A DNA stretch of 64,000 bases, taken from assembly GCA_902524845.1 (NCBI GenBank), contig CABZEW010000005.1, forward strand, positions 16,135-80,134. Reading direction: 5' to 3'. Shown here one piece after another: positions 1 to 64,000 of the stretch. Source of the stretch: an uncultured Alphaproteobacteria bacterium (GTDB lineage Bacteria; Pseudomonadota; Alphaproteobacteria; Rhodobacterales; Rhodobacteraceae). The notes under the pieces are model-generated. The model was given only the letters and a program-made list of their open reading frames with translations, was not told the origin of the DNA and searched no databases. Each line of letters begins with the position of its first letter. The first letter of the stretch is position 1. The translations under genes were made by a program, and so were the position numbers.

Positions 1-960
1 AATGGCCACCAAGTCTGAGACTACTGAGGAAGCAGTAGGCCCCATCCCCGCACCTGGACCAGAAAAAACAGTAGTACCTATTTCTTCTCCCTCTATTGCT
101 ATTATATTTGTGCTGCCGTTTACCTGAGCAATTGGACTGCCTTTTCTTATTAATTTTGGAGAGACTTCCTGAATAAGCGTATTTTTACTATATTCCGCTG
201 TCGCAAGTAACTTTATTTTATAGCCAATCAGATCAGCTTCTTGAATATCTTCTATAGAAATATGGTCTATTCCTTCAGTTTTCACTGATTTAAAGTTTAG
301 AGTGGTCCCGAACGCCAAACAAGAAAGTAGAGCTAGTTTATGGGCGGAGTCAATCCCTCCAATATCTAGCCGTGGATCACTTTCAACGTAGCCAAGTTTT
401 TTTGCTTCAGAAAATACATCTAGGTATTCCCGTCCATCAGACTCCATTTTGGTAAGTATGAAATTACACGTTCCGTTGATCACACCATATAGTTTAGAAA
501 TTTTATTTACTATCAGAGAGTCCTGTAACACTTTTATGATAGGTATTCCCCCAGCAACTGCCGCTTCGTACCTCAAAAATACGCCTTTTTCCTTTGCAAG
601 TTCCTCAAAAAAAGAACCCTCTTTAGCTAGAAGAGATTTATTGGCTGTGACGACATGCTTACCGTTACTTATTGCTTCTCTTATAACTTTTGCAGCAGTT
701 TTATCCGTATCACCTATTAGTTCAACCACTACGTCTACCTCTGGGTCTCTTGCTATCTCTAATGGAGAGTCTACCCATTTAAACGAACTAATATCGACGC
801 CTCTTCTTTTTCTTCTATTTCTTGCGGTTATGGCTACTACTTTTAGTTCAATACCTGTCCGATTTTTTATGTTGCGTCTTTGTTTCTTCAATAGCTTAAT
901 AACGCCAGAGCCAACTGTCCCAAGACCGATAATTCCTACATTTAATTTGTATTTATTCAT
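1..960 (-). CDS. hom: Homoserine dehydrogenase, 3' end cut by window edge (missing from ORF track)
   Basis: Reverse-strand reading frame open to the window edge: MNKYKLNVGIIGLGTVGSGVIKLLKKQ...VVELIGDTDKTAAKVIREAISNGKHVVTANKSLLA...GGIPIIKVLQ...GVINGTCNFILTKM; Rossmann GLGTVG and GTCNFIL motifs of homoserine dehydrogenase. Start overlaps the aminotransferase stop. Confidence 0.93.
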   Translation of the reverse strand, partial: MNKYKLNVGIIGLGTVGSGVIKLLKKQRRNIKNRTGIELKVVAITARNRRKRRGVDISSFKWVDSPLEIARDPEVDVVVELIGDTDKTAAKVIREAISNGKHVVTANKSLLAKEGSFFEELAKEKGVFLRYEAAVAGGIPIIKVLQDSLIVNKISKLYGVINGTCNFILTKMESDGREYLDVFSEAKKLGYVESDPRLDIGGIDSAHKLALLSCLAFGTTLNFKSVKTEGIDHISIEDIQEADLIGYKIKLLATAEYSKNTLIQEVSPKLIRKGSPIAQVNGSTNIIAIEGEEIGTTVFSGPGAGMGPTASSVVSDLVAI

Positions 961-2195
961 CATAAGTCTGTCTGATCAAGACTATATTCAGAGAGTATTT
1001 CATCTGCTTTCTTGAAGACAGATTTAATGTTCCTCGCTGCTTGCCTAATCCTGTGTTCATTTTCTACGAGGCCAATTCTAACAAAGTTTTCACCATATTC
1101 TCCAAAACCTATCCCAGGAGCGACAGAAATATCAGCCTCTTTAAGAAGGACTTTAGAAAACTCTAATGAACCTAAAGGTCTAAATTTTTCGGGGATTGGT
1201 GCCCATGCAAACATCGTTGCTTCTGGTAAAGGAATATCCCATCCGGCCTTACCCATCGCGTCAACCAAGACATCTCTTCGGTTTCTGTAAACTCCCCTGA
1301 TCTTCTCTATTGTGGCAGGATCCGAGCTTAGCGCACTGGATGCTGCTACTTGGATTGGCGTGAATGCCCCATAATCGAGATATGATTTAATTTTCTCTAA
1401 TGCTGCTATCAATATCTCGTTGCCCACAGCAAAACCCATTCTCCAACCTGGCATGCTGAATGTTTTTGACATCGATGTAAACTCAACTGCAACCGATTTA
1501 GCGCCTGATACTTGTAAAATCGATGGCGGTGGATTTTCACCAAAATAAATTTCAGCGTATGCAAGATCAGACAATATCCACACTTCATTTTGTTTTGCTA
1601 CCTTAACTAATTCTTCATAAAATTTTAGGGTGCATGTTTTTGTAGTTGGGTTAGATGGGAATGAAATTACTATAGCCACTGGTTTAGGAGAAATATGTTT
1701 TAGAGAACGCGTGAGGGTTTTGAAATACTCATCCTCATCAAATTGTCCATTTGACAAGGTTGGTAAATGTCTCAAAGAGCCTCCAGCAATTATGAAACCA
1801 TATGGATGAATTGGGTATGATGGATTAGGAACTAAAATCACATCGCCCGGATCAGTTATTGCCATAGCTAAATTAGCCAATCCCTCTTTTGAACCTAGAG
1901 TTGCGATGATTTCCTTCTCTGGGTCTAGCTTGACTGAGAACCTTCTAGCGTAGTAATCGGCTTGGGCTTTCCTGAGACCTTTGATCCCTTTAGAAACAGA
2001 GTATCTATGAGTTTTTGGTTTTTTTATTGTTTCAATTAGCTTATCAACAATAAAAGATTCAGTATCAATATCAGGGTTTCCCATTCCAAAGTCAATAATA
2101 TCATGGCCCTGATCACGATACTTTGCCTTCAGTTTATTAACCTCTGCAAACACGTAGGAGGGTAATCGAGTTATTCTATGAAACTCAGTTTTCAT
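960..2195 (-). CDS. Pyridoxal-phosphate class I/II aminotransferase (AlaC / LL-DAP-aminotransferase-like)
   Basis: ORF 411 aa; DFGMGNPDIDT, PNPSYPIHPYG, SLSKTFSMPGWRMGF-type PLP lysine motif (TSMSKTFSMPGWRMGFAVG); adjacent to hom. Confidence 0.9.
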   Translation of the reverse strand: MKTEFHRITRLPSYVFAEVNKLKAKYRDQGHDIIDFGMGNPDIDTESFIVDKLIETIKKPKTHRYSVSKGIKGLRKAQADYYARRFSVKLDPEKEIIATLGSKEGLANLAMAITDPGDVILVPNPSYPIHPYGFIIAGGSLRHLPTLSNGQFDEDEYFKTLTRSLKHISPKPVAIVISFPSNPTTKTCTLKFYEELVKVAKQNEVWILSDLAYAEIYFGENPPPSILQVSGAKSVAVEFTSMSKTFSMPGWRMGFAVGNEILIAALEKIKSYLDYGAFTPIQVAASSALSSDPATIEKIRGVYRNRRDVLVDAMGKAGWDIPLPEATMFAWAPIPEKFRPLGSLEFSKVLLKEADISVAPGIGFGEYGENFVRIGLVENEHRIRQAARNIKSVFKKADEILSEYSLDQTDL

Positions 2196-2199
2196 TTTT

Positions 2200-2331
2200 T
2201 TAATCTACAAAAAAATTATTTTCAAATTCGCTGAGTGGCGATAGCTCAGGCCAATTTTTTTCTGAACACGCGGGAAGTGTTACAGGTAATGTAAAGAAGA
2301 TAATTGTTTTAACTAAGTATATAAGCTTCAT
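2200..2331 (-). CDS. Small (43 aa) predicted lipoprotein, below ORF-track length cutoff
   Basis: Read directly: MKLIYLVKTIIFFTLPVTLPACSEKNWPELSPLSEFENNFFVD*; N-terminal Lys, hydrophobic stretch, lipobox-like LPAC; AGGA 6 nt upstream of ATG; stop 4 nt before the aminotransferase start on the same strand. Confidence 0.6.
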   Translation of the reverse strand: MKLIYLVKTIIFFTLPVTLPACSEKNWPELSPLSEFENNFFVD

Positions 2332-2360
2332 TTGCTTTCCTAAAGATTAGGAACCTCTTT

Positions 2361-3635
2361 CTAGTAGATAGGGAACTCACTACATAGATCAAGCACCTCT
2401 CTCTTAACTTCTGAAATTACTTTTGACGATTGCTCGGAGTTAACGTTATCAAATATTTGCAAAATCCAAGAACCAACTTGCTTAAATTGTTTTTCTTTAA
2501 AACCCCTCGTGGTTGCCGCAGGGGTCCCTAACCGTATTCCTGATGTAATGGTTGGTTTTTCAGTATCAAAGGGGATACCATTTTTATTACAAACAATATT
2601 TCCTTCCCCAAGTACCCTTTCTGCCGTAGCTCCCGTGACTCTTTTTTTCCTGAGATCTACAAGTAAAACATGGGTGTCTGTTCCACCAGTAACTAAATCA
2701 AGACCTCCATTTTGTAATGTTTCAGCTAGTATTTTCGCATTCTTTATTACTTGTTTTTGATATTGTACAAACTCACCACTTAAAGCTTCTTTAAATGCTA
2801 CAGCTTTTGCGGCGATAACATGCATCAATGGGCCGCCTTGTATACCTGGAAAAATTGCTGAGTTTACTTTCTTTGCAATATCGGGATCATTGCAAAGTAT
2901 CATCCCTCCTCTTGGTCCGCGTAAGGTTTTATGAGTGGTTGAGGTCACAACGTCTGCGTACTTTATGGGGTTTGGATGCACGCCACCGGCAACCAGTCCC
3001 GAAATATGTGCCATATCAACTAAGAGATAAGCTCCGACCTGATCACAGATATCACGAAATTTCTTAAAATCCAAGATACGTGGGATTGCTGAGCCGCCTG
3101 CAATAATTAACTTGGGTTTGTGGAGTTTAGCAAGCTCAAGAATTTGATTATAGTCAACAGTATTTGTATCTTTTGTAACCTCATAGTGAATGGGGTTAAA
3201 CCATTTCCCGGATTGATTGGGTTTGGCTCCATGTGTAAGATGCCCACCTGAGGCAAGGTCCATTGACAGAAAAGTATCCCCAGGCTTCATAAGAGCCAAA
3301 AAAACAGCCTGGTTAGCTTGGCTACCGGAATTTGGTTGTACATTAGCGAATTCGCAATTGTAGAGCTGGCACGCTCTAGATATTGCTAATCTCTCCGCAA
3401 CATCCACGTTTTCACAACCACCATAATATCTTCTACCTGGATATCCTTCAGCGTACTTATTTGTCATAACGGAACCCTGTGCCTCCATTACAGCTGCAGA
3501 TGCAATATTTTCTGACGCAATAAGCTCAATTTCATTCCGTTGTCTGCCCAACTCTCTTTCTAGAGAGTCAAAAATTTCTGGATCCTGAGATGATAAAGTT
3601 CCACCAAAAAAGTGAGTTTTGCCTAGATAATTCAT
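2361..3635 (-). CDS. glyA: Serine hydroxymethyltransferase
   Basis: 424 aa [54 protein letters not shown] (PLP lysine). Confidence 0.97.
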
Positions 3636-3805
3636 AATACACCCAATATCTCTTTCAATTATTCGTTTGATTCGTAATCATGTATATTAAATCTGCACTA
3701 TCTGTACCAGTTTTTTTTCTGATATTATAAATATATTTAGCATCATTTGTTGTTAAAAAGATTAGTTTTATCTATAACCTTTATACGGGATCCTGTAGAA
3801 AAAAT

Positions 3806-4570
3806 ATGACCAATAAAAAGTTAACATTTATGGCAAGTGATGACCTGGAGGCGAAAGAGGCGCTAAACAAACTTCGAGAACGTTACAGGGATTTTGGAGT
3901 TGAAAAAGCTGATGTCGTGGTTGCCCTCGGTGGGGACGGGTTTATGCTACAGATGCTTAAAAAATTATCGAAAAAAAATGTTTCGGTCTATGGCATGAAT
4001 AAGGGTACCGTTGGTTTTTTGATGAACACTTTCAACTTTGATGACTTGGAAGCGCGTATTCAGGTAGCAAAGGAAGAGATCGTAAATCCTTTAAGAATGA
4101 TTGCTACGAAAACAGATGGGCAAAAAGAAGAGGAGCTAGCTATTAATGAGGTTTCTATCTTAAGATCTGGTCCCCAAGCAGCAAAACTGAGTATATCCAT
4201 TGATGGGTCTGAAAAACTTAAGGAGCTCGTATGTGACGGAGCATTAGTATGCACCCCAGCAGGATCAACTGCGTATAATTACTCTGTTCATGGACCAATT
4301 TTACCTATAGGAGCCAATATTCTAGGTTTAACAGCTATTTCTGCTTATAGACCAAGAAGATGGAGGGGAGCTCTATTGCCTCTAGATGCAAGAATAGGTA
4401 TCGAGGTAAAGAGCGCGAGTAAAAGACCCGTGTCTGCCGTAGCCGACACATCGGAAGTTAAAAATGTGAGGCACGTTTCCATAACAATTGAAAAGAGATT
4501 AAAACATAAACTGTTATTCGATCCAGGGCATGGGTTAGAAGAAAGATTACTAAAAGAACAATTTGAATAA
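3806..4570 (+). CDS. nadK: NAD kinase
   Basis: 254 aa ORF; VVALGGDGFMLQML (GGDG), VCDGALVCTPAGSTAYNYSVHGPILP. Confidence 0.95.
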   Translation: MTNKKLTFMASDDLEAKEALNKLRERYRDFGVEKADVVVALGGDGFMLQMLKKLSKKNVSVYGMNKGTVGFLMNTFNFDDLEARIQVAKEEIVNPLRMIATKTDGQKEEELAINEVSILRSGPQAAKLSISIDGSEKLKELVCDGALVCTPAGSTAYNYSVHGPILPIGANILGLTAISAYRPRRWRGALLPLDARIGIEVKSASKRPVSAVADTSEVKNVRHVSITIEKRLKHKLLFDPGHGLEERLLKEQFE

Positions 4571-4574
4571 AAAT

Positions 4575-5270
4575 ATGAATGAGCAGCTCGTTTTAGGTCT
4601 CAGTTTAAAAGAGACTTTAGAAAAAGAAGATTTTTTTATTTCTTCAAGCAATTTGGAAGCTGTTACTCTTTTAGATAACTCAGATAGGTGGGGGTCAGGC
4701 GTTCTGTTACTAGTTGGTCCAAAAGGTAGCGGTAAAACACACCTAGCACTTATCTGGTGTAAAGAGAACAACGCCAAGCATGTGAAGCTTGAGACAGTTT
4801 TGCAAGAAGTGGAAAAAGGCCTGAATCATGATTTAGTTTGTGTTGAGGATATAGATATTATTGAGAATGCTGAAAGGTTGAGAAAATCAAAAATAGAAGA
4901 AGGTATATTTCACCTTATTAACAGTGTTGGAAGTAGAGGAGGAAAGTTACTAATATCCTCAAGGAAAATGCCTAATGAGTTATCTATAGGTCTTAAGGAT
5001 TTAGAGTCTAGGTTGCAAAGTTTCAGCAAAACTAACATTAAAGAGCCCGATGATAGTTTAGTAATGGCACTTCTGCTGAAATACTTTAATGATAGGCAAA
5101 TTTATATAAAGCATTCAAACCTGACCTACATTGCCACCCGAATTAACAGGACCTACAGTTCGATTTATGAATTTGTAAACTATGTAGACCATAAATCACT
5201 TGTTCTAAAAACAAAATTAACCAGATCATTTATCGATGCTGCATTGAGCCAAACAGAAAAGAAATATTAA
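4575..5270 (+). CDS. hda: DnaA-related regulatory protein Hda-like
   Basis: GPKGSGKTHLALIW Walker A, VCVEDIDII Walker B; short DnaA-like protein directly upstream of ppk. ATG at 4575 preferred over the TTG at 4563. Confidence 0.8.
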   Translation: MNEQLVLGLSLKETLEKEDFFISSSNLEAVTLLDNSDRWGSGVLLLVGPKGSGKTHLALIWCKENNAKHVKLETVLQEVEKGLNHDLVCVEDIDIIENAERLRKSKIEEGIFHLINSVGSRGGKLLISSRKMPNELSIGLKDLESRLQSFSKTNIKEPDDSLVMALLLKYFNDRQIYIKHSNLTYIATRINRTYSSIYEFVNYVDHKSLVLKTKLTRSFIDAALSQTEKKY

Positions 5271-5275
5271 CAAAT

Positions 5276-7474
5276 ATGGGCAACATCAACGCAGATTTCT
5301 TAAATCAAGATAATGACCTTGAACTAAAATATTCCAATGATCATGGAACAGTTAATAAATTAATAAATAGGGAGCTTTCTTGGATTTCGTTTAATTGGCG
5401 AGTTTTACAAGAAGCTAATAATAAAAATGTACCATTGTTAGAAAAGCTCAGATTTCTTGCAATATCCGCCCGAAATCTTGACGAGTTTTATACGGTTCGA
5501 GTTGCTGGACTTAGACAAATGGTAAAAAACAAGATTGAAGTAATCAGTGCTGATGGTCTTACCCCTGAAGAACAGTTAATACAAATAGAAAGAGAAGCCA
5601 AAGCTCTGATAGAGAAACAGCAAGAGCTATTGCCTTGTCTATTATCTAATTTGAAACAAAAGGGCGTAGAGCTAATTAAACCACGAGGAATACTGGCATC
5701 CGAAAAAAAGAGTCTAGAGAAACAATTTATGTCAAAGGTTTTTCCAGCACTTACCCCTTTGGCTATAGATCCCGCCCATCCATTTCCATTTATCCCAACT
5801 GAAGGCTCTGCCCTAGCATTAAAATTAAGAAATAGAGACGGGAAAAAATCTTTGAACGCTTTGGTTCCTATTCCAGGAATGCTTAATAGATTCCAAAAGC
5901 TTAAGGATGGAGCTGTGGGGGAGAAAAGGTTTTTATTACTTGAAGATTTTATAGTTGTTTTCATTCATAGGCTATTTCCAAACTATTTTCTCGAAGAGTA
6001 TTTTTCCTTTCGAATTCTTAGAGACAGTGACTTAGAAGTTGAGGAAGAAGCGGAAGATCTTGTTCGTGAGTTTGAAATTGCATTAAAGCGCCGAAAGCGT
6101 GGAGAAGTAATACGAATGAAAGTGACAAAAAGCACGGCAGATCCTTTGTTGAGGCTAATTTCAAAGGAGATAGGGTTTGACAGAACGCAGGTAATACAGG
6201 TTAACGAAATGATCGGATTGTCTGATTTAGACGGGTTAATTATCCCAGCGAAACAAAGCTTAAAGTGGAAAACGTTTATTCCCAGAAGTCCAGAGAGAAT
6301 AGAAGATTTCAACGGTGATATTTTTTCTGCAATAAGGCAGAAGGATCTTCTTTTGCAACATCCATATGAGACCTTTGATACCGTCGTTAGTTTTTTAGAA
6401 CTAGCAGCCCGCGACCCAAATGTCATTGCTATTAAACAAACTTTATATAGAACAACGCCTGATAGTCCCATAGTAAGAGCATTATGTGAAGCTGCTGAAA
6501 ATGGGAAAACAGTTACGGCCTTAGTCGAGTTAAAAGCTAGATTTGATGAGGCAAATAATATAAACGTATCACGGGAGCTCGAGAAGGCAGGGGCGCAAGT
6601 AGTCTACGGTTTTATGGATTGGAAAACACATGCAAAGCTATCGACTATTGTAAGACAAGAAGGTAAGGGATTAAGAACTTACACGCATGTTGGTACAGGA
6701 AACTATCACCCTGATACTGCAAAGATTTATACCGATTTGAGTCTTTTCACTTCGGACGCTTCTTTAGGTAGAGATGTTACAAAAGTTTTTAATTATCTAT
6801 CAGGATATGTAAAACCAACAGATTTGGAAAGCATGATCATAGCGCCTCTCGAGCTAAAGATTAGCTTAATTAAAATGATAAAAAATGAAATGTCCTTAGC
6901 AAAAAAAAATAAGCCAGCTGAAATTTGGGTGAAATTGAATGCTCTTATCGATCCAGAAGTCATTGATGCTTTATATAAGGCTAGCCAATCTGGAGTTAAG
7001 ATCAATATGATCATTCGAGGCATTTGTGGATTAAGACCTGGTATAAAAGGTCTTTCTGAAAACATCCGTGTTAAATCTGTAATAGGGCGTTTCTTGGAGC
7101 ATAGTAGAGTGTGTGTATTTGGTAATGGGTTTCAGTTGCCTTCCACAAAAGCTAAAGTTTTTATTTCCTCAGCGGACTGGATGGGAAGGAATTTAAACCG
7201 TCGAGTGGAATCTTTTGTAGAGATTAAAAATTTGACGGTGAAGTCACAAATTGTTAATCAGATCATGGTAGCTAATTTAGCTGACAAAGAACAATCATGG
7301 GTGCTTCAACCGGACGGCCAATATAAAAGACACCATTTTAAGCCGAACGAATCAAGCTTTAGTTGCCACGAATATTTTATTGAAAATCCCTCTTTGTCAG
7401 GAAGAGGGAGAGCAGCACTAAATGCTCCGCCAAATTTATTGAGTGTCAGCAAAAAAAGAAAAAAAACATTTTGA
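5276..7474 (+). CDS. ppk1: Polyphosphate kinase 1
   Basis: 732 aa ORF; NRELSWISFNWRVLQEA, RDPNVIAIKQTLYRT, THVGTGNYHPDTAKIYTDLSLFT, RFLEHSRVCVFGNG. Confidence 0.97.
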   Translation: MGNINADFLNQDNDLELKYSNDHGTVNKLINRELSWISFNWRVLQEANNKNVPLLEKLRFLAISARNLDEFYTVRVAGLRQMVKNKIEVISADGLTPEEQLIQIEREAKALIEKQQELLPCLLSNLKQKGVELIKPRGILASEKKSLEKQFMSKVFPALTPLAIDPAHPFPFIPTEGSALALKLRNRDGKKSLNALVPIPGMLNRFQKLKDGAVGEKRFLLLEDFIVVFIHRLFPNYFLEEYFSFRILRDSDLEVEEEAEDLVREFEIALKRRKRGEVIRMKVTKSTADPLLRLISKEIGFDRTQVIQVNEMIGLSDLDGLIIPAKQSLKWKTFIPRSPERIEDFNGDIFSAIRQKDLLLQHPYETFDTVVSFLELAARDPNVIAIKQTLYRTTPDSPIVRALCEAAENGKTVTALVELKARFDEANNINVSRELEKAGAQVVYGFMDWKTHAKLSTIVRQEGKGLRTYTHVGTGNYHPDTAKIYTDLSLFTSDASLGRDVTKVFNYLSGYVKPTDLESMIIAPLELKISLIKMIKNEMSLAKKNKPAEIWVKLNALIDPEVIDALYKASQSGVKINMIIRGICGLRPGIKGLSENIRVKSVIGRFLEHSRVCVFGNGFQLPSTKAKVFISSADWMGRNLNRRVESFVEIKNLTVKSQIVNQIMVANLADKEQSWVLQPDGQYKRHHFKPNESSFSCHEYFIENPSLSGRGRAALNAPPNLLSVSKKRKKTF

Positions 7475-8958
7475 AAATTTTGAAACGAATAGGAATTATC
7501 GATATTGGTTCTAACTCAATCAGGCTCGTAGTCTTTGATGGGCCTAAGCGTTCACCATTGTATTTATATAATGAAAAGGTTTTCTTTAGATTGGGAATGC
7601 AATCTTTTGGAGGCAAGCCTTTTGACACTGATACAATTGAGGCGGTGTCGCGTATAATAAACCGATACGTAGCTATTTGTCGAAATATGGAAATTACCAA
7701 AATAATAATGTTTGGTACGTCTGCGCTAAGAGAGGCTAGTAATTCCGATGTCCTGGTCGAATTAGTTCGAAAAAAAACAAATATCGGTGTCGATGTAATA
7801 TCTGGCAAGAAAGAGGCCTTTTACGCAGCTCAAGGTATTTTATTGGGGTTTCCAAGTGCAAAAGGGGTAATCTGTGATCTTGGGGGTAATTCAGTAGAGT
7901 TCGCATATATTCGTAAAAATGTAGTTACTGAATGTAATTCCGTTTTGCTGGGTCCTCTCTCAATCAAGAAGCTGGGCAGAGAATTTGAAAATTTAGATAG
8001 TTATATGCGGAAACAGCTGTTGAGTGTGATTAATGCCAATACAGCAAAAGACAATCCATTTTTCTTAATAGGAGGATCTTGGAGAGCTATAGCAAAAATA
8101 CATATGCAAAGGATCAAGTATCCACTGAAGATAATCCAAGGATATAAAGTTGAGAGTAAAAAACTAAAAAAGACTTTGGCATTCATTCGAGATAGTTCAT
8201 TTTTAAACAAATATGACCAAATGAATATTTCTTTAGAGAGATTGGAACTGTTACCTCCCTCTGCTCGATTATTAGAAATTATTATTGATGAGCTCCAGGT
8301 CAAGGAGCTCACCTTCTCGTCTTTTGGTGTGAGAGAGGGATTTATCTACCAGGACCTAAGTGAAGTAGAGAAAAGAAAGGATCCCCTAATAGAGGCTGCT
8401 AAATTTTTTCAAAAAAAAGAGTCAAGGTTTCCTGAAATGTCTAAGCATACTTTTAACTGGATTTCTCCATTATATAAAAATCTTCCACGTAAGACAAAAA
8501 GAGTCATTTTAGCTGCGACTAAATTACATGATATTGCCTGGATAGCACACCCCGACTATAAAACTGAAATGTGTTTAGAGCTTGTTACTCGTTCAAATAT
8601 TAGTGGTCTCAGTCACAAAGAAAGGGTATTCTTAGCTGCGATACTTTTGTTTAGACATAAGGCAAAACCAGAAAAAGTTTTTAATAATAGGTTCTTTAAA
8701 ATTATTTCTAGGAAGAAGAGAAAAATTGCTCTTGTAATAGGTAGGGGATTAAGGTTGGCTTCAACTTTTTTTGGCGAAAAAAATCTTTTAGATAAGATAG
8801 ACTTTAGTCTAAGAGCAGATGAGGTAGAATTATACTTTCAACCAAAAGTAGCGTGCATTAATGGTGAGGTTGTAAATAGACGCATTCAAGAATTGAATAA
8901 AGCCTTGAAGTCATGCCTGACTGTAGAGGCAAAAAAAAACAAGTTTTCTAATAGTTGA
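7471..8958 (+). CDS. ppx: Exopolyphosphatase / Ppx-GppA phosphatase
   Basis: [34 protein letters not shown]; follows ppk; probable TTG start overlapping ppk stop. Confidence 0.93.
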
Positions 8959-8968
8959 GGAGAATGAA

Positions 8969-10315
8969 ATGAAGCTCAGCCAATATTTTTTGCCAATTTT
9001 AAAAGAAGTGCCAGCTGAAGCTAATATAATAAGTCATCAATTGATGTTGCGCTGTGGAATGATTAAACAAACAACGGCTGGTATATATTCGTGGCTACCA
9101 TTAGGCTTTAAAGTTCTAAAGAAAATAGAAGAAATTGTGCATGATGAGCAGATAAAAGCTGGGCATATTCCCATGCTAATGCCAACAATCCAACCAGCCG
9201 AGTTGTGGCAGGAGAGTGGAAGATATGATGACTATGGAAAGGAAATGTTAAGGATCAACGATCGACAGGATCGTAATTACTTATATGGTCCTACCAATGA
9301 AGAATTAATAACGGACATATTTAGATCTAACGTCTCATCATATAAAGATCTTCCTTTAACTTTGTATCACATTCAGTGGAAATTCCGTGACGAACTTAGA
9401 CCTAGGTTTGGCGTGATGAGAGGAAGAGAATTTTACATGAAGGATGGCTATAATTTTGATTTGAACGAAAAAGAAGCCATAGATGCCTACAATAGACATT
9501 TCGTGAGCTATTTGCGAACATTTAATAGGATGGGATTAAAGGCCATTCCTATGAAAGCCGAGACAGGCCCCATTGGAGGTAACTATAGTCATGAGTTTTT
9601 AGTTTTGGCCAACACTGGGGAAAGCACAGTTTATTTTGATAAAACTTTGCTTGATATGGACACAGGTCAAGGGAAGCTAGACTACTATCAGAATACGGAT
9701 ATTAAAAAAGTGGTGGAAAGTTTTACCACACCCTACGCTAGAACTGAGGATACTCATGATGCAAATATTTTCCTAGAAGTCCCAGAAGAGCGTCGGATAG
9801 AAAGTAAGGCAATCGAAGTAGGCCAAATATTTTATTTTGGCACCAAATATTCAGAGCCAATGAATGCTTATGTAGTAAATCCTGATGGGCAAAGAGTGCC
9901 TGTCCATATGGGGAGCCACGGAATAGGAGTTTCTCGATTAGTAGGTGCAATTATAGAGGCAAGCCACGATGAGAGAGGTATTATCTGGCCAGAACCAGTT
10001 TCTCCCTTTTTTGCAGGACTAATAAATTTAAATCATAGGGACGAGGAGTGTTTAAGAGTTTGTGATAAAGTTTATGAAGAACTGGGTACCAATGGAATAG
10101 AGATCTTATATGATGATACAAACGAGAGGCCTGGAGCTAAGTTCGCGAAAATGGATCTAATTGGGTTGCCTTGGCAAATTGTAGTTGGTCCAAAGGGGGT
10201 CGCTGAAGGAAAAATAGAGCTTGTATATAGAAGTACCGGTGAAGCAACTCTATTACCTTTGGAAGAAGTAATAAAAAAGATCTCCACTGCTTACAAAGCC
10301 CTGGTAAAAGACTAG
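8969..10315 (+). CDS. proS: Prolyl-tRNA synthetase
   Basis: 448 aa [81 protein letters not shown]. Confidence 0.97.
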
Positions 10316-10322
10316 TATTTGA

Positions 10323-11594
10323 ATGGCTATTTTTAAGAAATATGAGTTCATGATTGCATGGCGTTATCTAATGTCAAAAAGAAGGGAGGGTGGTATATCT
10401 ATAATAGCGTTGTATGCCCTCATCGGTGTGATTTTAGGTGTAGCAACCTTAGTTATAGTCCAAGCGGTGATGATTGGTTTTAGGACTGAATTTGTGGAAA
10501 AAATTGTTGGAGCTAATTCCCATCTTGCAATTTACAAAAAAACACTTTCCAGTGACCTTGATAAGGGATTTAATGTTGAAGATGTTAGAAGTATTATCCA
10601 AGAGTTAAGGGATCAAAAAAACTTTAAAGCGGCGTACCCCTTGGTGAAGGAGCAAGTTCTAGCGAGTAAAAATAATAACAGTACTGGAGTAGAAGTTTAT
10701 GGAATTGGGAAGGGCTCACTTGCTAATATAGGGTTAGTAAATGAGCCCATCAACTCTGAGGGTAGTATAGAAAATTTTAGCGACGGTGTAGCAATAGGAG
10801 CTCAGCTCGCTAGAAAACTAAGCATATCTATTAATGACACAATTAAACTCATCAGTCCAAATGGGACAAAATCCGTCTTTGGAACTATTCCGAGGGTAAA
10901 TGTATATAAAGTAAAATATATCTTTTCAGTTGGTCGATATGACATAGATAGTACCAGACTTTACATGCCGATAGAAGATGCCCAGACTTTTTTTAATAGA
11001 GCTAATAAGGCTGACTTAATCGCGGTACTTTTAGAAAACCCATTTAAGGTTGACGAATTCAAAAATAACATTGCAGATGAATTGGCAGAAAAATATTTTC
11101 TTTGGTCATGGAAGGAAAGAACCGCAGCGTTCTTGGATGCTTTAGATTTAGAACGTAGAGTAATGTTTATAATTCTATCTCTAATAGTACTTATTGCTGC
11201 CATGAATATTATTTCTGGGCTTGTAATGCTGGTAAAAAATAAAGGTAGAGACATCGGGATACTCCGGTCTCTAGGGTTAACAAGAGCCTCAATTTTGAGA
11301 ATATTTTTTATCTGTGGGAGTTTAATTGGAGTGGTGGGAACGATCCTAGGCGTCACTATTGGGATGCTCTTTGTTATTTATATAAATGAGATACAATGGC
11401 TGGTTGAGTACATAATTGGGGCGTCAGTTTGGAATGAAGAGATTAGGTTTTTGACTCAAGTTCCTGCAAAGCTAAGAATAGAAGACGTTGTTTTTGCATT
11501 AGTGGTCTCTCTATCAATCTCTTTTACAATAACCATTTTCCCAGCAACAAAAGCAGCAAATTTGGATCCCGCAGAGGCCTTAAAATATGAGTGA
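10323..11594 (+). CDS. lolC: Lipoprotein-releasing ABC transporter permease LolC/LolE
   Basis: 423 aa; FMIAWRYLMSKRREGGISIIALYALIGVILGVATLVIVQAVMIGFR; FtsX-type C-terminal permease; overlaps lolD. Confidence 0.92.
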   Translation: MAIFKKYEFMIAWRYLMSKRREGGISIIALYALIGVILGVATLVIVQAVMIGFRTEFVEKIVGANSHLAIYKKTLSSDLDKGFNVEDVRSIIQELRDQKNFKAAYPLVKEQVLASKNNNSTGVEVYGIGKGSLANIGLVNEPINSEGSIENFSDGVAIGAQLARKLSISINDTIKLISPNGTKSVFGTIPRVNVYKVKYIFSVGRYDIDSTRLYMPIEDAQTFFNRANKADLIAVLLENPFKVDEFKNNIADELAEKYFLWSWKERTAAFLDALDLERRVMFIILSLIVLIAAMNIISGLVMLVKNKGRDIGILRSLGLTRASILRIFFICGSLIGVVGTILGVTIGMLFVIYINEIQWLVEYIIGASVWNEEIRFLTQVPAKLRIEDVVFALVVSLSISFTITIFPATKAANLDPAEALKYE

Positions 11595-12273
11595 TACCGT
11601 TCTGAAGTTGCAGAAAGTTACAAAGGTATTCGGTGGAAAGGGTGATATGCCATCGATTGAAATATTTAAAGGAATGGATTTTGCTATTAAGAGAAATGAG
11701 GTCCTCGGTCTTTTTTCTCCTTCCGGTTCAGGAAAAACTACTTTTCTTCAAATTGCTGGCTTATTGGATAGTAAATTTTCTGGCAATATTTATATTAATG
11801 GCTCAAGAGTGGATACTAAAAATGACTTGCAAACATCGATTATCAGACGAAAAAACATAGGATTTGTTTTTCAATTTCATCACCTCATTCAAGAATTTTC
11901 GGCTTTGGAGAATGTAATCTTCCCCTTACTTTTTGATGGTAGAAAAAAAAAAATTGCAACTCAAAAAGGTCAGTACCTCCTAGAAAAGGTAGGGTTGGTG
12001 AACCGTATGAATAACCGACCAGCTGAGTTATCTGGAGGTGAGCAGCAAAGGGTTGCAATATGTAGAGCAATTATTAATGAACCAGCCCTACTATTCGCAG
12101 ATGAACCAACAGGAAATCTTGATCAGTCAACCACTACAAAAGTTATGAGGTTTCTAATAGAACTAATTAAAGAGCACAATATCTCTGCTATTATTGCTTC
12201 TCATAATCCGATCATTTCGAAATTAGTAGATAAAAGTGCAAAAATAGTCGATGGAAAGGTAGTCTACAGTTAA
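11587..12273 (+). CDS. lolD: Lipoprotein-releasing ABC transporter ATP-binding protein LolD
   Basis: SPSGSGKTTFLQIAGLLD Walker A, ELSGGEQQRVAICRAI signature, LLFADEPTGNLD Walker B. Confidence 0.93.
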   Translation: MSDTVLKLQKVTKVFGGKGDMPSIEIFKGMDFAIKRNEVLGLFSPSGSGKTTFLQIAGLLDSKFSGNIYINGSRVDTKNDLQTSIIRRKNIGFVFQFHHLIQEFSALENVIFPLLFDGRKKKIATQKGQYLLEKVGLVNRMNNRPAELSGGEQQRVAICRAIINEPALLFADEPTGNLDQSTTTKVMRFLIELIKEHNISAIIASHNPIISKLVDKSAKIVDGKVVYS

Positions 12274-13142
12274 AGCTTGCAAATTTTTTTTAATTTAAGC
12301 CATTTTTTATTGTTAAAGCCTTTATCAAATGCTTCAGGTCTACCATCTAAACTAATAGAAAACCCGTTATCCTTATCAAAGTTTAAATGGGTAAAATTTC
12401 CAAAAATATAGATTAATAGAGATTTGCTTGTCTGATCAGAAAAGAACTTTCTTATCGCCTTTTTGTTTTTTATAGCTTTCTTAGCCTCTTTGGTTATTTC
12501 TACCAATTTAAATACGCCATCCTTTTCTTCTAAGATACTGTAGGGAACAAGCAATTTTCCTCCGGGAAATAGAATGCTACTATCTTTTTTTAGATTGATA
12601 AATATTAGCTCAATATTCCTGCTTGCTGTGGACAGGTAGTTTTTGTCAGAGCTATGAATATAGTCATTGACTTTTTTAATGTCGCAATAAGATACTCCCG
12701 AAATTTCACTAAACATCATGTTACCAAGATTACTTTCTTGTTCATCAGAGGTTATAGAGGCAGCAATTTTCTCGGTAATTTTTCTAAAATAGTCTGAAAA
12801 ATAGACAGAAGAAAAAATTAGTAAAATAAATAGAAAAAACCATGGAAACAAATTAGAGATTTTTTTTCGTTTAGTTTTATTACATAAAAAAATTAATTGG
12901 TTTACAGCATCTTGGTCAAAGATATAAAGACTTTCAGTCTCTTCCATGTCTGGACAAAACATAGATTTTGAGGTCTCTCTAGTTTTTAAAAATATGGAGG
13001 AGTATGCCCATTGCCTTAGCGGCTCTCCTCTTTTATCCAAAATATTAAGCGAAATTGAACCAAATGTAATCAACACTTCGGTAGGCTCATTAGAATGAGA
13101 GTTCCACTCTCCATTAACCTCGAGTTTAGAGTAGCTGACCAA
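12270..13142 (-). CDS. Membrane protein with degenerate M48-peptidase-like region (no HExxH seen)
   Basis: N-terminal beta-rich domain with LRQWAYSSI, one TM helix (FPWFFLFILLIFSSVYF), then SSILFPGGKLLVPYSILEEKDG resembling the M48 'NAFALPGGxIxVxxGLL' segment; no HExxH found in the translation. Confidence 0.5.
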   Translation of the reverse strand: MVSYSKLEVNGEWNSHSNEPTEVLITFGSISLNILDKRGEPLRQWAYSSIFLKTRETSKSMFCPDMEETESLYIFDQDAVNQLIFLCNKTKRKKISNLFPWFFLFILLIFSSVYFSDYFRKITEKIAASITSDEQESNLGNMMFSEISGVSYCDIKKVNDYIHSSDKNYLSTASRNIELIFINLKKDSSILFPGGKLLVPYSILEEKDGVFKLVEITKEAKKAIKNKKAIRKFFSDQTSKSLLIYIFGNFTHLNFDKDNGFSISLDGRPEAFDKGFNNKKWLKLKKICKL

Positions 13143-13143
13143 G

Positions 13144-14775
13144 CTATCTTAAATCTGGATGTTCATAATCCAGATTTGCTACCAATTTCCTAAGTTCCAG
13201 TTTTGAAATCTTACCCGTTGCTGTATGTGGGATTTCGTTTACAAAGATCACATCGTCTGGCTTCTGCCACTTAGCGACCCGTTTCGACACATGGCTAATA
13301 ATACTATCCTTATCGGCATCTTTACCGTCTTTCGTCACTATCACCAAAACAGGCCGTTCATCCCACTTAGGATGGGGAACTCCAATGGCTGCTGCTTCAG
13401 CAACATCAGAATGACCAACAGCTGCATTTTCCAAGTCAATCGATGAGATCCACTCCCCACCTGATTTTATTACATCTTTTGATCTATCTGTAATACGCAT
13501 ATACCCATTTTTATCGATTGTCGCAACATCTCCCGTATTAAACCAATTATCTTCGTCAACGGCTAATTCTTCCATTTTCAAATATCTTTTAACAACTGCT
13601 GCTCCCTTACAATAAAGATCACCCTGGGTACTACCGTCCCACTCTATTTCTTTACCATCATCGTCAACAATTTTCAGGTCTACACCGAAAGGAGGGTGCC
13701 CGGTTGTTTCTTGTATATCGAGCTTATCGCCTTCGTTTAAACTTTCAATCTCTGGCTTAAAAGAACAAATCGTGCCGAGTGGCGAGAGTTCTGTCATTCC
13801 CCATGCGTGTAGCACTCTCACGCCATATTTATTTTGAAAATCTTCAATTACGCTTCTCGGACAAGATGAACCGCCAATTATCACACGTTCCAGCGAACTA
13901 AGTTTTTTTTGCTCACTTTCCAGAAAGTTTAACAATAGCAACCATACGGTAGGTACCGCTGCAGTCATAGTTACACCTCTCTCCAGCATATCGTATAGAG
14001 ATGATGGGCTCAAATCACCTCCAGGGAGTACAATGGATGATCCTACTAATGGAGCGGTATAAGCTATCGACCACCCATTAGCATGAAAAAGTGGGACAAC
14101 TGGCATTACTGTATCGGTACTAGACAAATTTAACATGTCTGGAGCGGCTTGCGTAAGCGCATGTAGCGTATTAGATCGATGGGTATACACAACTCCTTTC
14201 GGATTACCAGTGGTTCCAGAGGTATAGCATATTCCACAGGCATCTGTTTCCTCTCCTTCAACCCATTGAAAATTCTCACTTCCCATTGACAAAAGTTCCT
14301 CATATGCAATCACTTCTGAAAATTTGGTGGAAGGCAAATCCGCTTTAGAACAGAGTATCACTACTTTCTTAACATTAGGACAATCATCAATTATTTTTTC
14401 AATTACAGGTACAAGATCTAGGTCAATAATTATGATTTTATCGTTTGCATGATTTATTATATAGATGAGCTGTTCAGAGAATAATCTCGGGTTTAGGTTG
14501 TGATTGACCCCTCCGGCACCAGGAATACCATACCAAACCTCTAGGTGGCAATGATTGTTCCAAGCCATAACACCTATAACGTCCCCTTTTTTAATACCAA
14601 GCTTCTGTAATCCGTCAGCCACTTTTTTCGAATTTCTGCAAACATTTGTATAATCTGTATTGGTTATTGTTCCCTTGGTATCTTTCGATATGATTTTTCG
14701 TTTAGAATGATACTTTGCGGCATGGTCAATAATACTAGTGACCCGCAAAGGAAAATCTTGCATTAAATTGTCCAT
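13144..14775 (-). CDS. Fatty-acyl-CoA synthetase (AMP-dependent ligase)
   Basis: 543 aa; [26 protein letters not shown]-binding motif, [40 protein letters not shown]. Confidence 0.93.
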
Positions 14776-14796
14776 AATTTGTTCCCTTGTTAATCT

Positions 14797-16974
14797 TTAG
14801 TTATAGAACTTGCTTCCACTACTAGCTAGTTCTTTTATTATTTTTGGTGGAGCAAACCTAGCACCATATTGCTCAAATAATTTTTGACATTCCGACAGGA
14901 CATTCTCATGCCCTACATGATCAAGCCAACTAAATGGCCCACCTGCCCATATGAGACAACCCCAACCTAAAATACCACCTACATCTCCTTCTTCAACACT
15001 TAGTAAAATATTTTCTTCATAAGCTCTTACGGCCTCGAGTGCTTGAACGTAGGCAAGACGATTTTTTACTAATTCTGAAGTGATGTCAGCGTTCTTCCTT
15101 TCTATATTTAGATTTTTCAAACCTTCCCATAGTTTCTGGCGACGCCCTTTGTTATCATAGTCATAAAAACCAGCGAGTTCTTTTCTCCCAAATCTCTTTT
15201 TTTGTGACATTTCTAACAAAATGCTCTCAGTTCCAGTCTCCTCGTAGTCTTTTCCTAGAGCTGCCTTTGTCTCTTTTGCAACGTTTAAAGCTAGTGAAAC
15301 CGATAGTTCGTCAAGCAACTGCAAAGGTCCTACGGGCATTCCGATTTGTTTAGCTGAGTTTTCAATAAGAGCAGGTCCAATTCCTTCACTGAGCATCCGT
15401 AATCCCTCATTAATATAAGGAATTATGCATCGATTTGCATAAAATCCTCTAGAATCATTTACAACGATGGGTGTTTTTTTTATCAAACTGATATAATCTA
15501 ATGCAACTGCCAAAGACCTTTCATTAGTTTTCTGGCTCTTGATTACCTCAACTAAATTCATTTTGTCTACAGGACTAAAAAAATGTATACCTATGAAACG
15601 GGTTCTGTCCTTTAATACCTCAGATAACTTCGTTATAGGAAGGGTGGATGTATTGGAAGCCAAAATGCTGCCTTCCTTTAGATGAGGCTCAATTTTTTGA
15701 TACAAGCTTTGTTTTAGCTGTAAATCCTCGAATACAGCTTCAATAACTAAATCACTGCCTGAAATTCTCTCAAGCGATGAGACCGTCTTTACATGTCCTA
15801 GAAGTTTGGTTTTCTCTTCCTCAGACAACTTTTTTCGTTTAACACTCTCGTTTAACAGCATCTCAATTTTCATTTTTCCTGCTTCTGCCGCTTCAATATT
15901 TTGATCAACAAGTAAAACCTGAAGTCCATTTAGAAGGGATGCGAAGGCGATACCTGATCCCATCATACCGCTCCCAATAACACTAATTTGTTTCAAATTT
16001 GTTTCTTTCGCCCCAGCCGGTCGTTGCTGGCCTTTTTCCAAAGCACTTTTGTTCAAAAAAAGAGTTCGAGCCATGTTAGTGCATGTATCCGTCATCAAAA
16101 CACTTGTGAACCAACGTGCTTCAATTTTCAGAGCGCTGTCGAAATCAACGAGTGCACCCTCATAAACTGACGAAAGAAGTGCTTTTGGTGCAGCATATAA
16201 ACCTTTTGTTTTTCCATTAACCAAAGCGGAAGCACCAACAAAAGACATGAAACCAGAAGGATGATATGGTGCTCCGCCAGGAAATTTAAAGCCCTTTTGA
16301 TCCCATGGTTTGATAAGGTCTTGTGGAGATGCTGATAAAACCCAATTCTTCGCTTTTTGAATTAATTCATCTCCGGCAACAACTTCATCAACTAAACCAA
16401 TACTTTTCGCTTTATCGCTAGCGAAAAGTTTACCCTCTAGTAGAACTGATGAGGCACCCATAAGGCCCATCATTCTTGGTACTCTTGTGGTACCTCCTAA
16501 ACCTGGAAAAAGACCAACCAGTATTTCGGGTAATCCAATCTTTGACTCTTTTGACGACGAGAAGAATCTTCGGTGGCAAGCTAGCCCTATTTCGGTGCCT
16601 ATTCCAGCGCATACACCGCCACCAGCAAATGCTACTGGTTTGGCTTTAGAGGAATCATCAATTTTCCCAAGCTCGATCTTTCTAAGCAGAGTATGTCCCT
16701 CCATAATGAACTCAAAGATCTTCGATGCTGGGTTAGAGCCAGAATTACGCTTTAAAGCCTCCAGTGTGGAAAGATCCATACCTCCAGAAAAATCGACCTT
16801 GCCTGAGGTTATTATGATGCCTTTTATAGTCTCGTCTGATAAAGCTTCAATGATTAGCTGTTGAAAATTTTTGAAGCCATTTCCAGTCATTGTGTTCATG
16901 GACTTATCAAGACAATTCCACGTTATAAATGCGATGTTATCTTTATCGACTTCTTTGGTAAAATCACTAAACAT
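14797..16974 (-). CDS. 3-hydroxyacyl-CoA dehydrogenase / enoyl-CoA hydratase (FadJ/FadB-like)
   Basis: N-terminal crotonase domain (FAGGGVCAGIGTEIGLACHRRF, GLFPGLGGTTRVPR), then IGSGMMGSGIAFASLLNG HCDH Rossmann domain; ATG at 16974 (MFSDFTKEVDK) preferred over the upstream start at 17034. Confidence 0.94.
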   Translation of the reverse strand: MFSDFTKEVDKDNIAFITWNCLDKSMNTMTGNGFKNFQQLIIEALSDETIKGIIITSGKVDFSGGMDLSTLEALKRNSGSNPASKIFEFIMEGHTLLRKIELGKIDDSSKAKPVAFAGGGVCAGIGTEIGLACHRRFFSSSKESKIGLPEILVGLFPGLGGTTRVPRMMGLMGASSVLLEGKLFASDKAKSIGLVDEVVAGDELIQKAKNWVLSASPQDLIKPWDQKGFKFPGGAPYHPSGFMSFVGASALVNGKTKGLYAAPKALLSSVYEGALVDFDSALKIEARWFTSVLMTDTCTNMARTLFLNKSALEKGQQRPAGAKETNLKQISVIGSGMMGSGIAFASLLNGLQVLLVDQNIEAAEAGKMKIEMLLNESVKRKKLSEEEKTKLLGHVKTVSSLERISGSDLVIEAVFEDLQLKQSLYQKIEPHLKEGSILASNTSTLPITKLSEVLKDRTRFIGIHFFSPVDKMNLVEVIKSQKTNERSLAVALDYISLIKKTPIVVNDSRGFYANRCIIPYINEGLRMLSEGIGPALIENSAKQIGMPVGPLQLLDELSVSLALNVAKETKAALGKDYEETGTESILLEMSQKKRFGRKELAGFYDYDNKGRRQKLWEGLKNLNIERKNADITSELVKNRLAYVQALEAVRAYEENILLSVEEGDVGGILGWGCLIWAGGPFSWLDHVGHENVLSECQKLFEQYGARFAPPKIIKELASSGSKFYN

Positions 16975-16985
16975 AATTTTCCCAA

Positions 16986-18194
16986 TTAAACTTTTTCTAT
17001 TATTGTTGAAGCGCCCATTCCGGAAGCTACGCACAGCGTGGTAAGTGCCGTAGACTTACCTGTTCTTTCAAGTTCATCTAATACAGTTCCCAAAAGCATT
17101 GCGCCCGTAGCCCCCAAAGGATGTCCCATAGCGATAGCTCCACCATTGACATTTATCTTTTGATGCTCCACTCCAAAATGCTCCATGAAAGACAGTGGTA
17201 CCGAGGCAAAGGCCTCATTTACCTCGAATAAGTCTATATCTTTTATGTTCATTCCACTTTGCCTGAGAACCTTTTCGGTGGCGGGAAGGGGGCCTGTGAG
17301 CATAATTGTAGGGTCGGTTCCAATTTTTGACGTTGCTACAATTTTTGCCCGAGGCTTTAGAGCGTTTTTTAATCCAAATGCTTTATTGCCAATTAAAATG
17401 GCCGCGGCTCCGTCGACAATCCCACTTGAGTTTCCAGCATGATGTACATGATTGATTTTTTCAAACTCGGGATATTTAAGAAGCGCCACTGCATCAAAAC
17501 CTGGCATTACCTCTCCCATATTTTTGAAGCTTGGTTCCAATCCACCTAAAGATTGCATGGAGGTTTCTGGTCTGATGTACTCATCTTCCTCGAGGATGGT
17601 CAATTTGTTTTGATCTTTTATAGGCGCGATTGAATTCTTGAAATGCCCTGCCTTTCTAGCAGCGGCTGCTCTTTTTTGACTCTCTACCGCAAAGGCATCA
17701 ACATCATCTCTGGAAAGACCATATTTTGTGGCTAAAATGTCCGCTGAAATACCTTGTGGGACAAAGAAGGAATTCATTGCCAAAGTTGGGTCAACCGCGA
17801 TGGCTGCACCATCTGATCCCATAGGAACACGGCTCATCATTTCCACTCCCCCAGCAACATAAGCACTGCCAGCAGATCCTTTAACTTGATTTGTTGCTAA
17901 GTTTACAGCTTCTAATCCACTCGCACAAAATCTGTTTATAGATAGACCTGGAGTAGACTCACTGTAGTTTGCCGCAATAACAGCGGACCTTGCTAAACAT
18001 CCCCCCTGCTCTCCAACTTGTGTAACATTACCCCAAATCACGTCTTCCACTTCTTCCGTATTAAGATTATTTCTAGAACGTAATTCGTTTAAAATCTTTG
18101 CAGAAAGAGAGACTGCTGTAAGCTCATTGAGCGAACCTTTTTTTCCCTTTCCTCTTGGGCTTCTTACTGTATCGTAAATATAAGCCTCTTCCAT
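16986..18194 (-). CDS. Acetyl-CoA acyltransferase (thiolase)
   Basis: 402 aa; [51 protein letters not shown]. Confidence 0.95.
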
Positions 18195-18212
18195 GTGTCG
18201 ATCCTTTCCGAT

Positions 18213-19988
18213 TTAAAATTGATTTGCCGCTAAGCTCATCACTTGTTTTTCTCCAGTTACAATCCTATCCAATCTAAGTTTAGTCTCGGGAAGCTGACGG
18301 AGCATAAAATAGGCGCCTGTTAAAATCTTTGCCTTCAAAAATTCCTTATTAGCCTTAGTATTTTTGAGTTGTTCCTTAGCAGTCTGTGCTTGTTTAGACC
18401 ATATAAAACCCAGGGAAACTAAGCCCACTAAGTGGAGAAAATCGGTTGCGCCGGAAACCGCACTTAGAGGGTTCTTTAACCCATTTTCCATAAAAAACAT
18501 AAGCGCTGTCTGCAGATGTTCGATAGATTTCTTAAGTGGAGCAATAAAATCCGTCTTGAAATCTTCAGAATGCTCCTCTTTAATGAAACTCTGAATTAAA
18601 TTAAGATACTCTCGCATATGTTTGCCTCCATTAGTGGCTAGCTTTCTACCAACTAAATCAAGGGCTTGAATTCCATTTGTACCCTCATAAATCATTGCAA
18701 TCCGGCAATCTCTTGCATATTGGCTCATGCCCCATTCTTCAATATAGCCATGTCCGCCAAATACCTGTTGCGCGTTTATAGTGTATTCAAATCCCTTATC
18801 GGTAACGAAGCCTTTTATTACAGGAATTAAAAGACTGGCAATTCCCTCAGCACTCTTATCATTCTCTCTTTTTGCCTTGTCCAAAAGTACGGCAGCCCAA
18901 GCGATAAAGCCTCTTGCCCCTTCGATGAATGATTTCTGTTCCATGAGATTTCTTCTAACATCAGGATGAACAATAATGGGGTCTGCATTTTCGTCAGGTT
19001 CGGCTTGTCCTTGGATTGCTCGTCCCTGCCTTCTATCTTTTGCGTATGCTAGTGCTGCTTGATAGGCTATTTCAGCTTGAGCTAACCCCTGCATGCCCAC
19101 CCCTAGCCTTGCTTCATTCATCATTGTGAACATCGATCTAAGGCCCTTATTCTCTTCTCCAACAAGATAACCCTTCGCGCCATCATAATTCATTACACAA
19201 GTAGCATTACCTTTGATACCCATTTTTTTTTCAATTTTTCCAACTGATAAGTTATTTCTTTCACCTAATGATCCATCATCATTTACAAGAAACTTTGGAA
19301 CTACAAATAGTGATATGCCTTTAACTCCCTCCAAAGCATCTGGTGTTTTAGCTAACACTAAATGTATTATATTTTTTGATAAATCATGATCGCCGGAGGA
19401 AATAAAAATTTTTTGACCTGATACTTCATATGAGCCATTTCCGTTAGGAGTTGCCTTAGTCCTTATCAACCCTAAGTCCGTACCACAATGCGGTTCTGTT
19501 AAGTTCATGGTGCCGGTCCATTCACAACTGGCTAGCTTAGGTAAATATAATTGCTTTTGTTCCTCAGAACCGTGGAGAAAAATAGCAGAGTATGCACCTC
19601 TAGAAAGTCCACTATACATGGTCAATGACATGTTAGCGCTTGTAAACATTTCATTTGTAACCGTAGAAAGTATTAGTGGTAAATTTTGTCCACCAAACTC
19701 TTCCTCAATATCAAGAGACAGCCAACCGCCCTCTCTTAGTTTATCAAAAGCAACTTTGAAGCTGTCTGGAGTGCGCACAATTCCATTTTCTAATTTGCAC
19801 CCCTGCTCATCTCCATCTCTGTTGGAGGGTGAAATTACTTCGCTTGCTAATTTTCCAGCTTCTTCAAATATAGTCTTTGTAAATTCAGGCAACAGGTCAT
19901 GATAGCCTTTGATATCTTCTTTTTCTATCTTGAGAAAATCGTGAAGTATGAAATTGAAATCTTCTAATGGTGGTTGGTATGAATGCAT
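18213..19988 (-). CDS. Acyl-CoA dehydrogenase (DmdC-type, with N-terminal extension)
   Basis: 591 aa; MHSYQPPLEDFNFILHDFL N-terminal extension, GTMNLTEPHCGTDLGLIRTKA, QVFGGHGYIEEWGMSQYARDCRIAMIYEGTNGIQALDLVGRK. Confidence 0.94.
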   Translation of the reverse strand: MHSYQPPLEDFNFILHDFLKIEKEDIKGYHDLLPEFTKTIFEEAGKLASEVISPSNRDGDEQGCKLENGIVRTPDSFKVAFDKLREGGWLSLDIEEEFGGQNLPLILSTVTNEMFTSANMSLTMYSGLSRGAYSAIFLHGSEEQKQLYLPKLASCEWTGTMNLTEPHCGTDLGLIRTKATPNGNGSYEVSGQKIFISSGDHDLSKNIIHLVLAKTPDALEGVKGISLFVVPKFLVNDDGSLGERNNLSVGKIEKKMGIKGNATCVMNYDGAKGYLVGEENKGLRSMFTMMNEARLGVGMQGLAQAEIAYQAALAYAKDRRQGRAIQGQAEPDENADPIIVHPDVRRNLMEQKSFIEGARGFIAWAAVLLDKAKRENDKSAEGIASLLIPVIKGFVTDKGFEYTINAQQVFGGHGYIEEWGMSQYARDCRIAMIYEGTNGIQALDLVGRKLATNGGKHMREYLNLIQSFIKEEHSEDFKTDFIAPLKKSIEHLQTALMFFMENGLKNPLSAVSGATDFLHLVGLVSLGFIWSKQAQTAKEQLKNTKANKEFLKAKILTGAYFMLRQLPETKLRLDRIVTGEKQVMSLAANQF

Positions 19989-20010
19989 AGTTTATCTTTC
20001 AAAGTTTAGT

Positions 20011-20433
20011 TTACAAATCTTGGGAGCCTGCACCCCTTTTTAGAAGCAACTCCTTACAAAGTTGAAGTTGAGTTTTGAGATCTTTTATAGCTAGGCCCAA
20101 CTCTCTTTTTTGTTGTTCCATCGAAGATAGTCTCTTTAAGCCAAGTTGGTAGGTTTGTTTGATTTGTCTGGTACGATGATCACCAAAATCATACAAATTA
20201 AGCAACTGCCTAATTTCTTCCAAGCTAAAGCCAAATCGTTTGCCTTGCATAATTAATTTCATTCTTCCTCTATCACTCTTGGTAAATAATCGATGTTGAC
20301 CGCGTCTGATTGGAAATAGAAGCTCTTTGGATTCGTAAAATCTCAATGTTCGAGCGCTTACCTGGAAAAGTTTACACATCTCAGTAATAGTGTTAACTTT
20401 TGCTTGCTTACTTTTTGTGGAAATCACATTCAT
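20011..20433 (-). CDS. MerR-family transcriptional regulator (likely regulates the beta-oxidation operon)
   Basis: 140 aa; ITEMCKLFQVSARTLRFYESKELLFPIRRGQHRLFTKSDRGRMKLIMQGKRFGFSLEEIRQLLNLYD; first gene of the co-directional acyl-CoA operon. Confidence 0.92.
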   Translation of the reverse strand: MNVISTKSKQAKVNTITEMCKLFQVSARTLRFYESKELLFPIRRGQHRLFTKSDRGRMKLIMQGKRFGFSLEEIRQLLNLYDFGDHRTRQIKQTYQLGLKRLSSMEQQKRELGLAIKDLKTQLQLCKELLLKRGAGSQDL

Positions 20434-20460
20434 TGTACTACCTCTAGCTGAAAATAACTT

Positions 20461-20476
20461 TTTACGTTAACGTAAA
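20461..20476. promoter_or_regulatory. Candidate MerR-family operator, 16-bp perfect palindrome TTTACGTTAACGTAAA
   Basis: Perfect palindrome 28 bp upstream of the merR start codon; a TTGACA hexamer (minus strand, 20502-20497) lies 20 bp upstream of it. Confidence 0.75.
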
Positions 20477-20556
20477 GTGGAACACAATAATAATATTGTC
20501 AAAGCGCCCATACGGTCAATTGAATTTTAAAAAAAAACTAATTTTGCCAATTGAAA

Positions 20557-21879
20557 ATGCACGAGCAGCTGTTAACAAAAGTCGATAAAAGAATATTAGC
20601 TCTTTCTTACCCTATAATCTTGGCAAACATCTCTATTCCATTGCTTGGTCTGACAGATACAGCTGTAATTGGTCATTTAGGTAATCTCGATGTTCTCGCT
20701 GGCATCTCCATGGGAACAGTTTTAATAGGATCTATTTACTGGTTTTTTGGATTTTTAAGAATGGGCGTTACGGGACTTGTTGCCCAAGCACGTGGTGCAA
20801 ACCTAAAGGTTGAAATTTCAAGCATTCTAGCCAGGGGCCTAATCATCGCTTTTATTGGTGGAATTGCCTTGTTCGCATGTCACTCGTTATTGTTTTCTAC
20901 TATCTTTTATTATTTAGAGGGGGGCACAAGTGCAGAGAAATTAGCGATGAAATATATGTCGATACGAGTTATAGCAGCACCCTTTGCTATTTCCATATTT
21001 GTTTTTGTTGGCTGGCTATTCGGTATGGGCAAAACCATTCATTCACTGTTGTTATTGGTATCCGTTAACGTTTTAAACATCCTACTTGACATTATCTTTG
21101 TAAAGTTGCTTCACTTCGGGATAGCAGGTGTTGCCTATGCCACAATACTATCCGAATTCTGTGGATTTGCTTTAGGTATTCTTTTGTGCAGAAAGTTTTT
21201 GTTCAATAAAGAACAAATAAAAACAAAAGCAATTTTTCTATCAAAAAAATGGCGATCTTTTATCGTCCTCAACATAAATATTGTTATCAGGTCAACTCTT
21301 CTGCAGTCTGTTTTTTTATCTTACCTTATCTTCGGTACACTTTTTGGCTCTGAAATACTAGCGGCCAATCACATCTTGTTACAAATTACCTTACTGTCAG
21401 CTTATGCACTTGATGGGGTTGCCTTTTCTTCTGAGATTTTAGTAGGAGAAGCGATAGGTCAACGGAGAGTGCAACAATTTAAGAAAGTAGTGAGGTCTGC
21501 TCTAAAAATTGGCTTCATATTTTCATGTGTTATTGGTGTTTCTTTCTATTTCTTGGGGTTTTTGCTTATCGATTTGTTGACCTCTATCGAATCGGTGAGA
21601 TTAATTTGTTACGATTTTATATTTTGGATATCGATAATGCCTATCTTTAGTGCCTTCTCCTATATTTATGATGGCATTTTCCTTGGTGCAGCTAGGGGGA
21701 AAGAAATTAGAGTGGCTATGATTCAATCATTTTCAATTTTTTTTATTTGCATAATTGTCCTTGTTCCGTTGATGGAAAACAGAGGCTTATGGACTTCCAT
21801 TTTAGTTTTTAATGTAGTAAGAGCGATAACTTTATGGACCAAACTAGACAGCATCTATAAGTATTTCTCATCCAATTGA
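20557..21879 (+). CDS. MATE-family efflux transporter (DinF-like)
   Basis: About 440 aa, many TM helices; LALSYPIILANISIPLLGLTDTAVIGHLG; MGVTGLVAQARGA. Confidence 0.92.
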   Translation: MHEQLLTKVDKRILALSYPIILANISIPLLGLTDTAVIGHLGNLDVLAGISMGTVLIGSIYWFFGFLRMGVTGLVAQARGANLKVEISSILARGLIIAFIGGIALFACHSLLFSTIFYYLEGGTSAEKLAMKYMSIRVIAAPFAISIFVFVGWLFGMGKTIHSLLLLVSVNVLNILLDIIFVKLLHFGIAGVAYATILSEFCGFALGILLCRKFLFNKEQIKTKAIFLSKKWRSFIVLNINIVIRSTLLQSVFLSYLIFGTLFGSEILAANHILLQITLLSAYALDGVAFSSEILVGEAIGQRRVQQFKKVVRSALKIGFIFSCVIGVSFYFLGFLLIDLLTSIESVRLICYDFIFWISIMPIFSAFSYIYDGIFLGAARGKEIRVAMIQSFSIFFICIIVLVPLMENRGLWTSILVFNVVRAITLWTKLDSIYKYFSSN

Positions 21880-22920
21880 AACTCCTACCGCTTTTTCGAC
21901 AGAGCTATATCCGTCTACTAATAAAAGATTTTCAAGATCTGTCTCCATTTTCTTTAAATGCATGGGGCCTTTATAAACGAAGCTTGAGTAGATTTGAACA
22001 GCTGATGCTCCCATCCTTATTTTTTCATATATGTCTGCTGCTGAAAATATACCACCTACACCGACAAGAACTGTTGACGCGCTTTTCCTCTTCGCGAGTA
22101 TTTTTAATATTTTGTTTGATGGCTTAAAAAGTGGTTTGCCAGATAAGCCACCTTCAAAATTTATGGGGTTTTTTAAGGTTTTTGGGCTTATGGTCGTGTT
22201 GGTCGCAATTATCCCGGATACTTTATTTTCTTCACACACATTAAGTATTTCAATCAAATTATTTTTACTAAGGTCCGGCGCAATTTTAATAAAAATTGGC
22301 ACTTGCCTTTCTAGCGAAACATTTATTGCATTAACGTTCTTCAGGATTTTTTCTAGCATTTCAGGTTTTTGTAATTCTCTAAGATTTTGGGTGTTTGGTG
22401 AAGATACGTTTATTGTAACATAATCAAATTGATGAGCTAGAAACTCAAAAATGATTGTATAGTCCAAAATCTTATTTATGCTTTTTGCATTGGCGCCTAT
22501 ATTTACACCTACAATCCCTAACTTAGGCATTAAAGCAGTTTTTGATACATATAACATGCCTTTGTTATTGAAACCCATCTTATTAATTAAAGCTTCCTCT
22601 TCTGGAAGTCTAAATAACCTTGGTTTTGAATTGCCGATTTGTGGATCAGGGGTAATTGTACCAACTTCAACAAAGCCAAAACCTAAAGAGAGAGACGCGT
22701 TGAAGACTTCTGAATTTTTATCAAAACCTGCTGCTAGCCCTATGGGTGAGGGCAACTCCATCCCGCATATTTTTGTTTTTAGTACTGGAGTGATATTTTT
22801 TTTTTTTCTTACAAGCTGGTTTAAAAGTCGCAGGTAACATAAGGCTATGGCATGAGCGATTTCTGGTTCAATTCTGTGTAAAATTTTAGAGCCAAAATAA
22901 TGGTATAAAATGTTTAGCAT
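21868..22920 (-). CDS. pyrD: Dihydroorotate dehydrogenase (quinone), class 2
   Basis: 350 aa; MELPSPIGLAAGFDKNSEV, GFVEVGTITPDPQIGNSKPRLFRLPEEEALINKMGFNN, NVSSPNTQNLRELQ, FEGGLSGKPLF. Confidence 0.96.
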   Translation of the reverse strand: MLNILYHYFGSKILHRIEPEIAHAIALCYLRLLNQLVRKKKNITPVLKTKICGMELPSPIGLAAGFDKNSEVFNASLSLGFGFVEVGTITPDPQIGNSKPRLFRLPEEEALINKMGFNNKGMLYVSKTALMPKLGIVGVNIGANAKSINKILDYTIIFEFLAHQFDYVTINVSSPNTQNLRELQKPEMLEKILKNVNAINVSLERQVPIFIKIAPDLSKNNLIEILNVCEENKVSGIIATNTTISPKTLKNPINFEGGLSGKPLFKPSNKILKILAKRKSASTVLVGVGGIFSAADIYEKIRMGASAVQIYSSFVYKGPMHLKKMETDLENLLLVDGYSSVEKAVGVSIG

Positions 22921-22950
22921 TTTCTCTGTTAAACTAACTTTCTAATTACT

Positions 22951-23472
22951 TTACTCTTTATTTTCACTAATTGAGTCAATCTTTCTATATATAGCTGGAT
23001 CCCACTTGCATGCAAATCCATCTCCATCAACATCAATATTATGGAAGTCGTTTTTTGGACCTCCGTTTTTGAGGAAAAAAATTTGAGCGGCATTTCTATT
23101 CGAGAATTGTTTACAGCTCGAGTTAACATCGGTGCTTAAAAAATTTCTAAAGTAAATTTTTTCGCCTATCTCGTTAGATACGCCTCGCGCAAAAACTGCT
23201 AAATTTACCGACTTGGCTGCAATTTTTTCTTCACCATTAACTTCTAAAATCACTCTTCCTTCTTTTAGCTCTTCTCTTCTTTTAGCAGCCTTTTCTCTTT
23301 CAAGTTTTTGCTGCTCTTGAGAAAATTGAGAAAGATCTAAAATCCCATCGCTAATTTTTAAGTCAGAGTTCCCTTCTACCACTTCATTTTCATTGGAAAG
23401 GTCTGTCTGACAGCCAATAACTAGTAATAAAGTGCACAAAAAATAAATATGCTTGACCATCATGCCCACCAA
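22951..23472 (-). CDS. Putative lipoprotein with Excalibur calcium-binding domain
   Basis: Signal/lipobox MVKHIYFLCTLLLVIGCQTD; C-terminal CKQFSNRNAAQIFFLKNGGPKNDFHNIDVDGDGFACKWDP matches the Excalibur DxDxDGxxC pattern. Confidence 0.75.
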   Translation of the reverse strand: MVGMMVKHIYFLCTLLLVIGCQTDLSNENEVVEGNSDLKISDGILDLSQFSQEQQKLEREKAAKRREELKEGRVILEVNGEEKIAAKSVNLAVFARGVSNEIGEKIYFRNFLSTDVNSSCKQFSNRNAAQIFFLKNGGPKNDFHNIDVDGDGFACKWDPAIYRKIDSISENKE

Positions 23473-24953
23473 TTTTTTGGCTTGCTTTCAAAGGCTAATG
23501 CATTTTCAAGATTGAATGCAGTATTCAATAATAACGGTTCTTGCCAATTGTCTCCAATAAGTTGTACTCCCAACGGAAGCCCAAGTTCGTCCAATCCGAC
23601 TGGCAAACTAATAGCAGGAAGGCCAGCAAGATTTGTAGGAACAGTAAATATGTCATTCATGTACATTTCTACAGGGTCTTGTGTGCCCTTTGAGCCTAAA
23701 GGAAATGCGGAGGTAGGCGTTGTAGGTGTTAATATTAAGTCAACGTTTTTAAACACTTCATCAAAGTCGTTCTTGATTAGGCTCCTGACTTTTTGAGCTC
23801 TTTTATAGTATGCATCATAATAGCCAGAAGAAAGTACATATGTTCCAATTAAAATCCGTCTTTTAACTTCGGTTCCAAAACCTTCAGATCTAGTTTTCTC
23901 ATAGAGTTCTAGTATTGAGTCATTTGTATCAAGCGTAGCACGGTGCCCGTATCTCACGCCATCATATCTTGCAAGATTTGATGACGCTTCGGCTGGCGCT
24001 AAAACATAATAGGTCGGTAAAGCAAATTCCGTATGTGGTAATGAAATCTCAACGATTTCTGCGCCCATGTTTTTTAACAGTAATACAGCATGTTCCCATT
24101 TTCTTTTTGCTTCTGAGTCGCTTTTTTCGAGACTATACTCTTTAGCGAGACCTATGCGTAGCCCATTTATATCTTTGTCTAATTGTTGCTCATAATCTGG
24201 GACTTCTATTTTTGCTGACGTACTGTCTTTAGGATCGAAACCCGACATAGCCTTTAACATTATTGCGCTATCAATGACGTTCTTTGTAATTGGACCGGCT
24301 TGATCAAAAGAAGATGCAAAAGCAATAATTCCCCATCTCGAGCATCGACCGTATGTAGGTTTTAATCCGACTGTTCCAGTAAATGATGCAGGCTGACGAA
24401 TTGATCCACCAGTATCGGTGCCTGTAGCGGCAGCGCAGAGGTTAGCTGCTACGGCTGCTGACGAACCTCCAGATGAACCTCCTGGAGTAAGAAGGTCATC
24501 GGAGTCATTTAACTTCCAAGGATTTATCGCAGGTCCATAGGCTGAGGTTTCATTTGACGAGCCCATGGCAAATTCGTCCATATTTAGTTTGCCTAACATT
24601 ATAGCTTGTTCGTCCCAAAGTTTCTGTGTGACTGTACTTTCATAAGGTGGTATGAAGTTATCTAATATAGCCGAAGCTGCCTGTGTCTTTACGTTCTTAC
24701 AGCAAAACAGGTCTTTTATACCAAGAGGTATGCCACACAGCGATTTTTGTGAATTTGTGCCTATGAGTTTATCTGCCCGGGAGGCTTGCATTAAAGCAAT
24801 GTTAAAAGTTTTTTCAATAAACGCATTTAGTTTAGTGCTCTCCTTTATATTTTGAATGTAAGCATTGGTTAGCTCCGCAGCGCTAATTTCCTTCTTATTA
24901 AGTAAGTCCCGAGAGTCTTTTATCCCAAGTTCTGTTAGCTTCAATTTATTCAT
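23460..24953 (-). CDS. gatA: Asp-tRNA(Asn)/Glu-tRNA(Gln) amidotransferase subunit A
   Basis: 497 aa; GIPLGIKDLFC, TPGGSSGGSSAAVAANLCAAATGTDTGGSIRQPASFTGTVGLKPTYGRCSRWG amidase signature. Confidence 0.97.
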   Translation of the reverse strand: MNKLKLTELGIKDSRDLLNKKEISAAELTNAYIQNIKESTKLNAFIEKTFNIALMQASRADKLIGTNSQKSLCGIPLGIKDLFCCKNVKTQAASAILDNFIPPYESTVTQKLWDEQAIMLGKLNMDEFAMGSSNETSAYGPAINPWKLNDSDDLLTPGGSSGGSSAAVAANLCAAATGTDTGGSIRQPASFTGTVGLKPTYGRCSRWGIIAFASSFDQAGPITKNVIDSAIMLKAMSGFDPKDSTSAKIEVPDYEQQLDKDINGLRIGLAKEYSLEKSDSEAKRKWEHAVLLLKNMGAEIVEISLPHTEFALPTYYVLAPAEASSNLARYDGVRYGHRATLDTNDSILELYEKTRSEGFGTEVKRRILIGTYVLSSGYYDAYYKRAQKVRSLIKNDFDEVFKNVDLILTPTTPTSAFPLGSKGTQDPVEMYMNDIFTVPTNLAGLPAISLPVGLDELGLPLGVQLIGDNWQEPLLLNTAFNLENALAFESKPKNWWA

Positions 24954-25237
24954 TCCACAATTTTTGGGACAGTAAAGAAATTTTGATTTTTACTTTTTGT
25001 ATTTTTGAGTATGTCATCTGTGATGTCATTAACCACATCGCTATCTTGTCTCATATTTTTTAGATTTGTTTTCCCAAAATTAAACTCACCAATACCATCT
25101 ACGTCAATTTCACCAAGTTTTTTTACAAATTCAACAATTCTGTTAAGGTCTTTTTGAATATTGGTTGATTCACTGTCGGTAATTTTTATTCGAGAGAGTC
25201 TTGCAATTTTTAATACTGTTTCAGTATCTATTTCCAT
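24950..25237 (-). CDS. gatC: Asp-tRNA(Asn)/Glu-tRNA(Gln) amidotransferase subunit C
   Basis: MEIDTETVLKIARLSRIKITDSE...VEFVKKLGEIDVDG; GGAGG before ATG at 25237; overlaps gatA start. Confidence 0.92.
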   Translation of the reverse strand: MEIDTETVLKIARLSRIKITDSESTNIQKDLNRIVEFVKKLGEIDVDGIGEFNFGKTNLKNMRQDSDVVNDITDDILKNTKSKNQNFFTVPKIVE

Positions 25238-25697
25238 TAAACCTCCCTCTTTTATCTTCAAAAAAATCTTTCATTATTTTTGAGATTTCTGATTGGTAAA
25301 AACCGCCATAAACTTCTGTATTTTTAACAAGGCCCTCTGTGGTTTGACAAGCTAAATGATTTGAACTGAAGGCGCCATACTTAGGGGATGGTAGTCCGTA
25401 TATTAAAATTTTAAGTCTTGAATTGACTATAGCAGCTAAACACATTGAACACGGCTCAAGAGTTACATATATGGTACAACCAGATAAATAAACATCTTTA
25501 CGCATCCTACAAGCTTTTCTTATTGCATTGATTTCAGCGTGGGCTGTGGGGTCGCATAATTCTATCGTTTTATTGCTTTCCATCGCAATTATTTTTCCTG
25601 AAGAATCTTTGATAATTGCTCCAACGGGTATTTCATCTCTTTCAGCAGCCTTTTTTGCTTGTTTGATTGCCAATTCCATATTTTTGTCTTTTATCAT
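25221..25697 (-). CDS. tadA: tRNA-specific adenosine deaminase / CMP-dCMP deaminase family
   Basis: AKKAAERDEIPVGAIIKD, CDPTAHAEINAIRKA (HAE), VTLEPCSMCLAAI (PCxxC). Confidence 0.92.
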   Translation of the reverse strand: MIKDKNMELAIKQAKKAAERDEIPVGAIIKDSSGKIIAMESNKTIELCDPTAHAEINAIRKACRMRKDVYLSGCTIYVTLEPCSMCLAAIVNSRLKILIYGLPSPKYGAFSSNHLACQTTEGLVKNTEVYGGFYQSEISKIMKDFFEDKRGRFNGNRY

Positions 25698-25749
25698 AAT
25701 ATGTATAAAGATGAGGTTTGTATATTCGATGTATGTTTAATTTTTAGTT

Positions 25750-26478
25750 ATGTCAATCAAAAGTGAGATAAGGATATCTAGGTATTTGGCTAAGTCTGGC
25801 TTGGCATCAAGGAGAGACGCTGAAAAGTTTATTCTTGATGGAAGAGTCACCCTGAATGGAAATACGGTCGTTGAGCCTTGGAGAAATTGTAGCAATACAG
25901 ACGTATTGAAGCTAGACGGTACAGTTGTCAGCCAGTCAATGTCTACAGCCTTGTATCAGCTGCATAAACCCAGAGGTTACCTAAGTACTTCTAAAGATGC
26001 AATGGGTAGAAAAACCGTTTTTGACTTGGTGGATAGTAAATTAAATCATTTGATGATTATAGGTCGTCTGGACTATAACTCTGAGGGTTTGATGATTTTG
26101 ACGAATAATGGAGACCTAAAAAGATACCTTGAATTACCAAAAAATAGAGTTGAAAGAGTTTATGAAGTTGAAATAAGAGGACACTTAACCAAGTCAAATT
26201 TAAGTAAGATAAAAAAAGGTGTTTCATTAGAGGGATTTGATTACCAACCGATAGCAACTAGAGTTTTAGAAAGTAACAGTGCTCACTCTTGGATTGAAAT
26301 GGTTTTAACTGAGGGAAAAAATAGAGAAATTAGAAAAATATTAGCTAGCCTTAATCTTAATGTGGTTAGATTGATAAGAAAAAGATTTGGGCCATTCGAG
26401 TTAGATAATTTAAAAATTGGTCGATCAAAAAAATTAAACCTTGAGGATTATGCTGATTTAAAAAATCATTGGACTTAA
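25750..26478 (+). CDS. rluB: Pseudouridine synthase RluB/RsuA family
   Basis: S4 domain RISRYLAKSGLASRRDAEKFI; LHKPRGYLSTSKD; IIGRLDYNSEGLMILTNNGD; EGKNREIRKIL. Confidence 0.9.
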   Translation: MSIKSEIRISRYLAKSGLASRRDAEKFILDGRVTLNGNTVVEPWRNCSNTDVLKLDGTVVSQSMSTALYQLHKPRGYLSTSKDAMGRKTVFDLVDSKLNHLMIIGRLDYNSEGLMILTNNGDLKRYLELPKNRVERVYEVEIRGHLTKSNLSKIKKGVSLEGFDYQPIATRVLESNSAHSWIEMVLTEGKNREIRKILASLNLNVVRLIRKRFGPFELDNLKIGRSKKLNLEDYADLKNHWT

Positions 26479-26518
26479 ATTTATTGAATTTGACATCTTT
26501 TTGCTGTAAGAATTTCAT

Positions 26519-26869
26519 GCGGATGGTTAGGTGGCTGCAGCTTTATTGCTGAGGAAAGTCCGGACTCCATGGAAAATGGTGCCAGCTAACGGCTGGCCAG
26601 GGCAACTTGAGGGAAAGCGCCACAGAAAATATACCGCCTAATTATTAGGTAAGGGTGAAAAGGTGAGGTAAGAGCTCACCGCTTTTTTGGTAACAAAAAA
26701 GGCATGGCAAGCCCCACCAGGAGCAAGACCTAATAGGGACTCGTGAGCTAGGCTCGGTTATTCCAGACAGAGTCCGGGTTGGTCGCTAGAACTTATTGGT
26801 GACAGTAAGTCGAGATGAATGGTCACCAAACACAAAGTGTTTACAGGATCCGGCTTATAAACCATCCGC
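26519..26869 (+). ncRNA. rnpB: RNase P RNA (bacterial, class A)
   Basis: 10-bp P1 pairing GCGGATGGTT (26519-26528) / AACCATCCGC (26860-26869); conserved GAGGAAAGTCCGGACTCC, GGTAAGGGTGAAAAGGTG, AGAGTCCGGGTTGG-like and CCGGCTTATAA segments; sits upstream of mraZ as in many alphaproteobacteria. Confidence 0.95.
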
Positions 26870-26893
26870 GAAAAAAATAAAAATTCTATTGAT

Positions 26894-26918
26894 TTCCATA
26901 AAATTCCATGATATCCCA
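26894..26918 (-). promoter_or_regulatory. Candidate MraZ operator: three TGGRA boxes at exact 10-bp spacing (minus strand TGGGA-N5-TGGAA-N5-TGGAA)
   Basis: Plus-strand TTCCA at 26894-26898 and 26904-26908, TCCCA at 26914-26918; same geometry as recalled E. coli TGGGN-N5 MraZ repeats. Confidence 0.65.
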
Positions 26919-26925
26919 TAAAATG

Positions 26926-26996
26926 GCAGACGCGATAAAAAAAATGAGGATAATTTCCAAAGAAAATAAGCAGGTTTACACAGGCATCGCGTCTGC
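26926..26996. repeat. 11-bp perfect inverted repeat GCAGACGCGAT ... ATCGCGTCTGC, 49-nt spacer, in the mraZ leader
   Basis: Arms 26926-26936 and 26986-26996 are exact reverse complements. Confidence 0.85.
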
Positions 26997-27067
26997 ACTT
27001 AACCAACAACAGCTCTACAACAAAATTACTCAAATAGTTGTGCATGAGGCCTCTAAGGAGATTTTTA

Positions 27068-27568
27068 TTGATAAGACGATTTAGAGGAGAGTCATTACAT
27101 AAGGTGGATGCTAAAGGACGAGTGTCAGTTCCTGCAGCCTTTCGCCGTGTTCTCGAAGAGGGTGATCCTGAGTTCACGGGAGGCTCCTACCCAAACTTTG
27201 TAGTTGTGTACGGAGGGGTAAGAGGTAATTGCTTAGAAGGTTACACTATTAGCTCAATAACAAAAGTTGACAAACTTATAAGTAAATTAGCAAGATTTTC
27301 GAGGGACAGAGAAATTCTCGAGCGATTTATAAACACTCAATCCACATATATGCAGCTTGATGAAAATGGAAGGATTGTTTTATCTTACCGGCTCAAAGAG
27401 AAAATCGGTATAAGAGATGAAGCAATATTTGCAGGTATGGGTGAGAAGTTTCAAATATGGGAACCAAAAAATTATCAAAATGAGGTAGATGCTCTGGACT
27501 CGGCTTTTAAGAATTTATCAGAAGATGAAAATCCTTTTTTGAAGTTAGATCAGCTACAAGATTTATAA
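27068..27568 (+). CDS. mraZ: Transcriptional regulator MraZ
   Basis: FRGESLHKVDAKGRVSVPAAFRRVLEEG and LDENGRIVLSYRLKEKIGI; TTG at 27068 preceded by AAGGAG (27055-27060) preferred over ORF start 27038. Confidence 0.93.
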   Translation: MIRRFRGESLHKVDAKGRVSVPAAFRRVLEEGDPEFTGGSYPNFVVVYGGVRGNCLEGYTISSITKVDKLISKLARFSRDREILERFINTQSTYMQLDENGRIVLSYRLKEKIGIRDEAIFAGMGEKFQIWEPKNYQNEVDALDSAFKNLSEDENPFLKLDQLQDL

Positions 27569-27588
27569 TTTTAAAGGATTTGGAATAA

Positions 27589-28563
27589 TTGCGAATACAT
27601 GAACCGGTCTTACTTAAGGACTTTATAAATTTAGCGTCGCCCATAACGGGCTGCTGGGTCGATGGGACATTTGGAGCCGGGGGTTACAGTAGGGCTTTGC
27701 TACAAAATGGTGCTCGTCAAGTTCTAGCAATAGATAAGGATTCTACTACAAAAGTTTTTCTCAAAATCATTCAAAATGAATATGGAGATATGATAAAGTT
27801 TTACAATCAATCCTTTGCAGATATGGAGAAAAATAATGACATAGCCAAAAGAGATGATATTGAGGGTGTTGTTTTAGACCTTGGAGTGTCATCAATGCAT
27901 TTGGACAACCCCTTGAGAGGATTTTCATTCAGGGAAAATGGCCCTCTTGATATGAGAATGGGAGATCAGTCTGGTCCTACCGCTGCTGAGATAATAAATC
28001 ACTGTTCAGAGGCTACCTTAGCGGATTTGATCTTCTTTTATGGTCAAGAAAGAAAAGCACGAAAAATTGCAAATAGAATCGTAAAAGAAAGAAAAAAAAA
28101 GGAAATAAATACTACCCTTGAATTAGCAGAAATTATAAGAGCTATCGTTCCAAGAAATTTTAAAACGGACCCAGCAACAAGAACTTTTCAGGCAATTAGA
28201 ATCGCTGTTAACAATGAATTAAGGGATTTATCAAAAGCTTTAATGTTTTCCGAAAAAATAGTCAGAAAGGGAGGAACCATTGCTGTGATAACCTTTCATA
28301 GTCTTGAGGACAAGATCGTTAAAGATTTTGGAAAAATAATGTCAGGAAAGGCTGCTTCAATTAATAGGTATAGCCCGCCCGCTTTAAAAACTTTTCCATC
28401 TCTCATACCTATAAATAAAAAACCAGTGGTTGCTGCAATTGATGAACTCAATAGAAATAAAAGAGCAAAATCCGCAAAACTAAGAGTTTATAAAAAAGTT
28501 GCGGATAGCTCTTTGAGAGTTTTAACAAAAATGGAGTTTCCCGACATTGAGTTAGGAATATAA
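27589..28563 (+). CDS. rsmH: 16S rRNA (cytosine1402-N4)-methyltransferase RsmH
   Basis: HEPVLLKDFI, WVDGTFGAGGYSRALL, GVVLDLGVSSMHLDNPLRGFSFRENGPLDMRM; TTG start. Confidence 0.96.
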   Translation: MRIHEPVLLKDFINLASPITGCWVDGTFGAGGYSRALLQNGARQVLAIDKDSTTKVFLKIIQNEYGDMIKFYNQSFADMEKNNDIAKRDDIEGVVLDLGVSSMHLDNPLRGFSFRENGPLDMRMGDQSGPTAAEIINHCSEATLADLIFFYGQERKARKIANRIVKERKKKEINTTLELAEIIRAIVPRNFKTDPATRTFQAIRIAVNNELRDLSKALMFSEKIVRKGGTIAVITFHSLEDKIVKDFGKIMSGKAASINRYSPPALKTFPSLIPINKKPVVAAIDELNRNKRAKSAKLRVYKKVADSSLRVLTKMEFPDIELGI

Positions 28564-28564
28564 A

Positions 28565-28918
28565 ATGGCGAGATTTCTTTTATTTTCAATTGTTATAATA
28601 AGTACTTTTGGTCTGGGCTCGTGGGCATATAAGATAAATTATGAGAGCCGAGCTGCAAGTCAGAGGGTAAAAGGTCTTGAAAACGCTATTTTATTAGCCA
28701 ATCAGGAAATCAAGATATTGAAAGCAGAATGGGCCACTTTAAATAACCCAGAACGCCTACGGAAATTGGTGGAGTATTATTTTCTGGAGCTAAGATTAAG
28801 CCCAATAAACCCAGACGATTTTATTTCGTTTTCTCAAATACAATGGGATAAAGACAAAGAACAAGCGCATACTGCATCGGTAGGTGAGAGTCTGGCTGCG
28901 ATTGAATATGATAGATAG
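28565..28918 (+). CDS. ftsL: Cell division protein FtsL-like
   Basis: Short single-TM protein with coiled region (ILLANQEIKILKAEWATLNNPERLRKLVEYY) between rsmH and ftsI. Confidence 0.82.
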   Translation: MARFLLFSIVIISTFGLGSWAYKINYESRAASQRVKGLENAILLANQEIKILKAEWATLNNPERLRKLVEYYFLELRLSPINPDDFISFSQIQWDKDKEQAHTASVGESLAAIEYDR

Positions 28919-30587
28919 TAACAAAAAAAATTTCACGGAGTATCCTAGAACTCGAGCTAGATTGGTTCTATTCACTTTATTTGTTGTGATAGGATTCTTG
29001 TCGATAGGAACCAAAATAACATTTCTAGCTTCAAAGAAAAGTCAAAAAAATAAACATTATTCTGAGGCAGAGAAAATACCCTCTAGATTAAATATTTTGG
29101 ATAGAAATGGATATATTTTAGCTACCAATCTTCAAGGGGTTTCTGTGTATGTTCGACCTGCAGAAATTCAGGAAAAGTCACTTGTTGCTCAGCAATTAAA
29201 AAATATTTTTCCTGATTTGAAGAAAGCTGTGCTTTTAGATAAATTAAATGATGGTCGAAAGTTTTTCTGGTTGAAGAATCTAGTGTCACCAAAACAAGAA
29301 AAAGCACTTTTTGATCTAGGCCAACCAGGAGTTTATTTTGGCAAAAGAGAGTATCGTTTTTATCCTAATGGAAACTTGGCTTCTCATATTATTGGTTTCA
29401 CTAAAGTAAATGAGCTCGGCGTAAATTACGCAAAAATCATGGGTATCTCAGGAGTTGAGAAAGCATTTGAAAAAAAATTATCAGTGAAAGTTCTACCTGA
29501 ATCAGAGAATAACGCAATTGAATTATCTGTAGACTTACCTGTTCAGGCAGAAGTAGAGAATGTTTTGAAAGAATGGCAAAAAAGAATGGGTGCCAAAGCT
29601 GGGGGAGTTGTAATTATGGACATACATAGTGGCGAAATACTCGCTCTTGCTTCGTCCCCAGATTTTGATGCTAACAAAGAAAGAGACCCCGTAAGAGAAA
29701 AGAAGGACACTAGTGTTTATTTTAATCGAGTAGTTCAAGGGGTCTATGAGATGGGATCCACTTTCAAATTATTTGCCGTTGCGCAAGGATTAGAATCAAA
29801 TCTATTCGATGTAGATACTCTAATTGATACAACTGCATTTAGGATAAGTTCTAGAAAAATTGAGGATAAATACAAATTCAATAGAAAGAGCTCTATCTAT
29901 GAGATAATTGTAAAGTCTTCAAATGTTGGGTCTGCCAGGCTTGCATTAATGGTCGGAGAGAAAGGTTTGAAGGACATTTTTTCTACCCTTGGGCTACTTG
30001 AACCCGTGGGGTTGGAATTAGCGGAAGCAAACTTAACATCACCCATAATTCCAAAAGATTGGAGAGATATAACTTTAGCAACCACCTCTTATGGGTATGG
30101 TATATCGGTTTCATTATTACATTTAGCGAAAGCATATGCAATATTAGGAAATGGGGGTTTTAGTATAGAGCCTACCATATTGAAAAAAAACCTAGATGTT
30201 CAAATGCGTTCTAGAGTTTTAAAGAAAAAAACTTCTGACGAGATTCTTAAGTTACTGGAAGCTGTAGTTGCCGATCAGAGAGGGACGGCTAGAATTTTGG
30301 GTAGTAAACATTATCGCATTGGAGGAAAGACGGGAACGGCAGAAAAAATTGCAACCGACAGACCGGGATACCAAAAAGACAAGGTAATTTCAAATTTTGT
30401 AGGATTATTTCCACTTAAAGAACCTAAATATGTTATTGCTGCACTTTTAGATGAACCAGAGAATAGTTTTTTAAAGGAGCCTTGTCGATACTCGAGCTGT
30501 ACTGTAGTACCCATGATCAAAAAATTAATAGAGCGAACGGGACCCATGATGAATGTTATTCCTGCGCAAAGTGGGGCGAAGTTTTAG
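28908..30587 (+). CDS. ftsI: Peptidoglycan transpeptidase FtsI (PBP3)
   Basis: YEMGSTFKLFAVAQGLE (SxxK), SSNVG (SxN), GKTGTAEK (KTG); ATG at 28908 overlaps ftsL stop. Confidence 0.95.
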   Translation: MIDSNKKNFTEYPRTRARLVLFTLFVVIGFLSIGTKITFLASKKSQKNKHYSEAEKIPSRLNILDRNGYILATNLQGVSVYVRPAEIQEKSLVAQQLKNIFPDLKKAVLLDKLNDGRKFFWLKNLVSPKQEKALFDLGQPGVYFGKREYRFYPNGNLASHIIGFTKVNELGVNYAKIMGISGVEKAFEKKLSVKVLPESENNAIELSVDLPVQAEVENVLKEWQKRMGAKAGGVVIMDIHSGEILALASSPDFDANKERDPVREKKDTSVYFNRVVQGVYEMGSTFKLFAVAQGLESNLFDVDTLIDTTAFRISSRKIEDKYKFNRKSSIYEIIVKSSNVGSARLALMVGEKGLKDIFSTLGLLEPVGLELAEANLTSPIIPKDWRDITLATTSYGYGISVSLLHLAKAYAILGNGGFSIEPTILKKNLDVQMRSRVLKKKTSDEILKLLEAVVADQRGTARILGSKHYRIGGKTGTAEKIATDRPGYQKDKVISNFVGLFPLKEPKYVIAALLDEPENSFLKEPCRYSSCTVVPMIKKLIERTGPMMNVIPAQSGAKF

Positions 30588-30602
30588 GGGATCTAGTAAT
30601 GT

Positions 30603-32114
30603 GTGAGAGAATTAAAAATGATTAGACTTTCCGCGCTGAATATCAAAGAGATTAATCGTAAAGGAAAATGGAAGTATAGCGATCCCGAGTTAACTGGTGT
30701 TGAAACCAGCTCACTTAGGATTGAAAATGGGCATATTTTTGTTGCCAAGCCAAGCAAAACCAAAAACATCCATGGAGCAACATTTTGTAATCAAGCTTTT
30801 AAAAAAGGTGCAAGGCTCGTTATCTCTGACATAGAAGGGTATCAATATGCTCTAACCATGGACTTGAATCCAGCTGTACCCTTTTTATTGGTTGAGAATC
30901 TTGGGGGCACATTGGATTACATTTGTGAGAAATTTTATCCAGAAAAACCAAATTTTGTTATGGGAATCACAGGAACAAATGGGAAAACATCCGTGGTAAA
31001 TTTCAGTCAACAACTTATTGAACAAAAAAATAAAGGATGCGTAACTATAGGGACCTTGGGAGTTGGCGGAGTTATAAATTTAACAACTCAAAATACTACA
31101 CCCGACCAACCCTTTATTTACAGAATTTTGCAAATGGCGAAGTCAAAGGGAGCAAATTATGCTCTTTTAGAGGTATCATCGCATGCTATAGCACAAGGGC
31201 GGGTAGACGGAGTTGCATTCAAGGTGTTCTGCTTCACAAATTTATCTCAAGATCATTTAGATTATCATAAGGACATGGGAACATACTTTCAATCTAAGTT
31301 GAGCATTCTTGACATATTGAGTTTGGATACAAAAATAATTGTAAATATCGACGATGAATATGGAAAACTATTTTTTGCTAAAGCAAAAAATATAGGTTTC
31401 AAAATTGAAACAATTGGTTTTAGCAATAAAGCAAATGTCAAGCTTAGGGTGCAACAAGGCACGTCTGATATTCAATCAGTTGAGATCATAAAAGGCGGAC
31501 TGAGCTATAGATTTAGAACAAATTTAATCGGCAAATTTCAGGTGCAAAATTTGGGAATGGCTTTACTTACATGTGAAACGTTTGGCTTTGAATTGGCTGA
31601 GCTGGTAAAGTATTGTAATTTTTTAAAACCGGTTCCTGGTAGATTAGAATTTGTTGGAAAAACAAACTTAGGAGCGTCTATATATATCGATTTCGCGCAT
31701 ACTCCAGATGGATTAAAGCACCTATTAGAAACCCTAAGAGCTTTAACAAAGGGTCGGTTAATTTTGGTTTTTGGTGCTGGAGGAGAAAGAGATAAAGACA
31801 AAAGGAAACCTATGGGAGCGATAGCGAATGAATATTGTGATATGATTTATGTCACAGACGATAATCCTCGTCATGAGGATGCTGCATTTATAAGGCAGCA
31901 AATTATTCAGGGCTGTCCAAGTGCCATTGAAATTGGAGATAGGTCGGATGCGATCAAAATAGCAATTAACAAAGCCAACTTCAATGATATAGTTATTATT
32001 GCTGGAAAAGGGCATGAACAGGAACAAATAGTCAAGGATAATTGTCTTCCTTTCAGTGACTTTGAGCAAGCTAGTACGGCGATCGAACTGATGGAGCGAA
32101 TTGTAAGTGGCTGA
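30603..32114 (+). CDS. murE: UDP-MurNAc-tripeptide synthetase MurE
   Basis: FVMGITGTNGKTSVVNF, LEVSSHAIAQGRVDG, DDNPRHEDA; start could be ATG at 30618. Confidence 0.95.
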   Translation: MRELKMIRLSALNIKEINRKGKWKYSDPELTGVETSSLRIENGHIFVAKPSKTKNIHGATFCNQAFKKGARLVISDIEGYQYALTMDLNPAVPFLLVENLGGTLDYICEKFYPEKPNFVMGITGTNGKTSVVNFSQQLIEQKNKGCVTIGTLGVGGVINLTTQNTTPDQPFIYRILQMAKSKGANYALLEVSSHAIAQGRVDGVAFKVFCFTNLSQDHLDYHKDMGTYFQSKLSILDILSLDTKIIVNIDDEYGKLFFAKAKNIGFKIETIGFSNKANVKLRVQQGTSDIQSVEIIKGGLSYRFRTNLIGKFQVQNLGMALLTCETFGFELAELVKYCNFLKPVPGRLEFVGKTNLGASIYIDFAHTPDGLKHLLETLRALTKGRLILVFGAGGERDKDKRKPMGAIANEYCDMIYVTDDNPRHEDAAFIRQQIIQGCPSAIEIGDRSDAIKIAINKANFNDIVIIAGKGHEQEQIVKDNCLPFSDFEQASTAIELMERIVSG

Positions 32115-33537
32115 GGTTTTATGGAATAAAGTTAAAGCCGAGGCTGCAACTTTGGGTCAATGCAAATCATTCTGGGAGGCTTCAGGCATATGTTATGATA
32201 CTAGGAGAATAAATGAAGGAGATTTGTTTATAGCTCTTCCTGGAAGAAGAGATGGTCATGATTTTGTTAAAGCGGCATTTGATCGAGGGGCTGCAGCTGC
32301 CATGGTCACCAAAATACCAATTGGTTTAGATGAAAAGGATAAATTACTAGTTGTCGACGACGTAATGAAGGCATTAGTCAGAATGGCAAAGATTGCGAGG
32401 AGTGAGACTGATGCAACTTTCATTGGAATTACAGGGACGTCTGGAAAAACTTCCACTAAGGACATGGGAGGTCTGGTGTTTCAAAGCTTTGGAAAAACCC
32501 ACTTTTCACAGAGAAGCTACAACAATATTTTGGGATGCTCGTTAACATTAGCTACCATACCAAAAAAAACTGATTATGTTCTGGTAGAAATTGGCACAAG
32601 TAACCTAGGAGAAATTGCAGCGTTGTCGCAGATGGTCAAACCTGACCATGTTATAATAACAGATGTATCAATTGGTCATATTGAAGGTCTAAAGTCTCTT
32701 GATAACATCGTCAAAGAGAAAGCTTCCATTTGTTTGGGACAAAAACAAAAAGGCACAGCAATTATACCCACTAGTATTGAAAGATTTGGCCAACTTAAGG
32801 AAAAAGTTGAGAGTTTTGGTTCAAGCGTGATCTCATTTGGAGAAGAGAAAAGCAGTGATGTGAGAATAAGCAATTCAGAAGTAGAAAGCACGGCTATTAC
32901 TGCAAGAATTTTAGATCAAGAACACAATTCATTGGATTTAAAGCTTAAAACTACTGGAAAGCATTATGTAAAAAATGCAGCAGCGCTGTTGACTCTAGTA
33001 GCTTCATTAAAGCTGAGCTCAGCTAAAGCAATCACAGCTCTAGAGAAGTGGACCCCTTCAGCTGGACGTGGCCAAGTTTCTGAAATAAAATTTAAGAAAG
33101 GTGAGCGTAGTATAGCTATACACCTTATAGACGAAAGCTATAACGCAAACCCCGGCTCAATAAGATGCTCCTTGGAAACTCTTGCTTGTATTTTCACAAA
33201 CAAAAAAAATACATGTCATCCTAATATGAGGATAGCGGTATTAGGAGACATGCTAGAACTTGGATCCTCAGAGGTAAAAGAGCATATGAATATATTGAAA
33301 TTTGCAAGACTGAGTCAGATTGATAAAATTTATTGTGTTGGTTCTAGAATGAGAAAGCTTTACGATGTGTTACCAATTTCTAAGCAGGGTTTTTGGACTG
33401 AAACCGCAGAAGAAATGCAACACGTTTTAGTTAATAAACTTAAAAACGGCGATATAGTAATGATAAAAGGCTCTTTCTCAATGAGGATGGGTAATATAGT
33501 AAGCGAGTTGAAAAGACTTAACAATCTAGAGTTTTAG
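32107..33537 (+). CDS. murF: UDP-MurNAc-tripeptide-D-Ala-D-Ala ligase MurF
   Basis: CYDTRRINEGDLFIALPGRRDGHDFV, FIGITGTSGKTSTKDM, DESYNANPGSIRCSLE; GTG start overlapping murE. Confidence 0.95.
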   Translation: MAEVLWNKVKAEAATLGQCKSFWEASGICYDTRRINEGDLFIALPGRRDGHDFVKAAFDRGAAAAMVTKIPIGLDEKDKLLVVDDVMKALVRMAKIARSETDATFIGITGTSGKTSTKDMGGLVFQSFGKTHFSQRSYNNILGCSLTLATIPKKTDYVLVEIGTSNLGEIAALSQMVKPDHVIITDVSIGHIEGLKSLDNIVKEKASICLGQKQKGTAIIPTSIERFGQLKEKVESFGSSVISFGEEKSSDVRISNSEVESTAITARILDQEHNSLDLKLKTTGKHYVKNAAALLTLVASLKLSSAKAITALEKWTPSAGRGQVSEIKFKKGERSIAIHLIDESYNANPGSIRCSLETLACIFTNKKNTCHPNMRIAVLGDMLELGSSEVKEHMNILKFARLSQIDKIYCVGSRMRKLYDVLPISKQGFWTETAEEMQHVLVNKLKNGDIVMIKGSFSMRMGNIVSELKRLNNLEF

Positions 33538-33539
33538 CA

Positions 33540-34625
33540 ATGTTATATTTTTTGAGTTTTTTATCAGATGGTGGAGATGTCTTTAACCTATTCCGTTATA
33601 TAACTTTTAGAGCAGGGGGTGCTTTTTTTACAGCGCTCATAATATTTTTTACGTTTGGTAGGTACAGCATAAATTTTTTAAAAAAACTTCAAAAAGAGGG
33701 TCAACCAATCAGAAAAGATGGACCACAGGAGCACATTATTAAAAAAGCTGGCACTCCTACGATGGGGGGGGTGATCATATTGTTGGGGGTAACTGTTTCT
33801 ACTATCCTATGGGCTCGCCTAGATAATCAGTATGTTTGGATTATATTATTTGTGACTTTCTCTTTTGGTATCATAGGGTTGATCGATGACTATATTAAGG
33901 TCACTAAAAAAAGTTATGGGGGGCTTTCAGGTCGCCTGAGATTGATGTTTGGGTTTTTGATAGCTTTTATCGCGGTCTACTTCATTCAGGTCCAACATCT
34001 AGATGACTTAAATAGATCTTTGGCCTTACCCATTTTCAAAGATCATTTGGTATTTATGGGAGCTCTTTTTTTCCCTTTTGCTATGATCGTGGTTGTTGGC
34101 TCCGCTAATGCTGTTAACTTGACAGACGGATTGGATGGATTGGCAATAATGCCAGTCATAATAGCAGGAGCATCGTTAGGTATAATTGCTTACATAGTTG
34201 GCAGAGCTGATTATTCTTCATATCTGGATATTCACTACATTAGAGGGGGTGGTGAGATTCTTATATTTTCTTCTGCTTTAATAGGTAGTGGATTGGGGTT
34301 TTTATGGTACAACGCCCCGCCGGCGGCAGTTTTCATGGGAGATACTGGATCATTATCTCTTGGTTCGGCGCTAGGCTGCATAGCGGTATCAATAAAACAT
34401 GAACTTGTCTTATTTATAGTTGGTGGATTATTCGTCATCGAGACGCTTTCTGTTATTATACAAGTTTTGTTTTTTAAGATTACAGGAAAACGAGTTTTTC
34501 TGATGGCACCCATTCATCACCATTTTGAAAAACTGGGTTGGTCTGAGTCCCAGATCGTTATAAGGTTCTGGATTATTGCTGTCATATTAGCTGCTCTTGG
34601 AATGGCAACTCTTAAACTTCGGTAG
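33540..34625 (+). CDS. mraY: Phospho-N-acetylmuramoyl-pentapeptide-transferase MraY
   Basis: KKAGTPTMGGVIIL, FGIIGLIDDYIKV, NAVNLTDGLDGLAIMP, VFMGDTGSLSLGSALG, MAPIHHHFEKLGWSE. Confidence 0.97.
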   Translation: MLYFLSFLSDGGDVFNLFRYITFRAGGAFFTALIIFFTFGRYSINFLKKLQKEGQPIRKDGPQEHIIKKAGTPTMGGVIILLGVTVSTILWARLDNQYVWIILFVTFSFGIIGLIDDYIKVTKKSYGGLSGRLRLMFGFLIAFIAVYFIQVQHLDDLNRSLALPIFKDHLVFMGALFFPFAMIVVVGSANAVNLTDGLDGLAIMPVIIAGASLGIIAYIVGRADYSSYLDIHYIRGGGEILIFSSALIGSGLGFLWYNAPPAAVFMGDTGSLSLGSALGCIAVSIKHELVLFIVGGLFVIETLSVIIQVLFFKITGKRVFLMAPIHHHFEKLGWSESQIVIRFWIIAVILAALGMATLKLR

Positions 34626-34626
34626 C

Positions 34627-36027
34627 ATGCTAAATTCACACAACTTGAGAAATAAAAAAGTCGGGATCCTGGGCCTTGGAAAAACAGGTTTGTCTGTTAT
34701 AAAGGCAATGGAGCAAGCTGGCGCTTTGCTCACATGCTGGGATGATGAGAAAGAAAAGAGGGTTAGTTTAGGAGGAAGTAATGTCACAGTTAAGAATCTC
34801 AATAATAAAAACTTACTCAGGAAGTTAGATCTTCTAGTTGTCAGCCCAGGTATTCCTCATTTATACCCCAAGCCGCATCCAGTGGTCAGATTGGCATATG
34901 AATTAAACATAAGGATAGACAATGATATTGGGCTTTTTTTTTCAAGGCATATTCAAGATGAATATGAAACTTTCAGTAACCCGCCTAAGATCATCGCGAT
35001 AACCGGATCAAATGGAAAATCTACAGCAACTGCGTTAGCTGGTCACGTGTTCTCTAAAGTTTTTAGAGATGTAGAAATCGGAGGAAATATTGGCAAACCT
35101 GTGTTAGAATTAAGCCCCCTTAGGGATGGTTCTGTGAGGATCCTAGAACTCTCGTCCTATCAGATAGAGTTAGCGAAAAATTTAGCCCCAAACTTTGCCG
35201 CTTTCATTAATTTCTCTTCAGACCATGGTCAGAGACACGGGGGGCTCGGCGGCTATTTTTATGCTAAAGCACGCTTATTTTTGGAAAACTTAACAGAAAT
35301 GTCGGTTGTTAACATTGATACTGCTGAGGGATTGTTTTTATATCAGCGACTTAGCTCAACAGATAATAAAATCATTGCCATAACTAGTAAAGTAGACGTC
35401 AAAGATTATCAATGGGCTATCAGCCTTAAAGGATGTTTCATCACAGAATGGCAAAAGGGCCGGCAAGTCTTTTCCTATGATTTAAGAAATTTAGATAGTA
35501 GTTTAATTATATTGCGAGAAAGTATTCTAGTTGTGTACGCATTGGCAAGATCATATGGTATGGCTCCTAAAAGTATTCTAATTAATTGCCTTGAGTTTAT
35601 TCCGCTTAAGCACAGGAATCAGGAGGTGGATGTTATTGAGGGTGTAGCTTTTATAAACGATAGCAAATCTACAAATGTTGATGCAACTAAACATGCCTTA
35701 AAATTTTATAAAAATGTCCATTTGATTGTAGGAGGGCAAGCAAAAGAAAATAATTTTGATCAACTTCAAGAAGGTATGGAAAATGTTTCCCGGATCTACT
35801 CCATGGGAGAGGCAGCTTCGCTTATAGCAAGGAGCTTCCAAAGTTATAAATTGGAGCAATTTATGACCTTGGATAAGGCTCTTGAGAAAGCAATAAGTTA
35901 TTCCAGGGAAGGAGATACAATTTTATTTTCACCAGCTTGCGCTAGTTTTGATCAATACTTGAATTTTGAAGAGCGAGGCGATCATTTTATCTCCCTAGTT
36001 GAGCATCATAGAAAAAATTTAATTTAG
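34627..36027 (+). CDS. murD: UDP-MurNAc-L-Ala-D-Glu ligase MurD
   Basis: VGILGLGKTGLSVIKAM, IIAITGSNGKSTATALAG, AFINDSKSTNVDATKHAL; ATG at 34627 preferred over 34597 (inside mraY). Confidence 0.95.
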   Translation: MLNSHNLRNKKVGILGLGKTGLSVIKAMEQAGALLTCWDDEKEKRVSLGGSNVTVKNLNNKNLLRKLDLLVVSPGIPHLYPKPHPVVRLAYELNIRIDNDIGLFFSRHIQDEYETFSNPPKIIAITGSNGKSTATALAGHVFSKVFRDVEIGGNIGKPVLELSPLRDGSVRILELSSYQIELAKNLAPNFAAFINFSSDHGQRHGGLGGYFYAKARLFLENLTEMSVVNIDTAEGLFLYQRLSSTDNKIIAITSKVDVKDYQWAISLKGCFITEWQKGRQVFSYDLRNLDSSLIILRESILVVYALARSYGMAPKSILINCLEFIPLKHRNQEVDVIEGVAFINDSKSTNVDATKHALKFYKNVHLIVGGQAKENNFDQLQEGMENVSRIYSMGEAASLIARSFQSYKLEQFMTLDKALEKAISYSREGDTILFSPACASFDQYLNFEERGDHFISLVEHHRKNLI

Positions 36028-36081
36028 TTTGTCTTTTAAGTGCAAGTAATGCTAGTCTCAATTTAAAAAAGAGCAGTTACA

Positions 36082-37242
36082 ATGACAGATATTATACACG
36101 GTAGCCCAAGGGCTCTTCCCGTAGATAATCCATTTTTTCGTTGGTGGCTATCGATTGATCAATGGACTTTGTTAGCGACTTTAGGCCTCATTGTAGTAGG
36201 ATTACTGATGTCAATGGCTGGCTCAGTGCCTCTCGCAGACTCTAATGATATGCCCACTTTTTACTACGTTTACAGGCACGCTATTTACGCAGTTATTTCA
36301 TTTTTTCTAATTATTTTTTTATCCACAATGAGCTTACCACTTATACGAAGATTTGGAATAGTAGGATTTTTTTTGGTGGTTTTTGCACTTGTACTTCTTC
36401 CAATTTTTGGGACAGATTTTGGAAAAGGAGCAGTAAGATGGTACTCTTTAACTTGGATAACAATTCAACCTTCTGAATATTTAAAGCCATTTTTTGTGGT
36501 TTTTGTATCTTGGATTGTCGCGGGGAACATAAATAGTAATCCACGAGCGGCGCTTATTTTATCCTTTTTTTCAATGTCGGTCTGTGTGTTTTTACTGACA
36601 TTGCAGCCAGACCTTGGTCAGACAGTGGTTTTAATAGGGTGCTGGGTTTTGATCCATTTTGTCGTTGGAGTGTCTTGGCTGTTCTCTGCGGCTTTTTTCA
36701 CTTTTGTCGCCAGTATCGCTTTTATATTTTATCAATTCTCCAACCATGTGGCGATCAGATTAAAGACCTTTTTTTCAAACGTCATTGAACCAACATCTCA
36801 AATGGGTTTAGTTGAACAGGCAATCCACGCCGGGGGTTTTCTTGGCGTTGGTGCTGGAAATGGAAAAATTAAGTGGAGCCTGCCTGATGCGCATACTGAT
36901 TTTATCATCGCGGTAGCAATTGAAGAATTTGGTCTTATCGTGTTTTTTTTAGTCTTGACACTTTTTATAATTATATTGTTGAGAACATTATCGAGGTTGC
37001 TACTGGAAAGAAATCCGTTTCTATTATTGGTTGGCCTGGGATTGTTGACGATTATTCAGACACAGGCACTTATTAATTTAGGGGTTGCAGCGCGGTTGCT
37101 TCCAACAAAGGGCATGACACTACCATTTATAAGCTATGGAGGGTCTTCGATGGTTGCTATGGGAATATTAATGGGTCTCCTACTTAACGTTACTAGGCGT
37201 AGAACCACTGAGAACATAGATAGTTTCATGGGTGGCACTTGA
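36082..37242 (+). CDS. ftsW: Peptidoglycan glycosyltransferase FtsW
   Basis: 386 aa polytopic SEDS protein; GKGAVRWYSL, QPSEYLKPFFV, PDAHTDFIIAVAIEEFG, GMTLPFISYGGSSMVAMG. Confidence 0.96.
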   Translation: MTDIIHGSPRALPVDNPFFRWWLSIDQWTLLATLGLIVVGLLMSMAGSVPLADSNDMPTFYYVYRHAIYAVISFFLIIFLSTMSLPLIRRFGIVGFFLVVFALVLLPIFGTDFGKGAVRWYSLTWITIQPSEYLKPFFVVFVSWIVAGNINSNPRAALILSFFSMSVCVFLLTLQPDLGQTVVLIGCWVLIHFVVGVSWLFSAAFFTFVASIAFIFYQFSNHVAIRLKTFFSNVIEPTSQMGLVEQAIHAGGFLGVGAGNGKIKWSLPDAHTDFIIAVAIEEFGLIVFFLVLTLFIIILLRTLSRLLLERNPFLLLVGLGLLTIIQTQALINLGVAARLLPTKGMTLPFISYGGSSMVAMGILMGLLLNVTRRRTTENIDSFMGGT

Positions 37243-38348
37243 TGAGTAAGAAGGGTGTTTGCGTATTATCAACTGGGGGTACTGGAGGTCATGTGTTACC
37301 TTGTGTCGCCTTGGCAAGTGAGCTTAATCATATCGGATGGGAGGTTATAATCTTTTCCGATGTAAGAGGGCTACAGTTCTTGGATCAAAATTCAAGGCAA
37401 TACTCAATAGAAGTCATCAATATTTCTTCTGAAACATTATCGCTTCAAAAAAAAATTATAGAATTGTCTTATCAAGTACCCCTTGCAGCTCTGCGTGCAG
37501 GGAAAATAATGGTTCGCAAAAAGCCGAAAATGGTAGTGGGTTTTGGAGGACTTTCAACTTTCCCAATTCTGTTGATGTCAGTTCTACTCAAGATACCCCT
37601 GTTCATTCAGGAACAGAATGCAGTTCTAGGAAGAGTAAATAGATTGTTTCAAAGGTTCAGCAGAACAGTCTTTTGCCATTTCTCAAATACTTTGTTTTTG
37701 GACCCCAAAAAGGGCTTGAATACTGGTAACCCAATAAGAAATAAAGTCCTAGAAAAGTCTAATTCCCAGTACTTAGTGCCAGGCCCTTGGCCTATTACAT
37801 TATTGGTGCTTGGAGGATCGCAAGGCGCAGGGTTACTTTCTGATGTAATTCCAATCTCTATAGGAATGCTCCCAAAAAAAACTCAAGAGAGATTAACAAT
37901 ATTTCATCAGGCAAGAAAAGCCGATATTGAACACGTTACATCGGCGTACAGAAATATGGGCATGAGAGCCTATGTTCAACCATTTTTTGAAGATGTCGAT
38001 AGGCTGATTTCAGAGGCTCAGTTAATAGTTTGTAGAGCTGGTTCTAATACACTAGCCGATATTTCGATTGTTGGAAGACCAGCAATCCTTATACCTTTAA
38101 AACACGCCAAGGACGATCACCAACTTCATAATGCTAAAAAATTTGCTAATGAGGGAGCAGCAATAGTTCTTGAAGAAAGCCCAAATCTCATGGAAGAGGT
38201 GTCTGAAAAGTTGCGGCTCATTTTTAAATCTCCTTCAAAAGCTAGAGCTATGGCTTACCAAGCAATGGAGCAAGGTAAACCGAATGCTTCAAAAAACATA
38301 ATCAATATAATTGAAGTATCTTTGGGAGATAACAATGCTAGCTACTAG
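37242..38348 (+). CDS. murG: UDP-GlcNAc:lipid I transferase MurG
   Basis: VLSTGGTGGHVLPCVALA, GFGGLSTFPILLM, IQEQNAVLGRVNRLF, LVLGGSQGAGLLSD. Confidence 0.95.
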   Translation: MSKKGVCVLSTGGTGGHVLPCVALASELNHIGWEVIIFSDVRGLQFLDQNSRQYSIEVINISSETLSLQKKIIELSYQVPLAALRAGKIMVRKKPKMVVGFGGLSTFPILLMSVLLKIPLFIQEQNAVLGRVNRLFQRFSRTVFCHFSNTLFLDPKKGLNTGNPIRNKVLEKSNSQYLVPGPWPITLLVLGGSQGAGLLSDVIPISIGMLPKKTQERLTIFHQARKADIEHVTSAYRNMGMRAYVQPFFEDVDRLISEAQLIVCRAGSNTLADISIVGRPAILIPLKHAKDDHQLHNAKKFANEGAAIVLEESPNLMEEVSEKLRLIFKSPSKARAMAYQAMEQGKPNASKNIINIIEVSLGDNNASY

Positions 38349-39750
38349 ACTACCGTTAAATTTGGGGTCAGTGCATTTTGTTGGAATTGGTGGCATAGGA
38401 ATGTCTGGGATTGCAGAGGTTCTTGTCAATCTTGGGTACTCAATTCAAGGTTCTGATATAAAGAGAACAAAGATAACTGATAGACTATTATCTCTAGGTG
38501 TAAAGATTTTTTATGAGCATAAGGCAGAGAACGTTAGAAATTGTGCTGTTGTCGTTATTTCTTCCGCTATAACACAAGAAAATGTAGAATTAAATTTTGC
38601 AAAACAGCTTGCTATACCAATAGTTTCTAGAGCAGAAATGCTGGCAGAATTGATGAGAATGAAGTTAAATGTAGTAGTTGCTGGATCTCATGGAAAGACA
38701 ACAACTACGTCCCTTGTCGCTTCAATAACAGAGCTAGGTAATCTGGACCCGACTGTTATTAACGGAGGAGTAATAAAAGCATATGGTTCTAATGCTAGGC
38801 TCGGAGAGGGAGAGTGGATGGTAGTAGAAGCAGATGAAAGTGATGGATCATTTAACAAATTGCCCGTGACCATCGGTATAGTGACCAACATTGATAAAGA
38901 GCACTTAGATCACTATGGCAATTTTTCAAACTTAAAAAGCGCTTTTGAAAAATTTATCTCAAGTATTCCATTCTATGGAGTGGCGGTTTGTTGTATCGAT
39001 AATAAGCATGTCGCTAATGTGATATCAAAAGTCAATGATCGCAAAATTATTACTTACGGATTTTCGGAAAAGGCAGATGTCACAATAAGGAATTTAAGAA
39101 TTAACGATATAGGCACAAGCTTCGACCTAGATGATAAGATTGCTAATATTTACTTGAGAGATTTTTATTTGCCAATGATAGGTCAACACAACGCACTAAA
39201 TGCTTGTGCCGCTATTTTAGCAGCTTCAAATTTATCAATCCCGCTAAGGTTTATTAAGAGCGCTTTGGCCAACTTTGAGGGGGTATCAAGACGTTTTTCA
39301 AGGATAGGCTATTTCAATGGTGCCACGATAATAGATGACTATGCACATCATCCTGCAGAAATCGAAGCTGTAATTTCTGCTGCTAAGAAAATTGCAAAAA
39401 AAAGAATAATAGTAGTCCATCAGCCCCACAGGTTTTCAAGGTTGAGGTCACTGTTCACAGACTTCAAGAAATGCTTTGGAGGTGCTGACATTCTTGGTAT
39501 AACACCTGTTTTTGCAGCCGGTGAGCCTAAGATTCATGGTTTTGATAGTGAAGCTTTGATCAAATCCTTTATGAAAAGTGACAGACAAAAGATTGAGTAC
39601 ATTAAGGATGAAGGTTCCTTTAGTCAGTTTTTAAAAAATAACTGTGATGATGGTGATATTTTTTTAACATTGGGGGCTGGTAATATAACTAATTGGGTTA
39701 ATAACCTATCTTATGTGACTGATAAACCAGGACATGAAGACAATGAGTGA
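38335..39750 (+). CDS. murC: UDP-MurNAc-L-alanine ligase MurC
   Basis: VHFVGIGGIGMSGIAEVL, VVAGSHGKTTTTSLVAS, VVEADESDGSF, DDYAHHPAEIEAVI; ATG at 38335 preferred over 38311. Confidence 0.96.
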   Translation: MLATRLPLNLGSVHFVGIGGIGMSGIAEVLVNLGYSIQGSDIKRTKITDRLLSLGVKIFYEHKAENVRNCAVVVISSAITQENVELNFAKQLAIPIVSRAEMLAELMRMKLNVVVAGSHGKTTTTSLVASITELGNLDPTVINGGVIKAYGSNARLGEGEWMVVEADESDGSFNKLPVTIGIVTNIDKEHLDHYGNFSNLKSAFEKFISSIPFYGVAVCCIDNKHVANVISKVNDRKIITYGFSEKADVTIRNLRINDIGTSFDLDDKIANIYLRDFYLPMIGQHNALNACAAILAASNLSIPLRFIKSALANFEGVSRRFSRIGYFNGATIIDDYAHHPAEIEAVISAAKKIAKKRIIVVHQPHRFSRLRSLFTDFKKCFGGADILGITPVFAAGEPKIHGFDSEALIKSFMKSDRQKIEYIKDEGSFSQFLKNNCDDGDIFLTLGAGNITNWVNNLSYVTDKPGHEDNE

Positions 39751-40690
39751 AGTTGCTTTTTTTGATGAAAATGAATTTTTAGGATCAATAAATTATTCAT
39801 TTCCTTTATCAAAAATTAGTTGGTTAAAAGTTGGTGGTCCAGTAGATGTTTTATTTAGACCAAGGAATTTGGATGATTTATCTAGGTTCTTATCCCGCGT
39901 ACCTGTCTCAGTTCAAGTTATGCCCATAGGAGCGTGTTCGAACCTTTTAGTAAGAGATGGGGGACTTTCAGGAATTGTAATCAAGCTAGGTCGAAATTTT
40001 TCTGAAATTGAAGTAAAGGGTGAACAAGTTAAGCTTGGGGCTGCCAATTTTAGCCCTAAGGTTGCTGTGAGTTTATCCGAACAAGGTTATGATTTATCTT
40101 TTTTAAGAACAATTCCCGGAACAATAGGAGGAGCAATAGCCATGAACGCTGGCTGTTATGGCAAATATATTGGAGATTACGTGCAGAGCATAGAGGGGGT
40201 TGATAAGGCTGGAAAATATATTCGGGTGAGTCGAAAAAACCTTGAGTTTCAATACCGCACTTGTAAGTTGCCAAAAAATTTTATTGTTACCTCAGCTGTT
40301 GTTAGGCCAATAAGGACGAAAACTGACACAATTAAAAAGAAAATGACAGAGATGTTGTCCAAAAGAGAAAAGACACAACCCATTAAGAAAGCTACTTGTG
40401 GCTCAACTTTCAAAAACCCCGATGGAAAGTCATCACTTATGCTAGAGGAGATAACTGAATTAAAAGCATGGAGATTGATTGATAATGCAGGATTAAGGGG
40501 TAAAAAAATAGGAAGAGCAATGGTGTCAAATAAGCATCCTAATTTTTTAATAAATATGGGAGGTGCAACTGCTCATGACATAGAAGCACTGGGAGAGCAT
40601 GTTAGGGAAGCAGTTTATGAAAAATATAAAGTTATGCTTGATTGGGAGGTAATCAGGGTTGGGAGAAATAAGCTTGAACAGAATAGTTAA
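39734..40690 (+). CDS. murB: UDP-N-acetylenolpyruvoylglucosamine reductase MurB
   Basis: SWLKVGGPVDVLFRPRN, PIGACSNLLVRDGGLSGIVIKLG, FLRTIPGTIGGAIAMNAGCYG, CGSTFKNPDG. Confidence 0.95.
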   Translation: MKTMSEVAFFDENEFLGSINYSFPLSKISWLKVGGPVDVLFRPRNLDDLSRFLSRVPVSVQVMPIGACSNLLVRDGGLSGIVIKLGRNFSEIEVKGEQVKLGAANFSPKVAVSLSEQGYDLSFLRTIPGTIGGAIAMNAGCYGKYIGDYVQSIEGVDKAGKYIRVSRKNLEFQYRTCKLPKNFIVTSAVVRPIRTKTDTIKKKMTEMLSKREKTQPIKKATCGSTFKNPDGKSSLMLEEITELKAWRLIDNAGLRGKKIGRAMVSNKHPNFLINMGGATAHDIEALGEHVREAVYEKYKVMLDWEVIRVGRNKLEQNS

Positions 40691-41618
40691 ACCGAAAAAT
40701 ATCTCTAAAGTTTTAGTATTACAGGGAGGAGTTTCAGAAGAGAAAGAGGTATCTAATTCAACTGCTACAAGTTGCATAGAGGCACTTAAAAAAATAAAGT
40801 TTGATGTTGAAGCGATAAGTGTTAATTCAACTAACGTGCATAAAATAGCTGAAGTGGTTAAAGTTAACAATCCTGATGTTATATTTAATGCCTTACATGG
40901 TGGCATCGGAGAGAATGGGACTATTCAGGGTTTATTTGAGACACTGAGGATTCCGTACACGCACTCTGGAGTTTTATCCTCAGCCATTGCAATGGATAAA
41001 TTTATCTCAAAAAAAATATTCAAGTCATCTGGATTACCAGTAATAGAGGGTCTGCTCTTGAATGGACAAGATCAATTAAAAGGAATGCCCATTGATCCTC
41101 CATTTGTAATAAAGCCAAACAATGGAGGCTCTTCTGTTGGAATTCAATTTATTAGACATAACGAACAAATTGACGACGTTACGCCACTTCGTGCAAATGG
41201 AGGTAGGAAGTATCTTTTGGAGAAGTATATTCCTGGAAGAGAGTTGACAGTAGCTGTTCTTAATGGAAAGCCACTGACCGTTACTGACATCGTAACTGAA
41301 AATTGGTATAATTATGATGCAAAATATAGAGATGGTGGCTCTGAGCATGTAATTCCTGCAAATATTCCGCAAGACATATTCCAATTGTGTATAAAGTACG
41401 CAGTTAGGGCACATCACTCTTTGGCTTGCAGAGGTATCACCCGTTCAGATTTTAGATGGAATGAAAAAAAAGGGAAGGAAGGTTTGTATATATTAGAGCT
41501 AAATACTCAGCCGGGAATGACTAAAACTTCTCTTGTTCCTGAACAGGCAAAATATGTTGGTTTGGATTTACAACAACTTTGCTTGGAATTAGTCAAAGAT
41601 GCATCGTGTAATAAATAG
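40659..41618 (+). CDS. ddl: D-alanine-D-alanine ligase
   Basis: VLVLQGGVSEEKEVSNSTATSCIEAL, NALHGGIGENGTIQGLFE, PFVIKPNNGGSSVGIQF, ILELNTQPGMTKTSLVPEQA. Start may be TTG at 40674 (GGGAG upstream). Confidence 0.94.
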   Translation: MGEISLNRIVKPKNISKVLVLQGGVSEEKEVSNSTATSCIEALKKIKFDVEAISVNSTNVHKIAEVVKVNNPDVIFNALHGGIGENGTIQGLFETLRIPYTHSGVLSSAIAMDKFISKKIFKSSGLPVIEGLLLNGQDQLKGMPIDPPFVIKPNNGGSSVGIQFIRHNEQIDDVTPLRANGGRKYLLEKYIPGRELTVAVLNGKPLTVTDIVTENWYNYDAKYRDGGSEHVIPANIPQDIFQLCIKYAVRAHHSLACRGITRSDFRWNEKKGKEGLYILELNTQPGMTKTSLVPEQAKYVGLDLQQLCLELVKDASCNK

Positions 41619-41625
41619 GTAAAAG

Positions 41626-42489
41626 ATGAATTTGTTAAAATCAACTGATCCAGCTCCATCAAAGTTATCTTATAGAGTGAATAGATTATTTTATAGGCAA
41701 TGGTTTAAACTACTGTTAATTTCGTCTTTATTGGTTTTATGTGGATTGCTCGTAAACAAATTTCTCTATAGAAATATTGATCTAAGTGCAGAAATCAAAT
41801 CTTTAAGCGAGAAAGGGTCAGAGTTATATAAAGATTTAACAAAGTTATCGATAAACCGAATTGTCGTAAACGGTGCCCAAGGTTCTTTAAAGAAAGAAAT
41901 AATAATGTTGATTGAGAATGTGGCCACTGAAGAGTTTTCAGCATTGAAGGCACGGCATTTAAGAGAAAAAATACGAAAGATAAATAAGGTCAAAAAAGCT
42001 TTTGTAAAGTTTTCGAGTGATGGATTAGTAATTGTGAATGTCGTTGAAAGAAAAGAAGCAGCAGTTTTTCTTAACAACAGTTTATATGAGGTTCTCGATA
42101 GCAATGGAGTTATCTTGTCTGTAAATAACGATTACGAAGGTTTATCTAACTTTCCGCTTATAGTAGGAAAATCTGGATCAAAAAATATAATAGGCCTTTT
42201 ATCGTTAGCAAATGAAATAGGATCATTTTATCCAGAAGTTTTATACTATGAATGGGTTGGCGAGAGACGATGGAATATACATATGAAAAACAATTTAGTT
42301 TTTAAATTGCCGGAGAACAATTTGAGTAAAGGAGTAGAGTTAATGCGGATCTTTTTAAATGAGACAAATCACCATTTAAAACCCATAGTTTCTGTTGATT
42401 TGAGAAATTTAGATAAACCAATAATTAAGTTTAGGAAATCCCCATCTATTAAACCTGTTCGTGAGAAAGCTGAGAGGTTTGCAGGTTGA
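41626..42489 (+). CDS. ftsQ: Cell division protein FtsQ
   Basis: N-terminal TM, POTRA-like region (RIVVNGAQGSLKKEIIMLIE), position between ddl and ftsA. Confidence 0.88.
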   Translation: MNLLKSTDPAPSKLSYRVNRLFYRQWFKLLLISSLLVLCGLLVNKFLYRNIDLSAEIKSLSEKGSELYKDLTKLSINRIVVNGAQGSLKKEIIMLIENVATEEFSALKARHLREKIRKINKVKKAFVKFSSDGLVIVNVVERKEAAVFLNNSLYEVLDSNGVILSVNNDYEGLSNFPLIVGKSGSKNIIGLLSLANEIGSFYPEVLYYEWVGERRWNIHMKNNLVFKLPENNLSKGVELMRIFLNETNHHLKPIVSVDLRNLDKPIIKFRKSPSIKPVREKAERFAG

Positions 42490-43817
42490 GGAAACTGTTG
42501 CAGAGTCAGAGACAATTAAGACAAAAAAGGCTGACTGCTATAAAGAAAGGAACGGTTGCCCTGATAGACCTAGGGAGTTCCAAGGTAATGTGCCTTGTTC
42601 TTTCACTTACGGATACAAATAAAACCAATTCATTCTCAGATAGTAAATCACAACAAGGAGTAGCCTTCAGAGTTGTAGGTGCTTCGACTACAAAGTCTCG
42701 GGGAGTTAGGTATGGAGAAATATATGAGATGCGAGAAGCGGAAAGCGCGATAAGGACTGTAATTCAACGTGCACAAAAGATGGCGGGTTGTTTAATTGAG
42801 AATGTCTTTCTCACTTTTTCCAGTGGCAGTCAAAAATCGACACTTATTTCTTCCTCTATTAGATTTAGTCAAAGAGAAGTTTCTGAAACAGACATAGGGC
42901 ATGCCTTGTCAAACCTTAATCTTGTTTATGATGATTTAAAAAGAGAAATAATTCACGCTTTGCCCGTTAATTTTAGTATTGACGATAAACACGGGTATAG
43001 GGATCCAACAGGAATTAGTGGGTCAAAACTTTCGGTCGATGTCAACACTGTTTCTATTCAATCAGATATCATTAAGAATATCGTTAGTTGTTTGAATAAA
43101 TGCGATCTGTCTTTGGCAGGAATAGCTATTGCTCCTTACTTGTCGGGGTTATCGAGTCTTCTCGAAGATGAAATGCAATTAGGTGTTGTTTGTATAGATT
43201 TAGGTGCTGCCAGTTCAAGTGTATCAATTTTTTTTCGTAAAAACTTAATATTTTCTGGATCTATACGCATTGGTGGACAGCACATAACTAGTGATATCAT
43301 GCAGGCATTCCAAATTTCTTTTTTAGCAGCGGAAAGATTAAAAGTTTTACATGGAGGCTTATTGCCCACGAACACAGATGATAGAGAAACTATAGAACTA
43401 CCCGAGAGTAATACAGATCTTTATACTGATAGAAGAACTATAACAAAGTCGGAATTATTAGGAGTAATTAGACCACGAGTTGAAGAGATTTTTGACTCAC
43501 TAAGATCTATTTTGGATCAATCAAACTTTGAGTTTCTTCCAGGGCAAAAAATAGTTTTAACTGGTGGTGGTAGTAAGTTAGCAAATATATTGGATTTCAC
43601 GTCTACATTTCTTGGAAAATCAACACGTGTTGCTATGCCAATGAGAATTCAAGGCCTGCCTGCATCTGCTCATGGACCTGAGGCGGCAGCTGTTATCGGA
43701 TTGGCCTTAAATCTTGCTCAACCCCAAGATGAAGTCTGGGATTTTAGGGCGCCTTTTGAACATGAGGGAGATGAATTTATAAGAAGGACATGGCGATGGG
43801 TCAAAGCAAATTGGTAA
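42486..43817 (+). CDS. ftsA: Cell division protein FtsA
   Basis: TVALIDLGSSKVMCLV, VVCIDLGAASSSVSIF, KIVLTGGGSKLANI actin-fold motifs; TTG start. Confidence 0.95.
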   Translation: MRKLLQSQRQLRQKRLTAIKKGTVALIDLGSSKVMCLVLSLTDTNKTNSFSDSKSQQGVAFRVVGASTTKSRGVRYGEIYEMREAESAIRTVIQRAQKMAGCLIENVFLTFSSGSQKSTLISSSIRFSQREVSETDIGHALSNLNLVYDDLKREIIHALPVNFSIDDKHGYRDPTGISGSKLSVDVNTVSIQSDIIKNIVSCLNKCDLSLAGIAIAPYLSGLSSLLEDEMQLGVVCIDLGAASSSVSIFFRKNLIFSGSIRIGGQHITSDIMQAFQISFLAAERLKVLHGGLLPTNTDDRETIELPESNTDLYTDRRTITKSELLGVIRPRVEEIFDSLRSILDQSNFEFLPGQKIVLTGGGSKLANILDFTSTFLGKSTRVAMPMRIQGLPASAHGPEAAAVIGLALNLAQPQDEVWDFRAPFEHEGDEFIRRTWRWVKANW

Positions 43818-43857
43818 AAACTTTTGTCAAGATAAATTGATCTCACTTATAAAAAGA

Positions 43858-43893
43858 GTGACGAGGTAGAGTGATTCGGTTATGATACGAATC
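43858..43893 (+). promoter_or_regulatory. Candidate ftsZ promoter (GTGACG-N17-TATGAT) with two GANTC sites (43873-43877, 43889-43893)
   Basis: -35-like GTGACG 43858-43863, 17-bp spacer, -10-like TATGAT 43881-43886; GATTC in the spacer and GAATC just downstream, as arms of GATTCG/CGAATC inverted repeat. Confidence 0.6.
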
Positions 43894-43930
43894 AGCAGTA
43901 AATAAAAATAAAAATAAATGGCAGGCAATA

Positions 43931-45415
43931 ATGGCAATAAATATCAGGATTCCTGAACATAAGGAATTGAAACCAAGAATACTAGTTTTCGGTATTGGAG
44001 GCGCTGGCGGAAACGCTGTAAATAATATGATGCTAAAAAATTTAGAAGGGGCAGAGTTTGTTGCGGCTAACACAGACGCACAGGCTCTACAGCAGTCTAA
44101 TGCACAAACCAAGCTACAGTTAGGGTTAGAAAGAACGCAGGGGCTGGGAGCAGGAGCAAAACCTGAGATCGGAAACGACGCTGCTGTTGAAAGTACAGAA
44201 CAGATTGCCGATATTTTGGATGGAGCAAATCTCTGCTTTATAACTGCAGGAATGGGAGGAGGTACGGGTACAGGAGCTGCTCCTATCGTTGCTGAACTTG
44301 CTAGGCAAAAGGGAATACTTACTGTGGGGGTTGTTACGAAGCCTTTTCAATTTGAAGGCAATACTAGGATGAAACAAGCTGACGAAGGTATATTAGCGCT
44401 TCAAAAAGTTGTGGATACCCTAATAATAATCCCAAATCAAAATTTATTCAGACTGGCAACTGAAAAAACAACATTTACCGAGGCTTTTTCTATGGCCGAT
44501 GATGTTCTATACCAGGGTGTAAAGGGGGTAACGGATCTCATGGTTAAACCAGGGCTTATCAATTTGGACTTTGCTGACGTAAGGTCCGTGATGGATGAAA
44601 TGGGAAAAGCAATGATGGGTACCGGTGAAGCTAGTGGAGAAGATAGGGCATTACAAGCTGCAGAAAAGGCGATAGCAAATCCTCTGCTGGATGAGATTTC
44701 ACTTAAGGGTGCTACAGGGGTGCTTATAAACGTGACTGGTAGTAATGACATGACACTCTTTGAAGTAGATGAAGCGGCAAATAGGATAAGAGATGAAGTT
44801 GATCCGGAAGCGAACATAATAGTGGGATCGACCTTTGATTCTGATCTTACCGGTTCAATTAGAGTTTCTGTTGTAGCTACTGGAATAGATGTATCAGAAT
44901 TTTCAAATCCAAGACCCCAAGGCTCCAATCATTCAGAGGTATCAGAGAAAATTGAGCCAGATAAAGCTGATTTACAAGGCTATTTCTCTCGAACTATTAC
45001 GCCAGGAAATCAGAAGAATCGTGAAGAAATCATTGTTGATCAAGAAACCTTAGCCGTAGAAAAAAACGAGTTAGAAATACTAAAAAGTGATCAAAATTTA
45101 GACACCCTACCTTTAGAAGAAGACTTGCAGGCTAGCGACAATAGAGAAAGTGAAAAACAGTTGGAGTCACAATCTTATCAAATTGGCCCAGATATAAATC
45201 TACCTCCCAGAAAGCAAAATAGCGGAGCGTCTGCTTCAGGAGGAGGATTAAATAGCCTTATAAGGCGTATGACAGGTTTTGCAGATAAAAAAGCAGAAGA
45301 AAACAATGTGCCTATTCCAAGACGAATAGAGGAAGAGAAAGAAAATTTAGAGACAGATAGAGAAGATGAAAGTAAGCTAGAGATCCCCGCTTTTTTACGC
45401 CGACAAGCTAACTAA
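43931..45415 (+). CDS. ftsZ: Cell division protein FtsZ
   Basis: [46 protein letters not shown]; long variable C-terminal linker ending [12 protein letters not shown]. Confidence 0.97.
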
Positions 45416-45471
45416 GTAACAGTTGATTTATTTTGACACATAAGTGTGTATTGAGATTTGCGGTCGAGTAG

Positions 45472-45494
45472 GTAACTTTTATCTTAAAGGTTAC
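45472..45494 (+). promoter_or_regulatory. RNA hairpin enclosing the lpxC Shine-Dalgarno (10-bp stem, 3-nt loop)
   Basis: GTAACTTTTA-TCT-TAAAGGTTAC: 9 Watson-Crick plus 1 G-U pair; AAAGG SD at 45486-45490 lies in the 3' arm; ATG at 45496. Confidence 0.7.
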
Positions 45495-45495
45495 A

Positions 45496-46419
45496 ATGTT
45501 TCAGAAGTCTATAAAAAATTCATTTACGCTTAAAGGCAGAGGCCTCCACTTAGGTAGAGATGTAGAGATTGTTGTTCACCCAGCTCCTGCAGATCATGGT
45601 ATTGTTTTCAAGAGAACTGATGTGGATGCTAGTCATGCGTGTATCAAAGCTAGCTTTGAAAATGTGTCAAAGACCTATCTGCGGACGCAACTCACTAATA
45701 GTTTTGGAATTTCAATAGTAACTGCAGAGCATATTTTAGCTGCTTTTGCGGGACTAGGGATTCATAATGCTTTGATTGAGTTGGGTGAGGAAGAGATCCC
45801 CATACTTGATGGATCCTCAAGAATTTTTGTAAAAGCAATACTTGAATCAGGGGTTGCTGAACTAGATAAAAAGATAAATTTATATCAAGTAGTAAACAGT
45901 ATAAGGGTAGGGAATTCAGACGCTTGGGCAGAGTTAAGGCCAGCAAAGACATTTTCAATAGATTTTGAGATGGACTGGCCTGGAACTGCGCTGGGTAATC
46001 AAAGTCTAGATATGCCTATTGTTAATGGAGCATTCGTCAGAGAAATATGCGATAGTAGAACTTTCTGTCGTAAAAGTGACGTTGTTCGACTTAAAGATGA
46101 GGGTTTTGCAATAGGAGGATGTATTGAAAATGCAATCGTCGTAGGAGAAGACGAGATGATAGCACATAATGGATTAAGATATTCTGACGAATGTGTTCGA
46201 CATAAGATACTTGATGCTCTTGGAGATTTGAGCCTTGTAGGAAAGCCAATACTAGGCAAATTTGTTTCTTGTTCTGGCGGTCACGGGCTTACAAACATGC
46301 TGCTACGGGAGAGCTTCAAAAGAGGAGATATTTTTGTCAGCAAGGAATTCTCAGATGAAGATAGAGATAAACTCCCGGGCTTCGATATTTCAAATGCTGA
46401 TATCAAGAATTTACTTTAA
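45496..46419 (+). CDS. lpxC: UDP-3-O-acyl-N-acetylglucosamine deacetylase LpxC
   Basis: SFTLKGRGLHLGRDVEIVVHPAPADHGIVFKR, TAEHILAAFAGLGIHNALIEL (HxxxA), HKILDALGDLSLVG, GGHGLTNMLLR. Confidence 0.97.
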   Translation: MFQKSIKNSFTLKGRGLHLGRDVEIVVHPAPADHGIVFKRTDVDASHACIKASFENVSKTYLRTQLTNSFGISIVTAEHILAAFAGLGIHNALIELGEEEIPILDGSSRIFVKAILESGVAELDKKINLYQVVNSIRVGNSDAWAELRPAKTFSIDFEMDWPGTALGNQSLDMPIVNGAFVREICDSRTFCRKSDVVRLKDEGFAIGGCIENAIVVGEDEMIAHNGLRYSDECVRHKILDALGDLSLVGKPILGKFVSCSGGHGLTNMLLRESFKRGDIFVSKEFSDEDRDKLPGFDISNADIKNLL

Positions 46420-46491
46420 CGACTGAATACTATCTTGGTTTTTTAGTCCTCTAATCTTGACTTTCGCATAACAAAGAAGCTAGAAAGAGAA

Positions 46492-47262
46492 ATGCTTGTA
46501 TTGTTTTGTTTATTTAAATTTTTAGCAAAGTGCACAATACTCATTTTACTCGTAAGCTGCGCTAACAGATTGCCAAGCGAGATTAACGAAAATAATACGC
46601 CCAAAGAAATTATACAACTGGGAGACAAAGCGTATGCTAAGGGCTATTATGAGCGGGCAGGAGATTATTACTCTGAGGTCAATACATATTTTCCATATTC
46701 TGTTGAAGATGAACTTGGATTGAGTAAAGCAGTAGATGCATATTATAAAGCAGGAAAATTCGATGACTCGCGTATAGCTGGAAGTAAGTTTTTAAGTATT
46801 TACCCCGAAAGTGACAAGGCTCAACGAGTGCTCTACCTTAGGTCAAAAAGTTTTTGTGATCAGATAGATATAGTGGAGAGGGATCAAGCGGCCGCTCGAG
46901 AATGTATATCTAGCTTTTCAGCGTTCCAACAGTTATATCCCAAAAGTAAGTCCAAAAAAGAAGCTGAACGAAATATAATTAGTGCGAAGGAATTTCTAAT
47001 AGGCCAACAACTTAATGTTGGCAAGTACTATTTAGAAAGAAATAACCCAACGGCTGCTATGAAAAGATTTGAAAAAATCAAGAATAATACAAAAGTCTCT
47101 AATTTTTTGCCTGAGGTCTCCTACAGATTGATTGAAACCTTCATTTTAGTTGGATTATTTGGGGAGGCAATGTCTGAAAAAGCATATATGAAAAAGAAGT
47201 TTCCAAATAGTCGTTGGACCAGAGAAGCATCCATTTTAATTGATAAGTCAGGGCTAAGCTAG
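46492..47262 (+). CDS. bamD: Outer membrane assembly lipoprotein BamD
   Basis: Lipobox LLVSCANR; TPR-type DKAYAKGYYERAGDYYSEVNTYFPYS; between lpxC and recN. Confidence 0.9.
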   Translation: MLVLFCLFKFLAKCTILILLVSCANRLPSEINENNTPKEIIQLGDKAYAKGYYERAGDYYSEVNTYFPYSVEDELGLSKAVDAYYKAGKFDDSRIAGSKFLSIYPESDKAQRVLYLRSKSFCDQIDIVERDQAAARECISSFSAFQQLYPKSKSKKEAERNIISAKEFLIGQQLNVGKYYLERNNPTAAMKRFEKIKNNTKVSNFLPEVSYRLIETFILVGLFGEAMSEKAYMKKKFPNSRWTREASILIDKSGLS

Positions 47263-47263
47263 C

Positions 47264-48928
47264 TTGTTAAAAAAACTGTTTGTACAAAATATACTATTGC
47301 TTGAAAACCTGGAACTAGAATTTACCTCAGGGCTCAATGTATTAACTGGTGAAACTGGGGCAGGTAAATCCATTCTTTTAGATTGTTTAGGCTACCTTTT
47401 TGGAAAGAAAAACACTAGGATTGAGCTCGGTAGCAAGACCGACTCTGCTCTAATCATTGGGGAATTTCAAATACAAGGAAGTGATGTAATAGAGCAGTTT
47501 CTGTCTGAAAAAGGGTTTCCAAGAGACGATAATCTTATATTGAGACAGAACATAGGTCCAAATAAGAAACGAAGGGCTTTTCTCAATGATCTACCGTGTT
47601 CATTAGATACGGTGAGGGATTTAGGTGGCCTTATTGTAGATTTAAACGGTCAGTCCGAAGAACAAGGATTGATGAATACAAAAACACATAGGGGCCTACT
47701 TGATGTCTTTGGCAACTTGCAATGGCATGTAAAGAAGGTTGAAAAGTCTTGGACTGAAATTGCTAAGCTAAAAAAACTACTTGATACCGAATATAAAAAA
47801 AAAGACTCAGTAGAAAACATAGACTTTTTAGAAAAATCAATAAAGGAGATTGCTGAGCTGGAACTTGATCAGGTTGAACTTGACAGTATCGATGCACGTA
47901 GAGACGACCTTAAAAAAGCTATTCGACGAAATTTGGGTATAGCGGATACTTTTAAAAACCTAAATAGAGATTTAGTGGAAGAAAGTATCTTGAATGCAAT
48001 AAAGTCTTTAGAAAAATTGAAACAAAGAGGGGATATTGACGATAGTCTGCCAACTGATATTTTTTACTCTGCTTTGGAATATTTTTCACAAGCATGTGAG
48101 CTTTTGGAACGACTTAAAGAAAAAAGTGATAATAGTGAGCAGCAACTTATCGAAATAGAAGATTGTTATCATTCAATCAAGAGGATATGTAGGACACATA
48201 ATGTTCAACAGGATCAAATATCGAATTTACAGGCTCTTCTTGAAGGAGAATTGGACAGTATTAAAGGTGTTGACGAAAAAATAAAGGAAATTGAGAAAGA
48301 AATTTGTGTCTTAGAAAATCAATATAAGCAGGAGGTAGCGGTTTTATCGAATGAAAGACACAAATTTTCTTCTAAATTAGATCAAAAAGTCGAGAAGGAG
48401 CTAAAACCACTAAAATTGGAGTTAGCAAAGTTTAAAACAGATATATCAATGATAGACAATGCCAAGTTTGGCTGCGATCATATTTGCTTTACCACAGAAA
48501 TCAATCCAGGTGCAGGCTTTAAGCCACTTAACAAAATAGCCTCGGGTGGAGAGCTGTCAAGATTTCTTCTAGCGGTAAAGCTATGCTTTTTAAGCAAGAA
48601 TAATAAAAAAACACAAATCTTTGACGAAATCGACAGGGGCGTAGGTGGAGCAACGGCATCAGCGATTGGTAAAAGATTACTTCAGCTTTCTAAACATGAA
48701 CAGGTGTTAGTGGTTACTCATTCGCCCCAAGTTGCTGCTTACTCCGATAATCATCTAAAGGTTGAGAAAATTAATTTAGGAAATTCCACAAAGACAAAAG
48801 TAGATACCCTCAATCAAGAAAGAATTGTTAGGGAAATTGCGAGGATGCTTTCAGGGGAACTAATAACCTCTGAAGCTCTAGCAGCTGCTGAAACTCTTAG
48901 AAGATCTAGCAGAATGGAGGCTAGTTAA
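47264..48928 (+). CDS. recN: DNA repair protein RecN
   Basis: LNVLTGETGAGKSILLDCLGYLFG Walker A, RRAFLNDLPCSLDTVRDLG, IASGGELSRFLLAVK signature, IFDEIDRGVGGATASAIG Walker B. Confidence 0.96.
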   Translation: MLKKLFVQNILLLENLELEFTSGLNVLTGETGAGKSILLDCLGYLFGKKNTRIELGSKTDSALIIGEFQIQGSDVIEQFLSEKGFPRDDNLILRQNIGPNKKRRAFLNDLPCSLDTVRDLGGLIVDLNGQSEEQGLMNTKTHRGLLDVFGNLQWHVKKVEKSWTEIAKLKKLLDTEYKKKDSVENIDFLEKSIKEIAELELDQVELDSIDARRDDLKKAIRRNLGIADTFKNLNRDLVEESILNAIKSLEKLKQRGDIDDSLPTDIFYSALEYFSQACELLERLKEKSDNSEQQLIEIEDCYHSIKRICRTHNVQQDQISNLQALLEGELDSIKGVDEKIKEIEKEICVLENQYKQEVAVLSNERHKFSSKLDQKVEKELKPLKLELAKFKTDISMIDNAKFGCDHICFTTEINPGAGFKPLNKIASGGELSRFLLAVKLCFLSKNNKKTQIFDEIDRGVGGATASAIGKRLLQLSKHEQVLVVTHSPQVAAYSDNHLKVEKINLGNSTKTKVDTLNQERIVREIARMLSGELITSEALAAAETLRRSSRMEAS

Positions 48929-50294
48929 TTTTAACTACCTTACCGGGGTTTAATATGCCATTTGGATCAAGTGTTCTTTTAATCGAGGACATTACTTGAT
49001 ATGCCTCTCCGTGCTCTTTTTCCATGAATTCAATTTTACCTATTCCCACCCCATGCTCTCCAGTGCATGTACCTTCCAATTCTAAAGCACGTTTTACTAT
49101 TCGCCTGGTCAAGTTCTTTGCTAACTTTATATCGTCGTTATCATTTGGCCTAACCATAATTCCAGAATGGAAGTTTCCATCACCCACATGTCCCATGATA
49201 CTAGGAGCCATTCCCTCTGACTTCATTTCCATAGCTGTTTGATCTATCATTTCCGCTAGGTTAGATATTGGAACACAAATATCAGTCACTAAAAAAGTGT
49301 GGTTTGGGTTTTTGGCTTTAATAGCGTAATAATAGTTATGTCTAGCCTTCCAAAGTTTATTTCTATCCTCTGTTGCGGTGCTCCAATGAAAATCACTGCC
49401 GCCATTGCCAGCTGCTATTTCCTGTACTGTTTCAGATTGTTCTTTAACTGAGCTAGCACTTCCGTGAAACTCAAAAAATAAATGTTCTTTTATTGGCAAA
49501 TCAAGCTTTGAGTAATCGTTTACAGCTTCAATAGAAGTTGAGTCCATTAGTTCTGATCTGGCAATTGGTATACCAAGTTGAATTGTTTCAATTATTGTTC
49601 TAACCGCACTGGCGGTATCTGGAAATGAGCAAATGGCAGATGCTATCTCCTCTGGTATGCCCTGCAGACGCAATGTTATCTCTGTTATTATTCCTAATGT
49701 GCCTTCAGATCCAACTATCAATTTTGTAAGATCGTATCCAGCTGAAGACTTTCTCGCTCTGGAGCCTGTTTTGATTATCCGTCCATCTGACATTACAACC
49801 TTAAGACCAATCACATTTTCTTTCATTGTCCCATATCTTACCGCAGTTGTGCCTGAAGCACGTGTAGCTGCCATGCCCCCTATAGAAGCGTTTGCTCCTG
49901 GGTCTACAGGAAAAAATAAACCAAAATCTTTTAAGTGCAGATTAAGCTCTTCCCTGGTTATGCCGGGTTGTACCGTAACGTCCATATCATCCGAACTGAT
50001 GTTCAATATACTGTTCATATTTTCAAAGGATAAAGTCAAACCACCATTTACAGGGATTGAATTTCCTTCAAGACTAGTTCCTGTTCCCCATGCTATTACG
50101 GGACATTTATTGTTGTTACATATCTGCAGGATTTCAGACACTTCTTTTTCATCCTTAGGGTAGGCAACAGCGTCAGGAAGCATCTCTTCGTAATATGTTT
50201 CATTTTGCCCGTATTGTTTCCTCCCAGCCACTGAAACACTAAGGCGATCTTCCATTAAAGTTTTTAATTGACTTATAGCATTTTTAATTGACAT
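48921..50294 (-). CDS. FAD-linked oxidase, GlcD / D-lactate dehydrogenase (cytochrome)-like
   Basis: 457 aa; PVIAWGTGTSLEGNSIPVNGGLTLSFENMN, DPGANASIGGMAATRASGTTAVRYGTMKENV, GHVGDGNFHSGIM, GTCTGEHGVGIGK. Confidence 0.92.
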   Translation of the reverse strand: MSIKNAISQLKTLMEDRLSVSVAGRKQYGQNETYYEEMLPDAVAYPKDEKEVSEILQICNNNKCPVIAWGTGTSLEGNSIPVNGGLTLSFENMNSILNISSDDMDVTVQPGITREELNLHLKDFGLFFPVDPGANASIGGMAATRASGTTAVRYGTMKENVIGLKVVMSDGRIIKTGSRARKSSAGYDLTKLIVGSEGTLGIITEITLRLQGIPEEIASAICSFPDTASAVRTIIETIQLGIPIARSELMDSTSIEAVNDYSKLDLPIKEHLFFEFHGSASSVKEQSETVQEIAAGNGGSDFHWSTATEDRNKLWKARHNYYYAIKAKNPNHTFLVTDICVPISNLAEMIDQTAMEMKSEGMAPSIMGHVGDGNFHSGIMVRPNDNDDIKLAKNLTRRIVKRALELEGTCTGEHGVGIGKIEFMEKEHGEAYQVMSSIKRTLDPNGILNPGKVVKIN

Positions 50295-50366
50295 GTTTGA
50301 ACTCTTAAATACAACTAATTCTAACAGTTAAAAAGATAAATTAAAATATAAATAACGACTAATTAA

Positions 50367-50858
50367 ATGACTAAAGAGACTTTGAGTTCTCCATATAGGA
50401 CCAAAAATCAAACGGTACTTAGTGAATGGATAGACTATAACGGACATATGAATGTGGCGTACTATACCCTAGCTTTCGATAAGGCTTTAGATTTTTTTTT
50501 TGAAGATGTTCTTAATATTGGACCCTCATTTGTTGAAAAAAATAACGAGGGACCCTTTGCGCTGAAGGCTAGTTATAACTATTTCAGCGAGCTATTAGAG
50601 GGCGAAAATTTTTTTGTAGATATTAGTATTTTTGACTTCGATCTTAAACGTGTCCATGTGTTTGGCGAGATGAGAAAGAATAAATCCTTAGAGCTATCGG
50701 CTGTTTTTGAAACAGTTTTGATGAATATGGACTTGAGCGCAAGAAAAGTTAAACCATATCCGGAAAGAGTATTAGAACTTTTCAAGCTTTTTAAGCTATC
50801 GCTTTCATTGGACAAAATTCCGATGGAAATAGGAAACAAAATTACTTTAAAAAAATAA
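50367..50858 (+). CDS. Hotdog-fold acyl-CoA thioesterase-like protein
   Basis: QTVLSEWIDYNGHMNVAYYTLAFDKALDFFFE matches 4HBT-type D-x-x-G-H-x-N-x-xY motif. Confidence 0.8.
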   Translation: MTKETLSSPYRTKNQTVLSEWIDYNGHMNVAYYTLAFDKALDFFFEDVLNIGPSFVEKNNEGPFALKASYNYFSELLEGENFFVDISIFDFDLKRVHVFGEMRKNKSLELSAVFETVLMNMDLSARKVKPYPERVLELFKLFKLSLSLDKIPMEIGNKITLKK

Positions 50859-50859
50859 A

Positions 50860-52653
50860 TTATATTTTTTTACATGCATTGCTTAGCCATATTTTCTCTT
50901 TGGAAGCTAAGTGAGGGCCTAATTTTTTATAGACATTTTGGTGATAGAAATTTAACCATCGCAACTCATCTTTACTAAGTAATTTTTTTTCAATAAGATT
51001 TTTTTCAAATGGCACTAGTGTTAAAGTCTCAAATTTTAGAAATTCTCTTTGTTGCCATGGTTTCCTTTTATTTTTCTTAACATATACGAGGTTTTCTAGT
51101 CTTATTCCTAATTTCCCTTCTAAATAAATTCCAGGTTCTATACTCAAAATCATACCTGGCTTTAATGGGATTTCATTCAGCCTTGTAATGCCCTGAGGCC
51201 CTTGATGGACATTTGAAAAAACTCCCACCCCATGACCGGTTCCATGCTGATAATCTAAATTATATTCCCACAAAAAATATCTAGCTAAAGGATCCAATTC
51301 CCGTCCTGTTAATCCCTCAGGCCAGCTGAGTTTACTTAAGAATATAAGACCCTGTAACACTTTTGTATAAAAAAACTTATGTTCGGTTAAAGCCCTTCCC
51401 TTGATTAAAGTTCTGGTTAAATCCGTTGTCCCTTCAAGATATTGCCCACCACTGTCAACCAAAGTTAGGTCTGAACTAGCTATTTTCTTGTTACTTTTAA
51501 GTGACACTCTGTAGTGAGTAATAGCTCCGTTAGACCCGGTTGCGCTAATAGTATCAAAAGAGTTATAATAAAATGTAGGTTCGAGTTTCCTAATTTTCTC
51601 AAGCTTTGTTACGAGGGAAACTTCATCAAGTTGAGTAATTCTTGTACTTTTGAACCACTTAACAAATCTTAATAAGGCGATTCCATCTTTTTCGTGGCTT
51701 CTTATGGCTCCCTTTAATTCAGTGGGGTTTTTTATAGCATTTAATAATGAAATTGGGTTAATAACTTGCTCCGACTTTATCCCCGGGAGGGAGAATATAT
51801 TTTTAAGAATAAAAGGAGTAGTTGTTGGGTCGAATAAAACTTTCGTTAATTTTCTAATATCAGAAAAAAAATCATTAAAATATTTTAAGGCTACATTGTC
51901 TCTAAGGTCTATGGGATTATCAATATAGGTCTCTTTCGTAGAATAAATGCATACATTGTCATGATGAACTATGGCATATCCATTCATTAAGGGAGAGTTC
52001 GGAACATCATGGCCTCGTATATTTGTAAGCCAACAAATTGAGTCAGGGCATGTTAATATTAAACCCTCTCCTTGATTTAGCTTGAGTTTCTCCCGTACTT
52101 GCTTTATCTTCTTTTCTGCACTATTCCCAGAAAGTTTTGATGGCCTCAAAAAAGGCTTCGCGAGATTTTCTAATGGCTTCTCTGACCACACTTGGTCAAT
52201 CAAGTTATCAACTTCTTTAAATTCAATAAATTTTTTTAAAGCCAGTCCTTGAGTTTCTACTTCCTTTATGGAGTGCAACCAGGGGTCGAAACCTAGTGTT
52301 ATATTTTTTCTTATATTTTCTTTTAACCAAGAAAATGGAGAATTTTTGATAATATCTTCGATTTTAAAATAAGCATGATTAACTTCTTTTTGTATCTGAA
52401 TACTATATCTTCCATCTGTGAATATCACAGCTGACCTTTCGAATATTATTGCAAATCCTGCAGACCCAGTAAATCCTGTGATCCATTCTAATCTATTATA
52501 ATAAGGTGCGGTGATTTCGTTGAAATACATATCGTTATGAGGAACCAAAAATGCGTCTATTTTGAATTCTCTCATTTTTTTTCTGAGAAGAATAAGTTTC
52601 TCTTTCATTAATAACTTCTGTTGAATATCTTTATGCTTTTCATGAGTTAACAC
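50860..52653 (-). CDS. Xaa-Pro aminopeptidase (aminopeptidase P)
   Basis: 597 aa M24B; DAFLVPHNDMYFNEITAPYYNRLEWITGFTGSAGFAII, LVDSGGQYLEGTTDLTRTL, YQHGTGHGVGVFSNVHQGPQ, MILSIEPGIYLEGKLGIRLENLV. Confidence 0.94.
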   Translation of the reverse strand: MLTHEKHKDIQQKLLMKEKLILLRKKMREFKIDAFLVPHNDMYFNEITAPYYNRLEWITGFTGSAGFAIIFERSAVIFTDGRYSIQIQKEVNHAYFKIEDIIKNSPFSWLKENIRKNITLGFDPWLHSIKEVETQGLALKKFIEFKEVDNLIDQVWSEKPLENLAKPFLRPSKLSGNSAEKKIKQVREKLKLNQGEGLILTCPDSICWLTNIRGHDVPNSPLMNGYAIVHHDNVCIYSTKETYIDNPIDLRDNVALKYFNDFFSDIRKLTKVLFDPTTTPFILKNIFSLPGIKSEQVINPISLLNAIKNPTELKGAIRSHEKDGIALLRFVKWFKSTRITQLDEVSLVTKLEKIRKLEPTFYYNSFDTISATGSNGAITHYRVSLKSNKKIASSDLTLVDSGGQYLEGTTDLTRTLIKGRALTEHKFFYTKVLQGLIFLSKLSWPEGLTGRELDPLARYFLWEYNLDYQHGTGHGVGVFSNVHQGPQGITRLNEIPLKPGMILSIEPGIYLEGKLGIRLENLVYVKKNKRKPWQQREFLKFETLTLVPFEKNLIEKKLLSKDELRWLNFYHQNVYKKLGPHLASKEKIWLSNACKKI

Positions 52654-54489
52654 TCAAGATTTTCCTAATGTTTTTTTTTGTTCTTCAAACAGGTCAGCTA
52701 ATTGTTCTGTCATGGCACCAGCAAGTTGCTCTGCATCAGTAATTGTAACAGCTCTTTTGTAGTACCTTGTAACATCGTGGCCGATGCCAATTGCAAGCAG
52801 CTGCACTCGATTGGTCATTTCTATTTTGTTAATAACGTATCTAAGGTGTTTCTCCAAATAGTTTGCAGGATTAACAGACAGTGTGGAGTCGTCGACAGGT
52901 GCTCCATCAGATATAACTAGCAATATCTTTCGATTTTCTTCTCTCTTTATAATTCTGTTATGCGCCCATTCTAATGCCTCTCCATCGATGTTCTCTTTTA
53001 ATAAACCCTCCTTCATCATCAGGCCGAGATTTAATTTAGCTCTCCTCCAAGGCTCATCAGCATTCTTATAAATGATATGTCTAAGGTCATTAAGCCTACC
53101 TGGACTCTTTGGACGCCCCTGCGCTAACCATTTTTCTCTTGAATGCCCTCCCTTCCATGCTTTGGTTGTGAACCCTAGAATTTCGCACTTGACATTACAC
53201 CTCTCCAGGGTTTTAGCTAATATTTCTGTGGATATTGCAGCAATAGAAATTGGTCTGCCCCGCATTGAACCTGAATTATCAATCAATAAGGAAACTATAG
53301 TATCCTTAAAGTTGGTGCTGCTCTCTTGTTTAAAGCTTAAAGGCGTAGTTGGGTTCAATACTATTCGTGAGAGTTTAGCGGCGTCTAGTAATCCCTCTTC
53401 GAGATCAAACTTCCAAGTTCTGTTTTGTTTAGCCTGAAGCCTTCTCTGAAGCTTGTTAGCCAAACGAGACACAGCACCCTTAAGACTAGCTAATTGCTGA
53501 TCTAAGTACTCTCTCAATTTTTCCAATTCAGTGATGTCTGCAAGTTTATTCGCATTGATTTCTTGATCGTTGGTGACGTCATATACCTGATAATATGTTT
53601 CTTTGCTTTGGCTACCTTGGATATTTTGGATATTTTGGTTTTCACTTTGGTCTTCACCTTCAATAGCATCCTCTATCTGACTATCCTCTATATCAGCGTC
53701 AGCACTTATACTTTCTTGTGATTCCCCATCATCCGCTTCACTATTTTCTGAATTATCGTTTTCTTCATTCTCTCCTCCCTGTCCTTCTTCGTCCTCTCCC
53801 AACTCTTCTGGACTATCATCGTCTATTTCATTTTCTATATCATCCAATTCACCAAGTTGTTCCCCATATCCAAGTCTTTCAATTAATTTTCTACTAAGAA
53901 CAGCAAACTTCTCTTGATCTAAAATATCCTCAGTATTATTGAACTCTGGGCGATCTGTTAATTTTAAAAATACATCTTTATTATCCAAAAGTTGAGATGC
54001 TTCAGCGGGCAAATTCATTTCAGATAATTGACGTTTTATAAAATATCTTGCAAGTTGTGCAATGCTGTTTTCTTCTGTGCTTACTGAGGTCTCACTATAG
54101 AAGGCCGAAGCTTCTACTTTTGTTTTTTGCCAAATGTTTCTCTTTGAACCAGGGTAGTATTTCTCTCCCAGTAGCTCACACCTTGCTATTTCCAGTTCTT
54201 GATAAATTTCTTTTGCTTGTTCTCCAGATGGATCATATTTTAAAAACGTTTCCTCATCTTTAAATCTTGATTGCAAAGCAAGAGAGTCTGCTATCCCTCT
54301 AACTTTCAATAATTCTGACTCAGTTGGGTCTTTACTTATCTGAGGAAGTTTTATTACATCACCATAATCACCGCTCGGGTCTGCAGAGAATTTTATCTTA
54401 ATGGTTTCATTTCCAGATAAAGCCCTCGTTGTCTCTGATATCGATTTCTTTATTCCACCAGTGGCCCCAGATTTATTCTCTTTGTTCAT
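52654..54489 (-). CDS. cobT: CobT-like VWA-domain protein (aerobic cobaltochelatase subunit family)
   Basis: 611 aa; long acidic D/E/N/S linker; [55 protein letters not shown] region. Confidence 0.9.
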
Positions 54490-54490
54490 C

Positions 54491-55465
54491 TTATTCGGAG
54501 GCAGCCTTTAACAATATGCTCTCTGGTAATTCTATATCGAAACAACGCTGGAAAAATTCAGACACAGTTGATCGTTCTAGCTCATCACATTTATTTAAAA
54601 AACTCATTCTAAACGCAAAAGCTATATCGTTAAAAATCAGAGTGTTTTGAGCCCAAGCTATAACTGTTCTTGGAGACATAACCGTGGATATATCTCCACC
54701 TATGAATGCTTTACGTGTCAGCTCTGCAACTAGTACCATCTTTTTAATATCTTTTCGTCCATCATCAGTTCCATATTCGGGACAATTAGCAACAATGATC
54801 TCTTCTTCTGCCTCATTCTTAAGGTAATTAAGTGTAACTACTAAAGACCAGCGATCCATCTGCCCTTGATTTATCTGTTGAGTTCCATGGTAGAGACCTG
54901 TTGTATCGCCTAGGCCAACAGTGTTTGCTGTTGCAAATAACCGGAAGTTAGGATGCGGTTTAATTACTTCATTTTGATCCAAGAGAGTTAATTTGCCCTC
55001 GGTTTCTAATACTCTTTGTATAACAAACATGACGTCTGGTCTCCCAGCATCATATTCGTCAAAAACTAAAGCAGAAGGGTTTCTCAAAGCCCATGGAAGA
55101 ATGCCCTCTTGAAATTCGGTTATCTGCTTGCCCTCCCTTAGCTTTATCGCATCTTTACCTATAAGATCAATACGACTGATGTGACTGTCGAGATTAACCC
55201 GAACACAAGGCCAATTTAATCTAGCGGCCACTTGTTCGATATGTGTCGATTTTCCCGTCCCATGATATCCCTGTACCATGACCCTTCTGTTTTTTGAAAA
55301 ACCCGCCAATATCGACAAAGTAGTATCATTATCAAATACATAAGATTCTTCTACTTCCGGTACTCTGTCTGTAGGAGATTTAAAACCATAAACTTCCATT
55401 TTGGTATCTATTCCAAATACTTTAGCAACATCAACTTTTTCGATTGGAATATTTTCTTCTTTCAT
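54491..55465 (-). CDS. cobS: CobS-like MoxR-family AAA+ ATPase (cobaltochelatase subunit family)
   Basis: 324 aa; [67 protein letters not shown]. Confidence 0.92.
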
Positions 55466-55507
55466 TACAGATCCTCATCTCATAGCTTTTTCAGTTTAAG
55501 TGCTTAA

Positions 55508-56152
55508 TCAGTCTTCAAAGCGGTTGCTATTTCTTATTTGATCCCATGCCCAAACAACCTCTGTCATCCTCTCTTCATCATCTCTTTTCCCATCATTTGT
55601 ATCAGGATGCAAATCTTTAATTAGGACTTTATATAATTTCCTAATCTCGCTTTTAGTCATTTCCTCTGTTGCGCCAAGTATTGATAGTGCCTTTTGCTCC
55701 GAGTGATTAAGCCTTTTCTTCGCACTTATCGAATTGGTGTCTTTTTTTGCTAAATCATCGATAAAACCATACGGATCTTCTATTCCAAATCTGAGCTTAG
55801 AATTGCCATCGGAGTGCGTTCTATTTACAGACGATTTGGATCCAAACGGCTTGGTCTTTCGCCCCCAGGTCTTTGACAGATTGAGCTCAGTTTCAAACTC
55901 CTCTTCTGAGTGATTCTTAAAGTAATTCCACCGAGTATTATACTCTTTAACGTGCTTAAGGCAGAACCAGTGGAAATTATCTAAATCTTTTGGAGATTTT
56001 GGCGCTCTATACTTTGCTTCTTCGGAGCAACCTTCGACTTCACAAGTTCTTAAAGAAGATTCAAACCCCCCGGAGGCAGAGCTCCTTTTTGACCGCCTTT
56101 TTTTATCAGCAGATACTGATATATCATAATCAAGGAAAGATTTGTTTTGCAT
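55508..56152 (-). CDS. DnaJ-like J-domain protein with N-terminal Cys/His motif
   Basis: C-terminal J domain ALSILGATEEMTKSEIRKLYKVLIKDLHPDTNDGKRDDEER (HPD); N-terminal CEVEGCSEEAKYRAPKSP...WFCLKHVKEYN. Confidence 0.88.
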   Translation of the reverse strand: MQNKSFLDYDISVSADKKRRSKRSSASGGFESSLRTCEVEGCSEEAKYRAPKSPKDLDNFHWFCLKHVKEYNTRWNYFKNHSEEEFETELNLSKTWGRKTKPFGSKSSVNRTHSDGNSKLRFGIEDPYGFIDDLAKKDTNSISAKKRLNHSEQKALSILGATEEMTKSEIRKLYKVLIKDLHPDTNDGKRDDEERMTEVVWAWDQIRNSNRFED

Positions 56153-56241
56153 CTCGATTTTCTGTTACAAATATGGAATTATATACAATAGTGCCATTAT
56201 AAATATAGCCAAGAAAAAATTAAGCCTTTTGGATAAAATAT

Positions 56242-56496
56242 ATGAATTATGTCGATAAAATAGAGAAAACGCTGCGAGAATGCTTTCAACCTGACTTGTT
56301 GGAAGTTTTTGACGAAAGCGAGTTGCATCGCGGCCATGCTGGATTTAAGGAAGGAACGCAGACACACTTTAGGGTATTGATTAGAGCAAAAATTTTTGAA
56401 AAAATGTCTAGAGTATCCAGAGAGAGAGCTATACATAAGGCTTTAGGTCCTGGCACAATGCAAAACATTCATGCACTATCAATAAAATTCGAATGA
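56242..56496 (+). CDS. bolA: BolA-family protein
   Basis: 84 aa; VDKIEKTLRECFQPDLLEVFDESELHRGHAGF...FRVLIRAKIFEKMSRVSRERAIHKAL. Confidence 0.94.
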   Translation: MNYVDKIEKTLRECFQPDLLEVFDESELHRGHAGFKEGTQTHFRVLIRAKIFEKMSRVSRERAIHKALGPGTMQNIHALSIKFE

Positions 56497-56639
56497 CACG
56501 AGTAGCTAATTTTGGTGGCAACTTATTACAAATAAGCACTAATACGCTTTTTTTTTTCAAAAAATTAATATTTTAAGGTGAGGTTCAAATGGAAGCCGTT
56601 GAATTCAAGATTGATATACTTAATGATAAGATCTTATGA

Positions 56640-58133
56640 TCACTTTAGTTTTTCATTCACAATCTGATTGATGATTTTTGGGTCTGCTTTCCCCTGAGAC
56701 TTCTTCATTACTTGACCTACAAACCACCCGATCAATTTTGGGTTGCTTTTGACTTTATTTACCTGCACGGGGTTTTCTCTTATAACGTCACCGACTATTT
56801 GTTCGATAAGACTTGTGTCTTGCACCTGTCGAAGGCCCAACTTATCCACTAACTCAATTGGGTTGCCTCCATATTTCCAAATGTGGTCAAAAATCTCTTT
56901 AGCTCCTTTACTGGATATTTCATCTGACCTTAAGAGATTTATCAATTCCTTCATTTGCTTTACTGTGATTGGGTTTTCGTTAAAAGATAAATTATCCTTA
57001 TTTAGTCGACCAAATAACTCATTGATAAGTAAGTTTGCTGCTATTTTCCCGTCCGTATTTGTCGCTATTGCCTCAAAAAACTCTGCTGTTAATTGCTCAG
57101 CAACTATTACCTCCGCGTCATAGGGTGTAATTTTAAAACCATCAATAAATCGTGATTGCTTTTTGTCAGGTAATTCAGGGAGATTATCCCTAATTTTATC
57201 GACCCACTCTCTCTCTAATTCAATTTTCAATAAGTCTGGACAAGGAAAATATCGGTAATCATGTGCATCCTCTTTACTCCTTAAGGGACGAGTTTCATTC
57301 TTATTTGGGTCATACAAACGTGTTTCTTGTTCAACTTTCTCTCCAGCCTCTACTAGCTTTATTTGTCTTCGAGCTTCAAAATTTATCGCTTGTTGTATAA
57401 ATTTCAATGAGTTCATATTTTTTATTTCGCACCTTGTCCCAAGTAAGTCAAAATCACCGGTTTCTAAAAAACTATGAAAAGTATTCACCTCACAAACTGA
57501 GACATTTACGTCTGCTCTCAAGGAGCCCTCTTGCATATTGCCGTCACATGTTTCCAGATACCTCATTATCAATCTCAATTTTTTTATATATTCCACAGCT
57601 TCGAATGGGCTATTAATTTCCGGTTTAGAAACGATTTCCATTAGCGCTATACCCGTTCTATTCAGGTCTACAAAACTGGTGGTTGGATCCATATCGTGTA
57701 TGGACTTCCCTGCATCTTGTTCAAGATGAATGCGCTCTACACCTACCTCCTTTGGCAATTTTTCTTCAGATTGGATGGATATTTTACCTTTGCCAACAAT
57801 TGGTTCGTATAATTGGCTAATTTGGTAACCTTGTGGCAGGTCAGGATAGAAGTAGTTTTTTCTGTCGAATCTTGAAATGAGATTAATTTCCGCGTTTATT
57901 CCTAATCCGGTTTTTACTGCCTGCTCGATACAAAATGAGTTTACGACAGGTAGCATGCCAGGCATACCCGCATCGATAAAGCTTACATTAGAGTTTGGCT
58001 CAGCGCCAAACTGAGTTGAAGCGGATGAAAAGAGTTTAGATTTTGATTTGACTTGAGCGTGAACTTCTAACCCAATCACAAAGACGAAATCGCTATTCGT
58101 TCCTCTGATTAACTGTGATTTTTCTATGTACAT
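56640..58133 (-). CDS. gatB: Asp-tRNA(Asn)/Glu-tRNA(Gln) amidotransferase subunit B
   Basis: FVIGLEVHAQVKSKSKLFSSAS, YFYPDLPQGYQISQ, LEQDAGKSIHD, VDLNRTGIALMEIVSKPEI; ATG at 58133 (MYIEKSQL) preferred over the upstream ORF start inside pepN. Confidence 0.95.
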   Translation of the reverse strand: MYIEKSQLIRGTNSDFVFVIGLEVHAQVKSKSKLFSSASTQFGAEPNSNVSFIDAGMPGMLPVVNSFCIEQAVKTGLGINAEINLISRFDRKNYFYPDLPQGYQISQLYEPIVGKGKISIQSEEKLPKEVGVERIHLEQDAGKSIHDMDPTTSFVDLNRTGIALMEIVSKPEINSPFEAVEYIKKLRLIMRYLETCDGNMQEGSLRADVNVSVCEVNTFHSFLETGDFDLLGTRCEIKNMNSLKFIQQAINFEARRQIKLVEAGEKVEQETRLYDPNKNETRPLRSKEDAHDYRYFPCPDLLKIELEREWVDKIRDNLPELPDKKQSRFIDGFKITPYDAEVIVAEQLTAEFFEAIATNTDGKIAANLLINELFGRLNKDNLSFNENPITVKQMKELINLLRSDEISSKGAKEIFDHIWKYGGNPIELVDKLGLRQVQDTSLIEQIVGDVIRENPVQVNKVKSNPKLIGWFVGQVMKKSQGKADPKIINQIVNEKLK

Positions 58134-58197
58134 TTTTCCTCTTCTATGTTCTACGAAATGAGTAGCTAAACCAACCTCTATAATCAATAAAAAATTG

Positions 58198-60756
58198 TTA
58201 TAAAAATGCCTTAATCTTGTAAAGTATTTCAGATGTATCTCTTGAGAGGCTGTCGCCATGAGGAAGAGTATTTAAAGCAGCTTTAGCTTTTTCTCTGTAA
58301 ATATGGGGCAAGAATTTGATTTGGGCAAAAGCCTTAGTGGTGCTAGCAGCGATTTGTGGATTTTCTGGATCAATTTTCTTTATCCATTCTGCTGTTATAT
58401 TATAGCCACGTCCATTTTTTTGATGGAAAGCATGAAAATTTCTCTTTGCAAATGTGCCAATAAGACTATTAAAGTTATTTGGGTTGAACATGTTGAAGTC
58501 CCTATGATTTGTAAGTTCTTGGAGTCGAGCTAGAGCCAAGTTAGGAGTTGAATATTGTATTTGCATAGCAAACCATTTATTCAATAATGCCTTGTCTTTT
58601 CCATACATTGAGTAAAATTTTTTGGTATTTTCTTTTTCGTCCTTTTTGACGATATAGTAAATTAAGCAAGATAGTTTTAAGCTCATATTATTTGTATCGT
58701 TGAAAATAAGGTTAAGGAAATCATCAAGAAAATTTGTATCTTTATTCAAAAATATTAACGCACAAGCTAATGCCCTTTCTTGATAATCCGAGTTGTTTCT
58801 TAAATATAGTTTCTGGTCTATAAAATTCTTAAAATAGGAAATAGAGAATTCCCTAAAGTACTTCTTGTATAAAGTTCCGTATTTAAGAAGGTTTAGCTGG
58901 ATGGTCTTAGGATCAGGTGTCTCTGTTTCTAATAGTTTAAAGAAGTACTCATTGTCATTGGGCAATCCTAGGAGCTTTGCAAGTAGTGATGGCCTGTTTG
59001 ATTTATTTATTAGTATTTTACAAGTTCTTGAAATAACATTTTCTACATCAGATTGTTTGGAACCAATTTTCTTCAAAACTATAAAATCAAGGTTCTTTTT
59101 AGCTATCCATACACTTGTAAAATCTGTCTCAAACTCCAAAATAGAGAATATATCGTCGATCGCTTGTTTGAATTCAACAATGACTGGAGCGGAAAAAGAA
59201 TTCAGTAGAGAAATAGTCGGTTTTTCATTTTGGCTTTTCAGTTCGATTGAGGAGGTTTTTCTATCAAGTACTAGCGTTTTCTTTAGCTGTAAAAATCGAC
59301 CCCTATTGCTTAAAATGCTGTATGTTATGGGTATAACTTTATTAGAATATTTACCCGGCCTCATAGGTTTCTCTTGTCTAAATGTCACTTTGTAATTGTT
59401 TCCAGTATAGCTTTCGGAAACAATCAATTTTGGTGTTCCGGCTTCATGGAACCAATTAAAAAATTTATCTAAATTTTTGTCTACTACACACTCAAAAGCT
59501 TCTTGAAATTTTTCGAGTGTAGAGGGACGTCCGTCTTGATTTTTAAAAAAAAGATCCATTCCTTCTGAAAACTTTTCTTTACCAATTATTGTTTTAAGCA
59601 TTCTCATAATTTCTGCACTTTTTTCATACACAGTAGCAGTATAAAAATTATTTATTTCAAGATACTTTTTTGGTCTGGCAGAATGAGAAAGTGGTCCAGC
59701 GTCCTCTTTAAACTGATGTTTTATTAGAAAGTCTATTTGATTTATTCGAGAGACTTCTTTTTCTAGCTGGTCTTCGACATATTCTTGTTCACGCAAGACA
59801 GTAAGTCCCTCTTTCAAACATAATTGGAACCAATCGCGACACGTTACTCTATTACCAGTCCAATTGTGAAAATATTCGTGTGCAATAATTGCTTCTATTT
59901 GCGCATAGTCAGCGTCTGTAGAAAGGTTTTCATCGTAAAGTATGTATTTGGAATTGAAAATATTGAGACCTTTATTTTCCATCGCCCCTGCATTGAAATC
60001 ATCCACGGCCACAATATTAAAAACATCTAGATCATACTCACGGCCATAAGCAATTTGATCCCATGCCATCGCTTTCTTAATACAACAAAGGGCATGCTTT
60101 GCTTTGCCAATATGCTCTTTTTTATGAAAAATTTTTAATGCTACCGCTTTTCCTGATGAAGTTGTAAAAGACCCTTCATCAAAGATTAGATTACCTGCTA
60201 CCATCGCAAAAAGGTAGCTTGGCTTTGGAAATGGATCGTACCATTCAGAGTAATTTTTGGTAACGGTTATCGGATTTCCGTTAGACAACAAGTGAGCATA
60301 TGACCCATGTATTCTTACACTGTAAGTAGAAAGTACGTCTGGACGATCCAGAGAATAACAGATTTTTCTAAATCCTTCAGGTTCACACTGTGTTACAAAA
60401 ATACCCTCAGACAAATATAAACCTTCTAGAGATTTATTTGTTGTCGGACTAAGAACATTTTCCATCTCAACCTGGAATTCTCCCGATCCGAGAAATTTTA
60501 CGGGAATTATCAGCTCCTGTTTCTTGAAGGTTAGACAGTCGAATTCAATTTTTCTTTCGCCTATTTTCAGATAATTCAATTTGATATTCTCTCCTAGCAA
60601 CACCAAATCGACTGTTTTGCCAGTATTAGGTTCAAAGACAATCCGGGATTTAAGGATCGTTCTTTCGTAGTCTAAGAAGAACTCTAGAGAAACAGACTTT
60701 TGTCTATAACTGGGAGGAGTGTAATCTTTAAGCCATGTGTATTTAGGTTTAGCCAA
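58198..60756 (-). CDS. pepN: Aminopeptidase N
   Basis: 852 aa M1 family; GAMENKGLNIFNSKYILYD, IEAIIAHEYFHNWTGNRVTCRDWFQLCLKEGLTVLREQEY (HExxH-x18-E). Confidence 0.97.
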   Translation of the reverse strand: MAKPKYTWLKDYTPPSYRQKSVSLEFFLDYERTILKSRIVFEPNTGKTVDLVLLGENIKLNYLKIGERKIEFDCLTFKKQELIIPVKFLGSGEFQVEMENVLSPTTNKSLEGLYLSEGIFVTQCEPEGFRKICYSLDRPDVLSTYSVRIHGSYAHLLSNGNPITVTKNYSEWYDPFPKPSYLFAMVAGNLIFDEGSFTTSSGKAVALKIFHKKEHIGKAKHALCCIKKAMAWDQIAYGREYDLDVFNIVAVDDFNAGAMENKGLNIFNSKYILYDENLSTDADYAQIEAIIAHEYFHNWTGNRVTCRDWFQLCLKEGLTVLREQEYVEDQLEKEVSRINQIDFLIKHQFKEDAGPLSHSARPKKYLEINNFYTATVYEKSAEIMRMLKTIIGKEKFSEGMDLFFKNQDGRPSTLEKFQEAFECVVDKNLDKFFNWFHEAGTPKLIVSESYTGNNYKVTFRQEKPMRPGKYSNKVIPITYSILSNRGRFLQLKKTLVLDRKTSSIELKSQNEKPTISLLNSFSAPVIVEFKQAIDDIFSILEFETDFTSVWIAKKNLDFIVLKKIGSKQSDVENVISRTCKILINKSNRPSLLAKLLGLPNDNEYFFKLLETETPDPKTIQLNLLKYGTLYKKYFREFSISYFKNFIDQKLYLRNNSDYQERALACALIFLNKDTNFLDDFLNLIFNDTNNMSLKLSCLIYYIVKKDEKENTKKFYSMYGKDKALLNKWFAMQIQYSTPNLALARLQELTNHRDFNMFNPNNFNSLIGTFAKRNFHAFHQKNGRGYNITAEWIKKIDPENPQIAASTTKAFAQIKFLPHIYREKAKAALNTLPHGDSLSRDTSEILYKIKAFL

Positions 60757-60868
60757 TATAGCTCCTTCGTGTGGACTTTGACTTATCCAAATATATGTTT
60801 TAATAAATAACAGGAATTATTAAAAAGGATAGCTTTTTGGCTATTTACAAGTAGCGTCGGGGAATAAA

Positions 60869-61639
60869 TTGAAACCAGTTGTAGGTATTATAGGAAATTC
60901 GCACTTAATTAATGACACCTATCCGGCTCAAACGACCGGATTGATGAATATTGAGCCAATTATGGAAATATGCAACGCAATTTCGCTTATAGTACCAGGG
61001 GTTCCGAAAAATGCTACTACTGAGGAACTTATGAACATATGTGATGGATTTATCTTTACCGGCGGCCGTCCAAATGTGCACCCGAAATTTTATGGACAAA
61101 AGCCAACCAAAGAGCATGGCGAATTTGATGTGGGAAGAGATCAGGTTGTTATTCCTTTAATAAAGGAATGTGAAAAGATTGGAAAACCTATTTTAGGTAT
61201 CTGCAGAGGCTTTCAAGAGTTCAATGTCGCCTTTGGAGGCTCGCTGCATCCCGAGATAAGAGACTTACCTGGCAGGATGAATCACAGAATGCCACCCGAT
61301 GGCACTTTAGAAGAAAAATTTGCCCTTAGGCATGAGGTAACTTTTTTTCCAGGTTGCGTCTTTGAGAAGATATTTTGTAAAAAAAAGATTAATGTCAACT
61401 CATTACATGGACAAGGTATAGACCAACCAGGACAGAGAGTGTCAATAGATGGTCATGCTCCTGATGGCACTCCTGAAGCCATATCAATTGTTGGATCAAA
61501 AGGCTTTTGTCTGGCTGTGCAATGGCATCCAGAATGGCAGGCTGCTAGAGATACGAATTCTGTGAAGTTGTTTTCTGCTTTTCGCGATGCATTAAACAAC
61601 AAAAATTTTGTTGGTAATGAAGAGAAGATGGTTGGGTAG
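60869..61639 (+). CDS. Gamma-glutamyl-gamma-aminobutyrate hydrolase family (class I GATase-like, PuuD-like)
   Basis: FIFTGGRPNVHPKFYG, GKPILGICRGFQEFNVAFGGSLHPEI, VNSLHGQGID, LAVQWHPEWQAARD; TTG start. Confidence 0.9.
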   Translation: MKPVVGIIGNSHLINDTYPAQTTGLMNIEPIMEICNAISLIVPGVPKNATTEELMNICDGFIFTGGRPNVHPKFYGQKPTKEHGEFDVGRDQVVIPLIKECEKIGKPILGICRGFQEFNVAFGGSLHPEIRDLPGRMNHRMPPDGTLEEKFALRHEVTFFPGCVFEKIFCKKKINVNSLHGQGIDQPGQRVSIDGHAPDGTPEAISIVGSKGFCLAVQWHPEWQAARDTNSVKLFSAFRDALNNKNFVGNEEKMVG

Positions 61640-62603
61640 TATAAATAGACTGCTGAGTGTGGCTCCTATGATGGACTGCACTGATAGGCATTGTCGGTTC
61701 TTCCATAGACAATTGTCACGGCGTGCCCTGTTATACAGCGAAATGATTGTCGACAGAGCTATTATCTTTGGTGAAAGACAAAGATTTTTAAGGTTTAATC
61801 CTATTGAACACCCTATAGCTTTACAATTGGGGGGAAATGAGCCTAGGCTTTTAGCTGAAGCTACAAAGATAGCAGTGGATTTTGGATATGATGAGGTCAA
61901 CTTAAATGTTGGTTGCCCGTCATCTAGGGTAAAATCTGGAGATTTTGGAGCAGCTCTGATGAGAAAAATTGACTTAGTTAGATCTTGCGTGGAAGCCATG
62001 AAAAACTCAGCAGGAAAAACTCCTGTGACTGTAAAGTCAAGAATTGCAGTTGATGATCAAAATCCTGTTGAAGTCCTGCCTGACTTTATAGCAAAGGTAG
62101 CAAATTCTGGTTGCAACGTTTTTATCATACACGCAAGGAAAGCTTTGCTCGAGGGTCTATCCCCAAAAGATAATAGAAAAGTTCCACCACTCCAATATCC
62201 GTTAGTTTATGAAATGCAAAACAATTTTCCGGAACTTGATATCATTTTAAATGGAGGATTAACTAACTTGGAAAATATTAAATCATGCTTAGCAACACCC
62301 GTTGCTGGAGTGATGATTGGTCGAGAAGCGTATGAAAACCCTTCGATATTATTGGGAGTAGATAAAGAAATTTTCGACCAAAAAGAACATAGTGGAGATA
62401 TGAAAGATGCGATCCGGAATATGATTGAGTATTGTCATAGAGAGCAAGCTGAGGGGACCGCAATTAAGGGTATTTTAAAACATTTGAAGGGAGCATTTAA
62501 GGGTCAAGCAAACTCAAAGAACTTCAAACGTCTTCTATTCTGCAATCAAACAGTAGATTCAGAAAAATTAAAGAAGCTTTCTAGCTTGATTACAAATTAT
62601 TGA
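61608..62603 (+). CDS. dusA: tRNA-dihydrouridine synthase DusA
   Basis: LLSVAPMMDCTDRHCRFFHRQLSRRALLYSEMI, NLNVGCPSSRVKSGDFGAALM, FIIHARKALLEGLSPKDNR; ATG at 61614 likely. Confidence 0.94.
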   Translation: MLVMKRRWLGSINRLLSVAPMMDCTDRHCRFFHRQLSRRALLYSEMIVDRAIIFGERQRFLRFNPIEHPIALQLGGNEPRLLAEATKIAVDFGYDEVNLNVGCPSSRVKSGDFGAALMRKIDLVRSCVEAMKNSAGKTPVTVKSRIAVDDQNPVEVLPDFIAKVANSGCNVFIIHARKALLEGLSPKDNRKVPPLQYPLVYEMQNNFPELDIILNGGLTNLENIKSCLATPVAGVMIGREAYENPSILLGVDKEIFDQKEHSGDMKDAIRNMIEYCHREQAEGTAIKGILKHLKGAFKGQANSKNFKRLLFCNQTVDSEKLKKLSSLITNY

Positions 62604-62651
62604 TAGTAAAGCGGGCCTTTTTTATATTCAAATAAGATGAGGAAAAACTTA

Positions 62652-63056
62652 TCAGGTATTGTTTTGTTGTATGTTCTTCAAGCGATCCAACAAATTTTGT
62701 AAAATCAAAACAGCTGCAATTGAGTCGACTACTTGCTTCCTTTTCTTGCGAGATAAATCAGCTAACAGAAGCGACCTTTCTGCCGCAACTGTTGTTAGTC
62801 TTTCATCCCAAAATGTTATAGGAAGATTCACAATGTTTGAAAAATTTGTAGCGAAATCACGAGTGGACTGACATTTTGGCCCCTCTGATCCATCCATATT
62901 TAGAGGTAGGCCAATCACTATTCCACAAATTATTTCCTTATCTATGATGGTTTGGAGCTCTAAAGAAAAAAGTGAAAATTTTTTCTTTTTAAGAGTCGCA
63001 TAGTTTGAAGCTATGCTTTGAGTCCTGACTATAATTGTTATAGCCATCAGCTCCAC
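62652..63056 (-). CDS. ruvX: RuvX/YqgF Holliday junction resolvase family, N-terminally truncated
   Basis: SIASNYATLKKKKFSLFSLELQTIIDKE...IVIGLPLNMDGSEGPKCQSTRDFA...ITFWDERLTTVAAERSLL...KKRKQVVDSIAAVLILQ; N-terminal GxDxGxKxxGxAxxD segment is absent and replaced by out-of-frame soxB sequence. Probably non-functional. Confidence 0.85.
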   Translation of the reverse strand: MELMAITIIVRTQSIASNYATLKKKKFSLFSLELQTIIDKEIICGIVIGLPLNMDGSEGPKCQSTRDFATNFSNIVNLPITFWDERLTTVAAERSLLLADLSRKKRKQVVDSIAAVLILQNLLDRLKNIQQNNT

Positions 63057-63939
63057 CTCCTATAACGAGCTCTCCTTTATCAGACTGACTCAAATATCCA
63101 TGCACCGTATTAGCCATAACAACACAATCTATGATTGGTTTAATAGGCTCCGATACTAACGCTTGGAGAGCTACTGACTCAATCGGCAATCTAAAACCGG
63201 CTAACTCGGCTAAAACACTTGAATGACCTGCTGCAACAAAACAAACTTTTTTTGCTTTTATTTGTCCTTTTGTAGTTTCCAGTCCTACTATCTTTTCCCT
63301 TTTCTTTTTAACTCCGACAACCTCACACTGCTCTATTATATCAATACCATAGTCAGAGCACCTTCTCGCATACCCCCATGCCACAGCATCATGGCGAGCA
63401 GTTCCCCCTCTAGGCTGCCAGAGTGCTCCTAGCACAGGAAACCTTGGCCCTTCAATATTAATGATTGGTACTATTTCTTTTACCTCATCTGGAGTAACCA
63501 TTTTCGTATCTACTCCGTTAATTCTATTTGCATGGGATGTTCTCTTCATTGCTCTCAATTCATGCTCCGTCTGACAAAGCATTAAAACCCCTCTAGGACT
63601 AAACATAATATTGTAATTAAGATCTTGTGAAAGCGTCTCATACAAAAATCTAGACTTTTCATAAATACTAATGGAGCTTTCCTGCAAATAGTTGGAGCGT
63701 ATTATTGTAGTATTACGCCCTGTGTTTCCACCGCCAATCCAGCCTTTTTCGATCACTGCTATGTCCGTAACATTATAATTCTTAGCCAAATAATAAGCGG
63801 TCGCCAGGCCGTGACCGCCCGCTCCCACAATTATTATCTCGTATTCATTTTTCGGTTTTCGCTTTGCCCAAGCTTTCTCCCAACCCAGATTATCTCTAAA
63901 CGCTTCGGTGAAGATGGACGAAAAAGAGTATTTTTTCAA
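62989..63939 (-). CDS. soxB: Sarcosine oxidase beta subunit, C-terminally truncated
   Basis: YEIIIVGAGGHGLATAYYLAKNYNVTDIAVIEKGWIGGGNTGRNTTIIRSNYL, GGTARHDAVAWGYARRCSDYGIDI, YLSQSDKGELVIGGGADGYNNYSQ; ends abruptly with DSKHSFKLCDS, about 100 residues short of typical SoxB. Confidence 0.88.
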   Translation of the reverse strand: MKKYSFSSIFTEAFRDNLGWEKAWAKRKPKNEYEIIIVGAGGHGLATAYYLAKNYNVTDIAVIEKGWIGGGNTGRNTTIIRSNYLQESSISIYEKSRFLYETLSQDLNYNIMFSPRGVLMLCQTEHELRAMKRTSHANRINGVDTKMVTPDEVKEIVPIINIEGPRFPVLGALWQPRGGTARHDAVAWGYARRCSDYGIDIIEQCEVVGVKKKREKIVGLETTKGQIKAKKVCFVAAGHSSVLAELAGFRLPIESVALQALVSEPIKPIIDCVVMANTVHGYLSQSDKGELVIGGGADGYNNYSQDSKHSFKLCDS

Positions 63940-64000
63940 ATTTTTTATCCCTAATTAACACTTGTTTGGCCAGATCAAAAAATATATATCAAAGATTACT

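Follow-up and report, generated by a model that had tools for sequence, protein, structure and literature searches.

The analysed window, a stretch of 64,000 nucleotides, comprises bases 16135-80134 of contig C5, and its end is at the same time the end of the contig (base 80,134). Close to this end lies dus (tRNA-dihydrouridine synthase, 61608..62603, plus strand), an intact native neighbour which relatives carry at the corresponding position and which is convergent with ruvX. It is followed by two frames on the minus strand which overlap in different reading frames. These are ruvX lacking its 5' end (62652..63056) and soxB, the sarcosine oxidase beta subunit, lacking its 3' end (62989..63939; ORF, Pfam DAO and tblastn). 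Within the ruvX frame only 62652-63027 is native, while 63028-63056 represents soxB read in another frame.

SoxB matches its relatives over residues 1-305 of about 415 (tblastn to intact SoxB) and this part scores 171.7 bits with Pfam DAO. Thereafter the window frame continues with the 11 non-native residues DSKHSFKLCDS and a stop codon, where the relatives read RGSFLHI and further residues (about 110 more in total). RuvX is native only from Arg49 (numbering according to the 172 aa RuvX of AG-904-M20) and scores 109.6 bits with Pfam RuvX (PF03652), covering only profile positions 21-133 of 134. The GIDLGEKRVGLSISD motif, corresponding to the N-terminal GxDxGxKxxGxAxSD of RuvX, falls in the lost part and is absent by truncation, such that the PF03652 domain is incomplete. 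Neither protein is thus full-length. An earlier note on this DNA had described one gene without its 3' end, the other without its 5' end at the same point, and a RuvX devoid of its N-terminal motif; ORFs, Pfam and relatives bear this out on all counts. No decay is seen in the soxB fragment, whose codon-position identities to relatives are about 0.95/0.98/0.64 and which shows strong purifying selection right up to the break.

The exchange point was located at 63026..63027 by codon comparison of both flanks and by the BLAST switch. It coincides with a microhomology of 2 nt, TG (CA on the gene strand), and falls inside the range of 63015-63031 proposed before. In the codon-by-codon comparison to relatives, native SoxB sequence extends as far as codon 305 (…TAT AGT CA), and that of RuvX sets in at codon 49 (C AGG ACT CAA AGC…). 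The BLAST switch point in relatives is at 63023-63045 / 63026. Every relative spanning both sides gives the switch at one and the same place, so the join is not due to chance.

A short hairpin GCATAG...CTATGC (62999..63016) lies close to the join on its ruvX side and is largely conserved in relatives. Single-strand folding of window positions 62960-63100 is stronger than that of shuffled sequences (z -4.2). The fold comprises a hairpin of A/T runs, the hairpin just named in ruvX (GCATAG...CTATGC) and, across the join, a chance pairing of TTTGAGTC with GACTCAAA.

Gene order of the locus in relatives

The native gene order in relatives is dus(+), ruvX(-), ccmI-like(-), soxB(+), soxD(+), soxA(+), soxG(+). 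Eighty loci were fetched, and the 75 in which both ruvX and soxB are visible form the counted set. They span single-cell genomes of the same genus, metagenome bins and cultured strains of the Roseobacter group (Marivita, Roseovarius, Yoonia and others). In all of them (75/75) ruvX(-) and soxB(+) are located on opposite strands with ccmI in between and soxDAG outside. According to the record titles, loci with this native orientation include MAGs and cultured isolates, i.e. genomes obtained without single-cell amplification. In same-genus genomes both flanks of the join match strongly on opposite strands, about 1.85 kb apart. The soxB-ruvX join itself is present in none of the 75 loci; short forms shared by many relatives, which would have made the truncations ordinary, are hence not seen.

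Compared to the dus-ruvX-ccmI / soxBDAG locus of the Roseobacter group (AG-904-M20 NODE_4, L033), the window has the same genes with 80-90% DNA identity, and its contig is collinear with same-genus contigs over 79 kb. In contrast to that locus, the soxB part of the window is inverted, and the sequences of ccmI, the ruvX 5' end, the soxB 3' end, soxD and soxA are missing.

This arrangement bears directly on the main reading of the earlier note, a deletion that took the start of ruvX together with soxDAG and the end of soxB. The sequence does contain both truncations, as that reading demands, and the assembly has soxG only in part and neither soxD nor soxA of the sox locus. The gene-order comparison with close relatives that the note had proposed contradicts it, however. 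A single deletion cannot turn genes from opposite strands into neighbours on the same strand, so that a prior inversion would be needed as well. Moreover, soxDAG lies beyond soxB, on the far side from ruvX. A deletion in a single event is therefore rejected by strand geometry, and the probability left for this reading is practically negligible.

Two further observations concern the native locus. In L018:7363-8584 the frames called for ruvX and the ccmI-like gene share 38 bases, the ruvX start codon being uncertain; this overlap suggests that both are co-transcribed in the genus. As in the window, contigs of several other same-genus assemblies, AG-918-C19, AG-422-M03, EAC2087 and MED-G56 (starts of L036, L045, L096 and L032), end in ccmI or no more than a few hundred bases from where soxB starts, which may be coincidence or may reflect a stretch prone to coverage loss.

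Contig end and gaps of the assembly

The join is 975 bases away from the contig end. A random position would be equally near a contig end with a chance of 2.4%. Bases 1-79164 of the contig form a single collinear block with G003:C2 and likewise with G008:C5, at about 80.5% identity. For the final ~970 bases the strand changes, and they match the adjoining stretch in these relatives in reverse sense (G003:C2:56999-57968; G008:C5:98492-97518). The misjoined tail (63026..64000, minus strand, 64000 being the last base of the contig) comprises the first 305 soxB codons and 61 bases upstream, inverted with respect to the rest of the contig as indicated by its opposite-strand match to relatives.

The assembly consists of 89 contigs and is estimated to be 74% complete. 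Laid on G003:C2, it reads C7 (to 49621), a gap of 0.4 kb, C78 (50033-53115), a gap of 3.9 kb, the flipped C5 tail (56999-57968), a gap of 0.9 kb and C5 proper (58853-137997). C78 (3,087 bases) breaks off in the middle of soxG at the contig edge, which is a gap rather than a deletion scar and a further point against the deletion. The mapped gaps account for the rest of soxG, for soxA and soxD, the end of soxB, ccmI and the beginning of ruvX. These parts are hence unassembled and need not be deleted.

We found no second copy of ruvX elsewhere in the 74%-complete assembly, and neither soxD nor soxA of the sox locus; only the 3' half of soxG was recovered, on C78. At this completeness the search for an intact ruvX or soxDAG, likewise suggested before, is uninformative. 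The idea that the strain would lack both sarcosine oxidase and RuvX does not follow either, since the missing parts sit in gaps. A paralogue was considered as cause of the break: the other soxB-like match, G000:C65 (L133) 2322-2860 with ~71% DNA identity, maps elsewhere collinearly and was rejected. This C65 adjoins C41 on the G003:C4 map and is not involved in the join.

Origin of the inverted join

Taken together, we interpret the join as a fold-back chimera of technical origin, formed when the genome of a single marine Rhodobacteraceae cell was amplified (phi29/MDA type) and now sitting at a contig end; we assign this reading a probability of roughly 93%. The misjoin that the earlier note had offered as its alternative is thereby supported and becomes more specific, namely a local inverted join of the phi29 type at a contig end.

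The properties of the join resemble those of known amplification chimeras. When one E. coli cell was amplified by phi29 MDA, inverted joins made up 85% of the chimeras (Lasken and Stockwell 2007, PMC1855051). Of 475 chimeras, 337 were inverted with segments <10 kb apart, and 93.5% of those showed complementarity of at least 2 nt (PMC1855051). Likewise, the window join is inverted, with segments ~1.85 kb apart (<10 kb), a deletion of the intervening sequence and 2 nt shared. It differs in being seen in an assembled contig, whereas the published chimeras were seen in reads.

The assembly itself probably derives from a single cell. Most of its same-genus relatives are named AG-xxx NODE_n (e.g. 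AG-904-M20_NODE_4), which is the naming of SCGC/GORG single-cell genomes; AG-410-O08, for instance, is a GORG-Tropics SAG (PMC11247762). The pipeline of SCGC (Bigelow's Single Cell Genomics Center) uses SPAdes in single-cell mode, trims 100 bp per contig end and keeps contigs >2000 bp (PMC5519541). The smallest contig of the assembly has 2055 bp and fits this cut-off. The benchmark rate of this workflow is 1.5 misassemblies per 100 kb, so that about one is expected in a contig of 80 kb.

Further joins of this kind were searched for by comparing 45 contigs or contig ends to about 0.98 Mb of G003. Alignments over nearly the whole length were obtained for eleven contigs including C5, with the match of C7 limited to its last 11.4 kb. 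A flip is confined to C5: none of the 10 others shows a fold-back join, and none was found in the unmatched tails of C46, C65 and C31 either. The survey thus gave no sign of a high local rate of fold-back joins in the assembly, a point that counts against the chimera.

The following course of events would account for the observed join. While the DNA was being amplified, a displaced 3' end that had been synthesised on soxB or ruvX would have paired through 2 nt (TG/CA) with the opposite strand some 1.85 kb away. Its extension would have linked soxB codon 305 with ruvX codon 49 as an inverted join. Speculatively, the GCATAG...CTATGC hairpin may have helped to free a 3' end. The coverage of the true ccmI-soxB-soxDAG path would have been too low to assemble, and the assembler would have taken the chimeric path for 975 bases and then stopped.

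A pure assembler error, i.e. a misjoin in the graph with no chimeric molecule behind it, would agree with the location at the contig end and with the patchy local coverage implied by the gaps. It is nevertheless extremely unlikely because no sequence longer than about 2 nt is shared at the join. This leaves no k-mer overlap for a de Bruijn assembler, so reads containing the junction must have existed. We infer that the join arose during amplification and not in the assembler.

A real inversion of ~1.85 kb in this lineage, with breaks in soxB codon 305 and ruvX codon 48, would break both genes and leave ccmI intact but flipped. The single junction has the exact geometry of one inversion end, the contig stops short of where the second junction would be, and the nearest relatives share only 80-91% DNA identity here, which makes a lineage-specific change possible. 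Such an inversion would however disable RuvX/YqgF, a protein essential in several bacteria including E. coli (PMC9601230), in an assembly with no second copy at 74% completeness. Neither fragment has decayed, no relative carries the join, and its position within 1 kb of a contig end would require the 2.4% coincidence. Neither the reciprocal junction of the ruvX 5' end to the soxB 3' end nor the native one was found in the assembly, whereby the contig ends before the place of the former and the genome is 74% complete. We therefore regard the inversion as highly unlikely.

Meaning of the double break

If the inversion were true, there would be a marine Rhodobacteraceae lineage in which soxB and the normally essential ruvX are both broken. 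On the preferred reading of a fold-back chimera, the soxB/ruvX double break is a technical artefact and no biological novelty. Unchecked joins of this type could lead annotations to record gene losses that never happened, in this case those of sarcosine oxidase and RuvX. Hence, where two genes are broken at a single point less than 1 kb from the end of a single-cell contig, a comparison with relatives for an inverted fold-back should come first. In the cell, soxB and ruvX are most likely intact and arranged in the native order dus, ruvX, ccmI, soxB, soxD, soxA, soxG.
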